Shown here: positions 1 through 32,235 of the stretch, in pieces
Layout: every line of letters begins with the position of its first letter
How positions within the stretch are numbered: the stretch's first letter is position 1
Assembly: GCF_004358095.2 (NCBI RefSeq)
Contig: NZ_SMZJ02000016.1
Coordinates: 1-32,235 of the forward strand
Length of the DNA: 32,235 nt
Direction of reading: 5' to 3'
DNA from: Seonamhaeicola sediminis
GTDB lineage: Bacteria > Bacteroidota > Bacteroidia > Flavobacteriales > Flavobacteriaceae
The notes under the pieces: generated by a model
Told to the model about the DNA's origin: nothing
Database searches by the model: none
Seen by the model: the letters and a program-made list of their open reading frames with translations, nothing else
Made by a program: the position numbers and the translations under genes

Positions 1-278
1 CACAAAGAAGTAGCAAAACCTGTATCACAAAACACCGTAGGTGAACCAGATTGATAGGTATCACACATTTATAGCAAGTGGCCAGGTTTATTATAGCTTA
101 TAATCATACAGATGCTGGTGACCATCGTATTTAAGAATGGATCACATATAGGATGCGGAGCAAGTTATTTAAAGGCTGTTGAAATATTGATAATCCTATC
201 GGAATTATCAACATTCCAACACCACAGAATCATCATTATGAGATAATTAAAAATAAAATATTAACTTTGGAGAACTAG
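1..278 (+). pseudogene. Decayed coding remnant (3' end of an unrecognised gene)
   Basis: No intact gene is present, but protein-like stretches occur on the plus strand in different frames. Bases 1-51 read HKEVAKPVSQNTVGEPD and then stop at 52-54. A later stretch reads YNHTDAGDHRI before a stop. Another frame gives KNGSHIGCGASYLKAVEI. Bases 183-278 read an open segment containing PIGIINIPTPQNHHYEIIKN that ends in TAG at 276-278. The succession suggests one C-terminal coding region broken by several frameshifts and stops. I do not recognise the family. The end overlaps the 3' end of the minus-strand gene at 261. The claim rests only on composition and continuity by eye, so confidence is low. 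Confidence 0.3.
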
Positions 279-767
279 GCTAGTGCTTTTCATAGGATAT
301 GGTGTTGTGGTGCGTTGTTTTAATTCAGTTTTTAGTGAGTCAATTTTTTCGTTCAATTTTTTTATTTCTTTTTGTTGATTATCAATTTTTCTGTCCTTTT
401 GATAATTTATATATGTAAAAACACAACCGTAAATAACACCAATTCCACCAATAATAGAAAGTATTATTTTAATATTTTTTTCGACTTTTGACCTATTGTT
501 TGCTTTATTTATTGATTTTTCAAACGATGAATAGGACTTATGCTTTTTCATCATTTCGATTCCGTCGTAATGGATGTAAACAGAATATTTATCATCTTTT
601 TTCGGTGTGGCCCATCCTCGCTCGATTATTTCATCACCTATTGATTCAATTAGTCGTCTGTCACTAACTCCGAAGTATTTTTCGCAAGTTGGAATCAAAA
701 CCCAATAATTATTTGGATTTTCAATCAGATGATTTAATATTTTATCAAATAATTCAGTTCTGTTCAT
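261..767 (-). CDS. Hypothetical single-pass membrane protein, N-terminal helical domain plus coiled coil
   Basis: 168 aa, ATG start at 767. Residues about 1-75 look like a small helical or winged-helix-type domain (hydrophobic heptads, then GWATPKKDDKYSVYIHYDGIEMM). A hydrophobic helix at about 98-120 (IKIILSIIGGIGVIYGCVFTYI) is a likely membrane span. Residues about 121-152 are charged and heptad-like (DNQQKEIKKLNEKIDSLKTE), a probable short coiled coil. The gene lies 20 nt downstream of another unrecognised minus-strand gene, so the two are probably co-transcribed. The family is not recognised and no enzyme motif is visible. This organisation is common in accessory islands of Flavobacteria, but no function can be given. 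Confidence 0.6.
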   Translation of the reverse strand: MNRTELFDKILNHLIENPNNYWVLIPTCEKYFGVSDRRLIESIGDEIIERGWATPKKDDKYSVYIHYDGIEMMKKHKSYSSFEKSINKANNRSKVEKNIKIILSIIGGIGVIYGCVFTYINYQKDRKIDNQQKEIKKLNEKIDSLKTELKQRTTTPYPMKSTSLVLQS

Positions 768-787
768 ACTGTGGTGTGGTGTCGTCT

Positions 788-1468
788 TTATTTAATTTTA
801 AGAAAAGTGGTTTTCTCTATTTTGCATTTTTCCAATTTATCTACTTTAATCATATATCCAACAGTTGATGATATAAACCTGCCATTGTCAAAATCTAATT
901 CCTTTTTAAGTTTTGACTGTTGAAAGTTACCTTTAATTTTAATTGTATTATAAATATTTGATGAAAGTTTTGCTCTCTCGAATGCTTCTTCAACGTCAGA
1001 TTTGTAAAATTTTAACTCATCAAAAAAGTCAACTATATCCGCTATATTTTTTAATTGACTTTTTATTCCATTCACAGAAAAATATATAAGACCTTTGTAG
1101 ATAGCTGGAATACTTTTTATATTAAAACTATTGTAGTGTTTATAATTGTAGCAAATTAAGGGCTCAATAAGTCCAATGCTAATTTGACAATTTAATAGTA
1201 ATTCGCTTATATTATTTTCCTTATCAGCTTTTTGGATTTTTTCCAAAATTTCAAAATAAAGGTCATTTAGATATTCTATTGTATTTCCTTTATATGCAGA
1301 CCGTAATTTTTTTAAAATTTCAGGTGGGTTGTTATTGTCAGGTGGGTTGTAAATTGTTTGTTCCTCATATATTCTAATCCTTTCTTTGTAGTCGTGATTT
1401 TGTCTTGCTTTTTCTAAAGCTTCAGTTCTTATTTTGTAAAGTTTCTTACAATCCTCCATTATTCTCAT
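788..1468 (-). CDS. Hypothetical soluble alpha-helical protein
   Basis: 226 aa from the ATG at 1468 (MRIMEDCKKLYKIRTEALEK). The reading frame is open further upstream to a TTG at 1579. That extension of 37 codons is weakly protein-like and overlaps intergenic-looking sequence, so I prefer an internal ATG; a second candidate is the ATG at 1459. The protein is rich in Lys, Ile, Asn and Glu, mostly helical by composition, with no signal peptide or membrane helix and no recognisable catalytic motif. A short repeat YNPPDNNNPPEIL lies near residue 45. It is upstream of, and 20 nt from, the membrane protein gene ending at 261, so the pair may act together. The family is unknown. Confidence 0.55.
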   Translation of the reverse strand: MRIMEDCKKLYKIRTEALEKARQNHDYKERIRIYEEQTIYNPPDNNNPPEILKKLRSAYKGNTIEYLNDLYFEILEKIQKADKENNISELLLNCQISIGLIEPLICYNYKHYNSFNIKSIPAIYKGLIYFSVNGIKSQLKNIADIVDFFDELKFYKSDVEEAFERAKLSSNIYNTIKIKGNFQQSKLKKELDFDNGRFISSTVGYMIKVDKLEKCKIEKTTFLKIK

Positions 1469-1669
1469 AAACACCACATCTTTATAGATATAACATCGTT
1501 TTAATACTTCGGTAAGCTCAGTACAAGTTAATGATATACCACTAGAAGCGAAGTTAATTTTTAAAAACCATAATATCAATGAATCTTACTAATAAAGACA
1601 GAAAAGTTATAGACAATGGCGTGTGTTACATATAATAAAATAGTTTATGAAGATGTTTTTATGCTGCAG

Positions 1670-1707
1670 TGCACTAAGGTTTTTAGGTGCATTTATTTTT
1701 TAATTTT
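1670..1707 (+). terminator. Hairpin followed by T-rich run
   Basis: TGCACTAA at 1670-1677 pairs with TTA and GTGCA at 1683-1691, with one bulged G at 1686 and a 5-nt loop. A T-rich tract follows at about 1692-1707. Read on the plus strand this has the form of an intrinsic terminator. No intact plus-strand gene precedes it, so it may be the relic of a lost gene. Confidence 0.4.
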
Positions 1708-1750
1708 CTATTAGGAAATACATTATATTTACGCACTTTTTAAAAACTAT

Positions 1751-2380
1751 TTGGAACATTGCCATACGCTAGAGGACTGGCTTTCCTGGATGGATGCCCT
1801 TTCCTTAAATGATTATGTTATCATTGATAATTTTTTAGATTCGAGTAGGCTAAATACCTTACAATCTTTTTTTCAATTACATCTAGAGGCCTTTACAAAA
1901 GCAGGAATAGGAGCTTTGACAGATCATACCATTCGTAAAGATATTCGAGGAGATTTTACCTATTGGTTAGACAGAAAAAGAGATTCAGAATTGAATGCTA
2001 TCTGGAACTTGATTGATGAAACGCTTTATATCTACAATAGGTATTGCTTTCTGGGGTTATCTGGATATGAATTTCATTTAGCACATTACCCTAAAGGCGG
2101 ACATTATGATAAACACCTCGATCAATTTAATAACAGAAACAACCGTACTATAAGTGTGGTTATTTACCTAAATAAACAATGGCAAAAAGGGGATGGTGGT
2201 GAGTTAGAGATTTTCTTAAAAGATAACTCTTCTTTTTTAGTTGAACCCATAGAGGCAAGGTGCGTTATGTTTAAGAGTGCAGAAGTGCCTCATGCAGTAT
2301 TGGCATCACACAAACCACGCTATAGCTTAACAGGATGGTTGTTACAACAACCATCGGCACTGGGGCAGTTTTTTGGGTAG
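1751..2380 (+). CDS. 2OG-Fe(II) oxygenase (prolyl 4-hydroxylase-like)
   Basis: 209 aa from a TTG at 1751, or 196 aa from the ATG at 1790 (MDALSLNDYVIIDNFL). A TATATTTA box at 1724-1731 resembles the Bacteroidetes -7 element and would give a leader of about 13 or 52 nt respectively, so the start is not decided. The fold signature is clear: the iron-binding HxD is in GGHYDKHLDQF, the strand ISVVIYLNKQW follows, then GGELEIF, and the distal His with the downstream Arg for 2-oxoglutarate are in PHAVLASHKPRYSLTGWL. Members hydroxylate prolyl or other side chains, or small molecules, using O2, Fe(II) and 2-oxoglutarate. The substrate is unknown. It stands alone between minus-strand genes. Confidence 0.85.
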   Translation: MEHCHTLEDWLSWMDALSLNDYVIIDNFLDSSRLNTLQSFFQLHLEAFTKAGIGALTDHTIRKDIRGDFTYWLDRKRDSELNAIWNLIDETLYIYNRYCFLGLSGYEFHLAHYPKGGHYDKHLDQFNNRNNRTISVVIYLNKQWQKGDGGELEIFLKDNSSFLVEPIEARCVMFKSAEVPHAVLASHKPRYSLTGWLLQQPSALGQFFG

Positions 2381-2442
2381 AAATTCTGTACTTGTTTGCT
2401 TTATTGATATAATATACCTTAGACGGAAATTTTATGTCATTT

Positions 2443-2790
2443 TTAGTCAGCAAACCATTCCATAACTCCAGATAAAAAAAGTAAAATGGTACAAACGTGA
2501 CCCAAAGCACTTATGATTATTGGTTTCCAAATAATTTGCTTTCTTTTAAAAATGGTATAAACCACTGTCAATAATAACCAAAATATTAGTGAAAACACCC
2601 AGATATTACCAGTAAAATTAATGATTGGTTCATAATAAAAGTATATTTCAAGTTCTTTGGGGTCTGGTTGATTATATCTTGGAAGTTGTCCAAGAATTAG
2701 TCCTGCATGAAAATAAAAAGCCAGTAAAGAAATACTAAAAATAAGAGGGATTATCCCAAGTCCATAAAAATATGTTTTCCAAGTTTTCAT
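2443..2790 (-). CDS. Small multi-pass membrane protein, hypothetical
   Basis: 115 aa, ATG start at 2790. Three hydrophobic segments are visible: about 8-33 (LGIIPLIFSISLLAFYFHAGLIL), 58-80 (NFTGNIWVFSLIFWLLLTVVYTI) and 89-110 (IIISALGHVCTILLFLSGVM). A short polar stretch PRYNQPDPKELEIYFYYEP lies between the first two. I do not recognise the family. It lies convergent with the 2OG-Fe(II) oxygenase gene, 62 nt from its stop. The upstream gap to the beta-helix gene carries the direct repeat GTTATAAAT at 2832-2840 and 2843-2851. A minus-strand open frame at 2271-2510 overlaps this gene and the oxygenase and is taken as spurious. Confidence 0.6.
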   Translation of the reverse strand: MKTWKTYFYGLGIIPLIFSISLLAFYFHAGLILGQLPRYNQPDPKELEIYFYYEPIINFTGNIWVFSLIFWLLLTVVYTIFKRKQIIWKPIIISALGHVCTILLFLSGVMEWFAD

Positions 2791-2853
2791 ATTGGCTGTT
2801 CTTTTTTTAAAATTCTGCTAACGTCAAATGAGTTATAAATTCGTTATAAATAT

Positions 2854-4488
2854 TTAATTATTTTGAATCACTGCTACACCCTTAAACATGAACAAATTAG
2901 GGCTTAATTTAAGTGTGTTTTTACTTGCAATGTTAATTTCATTAAGAAATACTTGTTTTGTTTTGGTATAAGGATAGGTTTCTTTGTACACTTCGCTTTT
3001 GTATTGGTAATTAAAATTTTTAAAAATAAACGGCCCTCTGTAGGTTGGAGTAAGTTGAGAGTCGTCAATATAAAGGTTATTTATGACTATAGTTTCTGGC
3101 ATAAAACAAGGGTAACCAAAATTATGTTGACCCGTATTAGTGCCTGCTATAAGTTCTAATTGTTTTAGGTCTTTTTTTAAGGGTTTAAAAACACAATCCT
3201 TTATTATTATTTGTCCGTTCCAAGTACTACCATAATCTTCTCTAAGGCTTATAAAATGATGCGAATAGACGGTAGTATTTTCTACTTTAAATGTTCCAGA
3301 ACCTATGATGCGTAATCCCATGTGGCCTATGTTACAGTTTTTTAGGGTGGCATTGGTGACACCTTTGTGGGCATCAAACCTAGAAAGCGTACAGTTATCT
3401 AAAACAATATTTTTACAATAGCTTGAGGCCATAATTCCCCAATAGCTTCTATTGTTAATGTCATTGGTTTGAGAGCAATTTATAAAAGACACATTAAGCG
3501 CCCTATTTACTGTAATATCGTAAGTTCCTATGGGATTCTTACCATTTTTGTAAGTTTTATGCCCTGTTAAAAGGGTGTTTTTTACAGTAACAAATGCACA
3601 GGATCTAATATGTATAAAACCAGAATAAGGTGCTCCTTGATTGCCCTCGCTAACAACAAGATGCTGTAAACCATCAATTGTAACATTGCTCCTTTTTACA
3701 ACTAGGTTTCTACCATAATAATTAAATCTTGGCAAATCACTATTAGCAATAGTGGTAAAACGACCGCCTTTAATGTAAAGTGTATCCTCGTCAATGGGTT
3801 GTGCAATGGCAGAGGTTATTTGGTTGAAATCCCAAATAATGGGGGTGCTGGTATCTACATGACCTTTGGCGTTTACAACAAAAACATCGGTTTGTGAGGC
3901 TCCTTTATCTACATAATTGATACCTTTTCTAATGTAATTTTTTACTTTAGAATTTACTACGGTTATCATGGAAGGTTGAGAAAGCGTGATATCTAGTTTG
4001 GATTGATTTTTTTTAAGACTTGAAACGGACTTTATTTGAATAGGTTCAAACTTAGAACTCACCAAAAATACTGGTGTTTTTCTATTTTCTACTTGGGTAT
4101 CATCAATAATAAATGCTGCTTTACCAAAATTAGTATTGGTCTTAATAATAACGGTATGTGATTTTCCTGAAATATAATAGGTGGCACTATCCTTAGTTTT
4201 AACCTGTTTATTGTGTGCATTGGCAAAGGCATGTGTAGCTGCAATGGCAATAATATCATCTGATTTTCCGTTACCAACAGCTCCAAAATCTTCGTAATTC
4301 AGAGTGCTTTTGTTTAGTAAAGATGAGGTGTCACTTGGCGTTAAATTAATATGCAAAATACCTTGTTTGTCTAAGGAAATAGATGTTTTTGAAGCATCGT
4401 ATGATATAACCGCCGTATGTGATGTGTCTTGCCCGTTTATTTTAAGGGTAAAGAATAATACAGCGATTATGAGCGATAGATATTTCAT
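2854..4488 (-). CDS. Secreted right-handed beta-helix protein (pectate lyase-3 superfamily fold)
   Basis: 544 aa. Residues 1-19 (MKYLSLIIAVLFFTLKING) are a signal peptide, so the product is exported. Around residues 64-110 is the hallmark of the pectate_lyase_3 / tail-spike-like family (YEDFGAVGNGKSDD, then a run of helix and a Gly-rich turn). The rest is a long series of short beta-strand repeats (for example LVVKRSNVTIDGLQHLVVS, FVTVKNTLLTG, NVSFINCSQTN, NIVLDNCTLSRF, NATLKNCNIGH) typical of a parallel beta-helix. Such proteins bind or cleave polysaccharides; no catalytic residues can be assigned, so lyase activity is not claimed. It starts 6 nt after the SulP transporter stop and is probably translated from the same mRNA. 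Confidence 0.75.
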   Translation of the reverse strand: MKYLSLIIAVLFFTLKINGQDTSHTAVISYDASKTSISLDKQGILHINLTPSDTSSLLNKSTLNYEDFGAVGNGKSDDIIAIAATHAFANAHNKQVKTKDSATYYISGKSHTVIIKTNTNFGKAAFIIDDTQVENRKTPVFLVSSKFEPIQIKSVSSLKKNQSKLDITLSQPSMITVVNSKVKNYIRKGINYVDKGASQTDVFVVNAKGHVDTSTPIIWDFNQITSAIAQPIDEDTLYIKGGRFTTIANSDLPRFNYYGRNLVVKRSNVTIDGLQHLVVSEGNQGAPYSGFIHIRSCAFVTVKNTLLTGHKTYKNGKNPIGTYDITVNRALNVSFINCSQTNDINNRSYWGIMASSYCKNIVLDNCTLSRFDAHKGVTNATLKNCNIGHMGLRIIGSGTFKVENTTVYSHHFISLREDYGSTWNGQIIIKDCVFKPLKKDLKQLELIAGTNTGQHNFGYPCFMPETIVINNLYIDDSQLTPTYRGPFIFKNFNYQYKSEVYKETYPYTKTKQVFLNEINIASKNTLKLSPNLFMFKGVAVIQNN

Positions 4489-4494
4489 AAATCA

Positions 4495-6153
4495 TTATTG
4501 TGCTTTAAGTTTTTTCTTTAGATATATAAAGGCATCATCAATGTGTTCAAAAACATCATCTGTAGGCACTAAATCTGGAATTATATCTACCGCTTCCAAC
4601 ATGGCTTTGGGTTGTTCTTTTAAACCTACTAAAAGCACTTCAATGCCTTCATTATTCAAATCAAAAACAATATCTTCTAAAGCGTATAAACCTGATTGGT
4701 CCATATAAGGTACGCGGTCCATTCTTAAAATAACGGCTTTTATTTCATTGGGTAATGCTTTAATTTGGTCTTTAAAATAAGAGGTAAATCCAAAAAACAA
4801 GGCACCATATAAATGTTTGATGATGACTTTGTCTTTGTAAGTTTCGTAAAAATCAGTTTCATCTTGCCAAGGTTTATTACCATCAATATCAGCAACGGCA
4901 TCTACTTCTAAACGTTGCTCGTTAATGTCACCAGATTTTTTCATAAAGAGTAAACACGCCAATGCTACACCAATACCAACAGCTTGTATTAAGCTTCCAA
5001 AGGTGGTAATGAGTAAAACCAAAATTAAGACCACGGCATCTGCTCTGGGTACTTTTAAAAGGTGTTTTAAACCTTTAAAATCTACAATTTTAAACCCAAT
5101 AGGTATTAACAACCCTGCTAATACACAAAGTGGAATATGAGCTGCCAGTTGTCCCAAACCTAATAAAACAGCTAACAAGAACATACCATGCAAAATACCC
5201 GATAAGCGCGTTTTTCCACCGGCGTTAATGTTTACCACGGTGCCTTTGGTAGCACCGGCACCAGGAATGCCTCCTATGGCCGCAGCCAACATATTACCTA
5301 TACCTTGGCCAATTAACTCCCTGTTACTATTATGTTTGGTTTTGGTCATATTATCAGCAATCACTGATGTAAGCAACGAATCTATACTACCAAGTACTGC
5401 AAAAACGACAGCGTATTCTATAATGATGCTGTAGGCATTGGAATCAATTTCTAAAATGCCACCTAATTGAAAGGATGGTAAACCAGAAGGGATTTCGCCA
5501 ATTAAAGGGACATCTAATTTAAAAAAGAATGCAATTAATGTTGCTACAATTAGCGCTACAAGTGCACTAGGTATGGCTTTAGTTATTTTAGGAAACACAA
5601 AGTAAATTACAATGGTAATAGCACCTAAAAGGAGTGCATATAAATTGGCTTCGGAAAATAGTCTAGGAAATTCCTGAATAACTTTAACTGTAGATTTTGC
5701 AGAATCTAACCCTGCAAACGGAAAGAGTTGAAGTATGACAATAATAAGTCCTACACCGCTCATAAACCCTGAAACTACAGGGTAGGGGAAATATTTTACA
5801 TAACCAGCAATGTTTAAAAACCCAAAAACAACCTGAAATAAACCACCCAGTAAAAAAGCTGCTAAGATAATGCTTAGCCCATTTTCAATACTTCCAGTCA
5901 TTTGTATAGCAGTGGCAACAAGAGTTGCTGAAACCACTGTCATAGGTCCTGTTGGACCACTGGCTTGGGTTTCTGTACCGCCAAACATAGCAGCAAAAAT
6001 ACCCACAGCTATGGCGCCGTAGAGTCCTGCGGTTGCACCCATTCCCGATTGTACACCAAAAGCTAAAGCTAGTGGTAGCGCTACAACGCCGGCAACTAAA
6101 CCACCGGTGAAATCACCTTTAAAATTTTTGATATTATAGAATCTTGAAACCAT
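4495..6153 (-). CDS. SulP-family inorganic anion transporter with C-terminal STAS domain
   Basis: 552 aa. The N-terminus has the SulP signature (GDFTGGLVAGVVALPLALAF, then GLYGAIAVGIFAAMFGGT and SGPTGPMTVVSATLVA). Twelve or so hydrophobic segments extend to about residue 410. The C-terminal 110 residues form a STAS domain (VIIKHLYGALFFGF, AVILRMDRVPYMDQSGLYALE) of the anti-sigma antagonist fold used for regulation. Family members carry sulfate, bicarbonate or other anions, often with Na+ or H+. The neighbouring carbonic anhydrase gene makes bicarbonate a reasonable guess, but the substrate cannot be read from sequence. It is separated from the HAD gene by 166 nt, enough for its own promoter, and continues into the beta-helix gene with a 6-nt gap. 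Confidence 0.9.
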   Translation of the reverse strand: MVSRFYNIKNFKGDFTGGLVAGVVALPLALAFGVQSGMGATAGLYGAIAVGIFAAMFGGTETQASGPTGPMTVVSATLVATAIQMTGSIENGLSIILAAFLLGGLFQVVFGFLNIAGYVKYFPYPVVSGFMSGVGLIIVILQLFPFAGLDSAKSTVKVIQEFPRLFSEANLYALLLGAITIVIYFVFPKITKAIPSALVALIVATLIAFFFKLDVPLIGEIPSGLPSFQLGGILEIDSNAYSIIIEYAVVFAVLGSIDSLLTSVIADNMTKTKHNSNRELIGQGIGNMLAAAIGGIPGAGATKGTVVNINAGGKTRLSGILHGMFLLAVLLGLGQLAAHIPLCVLAGLLIPIGFKIVDFKGLKHLLKVPRADAVVLILVLLITTFGSLIQAVGIGVALACLLFMKKSGDINEQRLEVDAVADIDGNKPWQDETDFYETYKDKVIIKHLYGALFFGFTSYFKDQIKALPNEIKAVILRMDRVPYMDQSGLYALEDIVFDLNNEGIEVLLVGLKEQPKAMLEAVDIIPDLVPTDDVFEHIDDAFIYLKKKLKAQ

Positions 6154-6319
6154 ATATTGAAGTTTTATAAAGTTTGAAGATACTAAAAACAGTAGTAAAC
6201 TGTTTAAGCTTTGTTGTTATGTTTTAATAATCTTTAATACCTAACTTTTTGTTATTTCCAGTAATGCCAATTAAAAGTGCTATGGTATTGAAACAAATAA
6301 TAAAAAAGATACGATTGAA

Positions 6320-6967
6320 TTACAAAATTTCAAGCAAATCTGCAGGTGTATTTATAATATGATGAGCACCTTCTTTAACAAGTTCTTCTTGATCTCTAAA
6401 GCCCCAACTAACACCAACTGAAATCATGTTAGCATTTTTAGCAACTTGAATATCTGCTCTGGTGTCTCCAACATAAACACATTCTTTAGGTGTTACATTG
6501 AGGGTTTCACAGATTTGTAGTAAGACTTTTGGATTAGGCTTTTTTAACGCTTCCTCAATTAATCCCAAAGTAGGATAAATATAATCTGGAAGCACAGCGG
6601 CAGCCACTTTTTTTGTTAAAGAGTCTTCTTTATTAGAAAGTATGGCAAGCTTAACATCTTTAGATTTTAATTCTTCTAAGAGTGATAAGATACCAGGGTA
6701 TGGGTGTGTTTTATCGGTACAACAATTACTATAAATATCAAGCATTTCTTTCAAACATACATCAACAAGATTAGCCTTTTCAGGCGATTCTGGAACTGCT
6801 TTAAGTATTAAGCTCCTAACACCATGCCCCACAAAGGATTTATAGGTTTCATAATCAAAGGTGTTAAAATTACGTTTGCGCAATACCGTATTCATGGCAT
6901 CGGCTATATCATAAATAGAGTTCACCAAGGTGCCATCTAAATCAAAAATAACTGCTTTGTATTTCAT
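6320..6967 (-). CDS. HAD-superfamily phosphatase, phosphoglycolate phosphatase-like
   Basis: 215 aa. The HAD motifs are in order: motif I FDLDGTLVNS (nucleophile and acid Asp, residues 9-18), a helical cap at about 20-85, motif II around LAILSNK, a Lys in the KKPNPK stretch (motif III), and motif IV YVGDTRADI for Mg2+ binding. This is the Gph/PGP subgroup with a C1 helical cap. Substrates in the group include 2-phosphoglycolate and other small phosphoesters; the specificity here is not provable. The start ATG is only 9 nt after the carbonic anhydrase stop, so the two are surely one transcript. The 166-nt gap to the SulP gene downstream contains no obvious terminator. Confidence 0.85.
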   Translation of the reverse strand: MKYKAVIFDLDGTLVNSIYDIADAMNTVLRKRNFNTFDYETYKSFVGHGVRSLILKAVPESPEKANLVDVCLKEMLDIYSNCCTDKTHPYPGILSLLEELKSKDVKLAILSNKEDSLTKKVAAAVLPDYIYPTLGLIEEALKKPNPKVLLQICETLNVTPKECVYVGDTRADIQVAKNANMISVGVSWGFRDQEELVKEGAHHIINTPADLLEIL

Positions 6968-6976
6968 ACATCAAAG

Positions 6977-7762
6977 CTAATAATTAAACTCTACAATCCT
7001 ATTGTTTACAGATTGTTCGTTTCTATAATTATTAACAGGCATGTTATTTTTAAGTTTAAGAACTTCTTCAACGGAGAGTATGATAGGATGTTTAAACACT
7101 ACCCAATTAACATTTTCAGTACAGGGTGGGGTGGTTAAAGACCCTCCGTAAGTATAATAGTCTTCGCTATGTTTGAATAAGTCTGAAAGATCTAACTTTT
7201 GATGAATGGTTTTGGTTTCTCCATTTTTTAGTGGTAAAAAACTTTCTAAAAATTCAAAAAGTTGACTTTCATCACCTTCTTCGCCTAAAATACCAAGAAC
7301 GGTTATTTTTCCATTTTTGTTTACATGAACTAAATGGATTTCAATGGGGTAAATGACTCCGTTTATTTTATGTTCGGATGGTTCGTGAAAATGGATTTGC
7401 TTTAAAAAATAGGTGTCATTTTTATAGTGAATAGAATCTCCAGGTTCAAAATCAAACTGAATGGAGTGTCCATTATTCTCAACTTTGTCAATAAATGTTG
7501 TAGGTGAGTAATGAATTTTTAAATCAGACTTATCATGAACAGAATCTACTAGTTTGTGAATAATATTTATGGGAGACTGCCTATTACCGTCACAGTCTGA
7601 ATTCTTTTCAATTTCTATCCAATGTTCAGGAGATGTTTCGCCTTCATAACTCCAATGCACTTCATTGTGGCTATGTTCTGCAATTGTTTTACTTTTTGAG
7701 TTATTACATGCTAAAGTGAATATAAATGCAATGCTCAATAGCAATTTTAGTATCGTTTTCAT
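6977..7762 (-). CDS. Alpha-class carbonic anhydrase, lipoprotein
   Basis: 261 aa. A lipoprotein signal with Cys19 (LLLSIAFIFTLACN) anchors it outside the inner membrane. The alpha-CA fold is unmistakable: HWSYEGE, NRQSPINI, then HFHEPSEH and IEIHLVHVN. By comparison with human CA II the zinc ligands are His124, His126 and His143, and the SLTTPPCTE segment holds the catalytic Thr. Cys57 and the Cys in TTPPC are placed for the disulfide common in bacterial periplasmic enzymes. It interconverts CO2 and bicarbonate at the cell surface. It is the first gene of a CA-HAD pair that may extend to SulP and the beta-helix gene. Its promoter carries a regulatory motif shared with nrfH (7787-7829). Confidence 0.95.
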   Translation of the reverse strand: MKTILKLLLSIAFIFTLACNNSKSKTIAEHSHNEVHWSYEGETSPEHWIEIEKNSDCDGNRQSPINIIHKLVDSVHDKSDLKIHYSPTTFIDKVENNGHSIQFDFEPGDSIHYKNDTYFLKQIHFHEPSEHKINGVIYPIEIHLVHVNKNGKITVLGILGEEGDESQLFEFLESFLPLKNGETKTIHQKLDLSDLFKHSEDYYTYGGSLTTPPCTENVNWVVFKHPIILSVEEVLKLKNNMPVNNYRNEQSVNNRIVEFNY

Positions 7763-7786
7763 TTGGGCGTAGTTTTGTTTACATCA

Positions 7787-7829
7787 CAAAATTACGTTTA
7801 CACGTTCTATTAAAAACTAACCTTTGTCA
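7787..7829 (-). promoter_or_regulatory. Carbonic anhydrase promoter with FNR-like site
   Basis: On the minus strand TAATTTTG (7787-7794) matches the Bacteroidetes -7 consensus TAnnTTTG, giving a start of transcription near 7781 and a short leader. Upstream, 7818-7829 reads TGACAAAGGTTA on the minus strand, an imperfect TGAC-N4-GTCA dyad of Crp/Fnr type, followed by GTTTTTA. No clear -33 TTG is seen. The centre of the site is about 42 nt upstream of the inferred start, the class II activator position. The same block at the same spacing lies before nrfH. Confidence 0.55.
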
Positions 7830-7925
7830 GTTTTGGTGAATTACAAACAAAAATTATTAACTATAACGTTTTCTTTTTACTATTTATCTACTTCCTTATA
7901 ATAAAATGAATCACAGTTGATGGTT

Positions 7926-7951
7926 TTTTGGTTGTTAGGGATAAACCAAAA
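7926..7951 (-). terminator. Weak hairpin after ccsBA stop
   Basis: TTTTGGTT at 7926-7933 pairs with AACCAAAA at 7944-7951 around a 10-nt loop, just beyond the TAA of the CcsBA gene at 7955. There is no T-run following it on the minus strand, so it may only protect the 3' end. Confidence 0.3.
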
Positions 7952-7954
7952 GGG

Positions 7955-10900
7955 TTATGCTTTTACTTTTCTCTGCTTAACCGCAACCAAAATGGTAATT
8001 AAAACCATGCTAAAGAAAATCACGTACACGAAATTTGGAACGGGAACAGGGTCACCCGATGCATAACTATGCAAACCAGATAGGTAGTAATTTACTCCAA
8101 AAGAGGTCATTATAATAGACCAAAAAGCAAACATACTGGCTGTATTTAGGGTAAAGAAATTGTTTAGTTTAGGAACAAATCTCAAGTGTAGCACAATAGC
8201 ATACACAATAATACTAATAAGTGCCCAAGTTTCTTTTGGATCCCATGCCCAATAGCGCCCCCAACTTTCATTGGCCCAAACTCCACCTAAAAAAGTTCCT
8301 ATAGCCAATGTGAACAACCCAATGGTCATTGATAACTCATTAATGTATGAGAGTTCCTTTATTTTTATTTCTATAATAGACTTTGTTTTTTTGGTTTTAA
8401 TCAACATAAGTAGTAGTGCCATAATTCCCAAAACGGCTGATAAGCCCAGAGGCGCATAACTACTTACAATGGTGGCTACATGTATTTTTAACCAATATGA
8501 TTTTAATACAGGCATTAAATTGGTAATTTCAGGGTTTAACCAATCTAAGTAACTTACAAATAATAAAGCTCCGCTAAATAATGTAGCTAGCGGTAAGGCA
8601 AAATCTGATTTTCTAAATGTAATCAATCCGCTTAATAACAAACACCAGGCTACAAATACTAACATTTCATAACCGTTACTCCAAGGCGCATGTTGCGCTA
8701 CATACCACCGTAAAATGATGTTAAATGTGAATAGTAAGAATGATATTAAGGTGAGTAATATGGAGCCATTCCAAAGTATATTTGCCAATTTTTTTTGAGA
8801 AAACATTCTAATAATAGCCATGATTAACAATACAAAACCAAGGGTGAAAAAAACTTGAAACAGCCAGAAATTAATATTGGCTTTATTATACCATAATTCG
8901 GCCTCAATACGTTCGGATGATGGGATTATAGAAGCACCTATAACTTCCTGATATTTTTTAATATAATTTAATTTCTCATAGGCTTCGTTATAGTTTCTTT
9001 TGTTGAGGTCACTGAAATAAGCTGGTAAAATAGTTTTGGCAAATCTGCCATCTTCTTCAGTAAAATCTTTAAAATCATAATTGTAACTATGCCATGTATT
9101 GTTGGTGTCTTTTTTATTAGGGAAGATTTTTAAATAATTTCCAGAGAACAAATTATACAAAATATTGAAACGCTCATCAATTTTTAAAACTTCTTTATCA
9201 AACTCGTTACGTTCTGCAGGTTTCTTTTTATTGGCATTTTCGGCAGCTTCAGAGAGTAGGTAATTACCATTATCATCAAGAAAGTTTACAAAAGCGTATA
9301 ATCTGTTTTTACCAACAGGCATATTGTTTAATAAATCACCAGTTTTCTCAGTATCAGCCTTTATAATTGGTATTTGCTGCCAAACTCTAGGAGCCATATG
9401 CATGCCAAGAAACACTTGATTAACATCTAATTTTAAGACGTCTTCTTGAATGGGATATTTAAAATAGGCTTTTCGAGATATTTTTCTAATACATTCTGAG
9501 GCTAGTGTATTGATTGGTTTAATGCGTCCGTCTAAATCTTGTACTAGTAGTCTTCCAAAAATATTGGCTTGTTGTTTATCAATTTGTTGCGATTGTACTA
9601 AGGCTTCTATAGTAACCCTTGGAATACTATCTTGCTTTGTTGATGCATACAAATTTTGGAAGCCGAAAAATAAAGCTATTATGGTGGTTGCCATGGCGGC
9701 CTTCGTTTTTAGCTTTTTCAACTTTTTATTGATAATTTGAAAACGGGAATTTTTCCCAAAAAAAGTAAAACACATGCCAAGACCCATTAAAAAATACCCC
9801 ATGTAAGTTACCCAAGTACCAATGCTATCATGATTAACAGACAAAACGGTACCCTGCTCGTCTGTATCATAACTGGCTTGAAAGAAGCGAAACCCTTTGT
9901 GGTCTAATACGTTATTCATAAAGATTCTGTATGGAATTTGTTTATCTCCATCTAAAATCATGACCTCGCTAGCATAGGCCGATGGACTTGAAGAACCAGG
10001 GTAACGCTCTAATTGAAAATCGTTTAGTTTTAATGAAAATGGAATTTGAATAGCTCCAGAGCCATAGGATAAAATGATTTCTAAATCATCATTAAAATTT
10101 GAAATATGCTTAATAGGTAAAAATCCTTCACGATAGAGTAGGTTGGTTTCCTGAATGGGTTCGTTATCTACTTTTATATCTACAATAAGAGCATCATCTA
10201 AAGTAGCATCATTTTCGGTTTTTGTTGCTGCCGAACTTTTAAGTTTAAAAGTACCCTTGGGGTAAAATGCGGTTGGAACAAAAGAAAAATCACCAGAACG
10301 GAACAAAGTTCTCAAAGAAATGTTTTGAAGTGTATCCTGCCTGATTTTTCCAGCTTGCTGGCTAGTCATAATAAAAAAGTCTATGGGGTGATGCGGCGAC
10401 TTTATTTTAAACTGCCCATTTTCCTCATATATATTTATAATATCAAATTTGTTAGATTCAAAACCAACTTCATGCTGGTGTACCCCAATACGTTCTATTT
10501 CGCCTTTTTGCAAGTATATGGTGTTTCTTCCATCACCGGCTGTTACCACCATTTCTAAAAGAGGTTTTCCATTTACACTATCGGTTATTACTTCGGGAGC
10601 AGCATCTGCTATATAATCCTTATAAGATATACTAATTTGCTTTCCGTTAAGTTCAGTGTCAATAACAAAATGGTTATTCTCTAATGGAGAAAAGCTTAAT
10701 TTTTTATGAATGGTCTTTTCTCTTTTACCATCGGTTATAGTAGCCGTTAGTAGTTTGGTGTCTGAAATAATAATGTTAGATGAAGCCCCTTCTCTAATAC
10801 GCATGATACCGCTATAAGAGGTGTACCGTGTTATTCCAGCACCTAGTATAATCACTATGAATGCAATATGGAATAGGAAAATAGCCCATTTCTGTTTTCT

Positions 10901-11113
10901 AAAAAGTTTGTATTTAAAAATATTAAAGAAAAAGCAAATGGCTAGTCCTACCATCACAACTTCAAACCACCAAGAGTCATAAATACTAGACCAAGCTACA
11001 GCAGTTCCATAGTCGTTTTCAATAAAAGTAGCAACTGCCATAGCTATTGCAAAAACTAATAATAAAATAAGTGCTAATCCTGACGAGGAAAAGAGTTTAT
11101 ATATTTTGCTCAT
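7955..11113 (-). CDS. ccsA: Fused ResB-CcsA (CcsBA) cytochrome c maturation protein, NrfI-like
   Basis: 1052 aa, the usual size of fused System II heme lyases in Bacteroidetes. Residues about 1-460 are ResB/CcsB-like: membrane helices at 12-28, 50-65 and 77-97, a large periplasmic segment with beta-strand repeats, and a further helix at about 438-455. A second periplasmic region spans about 490-740. The C-terminal CcsA part has many membrane helices and the tryptophan-rich WWD heme-handling motif at about 942-958 (WANESWGRYWAWDPKETWAL). Candidate heme-ligand His residues occur in QHAPWSNGYEML, KIHVATIVSS and LHLRFVPK. The protein exports heme and attaches it to apocytochromes c. It follows nrfHA by 99 nt, as NrfI does in Wolinella, where NrfI is needed for the CxxCK heme. 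No separate promoter is evident, so read-through from nrfHA is likely. Confidence 0.92.
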   Translation of the reverse strand: MSKIYKLFSSSGLALILLLVFAIAMAVATFIENDYGTAVAWSSIYDSWWFEVVMVGLAICFFFNIFKYKLFRKQKWAIFLFHIAFIVIILGAGITRYTSYSGIMRIREGASSNIIISDTKLLTATITDGKREKTIHKKLSFSPLENNHFVIDTELNGKQISISYKDYIADAAPEVITDSVNGKPLLEMVVTAGDGRNTIYLQKGEIERIGVHQHEVGFESNKFDIINIYEENGQFKIKSPHHPIDFFIMTSQQAGKIRQDTLQNISLRTLFRSGDFSFVPTAFYPKGTFKLKSSAATKTENDATLDDALIVDIKVDNEPIQETNLLYREGFLPIKHISNFNDDLEIILSYGSGAIQIPFSLKLNDFQLERYPGSSSPSAYASEVMILDGDKQIPYRIFMNNVLDHKGFRFFQASYDTDEQGTVLSVNHDSIGTWVTYMGYFLMGLGMCFTFFGKNSRFQIINKKLKKLKTKAAMATTIIALFFGFQNLYASTKQDSIPRVTIEALVQSQQIDKQQANIFGRLLVQDLDGRIKPINTLASECIRKISRKAYFKYPIQEDVLKLDVNQVFLGMHMAPRVWQQIPIIKADTEKTGDLLNNMPVGKNRLYAFVNFLDDNGNYLLSEAAENANKKKPAERNEFDKEVLKIDERFNILYNLFSGNYLKIFPNKKDTNNTWHSYNYDFKDFTEEDGRFAKTILPAYFSDLNKRNYNEAYEKLNYIKKYQEVIGASIIPSSERIEAELWYNKANINFWLFQVFFTLGFVLLIMAIIRMFSQKKLANILWNGSILLTLISFLLFTFNIILRWYVAQHAPWSNGYEMLVFVAWCLLLSGLITFRKSDFALPLATLFSGALLFVSYLDWLNPEITNLMPVLKSYWLKIHVATIVSSYAPLGLSAVLGIMALLLMLIKTKKTKSIIEIKIKELSYINELSMTIGLFTLAIGTFLGGVWANESWGRYWAWDPKETWALISIIVYAIVLHLRFVPKLNNFFTLNTASMFAFWSIIMTSFGVNYYLSGLHSYASGDPVPVPNFVYVIFFSMVLITILVAVKQRKVKA

Positions 11114-11133
11114 ACCATATATGTCTTAAAAAA

Positions 11134-11165
11134 GATAATCTTTGAAGCCAAGTTCAAAGATTATC
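11134..11165 (-). terminator. Strong hairpin between nrfA and ccsBA
   Basis: A perfect 13-bp stem (GATAATCTTTGAA at 11134-11146 and its complement at 11153-11165) with a 6-nt loop is followed on the minus strand by six Ts. It has full intrinsic-terminator form. As ccsBA shows no promoter of its own after it, it probably acts as a partial terminator that lowers ccsBA expression relative to nrfHA. Confidence 0.75.
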
Positions 11166-11212
11166 CTTTTTCAACCTTAAAAGGTTTAAAATACTATTAA
11201 CTTAACTATTAT

Positions 11213-12709
11213 TTATTGTGCTGCAGAAACTTGCTTACTACCATAAGTAGCTTCACGCTTTTTGGCTGCTTCTAACCATTTTGGAAGAAGATTTTCTTTA
11301 AACTCTTCTTTTTCTTTTGTTAGTTTTTCCATGTCTAAACCTATATATTCTTGGGCTTTTTCTTTAGATGAAAGGTCTGGCATTTCAACAGGTTTATTGT
11401 GTCCTAAATCTGCTAATAAACGTGCTAATTTTACACGGCCTTCAGTAGCTTTATCTAAGCCGCTTGCTAAAACTCTGGCTGTTTCAACAGGTGAGTGAAA
11501 AGATGCTCCATGAGCAGCTGCAGCATAATCCCAACGCCATTGGGCGTGACGAATATCCATTAAAATATCTTTCATTTGTTCTTCTGTAGCACCTAAATCC
11601 CAACATTTTTTTGCTTCAACATGCATTTTTACTAAAGCATCTTCTAGCTTTAATCTGCTTTCTGCCGCTTTTTGTTGACGTTCATATACATTTGATCTTA
11701 ATTTCTCAGCTTCCTCACGGTGACAAACTTGACAAGAGTTAGCTACATTATTAAGTGGTGATTGAATATGGTGATCAGTGAATTTTTGTCCACCTTCACT
11801 TTTGTAAGGCATATGGCAATCAGCGCATGAAACACCTCTATCAGCATGTACACCTGTTAAATAGGTTTCGTAACCAGGGTGTTGTGCTTTAAGCATGGGC
11901 GCTTTACTTAACTTGTGTGTCCAGTCTTTGAAGTTCATGTCATCATAATATTTTTCCATAGCTTCAACAGACATACCATCTTTCCATGGGAATGTTAAGT
12001 AAGGTACACCTTCTTTACCGGGTGTATTTTTATTGAAGTAGTATTCTACATGACACTGTGCACAAACAAGAGAGCGCATTTCTTGATGGGTAGCTTTATT
12101 GATGTCTTTACCCATAACTTCAAAAGCTTCAACCAATGCAGGACGTGTAATTGTTAATTTCATGGTTTTAGAATCATGACAATCTGCGCAACCAATAGGG
12201 TTTACAATCTCTTCGCCTTTATCTGCCCATTTACCACTGTAGAATTCAGCAATGCCAATTTCATTCATTAAGCGAGGTACATCTGGAGATTTACAAGTCC
12301 AACAAGTGGCAGGCATGGGTCCATCACCGTTTCCTTTTGGCCCACCTGTTCTTAAAGAGTTATGGATATCTTCAACCGCATATTGATGTCCACGACCTTG
12401 GTTGTAATCTTTAGAAAATCCATAACCGGCCCAAAGTACTGCTAAACGAGTGTCTTCTTCCAACATATCTCTCATAGCATTACCACCTTGGAATGACGCA
12501 AAGTCTCCTTGTTCCGTTTGTAAAAAAGATTGATATTCAGCTGGGAAATTTTTGCCCCATTCCTCATTTCGAGGTTCGTTTTCATTAATCTCTACTTGCG
12601 GTACATACTTGTATTTAGCTTCATTTTTTCTATTTACAATGCTGGATGCGAGTAATCCTAAAAGGAAGACTACAATTACAGTAACTATAAATAATACCTT
12701 GTTTTTCAT
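11213..12709 (-). CDS. nrfA: Cytochrome c nitrite reductase, catalytic subunit (ammonia-forming)
   Basis: 498 aa with an N-terminal membrane anchor or uncleaved signal (residues 5-25). It reduces nitrite to ammonium with six electrons in the periplasm. Five heme sites are seen: the diagnostic active-site CWTCK at 136-140, where Lys replaces His as axial ligand, then CADCH 174-178, CAQCH 216-220, CADCH 295-299 and CQVCH 326-330. The distal heme ligand and active-site region includes HADRGVSCADCHMPY and TDHHIQSP. The family pairs it with NrfH, encoded 27 nt upstream in the same transcript. All five heme motifs are intact, so the enzyme should be functional in dissimilatory nitrite reduction to ammonium. 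Confidence 0.97.
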   Translation of the reverse strand: MKNKVLFIVTVIVVFLLGLLASSIVNRKNEAKYKYVPQVEINENEPRNEEWGKNFPAEYQSFLQTEQGDFASFQGGNAMRDMLEEDTRLAVLWAGYGFSKDYNQGRGHQYAVEDIHNSLRTGGPKGNGDGPMPATCWTCKSPDVPRLMNEIGIAEFYSGKWADKGEEIVNPIGCADCHDSKTMKLTITRPALVEAFEVMGKDINKATHQEMRSLVCAQCHVEYYFNKNTPGKEGVPYLTFPWKDGMSVEAMEKYYDDMNFKDWTHKLSKAPMLKAQHPGYETYLTGVHADRGVSCADCHMPYKSEGGQKFTDHHIQSPLNNVANSCQVCHREEAEKLRSNVYERQQKAAESRLKLEDALVKMHVEAKKCWDLGATEEQMKDILMDIRHAQWRWDYAAAAHGASFHSPVETARVLASGLDKATEGRVKLARLLADLGHNKPVEMPDLSSKEKAQEYIGLDMEKLTKEKEEFKENLLPKWLEAAKKREATYGSKQVSAAQ

Positions 12710-12736
12710 TTGTTTAATATTTGCGGGTCGTGTTAA

Positions 12737-13342
12737 TTAATTTTTTTTGTTTATTCTATTGTCTAACCATTTTGGGATGACTGTTGTTAAAGTATCTGTT
12801 GGTATAGGAGCAATATTATTTCTAATAGTAGAAATTCCGTGAACAGTACCATGCGGTATCTCTTGATGACATTCCCAACATTTTCTCTCTGTTCTATTGG
12901 CTTTATGATCATCTATCCAACCATCGTATTTAGTTTGTGTAACTTGTTGCACATGACAGCGAATGCAATTGTTTTGAACTACTTCTTGAGAAGCTTCTCT
13001 CATAAACATTACTTCAGGCTCCATCCTAGCTGTAAAAATGGAAGCATGAAACAATCCGTCTTTTGCCTTAAAATAATATTTATTGAAAGTGTTATCATGT
13101 GGTACATGACAATCGTTACAATTGGCATATTCTCTGTGAGAACTATGCATCCAACTATTGTACATAGGTGTCATAACATGGCAATTAACACAAGCTTCTG
13201 GTTTGTTGGACATATATGAAACTAATGACGCTTCCTTGGCCATAAAAAAGCCCAAACCTACAAGTGATGCAATCATTACAACAGCTACAGGGCGCCATCT
13301 AGACCCTTTATTGGGGAGAATTTCTTTTTTCTTCAGGTTCAA
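12737..13342 (-). CDS. nrfH: Cytochrome c nitrite reductase small subunit, quinol-oxidising NapC/NirT type
   Basis: 201 aa. One membrane helix at about 18-36 is followed by four heme motifs: CVNCH 51-55, CNDCH 75-79, CIRCH 126-130 and CWECH 155-159. It takes electrons from menaquinol and hands them to NrfA. The start is the TTG at 13342: no ATG lies upstream before an in-frame stop, and the first internal ATG (Met23) would cut into the membrane helix. The leader from the inferred transcription start is about 40 nt and contains one arm of an inverted repeat (13359-13372). The gene begins the nrfH-nrfA-ccsBA unit. A Crp/Fnr-like site precedes it, in keeping with induction under low oxygen. Confidence 0.95.
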   Translation of the reverse strand: MNLKKKEILPNKGSRWRPVAVVMIASLVGLGFFMAKEASLVSYMSNKPEACVNCHVMTPMYNSWMHSSHREYANCNDCHVPHDNTFNKYYFKAKDGLFHASIFTARMEPEVMFMREASQEVVQNNCIRCHVQQVTQTKYDGWIDDHKANRTERKCWECHQEIPHGTVHGISTIRNNIAPIPTDTLTTVIPKWLDNRINKKN

Positions 13343-13358
13343 GTGTATATCTTTTAAA

Positions 13359-13495
13359 GAGTTTTATGTCTTAAATATTGCTGCTTCAAAAATACATTTA
13401 GGACAACTAATAAAAACTAACATTTATCATGTTTGAGTTTATACTTTTATTTTAGTAATAATTTAAAACAATTCTAAATAAAAGACATAAAACTC
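13359..13495. repeat. 14-bp inverted repeat bracketing the nrfH promoter
   Basis: GAGTTTTATGTCTT at 13359-13372 recurs as its exact complement at 13482-13495, and the match continues for five more bases on the outer side if one extra G is allowed. The arms lie on either side of the -7 box and FNR-like site, 109 nt apart. The inner arm falls in the nrfH 5' leader. No gene is present in this 239-nt region. Confidence 0.6.
13387..13433 (-). promoter_or_regulatory. nrfH promoter with FNR-like activator site
   Basis: On the minus strand TATTTTTG (13387-13394) is a perfect TAnnTTTG -7 box. TGATAAATGTTA (complement of 13418-13429) is an FNR-like imperfect dyad, lying inside a wider perfect palindrome with arms AACAT and ATGTT at 13419-13423 and 13429-13433. 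The centre is about 42 nt from the inferred start of transcription, with no -33 TTG at the normal place, as expected of an activator-dependent promoter. Confidence 0.6.
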
Positions 13496-13581
13496 CTTTA
13501 ATGTAAAATATTATTATGATTAAAAAAAGGAATCAGTAATTATTGATATTTTCTTAATAGTTACTTAAAAAAGAAATGGGG

Positions 13582-13953
13582 TTATTGTTTCTTTTTTCTT
13601 GGTTTACTAGCCTTAGCCAAAGGATTAAATGTGATACATAAATCTAGCCAATAGCTTAAATCGTCTTCAGAATCAAAGCCTTCTGGAGTCACAAATATAT
13701 AGCCCTTCATAGGGCGTCCTGTAAAATCCATAGGTAAACAACATGGTTTTTCAAGTTCCTTTTTATAAACATCCTCACCAATACGAGCCATTAATAAGCT
13801 GTCTCCATATTTTTTATCAATGTGAATACCACAAAGCATTTTATTATCTAATTTAAACAATAAGCCACCCATCATTTTTTGATCAGTAAAATTCACCCTT
13901 TTTTCTTTTAGTTGATTTCTAATACGGTCTGCTAAATATTCGTCGTATGCCAT
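13582..13953 (-). CDS. TfoX N-terminal domain protein
   Basis: 123 aa, ATG at 13953. The whole length matches the TfoX_N fold: an N-terminal helix (MAYDEYLADRIRNQLKEK), the strand block KMMGGLLFKLDNKMLCGIHID, DSLLMARIGEDVYKKEL, then the conserved MDFTGRPMKGYIFVTPEG and a final helix with YWLDLCITFN, and a basic tail KASKPRKKKQ. In other bacteria the domain occurs in competence regulators, but stand-alone versions in Bacteroidetes have no defined role. It is transcribed toward nrfH, with 239 nt between. A low-GC hairpin (13567-13576 with 13588-13597) overlaps its stop codon. Confidence 0.85.
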   Translation of the reverse strand: MAYDEYLADRIRNQLKEKRVNFTDQKMMGGLLFKLDNKMLCGIHIDKKYGDSLLMARIGEDVYKKELEKPCCLPMDFTGRPMKGYIFVTPEGFDSEDDLSYWLDLCITFNPLAKASKPRKKKQ

Positions 13954-14031
13954 GTTATAAACAATAGATTGATTTAAACTTGTGGTATTAAAAATACGTT
14001 TTTATATATTTAAAGTCTTAACCAACTAAAA

Positions 14032-14289
14032 ATGACTAAAAAAAATAAGGCAAAAGCCTATTGGAAAGAAAACATTAGATATGTTCTAATGCTACTAGCT
14101 ATCTGGTTTTTGGTTTCCTATGGGGCTGGAATATTATTTAAAGACGAATTAAATACCATTAAGGTTGCAGGATTTAAATTGGGGTTTTGGTTTGCACAAC
14201 AAGGCTCTATGTATGTATTTGTAATCCTCATTTTTGTGTATGTACGACTTATGAATAAACTCGATAAAAAGTACGGCTATGACAATTAG
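14032..14289 (+). CDS. DUF4212 small membrane subunit of a sodium:solute symporter
   Basis: 85 aa. Two membrane helices (about 17-34 and 57-74) and the conserved blocks AYWKENIRYVLMLLAIWF and QQGSMYVFVILIFVYVRLMN, then a charged tail KLDKKYGYDN. This is the DUF4212 family, nearly always encoded directly before a large sodium:solute symporter protein. Here its last 11 nt overlap the symporter start, so translation is coupled. It is thought to be a companion of the acetate- or organic acid-type carrier. The 78-nt gap upstream must contain the promoter, but only a weak AT-rich box is seen. Confidence 0.9.
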   Translation: MTKKNKAKAYWKENIRYVLMLLAIWFLVSYGAGILFKDELNTIKVAGFKLGFWFAQQGSMYVFVILIFVYVRLMNKLDKKYGYDN

Positions 14290-16006
14290 TTATTTAATTA
14301 CTGCCATAGGCGTTCAAGATTGGACCTACATTTTAGTGGGACTAACTTTTGCATTATACATTGGTATTGCCATTTGGTCAAGAGCAAATTCTACAAAAGA
14401 TTTTTATGTTGCTGGTGGAGGTGTATCACCTTGGGCCAATGGAATGGCTACTGCCGCAGATTGGATGAGCGCCGCATCCTTTATCTCAATGGCTGGTATC
14501 ATTTCTTTTGCCGGTTATGACGGTGCTGTATATTTAATGGGATGGACCGGTGGTTATGTATTATTAGCTTTATTGTTGGCACCCTATTTACGAAAGTTTG
14601 GAAAATTTACAGTACCCGATTTTATTGGAGATAGATATTATTCAAAAACAGCACGTATAGTGGCTGTTTTTTGTGCCTTGCTTGTTTCTTTTACATATGT
14701 TGCTGGACAAATGCGTGGGGTAGGTATTGTATTTTCTAGGTTTTTAGAGGTTGATATTAATACAGGTGTCATCATTGGGATGTTTATTGTACTGTTTTAT
14801 GCCGTTTTAGGAGGTATGAAAGGTATTACTTATACACAGGTGGCACAATATTGTGTGCTAATTTTTGCGTTTATGGTGCCGGCCATTTTTATATCATTTC
14901 AAATGACAGGGAATCCAATTCCTCAATTTGGATTTGGTTCTGAATTAATAGATGGTTCAGGATATTTATTAGACAAACTAGATGGATTGAGTACAGCATT
15001 AGGTTTCAACGAATATACCGAAGGTTCTAAGTCAACTATCGATGTTTTTGCCATTACATTGGCACTTATGGTTGGTACTGCCGGATTACCACACGTTATT
15101 GTTAGATTTTTTACTGTAAAGCGGGTTAGAGATGCACGTAAATCTGCAGGAATAGCTTTGTTACTCATTGTTTTGCTGTATACAACTGCTCCGGCTGTAG
15201 CGGTTTTTGCTAGAACAAATATGATAGAAACGGTTTCTAATAAGCCGTATGAGAATATGCCAGAATGGTTTAAGAAATGGGAAACTACTGGACTCATAAG
15301 ATTTGAAGATAAAAATGATGATGGTAATATTCAATATGTAGCTGATGAAATAAACAATGAACTAACAGTTGATAGAGACATCATGGTACTTGCCAATCCC
15401 GAAATTGCGAGACTACCAAATTGGGTTATTGCTTTAGTAGCGGCAGGAGGTTTAGCAGCTGCTTTATCAACAGCAGCGGGATTATTATTAGTGATTTCGG
15501 CATCGGTTTCACATGATTTAATTAAAAAAGTTATTAAACCCTCCATTTCTGAAAAAGGAGAGTTGATGGCAGCTCGCTTATCGGCAGTTGGAGCAGTTGT
15601 AGTAGCTGGTTATTATGGTATACACCCACCTGGTTTTGTGGCGGCAGTAGTAGCTTTAGCTTTTGGTTTGGCGGCAGCTTCGTTCTTTCCTGCCATTATT
15701 TTAGGAATCTTTTACAAACGTATGAATAAAGAAGGTGCTGTTGCAGGTATGGTGGTTGGTATTTTAGCAATGCTGCTTTATATGATAAAATATAAATTAG
15801 GTTGGTTTGATGATACCATACCCGATAAAAGTGAATGGTGGTTTGGAATCTCACCAGAAGGGTTTGGAACTGTTGCCATGGTATTAAATTTTATAGTATC
15901 TATTACTATAATGAAATTTACAAAAGCGCCTCCTGAAGAGGTTCAGGAAATTGTAGAGAACATTAGGATACCTAGTGGAGCTAGTAATGTTATTAAGCAA
16001 CATTAA
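14279..16006 (+). CDS. Sodium:solute symporter (SSS), VC_2705-type, acetate/organic acid permease-like
   Basis: 575 aa with about 13 membrane helices. SSS hallmarks: residues 33-55 with ANSTKDFYVAGGGVSPWANG, MATAADWMSAASFISMAGI, the GMKGITYTQVAQY segment, GTAGLPHVIVRFFTV, and a hydrophilic insert at about 325-365 (FEDKNDDGNIQYVADEINNE). The DUF4212 partner and the remains of acetyl-CoA synthetase nearby point to acetate or a related monocarboxylate as the solute, but this is inference. The 3' third (from 15390) has a near-identical broken copy at 18533-19123. The C-terminal tail here (SNVIKQH) differs from the tail of the copy (GEAINHK), although the preceding 195 codons are almost the same. 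Confidence 0.93.
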   Translation: MTISYLITAIGVQDWTYILVGLTFALYIGIAIWSRANSTKDFYVAGGGVSPWANGMATAADWMSAASFISMAGIISFAGYDGAVYLMGWTGGYVLLALLLAPYLRKFGKFTVPDFIGDRYYSKTARIVAVFCALLVSFTYVAGQMRGVGIVFSRFLEVDINTGVIIGMFIVLFYAVLGGMKGITYTQVAQYCVLIFAFMVPAIFISFQMTGNPIPQFGFGSELIDGSGYLLDKLDGLSTALGFNEYTEGSKSTIDVFAITLALMVGTAGLPHVIVRFFTVKRVRDARKSAGIALLLIVLLYTTAPAVAVFARTNMIETVSNKPYENMPEWFKKWETTGLIRFEDKNDDGNIQYVADEINNELTVDRDIMVLANPEIARLPNWVIALVAAGGLAAALSTAAGLLLVISASVSHDLIKKVIKPSISEKGELMAARLSAVGAVVVAGYYGIHPPGFVAAVVALAFGLAAASFFPAIILGIFYKRMNKEGAVAGMVVGILAMLLYMIKYKLGWFDDTIPDKSEWWFGISPEGFGTVAMVLNFIVSITIMKFTKAPPEEVQEIVENIRIPSGASNVIKQH

Positions 16007-16098
16007 ACAATTATATTTTGTCCGTAATTGATAATCACATTTAGCTTCGTACAAACTAAGTTCTTTAAGTGATGTTTTATCATTTAATATTAAATGAG

Positions 16099-16989
16099 CT
16101 AAAAGCCTAAAATGCGTTCGGTTTGTCTAATGTTATTGTCTATAATATCATTATTCAGAAAATCCAATATATCGTTGAAATGATTATGCATGGGAGCACT
16201 TGATCTTTGATGTGGTTCTGCAACAATCGATGTTAAGAAATAGCTCTTACCAAGTCCTTTTAAACGGTCTGCAATGGCTCGAGAACCGTACAAAAGTAAA
16301 TAGCCAGTATCTTCTTCCTCACAAAAATGATGAGCTGCAATGTAATAAGGCACTAAGTTGTCATTGGTTCCATGAAATAGTTGCGTGGGTATTGCTGTAG
16401 AGGTATTAATATTTTCAAGAGATATTACAGCACCAGTTAAGCTTATAACTCCACCAAATTTGTAATGTTTAGGTAAGATATCATTATCATAAACATAAAC
16501 CAGATTTAAGATAGCCTCGGCTCCAGAACTGTTACCTGCTAAAACTATGTTATTTGTATTTATTTTTAAGTTTTTACTATTTTTTATTAAGAATTTAGCA
16601 GCGTAACTAATGTCCTCTGAAGCTCTATTGAACGCTTTTAATTTCTCTTTAACCTTTACATTGCAACCCAGCCCTTTGTTTTTCATTGTTAATCTATACG
16701 AAATTGAGGCTACTGGAAAACCATGTTCTGCTAGTTTATTGCAAAATTCAACAGTATGAGATTCGTTTCTTGAACCACTAGCAAAACCTCCTCCATGCAC
16801 GTAAATGAGTATCGGTTTTGAATCATTGAAATATTTAGGTTTGTATAAATCTAATTTTAAAGTATCTTTTTTAATTACTTTATAGACGTGAGTAGAACTG
16901 GTAACGGCATTAAGACTATCAGTAGAGTGTATTTGTGAAAAACTAATTTGAAATACAGAAACGATGATAAGTGTTTGTAAAATTTTCAT
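16099..16989 (-). CDS. Secreted alpha/beta hydrolase (esterase/lipase, HSL-like)
   Basis: 296 aa with a signal peptide of about 18 residues (MKILQTLIIVSVFQISFS). The oxyanion-hole motif YVHGGGFASGS is near residue 74, the nucleophile elbow AGNSSGAEA (GxSxG) near 151-159, and the acid Asp is in LFHGTNDNLVPYY. The catalytic His is probably in one of the two nearby candidates, EPHQRSS or MHNHFND. The pattern fits carboxylesterase-type family members acting on small esters. The gene is followed upstream on the minus strand by a membrane acyltransferase gene (22-nt gap), so the two form an operon; esterase plus acyltransferase suggests polymer acetylation or deacetylation. A perfect 18-bp palindrome (16080-16097) abuts its stop codon. 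Confidence 0.85.
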   Translation of the reverse strand: MKILQTLIIVSVFQISFSQIHSTDSLNAVTSSTHVYKVIKKDTLKLDLYKPKYFNDSKPILIYVHGGGFASGSRNESHTVEFCNKLAEHGFPVASISYRLTMKNKGLGCNVKVKEKLKAFNRASEDISYAAKFLIKNSKNLKINTNNIVLAGNSSGAEAILNLVYVYDNDILPKHYKFGGVISLTGAVISLENINTSTAIPTQLFHGTNDNLVPYYIAAHHFCEEEDTGYLLLYGSRAIADRLKGLGKSYFLTSIVAEPHQRSSAPMHNHFNDILDFLNNDIIDNNIRQTERILGF

Positions 16990-17011
16990 AACTACATAGT
17001 CGAAACAAGTA

Positions 17012-18106
17012 CTAATTACTTTTCACTTTATCAATTAAAAATTTTATTTTAGAATATAAAAAAGCATTAGTTTTTGCATAATAAAAGGCAATTACACAAA
17101 CAAACATTATAAAAAGTATAGCACCAATAATAGCTTCTTGAGGGTTTAAAACTTTACTTAAATATCTTTTTAACCCATAACCTGTAAAGCTACCGAACAA
17201 CAAAATAAAGTGAAATACATAAATGGAAAGTGTTTTTTGTCCAATTTTTGTAATGAACGAAGCTTTAAAAAACCGTTCTAAGCTATAAAACAAACCAAAT
17301 AATACCAGAACATTACCAAATCGGGTAAATAAATAATTATAATTGGCACTCTCATAAAATAATTCTATGCCTGTAAAGTAGAAAAGTTTATTTAAAAACC
17401 ACGAAGAATGATAAATAAGAAAATAACCCACCATAAAAAAAACAATTATGGTTAACAGTTTAAATTTATACCTGTGTACATGTCTAAAAAAAACAGTTGC
17501 TGTAAATGCACCAAATGCAGAATAACCAAACCATGGTAGTATAGTAAAAACTGAACCATTAGTTTTTGAAAAGTAGTTTGCTAATACAAAAGGGATATGA
17601 TTTAAACTTAAACTTCTATAAAGTGGTTCAGTTAAAAAACACATAAATCCAATAGTAAATAAAACCATTGAAAATAAATAACTGTATTTTCTTAAAAGAA
17701 CATGTAATGCTATCAAAAGAATTAAAGAAACACCAATACACTGCAACACATCAACTACAAGAAAATTGGTACTAAATTTCCCAGAGAACCAACTCAAAAA
17801 ATTAATACGTAGCACGTAACCAGTAAAAATAAGAAATAGTGCTCTTAGTAGGCCTTTTTTAATTCGGGGTTTGTCATCATTTTTAGCAAACGCCTTTAGA
17901 AGCAAATAGGTAAATACTAATCCAGAAATAGTAAAAAACACAGGTGCAGTGATACCTCTAAAGTATTGCCAAATGTTGTAGGTAATGTTAGTATCATCTC
18001 TGTAAATAGGATTTAAAAGGGTATCAATGAAGTGCCCTTGAAGCATCATCAAAATTGCAAAAGCCCTAACAGCATCAATAAAGTACAACCTGTTTGTTTT
18101 ATGCAT
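17012..18106 (-). CDS. Membrane acyltransferase, HGSNAT/DUF1624-like
   Basis: 364 aa with about ten hydrophobic helices. The N-terminus YFIDAVRAFAILMMLQGHFID has the His in the first helix typical of integral membrane acyltransferases (acyltransferase-3 and heparan-alpha-glucosaminide N-acetyltransferase-like proteins), and FRGITAPVFFTISGLVFTYLL follows. These enzymes move acetyl groups from cytoplasmic acetyl-CoA to a sugar on the other side of the membrane. Substrate unknown. It is the first gene of the pair with the secreted esterase, 22 nt apart. It is divergent from the acetyl-CoA synthetase remnant at 18219. Confidence 0.75.
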   Translation of the reverse strand: MHKTNRLYFIDAVRAFAILMMLQGHFIDTLLNPIYRDDTNITYNIWQYFRGITAPVFFTISGLVFTYLLLKAFAKNDDKPRIKKGLLRALFLIFTGYVLRINFLSWFSGKFSTNFLVVDVLQCIGVSLILLIALHVLLRKYSYLFSMVLFTIGFMCFLTEPLYRSLSLNHIPFVLANYFSKTNGSVFTILPWFGYSAFGAFTATVFFRHVHRYKFKLLTIIVFFMVGYFLIYHSSWFLNKLFYFTGIELFYESANYNYLFTRFGNVLVLFGLFYSLERFFKASFITKIGQKTLSIYVFHFILLFGSFTGYGLKRYLSKVLNPQEAIIGAILFIMFVCVIAFYYAKTNAFLYSKIKFLIDKVKSN

Positions 18107-18218
18107 AGTAACAAGAAGAAAAATAAATATAGGTTTAAAAATTTAAACTAACTCTCTTAGATCTATAAATTTTAGATGAATTTATTATTTTAGACAATCA
18201 CAATTAATCATCTAACTA

Positions 18219-18540
18219 ATGAGTAACTATCACATTAAACATTTAGAAGAATATTACCAAGTTTATAGAAAATCTGTTAGGGATCCAGAAAGTTTTTGGG
18301 AAGAAGTAGCAGAAGAACATTTTTTATGGTACAAAAAATGGGATAAAGTTTTACATTGGGATTTTACTAAGCCAGAAGTAAAATGGTTTGAGGGAGCTAA
18401 ACTAAATATTACAGTTAACTGTATTGACAGACATTTAACAACAAATGTAAATAAAACGGCTATTTTATTTGAACCTAATAATCCAGAGGAAGAGGCGCAG
18501 CATATTACCTACAGACAACTACATAAAAGAGTTTGCCAAT
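18219..18540 (+). pseudogene. acs: Truncated acetyl-CoA synthetase, N-terminal 107 codons
   Basis: The open frame begins at an ATG (18219) and reads as the start of AMP-forming acetyl-CoA synthetase: YRKSVRDPESFWEEVAEEHF, then KKWDKVLHWDFTKPEVKWF, then NITVNCIDRHL, and EAQHITYRQLHKRVCQ. An intact enzyme has about 635 residues. Here the sequence stops being acs-like at 18540, and a stop codon follows two codons into foreign sequence, so adenylation and CoA-binding domains are absent. The promoter and start look undamaged. An upstream TATTTTAG at about 18187-18194 may still drive transcription. The break joins a symporter fragment (see the entry at 18533). No full acs copy is in this window. 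Confidence 0.88.
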
Positions 18541-19147
18541 CCTGAATTGCGAGACTACCAAATTGGGTTATTGCTTTAGTAGCGGCAAGAGGTTTAGCAG
18601 CTGCTTTATCAACAGCAGCGGGATTATTACTAGTGATTTCGGCATCGGTTTCACATGATTTAATTTAAAAAGTAATTAAACCCTCCATTTCTGAAAAAGG
18701 AGAGTTGATGGCAGCTCGGTTATCGGCAGTTGGAGCAGTTTTAGTAGCTGGTTATTATGGTATATACCCACCTGGTTTTGTGGCGGCAGTAGTAGCTTTA
18801 GCTTTTGGTTTGGCGGCAGCTTCGTTCTTTCCTGCTATTATTTTAGGAATCTATATAAACGTATGAATAAAGAAGGTGCTGTTGCAGATATGGTGGTTGG
18901 TATTTTAGCAATGCTGCTTTATATGATAAAATATAAATTAGGTTGGTTTGATGATACAATACCCGATAAAAGTGAATGGTGGTTTGGAATCTCACCAGAA
19001 GGGTTTGGAACTGTTGCCATGGTATTAAATTTTATAGTATCTATTACTATAATGAAATTTACAAAAGCGCCTCCTGAAGAGGTTCAGGAAATTGTAGAGA
19101 ACATCAGGATACCTAGTGGAGCTGGTGAAGCTATTAATCATAAATAA
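18533..19147 (+). pseudogene. Broken second copy of the sodium:solute symporter 3' third
   Basis: Bases 18541-19123 align with 15398-15982 of the intact symporter. By eye there are 14 substitutions and two single-base deletions, about 98 percent identity. One deletion at about 18545 and another near 18852 shift the frame, and an AAA codon has become a TAA stop at 18666-18668. A fragment could be read from the ATG at 18863 (MNKEGAVADMVVG, 94 aa), but it lacks most helices. The 8-bp junction TTGCCAAT (18533-18540) also occurs in the parent at 15390-15397. The end of the fragment (GEAINHK) differs from the intact gene, so this is a diverged paralog or gene-conversion product rather than a pure recent copy. 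Confidence 0.93.
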
Positions 19148-19149
19148 AA

Positions 19150-19174
19150 AGAGGTCGTAAATATTACGACCTCT
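19150..19174 (-). terminator. Intrinsic terminator for the outer-membrane protein gene
   Basis: An 11-bp perfect stem (AGAGGTCGTAA at 19150-19160 and its complement at 19164-19174) with a 3-nt loop sits between the symporter relic and the minus-strand OMP gene. Read on the minus strand it is followed by a run of five Ts and more T-rich sequence. It probably serves both directions. Confidence 0.8.
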
Positions 19175-19195
19175 ATATGTATGCGTTGGGCTAAA

Positions 19196-19783
19196 TTAGA
19201 GAATGAAAGATAAGCTCAAAATGAGTTGGTCTGGTCTTGTGTCTAACCTATCCTCAATGTTGTTGATGTTATTATTTAAAAATGTGGCTTCGTTATTGTT
19301 AAACCCTCTTTCATATCTAACATCAATACCTATTTTATTTAAGTTTAGTCCTATTCCAAAGTTTAAGCCAACTGAAAAGTCGTTTTCAATATTGTTAATA
19401 GAAATGTTGTCAAATTCAGAATCTAAAATGAACTGTAATGATGGTCCGCCAAAAACACTTAAAGGGCCTATAACCTTAGCGCCAACTAACAAGGGAACAT
19501 CAATTTTTTGCATTTTAAAAGTGTCATCGTTATAATCACTTTTTGTACTAGTGAAAACAGCCTCAGGTTTAAAATATATTTTGTTCCCAACCTTTCCAAA
19601 AAGTCCAAAGTGGTACCCAATATTTCTGTCGGGATGTTTAGCATTTTCACCTACCGAATCAAAATAGTTCCCATTAGCATTATAGTTTAAACCAGCTTTA
19701 AAACCAAACCCGGTTGCTGTTTGTGCTTTGGTTGTAGCAGTTAGAAGTAACGCAAATAATGCGATTAAAAATACATTTCTCAT
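19196..19783 (-). CDS. Outer-membrane beta-barrel protein (PorT/OMP_b-brl type)
   Basis: 195 aa. Residues 1-20 (MRNVFLIALFALLLTATTKA) are a signal peptide. Alternating hydrophobic-polar strands such as GFGFKAGLNYNANGNYF, NIGYHFGLFGKVGNKIYFKPE, VPLLVGAKVIGPLSVFGGP, SVGLNFGIGLNLNKIGIDVRYERG and a C-terminal LILSLSFIL ending in Leu form an eight-stranded barrel of the kind common in Bacteroidetes. The function is unknown; small barrels of this kind are structural or adhesin-like. It is monocistronic, with a strong terminator at 19150-19174 and divergent tgt on the other side. Its own promoter box is not clear. Confidence 0.85.
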   Translation of the reverse strand: MRNVFLIALFALLLTATTKAQTATGFGFKAGLNYNANGNYFDSVGENAKHPDRNIGYHFGLFGKVGNKIYFKPEAVFTSTKSDYNDDTFKMQKIDVPLLVGAKVIGPLSVFGGPSLQFILDSEFDNISINNIENDFSVGLNFGIGLNLNKIGIDVRYERGFNNNEATFLNNNINNIEDRLDTRPDQLILSLSFIL

Positions 19784-19880
19784 AATTGTTCGTTTTTAAG
19801 ATTTGTTTAACATTATCAAAAACGCTGCCAAAACTAAATTATTTTCTTTTTAATACAAACGTTATCATTTTTCAGTTAAG

Positions 19881-19888
19881 TATATTTG
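19881..19888 (+). promoter_or_regulatory. Promoter -7 box of the tgt operon
   Basis: TATATTTG is a perfect TAnnTTTG element ending 19 nt before the tgt start codon. No TTG is at the -33 spacing. The sequence AACATTATCA (near 19808) and AACGTTATCA (near 19858) recurs upstream and may be a paired regulator site, but this is weak. Confidence 0.55.
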
Positions 19889-19907
19889 CCCATTGAATAT
19901 ATAATAG

Positions 19908-21038
19908 ATGAAGTTTCAGCTTAAAGCACAAGACAGCCAAAGTAAAGCCAGGGCAGGAATAATAACTACCGATCATGGACATATTGAAACTCCTATTTTT
20001 ATGCCTGTTGGTACAGTTGCAACCGTAAAGGGAGTGCATCAACGAGAGTTGAAAGAAGATATTAATCCTGATATTATTTTAGGTAACACATACCATTTAT
20101 ACTTGCGTCCGCAAACCGACATTATTGAAAAAGCAGGAGGGCTTCATAAGTTCATGAATTGGGATAGAAATATTCTAACCGATTCTGGTGGTTATCAAGT
20201 GTATTCCCTTTCTGCAAACAGAAAAATTAAGGAAGAGGGGGTTAAATTTAAGTCGCACATAGATGGAAGTTACCACATTTTCACTCCTGAAAACGTCATG
20301 GAAATTCAAAGAAGTATTGGGGCAGACATTATTATGGCTTTTGATGAATGTACTCCTTACCCTTGTGATTACAATTATGCTAAACGTTCTATGCATATGA
20401 CGCATAGATGGTTAGATAGATGTATCAGTCATTTAGAAAAAACACCTCTAAAATACGATTATAGTCAAGCGTTTTTCCCAATTGTTCAAGGTAGTACTTA
20501 CAAAGACTTACGTATCCAGTCAGCCGAATATATTGCCAATACCGGAGCGGTTGGAAATGCTATTGGAGGCTTATCGGTTGGAGAACCTGCCGAAGAAATG
20601 TATGCTATGACCGAGGTTGTTTGTGGTGTTTTACCAGAAGATAAACCTAGGTATTTAATGGGAGTTGGTACACCAATCAATATTTTAGAAAATATTGCGT
20701 TAGGTATAGATATGTTTGATTGTGTTATGCCAACGCGTAATGCCAGAAACGGTATGTTGTTTACGGCTCATGGTACTATAAATATTAAAAACAAGAAGTG
20801 GGAAGATGATTTTTCGCCCATTGATGACATGGGCATTACTTTTGTAGATACAGAGTATAGCAAAGCCTATTTGCGTCATTTGTTTTCTGTTAATGAATTA
20901 TTAGGTAAACAAATAGCTACCATCCATAATTTAGGTTTTTATTTGTGGTTGGTTAGAGAAGCTAGAAAACATATATTAGCTGGAGATTTTAAAACTTGGA
21001 AGGACACCATGGTGAAGCAAATGGATAAACGTTTGTAA
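19908..21038 (+). CDS. tgt: tRNA-guanine transglycosylase (queuosine insertion)
   Basis: 376 aa, full length. It swaps guanine-34 for preQ1 in GUN-anticodon tRNAs. Core motifs: the DSGGYQ loop (near residue 92), GNTYHLYLRP, QGSTYKDLR, GGLSVGEP, MGVGTP and the catalytic Asp in MFDCVMPTRNARNG. Known bacterial Tgt proteins bind zinc with CxCxxC and a distal His. Here the Cys cluster is replaced (FSPIDDMGITFVDTEYSKAYLRHL), although the His of ATIHNLGFYLWL remains. It is the first gene of a three-gene operon with an lptF/G-type gene 6 nt downstream. Confidence 0.95.
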   Translation: MKFQLKAQDSQSKARAGIITTDHGHIETPIFMPVGTVATVKGVHQRELKEDINPDIILGNTYHLYLRPQTDIIEKAGGLHKFMNWDRNILTDSGGYQVYSLSANRKIKEEGVKFKSHIDGSYHIFTPENVMEIQRSIGADIIMAFDECTPYPCDYNYAKRSMHMTHRWLDRCISHLEKTPLKYDYSQAFFPIVQGSTYKDLRIQSAEYIANTGAVGNAIGGLSVGEPAEEMYAMTEVVCGVLPEDKPRYLMGVGTPINILENIALGIDMFDCVMPTRNARNGMLFTAHGTINIKNKKWEDDFSPIDDMGITFVDTEYSKAYLRHLFSVNELLGKQIATIHNLGFYLWLVREARKHILAGDFKTWKDTMVKQMDKRL

Positions 21039-21044
21039 TAGTAA

Positions 21045-22121
21045 ATGAAGATATTAGATTGGTACATATTAAAACGATATTTGCTCACTTTTTCAACAAT
21101 GCTGTTATTATTTATACCTATAATGATAACGGTACATTTAGCGGAAAAGATTGGTAAAATTCTTGAAAATGAAGTGCCTTTATCAGAAGTTTTGATATAC
21201 TTTTTAGATTTTACAATCTATTTTACACATTTATTATTTCCGTTATTTTTATTTATATCAGTTATTTGGTTTACTTCAAAACTTGCAAATAATACTGAAG
21301 TAATTGCCTTTTTAAGTTCAGGGGTTTCTTTTACTCGTTTTTTAAGACCCTATTTAATAGGAGCTTGTCTCATAGCCATTTTCTCTATGGTATTGGGTAT
21401 GTATTTGGCTCCCAAAGCAAGCGAAGGTTTTAATGATTTTACTTATAAATATTTAAAGAAGGGTAGGAAAGCAGTTGATAATATTAATGTATTCAGAAAA
21501 ATAAATGACAATGATATTATTTATGTGAGCAGTTTTGATATGAAAACTAATAAAGGCTTTAATTTTACATTAGAGCACTTTAAAGACAATAAGCTTGTGT
21601 ATAAAATAACTGCCGATAATATTAGATATATTGAAGAAGACACAACGTATAGGTTAACAAATTATATTAAAAGAAAAATCCTTGATGATGAAGATGAATT
21701 AGAGAGTATAAGAACCAAGGATACACTTTTTGATTTCACGGTTAAGGACCTAACACCTCCTAAATATGCTGCCGAAGTTTTAAGCTACGGAGATTTAACA
21801 AAATTCATCAAAGAAGAAGAAGCTCGGGGTTCCTCAGAAGTAGGGCGATTTAAATTGGTTTTGTATCGTAAGTGGAGCTTACCAGTTTCAGTTTTTATTT
21901 TAACTATTATAGCTGTTGCGGTGTCTTCAATAAAAAGAAGAGGAGGTATGGGTGTTAATTTAGCCTTAGGTATTTGTATTGCAATGGTTTTTGTTTTTTT
22001 CGATAAGGTTTTTGGTGTTATGGCAGAACAATCAGACTTTTCTCCCGCAGTAGCTGCCTGGTTTCCTAACACGCTTTTTGGTATCTTAGCTATTTACCTT
22101 TTAAATAATGCCAAACGCTAA
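21045..22121 (+). CDS. LptF/LptG family permease (lipopolysaccharide export)
   Basis: 358 aa of YjgP/YjgQ type. N-terminal ILDWYILKRYLLTFSTMLLLFIPIMITVHL, helices at about 57-79 and 97-119, a periplasmic jellyroll-like middle (about 130-275, with IIYVSSFDMKTNKGFNFTLEHF), and three C-terminal helices (KWSLPVSVFILTIIAVAVS, GVNLALGICIAMVFVFFDKVF, and the last one ending NNAKR). LptF and LptG form the inner-membrane pair that with LptB2 drives LPS to the outer membrane. Only one of the two is encoded here. Its final 14 nt overlap the start of the next gene. Confidence 0.9.
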   Translation: MKILDWYILKRYLLTFSTMLLLFIPIMITVHLAEKIGKILENEVPLSEVLIYFLDFTIYFTHLLFPLFLFISVIWFTSKLANNTEVIAFLSSGVSFTRFLRPYLIGACLIAIFSMVLGMYLAPKASEGFNDFTYKYLKKGRKAVDNINVFRKINDNDIIYVSSFDMKTNKGFNFTLEHFKDNKLVYKITADNIRYIEEDTTYRLTNYIKRKILDDEDELESIRTKDTLFDFTVKDLTPPKYAAEVLSYGDLTKFIKEEEARGSSEVGRFKLVLYRKWSLPVSVFILTIIAVAVSSIKRRGGMGVNLALGICIAMVFVFFDKVFGVMAEQSDFSPAVAAWFPNTLFGILAIYLLNNAKR

Positions 22122-23004
22122 ACTCAAAAATTATCTTCATTTACATTTTTTAGTTTTTATAGCTGGTTTTACGGCTATTTTAGGTGAGTTAATTTCAATT
22201 GCTGCTATTCCTTTAGTTTGGTTTAGAATGTTTATGGCCTCAATTTTAATGTTCTTTTACATTAAAGTGGCAAAAGTTAAAATAAGAATCAAACCTAAGT
22301 CCATTTTAAAATTATCTGTTGCAGGCATTATAATTGCGGCTCATTGGATTTGTTTTTTTGGTGCTATTGATGAGGCTAATATTTCCATAGCTTTGGCTAT
22401 GTTTTCAACGGGAGCATTTTTTGCATCTTTCATAGAACCCATTATTTACAAACGAAAAATAATTTGGTATGAAATTGTTTTCGGAATCATTGTGATTATT
22501 GGTGTTTTTATTATCACGCAAAGCGAAATAAAGTATCTCACAGGAATTATTTTGGGTATATTGTCAGCATTCTTTTCATCGCTATTTGCTGTATTAAATG
22601 GTAGTTTTTTAAGGCAACACACCGCTACGGTAATTTCGTTTTATGAATTTCTAAGTGGTGTTTTTTTTATAACATTATTTCTGATTTTTTCTACTGATGG
22701 TTTTAGTCAAGAATTTTTTAATTTAAGCAGAATGGATTTTATTTATTTATTCATTTTAGCATCAGTTTGTACTGCTTATGCATTTATAGCATCAGTATAT
22801 GTAATGAAATTAATTAGCCCTTACACAGTTGTGTTAACATATAATTTAGAACCTATATACGGAATATTAATGGCTATACTCTTGTTTCCAGAGAAAGAAA
22901 AAATGAGTAACTCATTTTACTATGGGGCCATTATTATAATAGTAACAGTATTATTAAATGGGATACTTAAAAACTCCAAAAAACTAAAAAGTAAATATTC
23001 TTAA
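22108..23004 (+). CDS. EamA/DMT-family transporter
   Basis: 298 aa with ten hydrophobic helices in two EamA repeats. The first includes FLVFIAGFTAILGELISIAAIPLVWFR and HWICFFGAIDEANISIALAMF; the second has ISFYEFLSGVFFITLFLIFS and CTAYAFIASVYVMKLISPYTVVLTYNLEPIYG, the classic end-of-repeat signature. Substrates in the family are metabolites, amino acids or nucleotide sugars, and this one cannot be assigned. It overlaps the preceding LptF/G gene by 14 nt, so translation is coupled and it closes the tgt operon. A palindrome (23008-23021) lies right after its stop. Confidence 0.85.
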   Translation: MPNAKLKNYLHLHFLVFIAGFTAILGELISIAAIPLVWFRMFMASILMFFYIKVAKVKIRIKPKSILKLSVAGIIIAAHWICFFGAIDEANISIALAMFSTGAFFASFIEPIIYKRKIIWYEIVFGIIVIIGVFIITQSEIKYLTGIILGILSAFFSSLFAVLNGSFLRQHTATVISFYEFLSGVFFITLFLIFSTDGFSQEFFNLSRMDFIYLFILASVCTAYAFIASVYVMKLISPYTVVLTYNLEPIYGILMAILLFPEKEKMSNSFYYGAIIIIVTVLLNGILKNSKKLKSKYS

Positions 23005-23007
23005 GGC

Positions 23008-23035
23008 TTAATCAAGATTAAAGTTTTTATATTTG
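23008..23035 (+). promoter_or_regulatory. accA promoter with overlapping palindrome
   Basis: TATATTTG at 23028-23035 is a perfect -7 box, about 36 nt before the accA start codon. The dyad TTAATC-AA-GATTAA (23008-23021) lies in the -20 to -30 zone, where a bound repressor would cover the promoter. The palindrome is AT-rich and short, so chance is possible. Confidence 0.5.
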
Positions 23036-23071
23036 TAGCCTAACCAAAATTAATAGCCAAAAGGAATTCTT

Positions 23072-24025
23072 ATGGAATATTTAGAATTTGAACTCCCCAT
23101 AAAAGAACTAGAAGAACAACTTCAAAAATGTAAGGTCATTGGAGAGGAAAGTGAAGTTGATGTCACTGAGACTTGTGAGCAAATTGAAAAGAAATTAAAA
23201 GCTACCCAAAAAGATATTTACAAAAAGCTAACCCCTTGGCAGCGTGTTCAGTTATCCCGTCACCCTAACAGACCATATACTTTAGATTATATTAAAGCTA
23301 TTTGTGGTGATACTTTTTTAGAGTTACACGGAGACAGAAACTTTAAAGATGATAAAGCCATGATTGGTGGTTTGGGAAAAATAGGCGACCAGAGTTTTAT
23401 GTTCATTGGCCAGCAGAAAGGATATAATACCAAAACTAGACAGTACAGAAATTTTGGAATGGCAAATCCAGAAGGTTACCGTAAAGCATTGCGCTTGATG
23501 AAAATGGCAGAGAAGTTTGGTATACCTGTGGTAACACTTTTAGATACTCCAGGAGCCTATCCCGGTTTAGAAGCAGAAGAGCGTGGGCAAGGAGAAGCTA
23601 TAGCTAGAAATATTCTTGAAATGACAAGATTAGAAGTGCCTATTATAACCATTGTTATTGGAGAAGGAGCTTCTGGTGGCGCTTTAGGAATTGGAGTTGG
23701 AGACGTGGTTTTAATGCTTGAAAATACTTGGTATTCTGTAATTTCTCCAGAGTCTTGTTCTTCTATTTTGTGGCGCAGTTGGGAGTATAAGGAACAAGCA
23801 GCAGAAGCTTTAAAGTTGACTGCTACTGATATGAAAAAACTAAAATTAGTTGATCAAATTATTAAAGAACCGCTTGGAGGAGCGCATAGAGATAAAGAAA
23901 AAACATTTGCATCAGTGAGTAGTACAATTGTAAAGACTTATGAGTCTTTAAAAAACTTATCACCAAAAGAATTGGTTGCTAAACGTATGGATAAATATGC
24001 CAATATGGGTGTATTTAAAGGCTAA
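23072..24025 (+). CDS. accA: Acetyl-CoA carboxylase carboxyltransferase subunit alpha
   Basis: 317 aa, the normal size. It joins AccD to transfer the carboxyl group from carboxybiotin to acetyl-CoA, the first step of fatty-acid synthesis in the cytoplasm. Typical blocks: [14 protein letters not shown] at the start, [71 protein letters not shown], and the oxyanion glycine stretch [15 protein letters not shown], then [18 protein letters not shown]. It is monocistronic with its own promoter at 23028 and a terminator at 24048. The downstream dnaB is separated by 166 nt. Confidence 0.97.
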
Positions 24026-24047
24026 TCCTTTTAAAACCAAAGAACAC

Positions 24048-24079
24048 AAAATCTGGAGTTAAACACTTCAGGTTTTTTT
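24048..24079 (+). terminator. accA terminator
   Basis: CTGGAGT at 24053-24059 pairs with ACTTCAG at 24065-24071 (one G-U pair), extended by weaker A-T pairs, and a run of seven Ts follows at 24073-24079. This is a good intrinsic terminator directly after accA. Confidence 0.7.
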
Positions 24080-24107
24080 ATGCTTATTCACAATATAATT
24101 AAGTTAT

Positions 24108-24131
24108 TAACAGTTAAATTGTTAACTGTTA
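24108..24131. repeat. Perfect palindrome upstream of dnaB
   Basis: TAACAGTTAA (24108-24117) and TTAACTGTTA (24122-24131) form 10-bp arms around a 4-nt spacer. The centre is 72 nt before the dnaB start, just upstream of its promoter. It lacks a T-run, so it looks more like a protein-binding site than a terminator. Confidence 0.6.
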
Positions 24132-24191
24132 GTTGAAATCGATTTTTACCTCATTGTAATTTCAATCTTCTTTTTAATTACTTTCGTAGCT

Positions 24192-25733
24192 ATGAAACAA
24201 CCTAACCAAATTCAAGGATATAAAGTAGATAAAAGTACCCTAATCAGTCTGGAGAAAGGAAAAATACCTCCACAAGCTATTGATTTAGAGGAAGTTGTGT
24301 TGGGTGCAATGATGATTGATAAGAAGGGAGTTGACGAAGTAATAGATATTTTAAGCCCTGATGCATTCTACAAAGAAGCACACCAACATATTTTTGAAGC
24401 TATTTTTGAGTTGTTTGAAAATAGTGAGCCCATTGACTTATTAACCGTTTCAACGCAATTAAAGAAGAATGCAAAATTGGAAATGGTTGGCGGTGATTTT
24501 TATCTCATTTCTTTAACACAAAAAGTATCCTCTTCTGCGCATATTGAGTTTCATGCACGCATTATTTTACAAAAGTTTATCCAGCGTAGTTTAATTAAGA
24601 TTTCTAGTGAAATTATTGAAGATTCTTATGATGAAACCAAAGATGTTTTTGACTTATTGGATAAGGCCGAAGCTAAACTATATGAAGTTACACAGGGCAA
24701 CATAAAAAAGTCTAGTGAATCTGCGCAAGATTTGGTAATTCAGGCAAAAAAGAAGATTGAAGAAATTTCTAATAAAGAAGGGTTAAGCGGAATTCCAACA
24801 GGATTTAATAAATTAGATAAATTAACCTCAGGGTGGCAACCTTCAGATTTAATTATTGTAGCGGCACGTCCTGGTATGGGTAAAACAGCATTAACGCTTT
24901 CTATGGCCAGAAATATTGCTGTTGATCAAAATATTCCGGTGGCCTTCTTTTCTTTAGAGATGTCATCGGTACAGTTAATTACACGTTTAATTTCTAGTGA
25001 AACTGGGTTATCTTCTGAAAAACTTCGAACAGGTAAATTGGAAAAACATGAATGGGAGCAATTAAATGTAAAAGTGAAAGGATTAGAAAAAGCTCCACTT
25101 TTTATTGATGATACCCCATCACTATCTATTTTCGATTTAAGAGCAAAAGCACGTCGTTTATCCTCTCAACATGATATAAAATTAATCATGATTGATTACT
25201 TACAACTTATGACGGGTGGTAGTTCAACTACTGGCAACAGGGAACAGGAAATATCTATGATATCCCGTAATTTAAAAGCGTTGGCAAAAGAGCTTAATGT
25301 TCCAGTAATAGCATTATCTCAGTTATCACGTGCCGTTGAAACTAGAGGAGGTAGTAAGCGCCCATTACTATCAGATTTACGTGAGTCTGGAGCCATTGAA
25401 CAGGATGCAGATATTGTGAGTTTTATATACAGACCAGAATACTACAAAATTGATGAATGGGATGATGAAGAACGCTCACCAACTGAAGGACAAGCTGAAT
25501 TTATAATAGCAAAACACAGAAATGGTGGTCTGGATAATATCAGATTAAAATTCATTGGGCATCTTGGTAAATTTGATAACTTAGATGATTTTGATTCACC
25601 TTTTGAGTTTCATTCAAAAATGAACGCTGCCGCTAATGATGATACTTTTAAACCAGATAATTTTACCGCAAGTCCAGATCAGGCATTTGGTAGTTCGTTT
25701 AATGAAGATGATGATAACGAGGTGCCATTCTAG
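24192..25733 (+). CDS. dnaB: Replicative DNA helicase
   Basis: 513 aa. The N-terminal domain (about 25-135: PPQAIDLEEVVLGAMMIDKK, DAFYKEAHQHIFEAI) is followed by a linker and the RecA-like motor. Walker A is in AARPGMGKTALT, Walker B region in LIMIDYLQLM, and the LSRAVETRGG and DLRESGAIEQDAD blocks are intact. No intein interrupts it. It is the hexameric ring that unwinds DNA ahead of the fork. A promoter-like TACTTTCG ends only 5 nt before the ATG (24179-24186), so the mRNA may have almost no leader. The 3' end has an acidic tail (FGSSFNEDDDNEVPF). Confidence 0.97.
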   Translation: MKQPNQIQGYKVDKSTLISLEKGKIPPQAIDLEEVVLGAMMIDKKGVDEVIDILSPDAFYKEAHQHIFEAIFELFENSEPIDLLTVSTQLKKNAKLEMVGGDFYLISLTQKVSSSAHIEFHARIILQKFIQRSLIKISSEIIEDSYDETKDVFDLLDKAEAKLYEVTQGNIKKSSESAQDLVIQAKKKIEEISNKEGLSGIPTGFNKLDKLTSGWQPSDLIIVAARPGMGKTALTLSMARNIAVDQNIPVAFFSLEMSSVQLITRLISSETGLSSEKLRTGKLEKHEWEQLNVKVKGLEKAPLFIDDTPSLSIFDLRAKARRLSSQHDIKLIMIDYLQLMTGGSSTTGNREQEISMISRNLKALAKELNVPVIALSQLSRAVETRGGSKRPLLSDLRESGAIEQDADIVSFIYRPEYYKIDEWDDEERSPTEGQAEFIIAKHRNGGLDNIRLKFIGHLGKFDNLDDFDSPFEFHSKMNAAANDDTFKPDNFTASPDQAFGSSFNEDDDNEVPF

Positions 25734-25791
25734 GAATTAATCTTCTGTTAAATACATTCTTTTAAGCACATTTTTAAGTATCTTTCGGTCT

Positions 25792-27051
25792 ATGAAAAAT
25801 GTCTTAGCCTTCATCATGTTTTTATTGCTATCAGTAAAAGCGTTTGCGTCTTATGTGCTCATTCCAATGGATGCTGATAGCCAAAAAAATCATTTAAAAG
25901 CTTACGGAATCACTTATTGGACTCTGGAGAAACAGCTAAAAGTAAAATGGCTACTAAATTACAGAGGAGGTTCTTTTTTGTTACCAGATACCGAAAGTAT
26001 CCAAAAAGAATGTCAAATACGAGGTGTTTCTTTTGAGATAATTTCCAATACTATGGCTGAAACTATTCTAGAAGAAATTAGCAGCCCAAGTAAAAATATG
26101 GAAGCAGTGGTTTTAGAAAAGGCTCCTAAAATTGCTGTTTATACACCTAGCGGAAAACAACCTTGGGACGATGCCGTTACTATGGTTTTACAATATGCAG
26201 AAATCCCTTATGAGACAGTTTATGATGAAGAGGTATTAAATGACAACTTACTGTTGTATGATTGGCTGCACTTACATCATGAGGATTTTACAGGACAGTA
26301 TGGTAAATTCTATGGAATGTACAGAGCCTATTCTTGGTATATAAATGAAAAAAAATCAGCAGAAGCTCTTGCTGCAAAACTAGGATACGATAAAGTATCA
26401 CAAGCTAAACTGGCAGTAGCTTTAAAAATTAGAGATTATGTTATTGGCGGGGGGTTTATGTTTGCTATGTGTAGCGCTACGGATAGTTTTGATATAGCTT
26501 TATCTGCTGAGGGCTTAGATATTTGTGAACCTATGTTTGATGGTGATGGTAGCGAAGCGGGGTATCAAAATAAAATAGACTACAGCAAAACGTTTGCCTT
26601 TAAAGATTTTACTTTAGAACGAAGTCCATTGATTTATGAGTTTTCTTCAATTGATATGACTAGAAAGCGAAATGTTTCTAAAACCACAGACTATTTCTCT
26701 CTTATGGAGTTTTCTGCAAAGTGGGATCCAATCCCAACTATGTTATGTCAAAATCATACAGCTTTGGTAAAAGGGTTTATGGGCCAAACAACATCTTTTA
26801 CCAGAGAAGAAATTAAATCGAATGTATTGGTAATGGGAGAAACTAAAATGAATGGAGAAGCTAAATACATTCATGGTATAAAAGGTAAAGGCTTTTTTAC
26901 TTTTTATGGGGGTCATGATCCTGAAGATTATCAGCACCGGGTAGGAGACGCAAAAACCGAACTGGATTTACACCCAACCTCACCAGGATATAGACTTATT
27001 TTAAACAATGTATTGTTTCCTGCTGCCAGAAAAAAGAAACAGAAAACTTAG
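25792..27051 (+). CDS. Conserved secreted Bacteroidetes protein, often named asparagine synthetase B
   Basis: 419 aa with a signal peptide (MKNVLAFIMFLLLSVKAFA). I recognise it as a highly conserved flavobacterial family that databases commonly label asparagine synthetase B. The sequence does not support that: there is no N-terminal Cys glutaminase domain and no SGGxDS ATP-pyrophosphatase motif. The central GGGFMFAMCSATDSFD (Cys227) resembles the nucleophile elbow of a class I glutamine amidotransferase/ThuA-type fold, and conserved LHLHHEDFTGQYGKFYG, GFFTFYGGHDPEDYQHRVGD and PTSPGYRLILNNVLFP surround it. A periplasmic role is implied. TATCTTTC (25779-25786) ends 5 nt before the ATG, as in dnaB. 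It is convergent with a lipoprotein gene 4 nt away. Confidence 0.75.
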   Translation: MKNVLAFIMFLLLSVKAFASYVLIPMDADSQKNHLKAYGITYWTLEKQLKVKWLLNYRGGSFLLPDTESIQKECQIRGVSFEIISNTMAETILEEISSPSKNMEAVVLEKAPKIAVYTPSGKQPWDDAVTMVLQYAEIPYETVYDEEVLNDNLLLYDWLHLHHEDFTGQYGKFYGMYRAYSWYINEKKSAEALAAKLGYDKVSQAKLAVALKIRDYVIGGGFMFAMCSATDSFDIALSAEGLDICEPMFDGDGSEAGYQNKIDYSKTFAFKDFTLERSPLIYEFSSIDMTRKRNVSKTTDYFSLMEFSAKWDPIPTMLCQNHTALVKGFMGQTTSFTREEIKSNVLVMGETKMNGEAKYIHGIKGKGFFTFYGGHDPEDYQHRVGDAKTELDLHPTSPGYRLILNNVLFPAARKKKQKT

Positions 27052-27055
27052 TGAT

Positions 27056-27508
27056 TTATATTTCTATTGTTGAAGTGGTTATTTTAAATGTATACAAAAA
27101 ACCATCGGACGCAGCACCAGTAGACAGACTATTTTGATTTATGATTAAAACAGTATCATCAGTTTCAGATTCATAAATTTCGCCAAATTCGTCAAAGTCT
27201 AAAAGTGTATAAATATTCAAATTCAACTCAAAAACTGAAAACTCATAAACTCCAGAATCTAAACCATCTTCAATTGTTTCATCAGAATTACTGTTTTCAA
27301 CATGAAGAAGATTCTCAAACGAGTCATAATTCCAAACAATATCACCAACTTCAAAATCATTATCTACTCCAGCTATACCTCCGCTTACATTAATAAGATT
27401 CCAGTGGTATAGGGTAACTTCAATAGGGTCATCATTATCGTTATTAGATACGCTGCAACTGCTTATTGTTAAAAGAACAGTTGTTAGTATTAAAATTGTC
27501 TTTTTCAT
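27056..27508 (-). CDS. Hypothetical lipoprotein
   Basis: 150 aa from the ATG at 27508 (MKKTILILTTVLLTISSCS), giving a lipobox with the Cys in ISSCS at residue 18. The frame is open 9 codons further upstream, but that would place residues before a complete lipoprotein signal. The mature part is acidic (Asp/Glu/Asn-rich) with probable beta-strands such as VTLYHWNLINVSGGIAG, VYEFSVFELNLNIYTLLDF and FLYTFKITTSTIEI. This resembles lipocalin-like lipoproteins of Bacteroidetes, but no family can be named. Only 4 nt separate its stop from that of the preceding plus-strand gene. Confidence 0.75.
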   Translation of the reverse strand: MKKTILILTTVLLTISSCSVSNNDNDDPIEVTLYHWNLINVSGGIAGVDNDFEVGDIVWNYDSFENLLHVENSNSDETIEDGLDSGVYEFSVFELNLNIYTLLDFDEFGEIYESETDDTVLIINQNSLSTGAASDGFLYTFKITTSTIEI

Positions 27509-27604
27509 AATGTGCAAGTTTATATTAAGACTCAAAAATCAGTCAAAGGTTGCGTTCATTTTAAAATAATAGTTCTTATTAATTAAGCTTTTTGCGTAAT
27601 AAGT

Positions 27605-27612
27605 TATATTTG
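27605..27612 (+). promoter_or_regulatory. Promoter -7 box of yjbQ
   Basis: TATATTTG, a perfect TAnnTTTG match, ends 17 nt before the start codon of the yjbQ gene. No TTG lies at the standard -33 spacing. Confidence 0.55.
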
Positions 27613-27629
27613 ATGCATTATAAATTAGT

Positions 27630-28052
27630 ATGAAATTTTTTCAGGAACAAATAAAACTAAAACCGTACACTAGAGGATTCCATTTAATTACAGATGAAGT
27701 TTTAAGCGTATTACCACAAATAAGGGAAATATCTGTAGGCCAATTACAAGTTTTTATCAAACATACATCAGCAAGTTTGACTATTAATGAAAATGCCGAT
27801 TATACAGTTAGAACAGATTTTGAAAGTCACTTTAATGAGATGGTTCCCGAAAATGCGCCGTATTATAAGCATATTTATGAAGGTGCTGATGATATGCCGG
27901 CACATATAAAAACTTCTTTATTAGGGACTTCAGTTCAAATTCCTATAACAAATGGGAAACTTAATTTAGGAATTTGGCAGGGGATTTATTTGTGTGAACA
28001 TAGAGATTATGGTGGGGCAAGAAATCTAGTAGTTACGGCTTTTGGAGAATAA
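27630..28052 (+). CDS. yjbQ: YjbQ/UPF0047 family protein
   Basis: 140 aa, the usual length for this family. Conserved blocks are present: FIKHTSASLTINENAD, then MVPENAPYYKHIYEGADDMPAH and LGTSVQIPITNGKLNLGIWQGIYLCEHRDYGGARNL. The HTSA motif and the CEHRD Cys/His segment form the putative active site. Some members have thiamine-phosphate synthase activity in vitro, but the physiological role is uncertain. It is a single-gene unit with its own promoter and a strong bidirectional terminator 3' of it. Confidence 0.9.
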   Translation: MKFFQEQIKLKPYTRGFHLITDEVLSVLPQIREISVGQLQVFIKHTSASLTINENADYTVRTDFESHFNEMVPENAPYYKHIYEGADDMPAHIKTSLLGTSVQIPITNGKLNLGIWQGIYLCEHRDYGGARNLVVTAFGE

Positions 28053-28084
28053 AAAAATCCGATTCAAAACGAATCGGATTTTTT
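28052..28084. terminator. Bidirectional terminator between yjbQ and rplT
   Basis: A perfect 14-bp stem (arms 28052-28065 and 28071-28084, core ATCCGATTC/GAATCGGAT, 5-nt loop) carries A-runs on one side and T-runs on the other. It ends yjbQ on the plus strand and the thrS-infC-rpmI-rplT operon on the minus strand. Confidence 0.9.
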
Positions 28085-28122
28085 ATTAAGCGAATAATAT
28101 GTTTTACAATAGGCAAAAAGCC

Positions 28123-28467
28123 TTATTTTACTTTCTCTACTACAGCTTTAAAAGCTTCTGGGTTATTCATAGCTAAATCGGCCAAAACCTTACGGTTTAA
28201 CTCAATACCATTAGCTTTTAATTTCCCCATAAATTGAGAATAAGATAAACCGTGTTCTCTGGCTCCAGCGTTAATACGCGTGATCCATAAAGCGCGGAAT
28301 GTTCTTTTTTTGTTTCTGCGGTCTCTGTACGAGTATTGCATCGCTCTATCAACCGCATTTTTAGCTACTGTCCAAACGTTTTTACGTCTTCCAAAGTAAC
28401 CTTTTGCTTGTTTAATAATCTTTTTTCTTCTAGCTCTCTTAGCTACAGAATTTACTGATCTTGGCAT
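28123..28467 (-). CDS. rplT: 50S ribosomal protein L20
   Basis: 114 aa, full length. [30 protein letters not shown] is the standard L20 N-terminus, then [24 protein letters not shown] and [27 protein letters not shown]. It binds 23S rRNA early in 50S assembly. In other bacteria L20 represses its own operon by binding leader RNA. It is the last gene of the operon, 143 nt after rpmI; this gap contains a hairpin (28527-28551). Confidence 0.98.
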
Positions 28468-28526
28468 AATTTCTAATTTTTTTGTAGTGGGCGACCGATA
28501 ATGGGTACTTTGGTATTTTCTATAAA

Positions 28527-28551
28527 AATTGTAAATCTAAAATCTACAATT
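28527..28551 (-). other. Hairpin in the rpmI-rplT spacer, possible L20 control site
   Basis: AATTGTAAAT (28527-28536) and ATCTACAATT (28542-28551) form a 10-nt stem with one mismatch and a 5-nt loop. It lies in the unusually long 143-nt spacer before rplT. L20 autoregulation by RNA structure is known in other phyla; that this is such a site is only inference. Confidence 0.35.
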
Positions 28552-28610
28552 GTCAATCAAATGAGCCACACTCCAGGGTTTATAATTTATTTAACCAATT
28601 AAAACTTTTG

Positions 28611-28808
28611 TTACTTTAAACGTAACATGGTTTTAATATTATCTTCGTCTGCCTTATGTACTAATGTATCATGAGTCAGAGCAAGCTTACGCTTCTTAGA
28701 TTTTTTTGTCAAAATATGACTCTTAAAAGCGTGCTTTCTTTTAATCTTACCAGTACCCGTTAACTTAAAACGTTTTTTGGCACTAGATTTTGTTTTCATT
28801 TTAGGCAT
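28611..28808 (-). CDS. rpmI: 50S ribosomal protein L35
   Basis: 65 aa. [42 protein letters not shown] is the normal L35 sequence; the C-terminal half here is [24 protein letters not shown]. It is a basic structural protein of the large subunit. It stands between infC (69-nt gap) and rplT in the conserved order. Confidence 0.97.
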
Positions 28809-28877
28809 TTCTTTTCCTAGTTTTAATTATCTCGCTTAATTATCTTTATCATGCTAATCTCGTATCAGCATCTCATA

Positions 28878-29432
28878 CTATTTCTTTTCTTTTTTAGGAG
28901 CTATGAACATCGTCATACGCTTACCTTCAAGTTTAGGCATCTGCTCAACCTTACCAAACTCTTCTAAGTCTTGAGCTAAACGTAATAATAAAATTTGTCC
29001 TTGCTCTTTAAATATGATGGAACGTCCTTTAAAAAACACAAAGGCTTTAAGCTTAGCTCCATCTTTTAAGAACTTTTCAGCATGTTTCTTTTTAAACTCG
29101 TAGTCATGGTCATCTGTTTGTGGTCCAAACCTTATTTCCTTAATGACTACTTTACTAGCTTTGGCCTTTAAGGCTTTATCTCGTTTCTTTTGTTCATAAA
29201 GAAACTTTTTATAATCCATAACCTTACACACTGGAGGATCTGCTTTTGGCGAAATCTCAACCAAATCTAATTCTTGATCTTCTGCAATTGCTAATGCTTC
29301 TATAATTGTGTAAACACCTACTTCAACATTTTCACCCACAACACGTACTTTTGGTGATGTTATTTTAGAGTTAATTCTGTGTTTGTCTTCTTGTATAACT
29401 CTTTGAGGCTGTCTTCTTCTTCTAATTGCTAT
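28878..29432 (-). CDS. infC: Translation initiation factor IF-3, with ATA start
   Basis: 184 aa if begun at the ATA at 29430-29432. The usual ORF rule would begin at a GTG (29339) and give only 153 aa, which lacks the conserved N-terminal residues [20 protein letters not shown] and [11 protein letters not shown] found upstream in frame. Between a TAA stop at 29436-29438 and that GTG there is no ATG, GTG or TTG; the candidates are ATA at 29432 and ATT at 29426. The family start MAIRRRR favours ATA. IF-3 genes often use rare start codons, through which IF-3 controls its own synthesis. The N-domain, linker and C-domain ([45 protein letters not shown]) are intact. It lies 37 nt after thrS. Confidence 0.92.
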
Positions 29433-29469
29433 GGCTTATCTGTTTTAAATTAAACTTTGTTTCTTTACT

Positions 29470-31404
29470 CTAGAACGATTTTAACGTTTTACTAATCTCT
29501 TCTTTTATAATTTTTGAGAAGGATTCAATGGTCATCATGCCTAAATCTTCTCCTCCGTGTCTACGCACAGTTACTTTGTTTTCTTTTTCTTCTTGCTCAC
29601 CAATTATGAGCATAAAAGGGTGTTTTTGCATTTCGGCTTCCCGAATTTTCTTCCCTATAGTTTCATTTCTATGATCAACAAGGGCGCGAATTTCGTCATT
29701 TTCTAGCAAATTTAAAACTTTTTCAGAGTATTTTTCATATTTCTCACTAAGTGACAAGATAATACATTGAGTTGGTATTAACCAAAGCGGGAAATTACCT
29801 CCAGTATGTTCTAGTAGTAATGCCACAAAGCGTTCCATACTTCCAAAAGGCGCTCTGTGTATCATTACAGGGCGGTGTAACTCGTTGTCACTTCCTTTGT
29901 ACGTAAGGTCAAAACGCTCTGGTAAATTGTAATCAACTTGAATGGTTCCTAATTGCCACTGTCTTCCTAAAGCATCCTTTACCATAAAATCCAACTTCGG
30001 ACCGTAAAATGCGGCTTCACCTTCTTCAATGATATAATCTAAGCCTTTATCATTTGCTGCATTAATAATGGCTTGTTCTGCTTTTTCCCAATTTTTAGTA
30101 TCACCTATATATTTGTCTGGATTTTCAGGGTCTCTTACAGAAACCTGTGCCGTAAAGTTTTCAAAACCCAAAGAACCAAATACATATAACACTAAATCAA
30201 TAACGTTTTTAAACTCCTCATCTAGTTGATCAGGAGTACAAAAAAGGTGTGCATCATCTTGAGTAAAGCCTCTTACTCGGGTTAAACCATGTAATTCTCC
30301 ACTTTGTTCATATCTATATACAGTGCCAAATTCAGCATATCGTTTTGGCAGGTCTTTATAACTCCATTGAAAACTGTTGTATATTTCACAGTGGTGCGGG
30401 CAGTTCATAGGTTTCAATAAAAACTCTTCATCCTCTTTTGGTGTCTTTATAGGCTGAAAACTATCTTCACCATATTTAGCATAATGTCCTGATGTAACAT
30501 ATAACTCTTTTTGTCCAATATGAGGAGAAACAACCATTTCATAACCAGCTTTCTTTTGTGCAGCCTTTAAAAAATTCTCCAAACGTTCACGAAGTGCAGT
30601 TCCTTTAGGTAACCATAAAGGTAACCCTTGTCCAACTTTTTGTGAGAAAGTAAAGAACTCCAATTCTTTTCCTAATTTTCTATGGTCGCGTTTCTTCGCT
30701 TCTTCAAGTAAATCCAAATACTCGGCAAGCTCTTTTTGCTTAGGAAATGAAATACCATAAACGCGTGTTAATTGCGGTTTGGTTTCGTCACCACGCCAGT
30801 AGGCTCCAGCAACACTCAAAACCTTAACGGCTTTTATAATGCCTGTGTTGGGTATATGACCACCACGGCACAAATCTGTAAACGTAGAATGGTCACAGAA
30901 AGTAATAGTACCATCTTCTAAGTTTTCAATAAGCTCAGTTTTAAACTCATTGTCCTTATATAATGTAAGAGCTTCAGCTTTAGTGGCAGAACGCATTTTA
31001 AAATCATGCTTGCCACGTGCAATCTCAAGCATTTTGTTTTCAATAGCTTTAAAATCTTTTTCAGATATTATATGCTCTCCAAAATCAACATCATAATAGA
31101 ATCCTCTTTCAATAGCAGGTCCAATAGTAAGTTTTACACCCGGGTACAATTCTTCAATGGCCTGAGCCAGAACGTGGGCAGAAGAATGCCAAAAAGCCGT
31201 TTTACCTTTATCATCTCTCCATGTATATAATACTAAAGCGCCGTCTGTAGTTAAAGGAGTAACGGTTTCAATAGTTGTTCCATTAAAACTTGCAGAAATA
31301 ACATTCCTAGCTAACCCTTCGCTAATACTCTTAGCAACATCCATTGGTGTAACGTTTTCCTCAAACGTTTTTATACTACCATCAGGTAAAGTAATATCTA
31401 TCAT
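29470..31404 (-). CDS. thrS: Threonine-tRNA ligase
   Basis: 644 aa from the ATG at 31404 ([20 protein letters not shown]). A start at 31455 is open in frame, but it would lie upstream of the -7 box and inside the promoter, so it is rejected. It contains a TGS domain (about 1-62), an editing domain with [17 protein letters not shown] and the HxxxH and Cys sites ([12 protein letters not shown]), the class II catalytic core with zinc-binding [10 protein letters not shown], and the anticodon-binding C-terminal part ([17 protein letters not shown]). It charges tRNA-Thr and is the first gene of the thrS-infC-rpmI-rplT operon. Confidence 0.97.
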
Positions 31405-31426
31405 AAGATTAATTGAAATTCGCCTG

Positions 31427-31457
31427 CAAAGATAATAGTATAAACAAACCCACACAA
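31427..31457 (-). promoter_or_regulatory. thrS operon promoter
   Basis: On the minus strand TATCTTTG (31427-31434) is a perfect -7 box, and TTG at 31455-31457 is the -33 element, with 20 nt between. The inferred start of transcription is near 31420, giving a leader of about 16 nt. This is the best-matched Bacteroidetes promoter among the protein genes here. Confidence 0.75.
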
Positions 31458-31505
31458 TATATATATAGGTATAATTTTATACATGTATTAAAGAGATAAA
31501 TTTTT

Positions 31506-31624
31506 GGCGTTACCTTCGTTCCTCGGTCCGGGCTTTCACTACTCAATCTTTTTGCCTTTGTCAAAAAGGATTTCATACAGTTAGCCTGCGGTGAGCGCAG
31601 TCCAATCGTTCAATCCCTAACGCA
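31506..31624. repeat. Non-coding element with complementary ends and internal hairpin
   Basis: A GC-richer block of about 118 bp lies in AT-rich DNA. Its ends are complementary (GCGTTA at 31507-31512 and TAACGC at 31618-31623). A hairpin in the middle pairs CTTTTTG (31548-31554) with CAAAAAG (31562-31568), extended by AAT/ATT. GTTCCTCGGTCCGGGCTTTC and CAATCCCTAACGC are blocks I recall from a dispersed intergenic element in Flavobacteria. No open frame is present. Only one copy is in the window, so the repeat nature rests on memory. Confidence 0.55.
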
Positions 31625-31963
31625 TCAACAAACTCGATAAAAATATAAAATAGACAGTAAAAATTTGTATTTGTTGAGTATAGTATTAAGTGTTCATGTA
31701 ATATGTAGGTAGCACAGTTTTTTAAATTACTCGCAGAGCCAAAATATCAAACGCCTGTTTTTTTACACTCAGATCTCTTGTTGTTTAAAGAGTTTTTGCG
31801 TATATTGAATCTTCCAATTTGTCCCACTAAATTATTTTTCGTCTTTTCATCGCCAAAACTATTTACTTTTAGGCGTTGTATTATGTATTATATAATTTTT
31901 TTATTGGTGTAAGTAATTGATAATAAGGTTTTAGGGATTTTGAGAGAAAAGCGTCAAAAAAAA
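31625..31963. other. Gene-free AT-rich spacer before the rRNA promoters
   Basis: No open frame, tRNA or clear hairpin is seen. AACGCCT (31750-31756) and its complement AGGCGTT (31871-31877) lie 114 nt apart but have no further pairing. The stretch from about 31900 is A/T-rich and could act as an upstream (UP-like) region for the promoter at 31978. Confidence 0.4.
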
Positions 31964-31977
31964 GGTTAAAAAAGTTC

Positions 31978-32007
31978 TTGTATAATGGGAAATAGGTATT
32001 ATGTTTG
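31978..32007 (+). promoter_or_regulatory. rRNA-type promoter P1
   Basis: TTG at 31978-31980, 19 nt, then TATGTTTG at 32000-32007, followed by CACCCGC. The -33 and -7 elements and spacing match Bacteroidetes vegetative promoters, and TTTGCACCCGC is the start region often found before rRNA operons in Flavobacteriaceae. A small CCCG-CAAAA-CGGG hairpin follows immediately in the transcript. Confidence 0.7.
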
Positions 32008-32115
32008 CACCCGCAAAACGGGGGAGTAATTTTCAGTTATGCGATGTTCACAATTAGGTATTGGTTTAAGGGAAATGCGGTTAAAAAGATTTTCTAAAAA
32101 AATATTTAAAAAGTA

Positions 32116-32146
32116 TTGTGGGTAAAAAAAAAGGGTTTTATATTTG
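32116..32146 (+). promoter_or_regulatory. rRNA-type promoter P2
   Basis: TTG at 32116-32118, 20 nt, then TATATTTG at 32139-32146, again followed by CACCCGC as in P1. The duplicated TTTGCACCCGC (32004-32014 and 32143-32153) marks the two promoters as a tandem pair 139 nt apart, as at many rRNA operons. Confidence 0.75.
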
Positions 32147-32235
32147 CACCCGCTAAACAAGGAAACGCGTTTAGGAGCGAAAAAAATAAGTTCATAGACA
32201 TATTGAAATCGACAGCGTAAGTAACAATTGGAAAC
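32147..32235 (+). other. Leader leading to an rRNA operon beyond the window
   Basis: After P2 the transcript contains a stem (CGCTAAAC with GTTTAGGAGCG, bulged) and then GTTCATAGACATATTGAAA followed by TCGACAGCGTAAG, which resembles the leader found before 16S rRNA in Flavobacteria. The 16S gene itself is not in the window, so the identity is inference. Confidence 0.6.

Follow-up and report, generated by a model that had tools for sequence, protein, structure and literature searches.

When two sister species inherit a duplicated gene, each may keep one of the two shared copies, in different places, together with a relic of the other. Such reciprocal (differential) loss, or divergent resolution, has examples in plants, yeasts and ciliates, with grasses and Paramecium appearing among the titles that a literature search returned. 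Two local processes can further shape such pairs: interlocus gene conversion between near direct duplicates, which yields a homogenised body and an unconverted end with its own history, and deletion at short direct repeats, which leaves a joint at a short common sequence. The gene neighbourhood concerned here, a DUF4212 small-subunit gene followed by a VC_2705-family sodium/solute symporter gene (TIGR03648), lies beside or near acs in four genomes (G001, G002, G003 and G004). None of the papers listed by the literature search dealt with the relic locus described below, and the word Seonamhaeicola was absent among the matches listed for one query.

Results

An acs fragment runs directly into a broken symporter end

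The window analysed, 32,235 nt long, is an entire contig (C8) of the Seonamhaeicola sediminis genome. Its region of interest begins with a minus-strand TfoX-N-domain gene (13582–13953; Pfam TfoX_N 30.8 bits, cut-off 30.1), followed on the plus strand by an intact gene pair (14032–16006), hereafter copy A. This comprises the DUF4212 gene (14032–14289; above the PF13937 and TIGR03647 cut-offs, and the sole PF13937 match in the genome) and the symporter gene (14279–16006; TIGR03648 866.3 bits, cut-off 320.75). Two minus-strand genes, assigned by profile match and gene order to an alpha/beta hydrolase (16099–16989) and an HGSNAT-like acyltransferase (17012–18106), separate copy A from a plus-strand acs 5′ fragment truncated after codon 107 (18219–18540). 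This fragment is continued without interruption by a broken symporter 3′ end that starts at 18541 and runs to 19147. Beyond it lie a hairpin read by eye (19150–19174), a minus-strand gene assigned by the same means to an outer-membrane beta-barrel protein (OMP; 19196–19783), and tgt.

The stretch 18219–19147 is a real pseudogene relic. An octamer, TTGCCAAT, is present on the plus strand at the joint (18533–18540) and within copy A (15390–15397), and from this octamer to the tail 574 of 588 aligned bases are identical between relic and copy A. The alignment bore out the 14 substitutions and two single-nucleotide deletions that the initial annotation had counted by eye, placing the deletions near 18544 and near 18852. 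The stop and two frameshifts that it had attributed to the relic are likewise present, an AAA codon of copy A (position 15524) having become TAA at 18666. Overall identity between relic and copy A is 97.6%, and a repeat search within the window placed them in families at 97% and 96%. The open reading frame remaining at 18863–19144 scores 72.9 bits against TIGR03648, under the cut-off of 320.75. The identity of about 98% initially given for 583 bp beyond the joint applies to the relic body (18541–19123) and fails in the tail (19124–19147), so that identity is not uniform along the relic.

Gene orders point to a duplication that predates the species split

Of the 59 genomes searched with the relic, six besides S. 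sediminis belong to the same genus, and a separate genus search, in which up to 100 genomes were allowed, gave seven in all. G003 displays the unduplicated order of TfoX-N gene, DUF4212, symporter, two minus-strand genes and an intact, full-length acs. The order in Seonamhaeicola aphaedonensis (G005) is TfoX-N gene, two minus-strand genes, decayed acs 5′ fragment, TfoX-N 5′ remnant, DUF4212, symporter, OMP gene and tgt. In G003 and S. aphaedonensis, as in the window, the acyltransferase gene immediately precedes acs or its fragment and is adjoined by the hydrolase gene. S. aphaedonensis thus carries a complete DUF4212-symporter unit, copy B, between the decayed acs fragment and the OMP-tgt neighbours, preceded by a TfoX-N 5′ remnant that abuts the acs fragment. 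At its A locus, a 136-bp stretch remains between the TfoX-N gene and the first minus-strand gene; this scrap and its flank align over 178 bp to window positions 13899–14075 (E 3.7e-38), and the scrap holds the opening 44 nt of DUF4212, with 34 matches. The right border is common to both species, with the hairpin in the same place and the OMP gene as right neighbour of copy B, and the four genus relatives inspected (G001, G003, G004 and G006) have a different hairpin beside the OMP gene.

The DUF4212 scrap in S. aphaedonensis and the symporter relic in S. sediminis argue that the former species has lost copy A and the latter copy B, of which the relic is very probably the remainder. Together, the gene orders of S. 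aphaedonensis and G003 make it highly likely that the duplication predates the split and that each species lost the copy retained by the other, a comparison that draws on one sister species and on assembled sequence. The order acs fragment, copy B and OMP gene, along with the hairpin, is common to both species, each of which holds a remnant of the other's copy and a single DUF4212 gene. Over the seven genus genomes, PF13937 matches number one in each of five (these two species included), two in G001 and none in G006. Both DUF4212 genes, copy A of S. sediminis and copy B of S. aphaedonensis, are open and above the family cut-off, and both symporter frames are open; the survivors are putative working copies at different places in the two species. 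The initial annotation had postulated a second DUF4212-symporter copy beyond acs and a subsequent joining deletion, and had suggested a comparison with sister strains. This central proposal is borne out: such a copy is retained in S. aphaedonensis behind the acs fragment and the TfoX-N remnant, and G003 has an intact acs with a single symporter.

As a test of paralogy between copy A and copy B of S. aphaedonensis, dS was uninformative, as its value (0.88) falls within the spread seen for the remaining gene pairs (0.45 to 1.97). In G006 (L040, contig C1), whose genome has no DUF4212 match, acs directly adjoins a NapC/NirT-type cytochrome gene.

Copy B sits at a likely rearrangement joint

In both G003 and G004 an FAA-hydrolase gene comes next after acs, and a ~310-aa gene, labelled lipoprotein-like by eye (Pfam FKBP_C 21.0 bits, just below cut-off), flanks the other side of the OMP-tgt block. 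In S. sediminis and S. aphaedonensis, matches to these two genes lie 43 and 51 bp apart. This is the complementary joint that a two-break, inversion-like rearrangement would leave, with copy B at the other joint. The TfoX-N remnant implies that the 5′ end of the upstream neighbour was copied together with B. In both species, acs, hydrolase and acyltransferase gave no match better than E 0.39 at the joint beside the FAA-hydrolase gene, where only the FAA-hydrolase gene and its neighbour were significant. For this reason, a segment copied at the break is our preferred explanation. The alternative, a complete tandem unit from symporter to acs, would require its second acs and minus-strand genes to have moved to the complementary joint; with later gene loss at that joint, it may account for the same arrangement.

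Gene conversion may account for the youthful look of the relic

In the symporter tree, the relic groups with copy A (100/99) and copy B of S. aphaedonensis is their sister (91/99). Taken alone, this tree looks like a recent duplication private to S. sediminis, a view opposed solely by the borders common to both species, the two relics and the tail. Mismatches between copy A and the relic rise from 14 of 588 in the body to 8 of the last 27 bases before the stop (Fisher p ~1e-6), and the relic tail matches copy B of S. aphaedonensis at 22 of 27 positions and copy A at 19 of 27. Among 16 body differences, seven are relic-derived, nine ambiguous and none A-derived, while the tail contains five A-derived changes. 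Identity therefore changes sharply inside the repeat, with the tail following its locus, at a boundary that rests on 27 nt. This points to post-split gene conversion involving A and B that left the tail out. The initial annotation had taken most of the relic's divergence to be recent; given the jump in mismatches and a tail nearer to copy B, the small divergence is better explained by gene conversion than by recent duplication.

The tail of copy A (15983–16006), not homogenised with the relic, shares with the G003 tail a Ser and a Val codon as well as an additional codon ahead of the stop. These last codons share states with the G003 symporter and not with the other genus members compared, in a stretch too short to interpret. 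Upstream of copy A, 202 of 249 positions match the stretch before copy B of S. aphaedonensis, versus 172 of 229 for its A locus. Overwriting of A by B would fit both the tail states and the upstream stretch, with the former amounting to very few bases and the latter perhaps merely showing decay of the S. aphaedonensis scrap. Sliding windows along copy A revealed no clear shift toward G003, copy A being about as near to G003 as to G004 or G001; we rejected a whole-gene shift of copy A to G003, several G003 states being confined to the tail.

The joint is compatible with an 8-bp microhomology

From the geometry of the S. aphaedonensis locus, the deletion in S. sediminis is estimated at ~1557 bp. 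On its own the octamer is simply identity between relic and symporter; to count as microhomology, it must also have been present in the lost acs parent. On the acs side, the S. aphaedonensis fragment reads TTGTCAGT, matching TTGCCAAT at six of eight positions, and the acs gene of G020 has TGCCAA at the octamer codons. On the symporter side, copy A carries the octamer, whereas copy B of S. aphaedonensis reads TTGCAAAC. In 200,000 random joints drawn between the S. aphaedonensis acs fragment and the symporter, at least eight common bases occurred in 0.022% and at least six in 0.2%. Of the microhomology deletion put forward initially, the octamer at both sites stands; as the parental acs end is gone, and its side of the joint is represented by the S. 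aphaedonensis fragment, an 8-bp microhomology is no more than plausible.

The acs fragment is probably old, and a separate acs is intact

The acs fragment is an open frame with no stop in 107 codons; it matches Pfam ACAS_N above cut-off and scores 104.4 bits against TIGR02188, below the cut-off of 724.95. Its S. aphaedonensis counterpart ends within ~10 nt of the S. sediminis joint, abutting the TfoX-N remnant. At codon 66, where all 16 functional acs genes compared encode Glu, S. sediminis has GTT and S. aphaedonensis ATC, with the same middle base; codon 77, Gly in the same 16, is changed in both fragments, differently. Four changes are clearly derived in the S. sediminis relic, 22 in the S. 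aphaedonensis fragment and seven are shared-derived, with 14 ambiguous. The nearly coincident fragment ends and the change at codon 66 in both suggest that acs was most likely truncated by the duplication in the ancestor, before the deletion in S. sediminis, and the earlier proposal that the joining deletion broke acs is, on these grounds, probably wrong. Against such an early truncation, 107 open codons with few private changes would represent slow decay for a fragment dead since before the split.

An intact 642-aa acs is encoded elsewhere in the S. sediminis genome (contig C23, 169214–171142), with an orthologue in the matching neighbourhood of S. aphaedonensis (contig C1); both exceed the TIGR02188 cut-off. 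In the acs tree, based on an alignment in which each fragment occupies less than a fifth of the columns, the two fragments form a clade (100/99) separate from the C23/C1 pair (100/100). The C23 gene is thus not the relocated original of the fragment. The initial annotation had suspected a loss of acetate assimilation by acs and, alternatively, a further acs elsewhere; the genome search that it recommended favoured the latter. With an intact acs of another lineage on C23, which could supply the activity, acetate activation need not be lost. TIGR02188 is matched above cut-off in six of the seven genus genomes; in G001, the seventh, contig ends interrupt acs, an effect of the assembly and not a loss of the gene.

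The gene immediately preceding the intact acs differs between the species, being an MFS transporter gene in S. sediminis (L041, 7865–9199) and a sodium:solute symporter (SSF) gene in S. aphaedonensis (L043, 6995–8806); the other neighbours covered by both loci mostly match. On G001 contigs C16, C24, C19 and C26 (L045, L039, L076 and L075), two acs copies, alike at 659 of 726 nt in their 5′ parts, both break off at contig ends, in each case at the same 88-base stretch. G001 also holds two further acs relics (L053, 9038–9545, contig C17; L074, 5780–6057, contig C26), each combining a 5′ piece with nearly the same 3′ piece (from ~nt 1699); they are 91% (196 nt) and 94% (90 nt) alike, and comparison of their surroundings gave only two short, weaker matches.

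Discussion

From the gene orders, the two relics, the conversion-like boundary and the separate intact acs, all directly observed, we infer the following order of events. In the common ancestor of S. sediminis and S. aphaedonensis, a segment with the TfoX-N 5′ part, DUF4212 and the symporter would have been duplicated into acs, next to a chromosomal joint with the OMP-tgt block, and would have truncated acs near codon 108. S. aphaedonensis would then have kept B and deleted A. In the S. sediminis lineage, gene conversion would have homogenised A and B, so that the dead copy looks young; A would have been kept, and the front of B (~1.56 kb) deleted, possibly by way of the microhomology, joining the end of B to the acs fragment at a short common sequence. 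As a whole, this account of shared duplication, opposite resolution, conversion and deletion appears highly probable.

Other histories have to be weighed against it. A recent duplication private to S. sediminis, with an independent copy B in S. aphaedonensis and no gene conversion, would suit the 97.6% identity and the symporter tree. It is very unlikely given the same site between acs fragment and OMP gene, the same hairpin, the better match of the relic tail to copy B than to A, and the scrap of A retained by S. aphaedonensis. That the joint at 18540 is an assembly chimera is barely credible: the assembly is a draft of 50 contigs, but the copies differ (97.6% identity, not 100%), a stop and frameshifts are peculiar to the relic, and both flanks are common with S. 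aphaedonensis. A real, if lesser, possibility, and a variant of the preferred account, is that conversion and deletion were one event, in which a break in B was repaired from A through homologous exchange near 19123 on the right side and illegitimate joining on the left side at TTGCCAAT, which we take to be homology-facilitated illegitimate recombination. The homogenised stretch spans the distance from joint to tail, and the octamer agrees with copy A and not with the TTGCAAAC of copy B; the pre-event copy B of S. sediminis is not preserved, however, which makes this event indistinguishable from conversion followed by deletion. More doubtful is a scenario in which B was an older or foreign allele that overwrote the body of A in the S. 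sediminis lineage and was then destroyed in a single one-sided recombination. On this reading, and with the only working copy oppositely placed in the two species, exchange of the region between them could yield cells lacking a copy, which would amount to a minor bacterial recombination barrier of the divergent-resolution type.

The acs fragment invites two further readings. One is that acs stayed whole until the S. sediminis deletion broke it, possibly at the cost of acs-based acetate activation. The open 107 codons and few private changes speak for this late break, but with the S. aphaedonensis fragment ending at nearly the same nucleotide and an intact acs on C23 we deem it very unlikely. 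The other is that the 107-codon N-terminal frame, open and with low private divergence, has been retained as a small protein. Over 91 codons, however, each of nine functional acs genes is separated from it by 19 to 22 amino-acid-changing differences, compared with 3 to 12.5 among those nine, except for G023 versus the two G001 copies (16 and 18). In addition, E66 and G77, each constant in 16 of 16 functional genes, are both changed, and the orthologous S. aphaedonensis fragment has decayed, all of which renders retention highly improbable. An ancestral truncation of acs by the duplication thus remains our preferred reading.

The locus cautions against dating a duplication by the high identity of a gene to a relic nearby, and against reading a loss of acetate activation into a truncated acs next to the symporter. 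It is a case of ordinary, known genome evolution, unusually well resolved: a small bacterial example in which local duplication, conversion between the copies and opposite loss in sister species can all be read from the sequence. As in divergent resolution elsewhere, each of two sister species keeps one of two shared copies, at different places, and a relic of the other, but here a single local bacterial duplicate is involved rather than a whole-genome duplication. Like other near direct duplicates subject to interlocus gene conversion, the copies have a homogenised body and an end with its own history; in contrast to these, one copy is a truncated relic and the unconverted end measures only ~27 bases. 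The joint resembles deletions at short direct repeats in lying at a short common sequence, and differs from them in that the parental acs end is lost and the repeat length is deduced. Finally, the association of the VC_2705-family symporter and DUF4212 with acs seen in the four related genomes recurs here in altered form, with the presumed working acs of S. sediminis and S. aphaedonensis belonging to another lineage and lying in another place.
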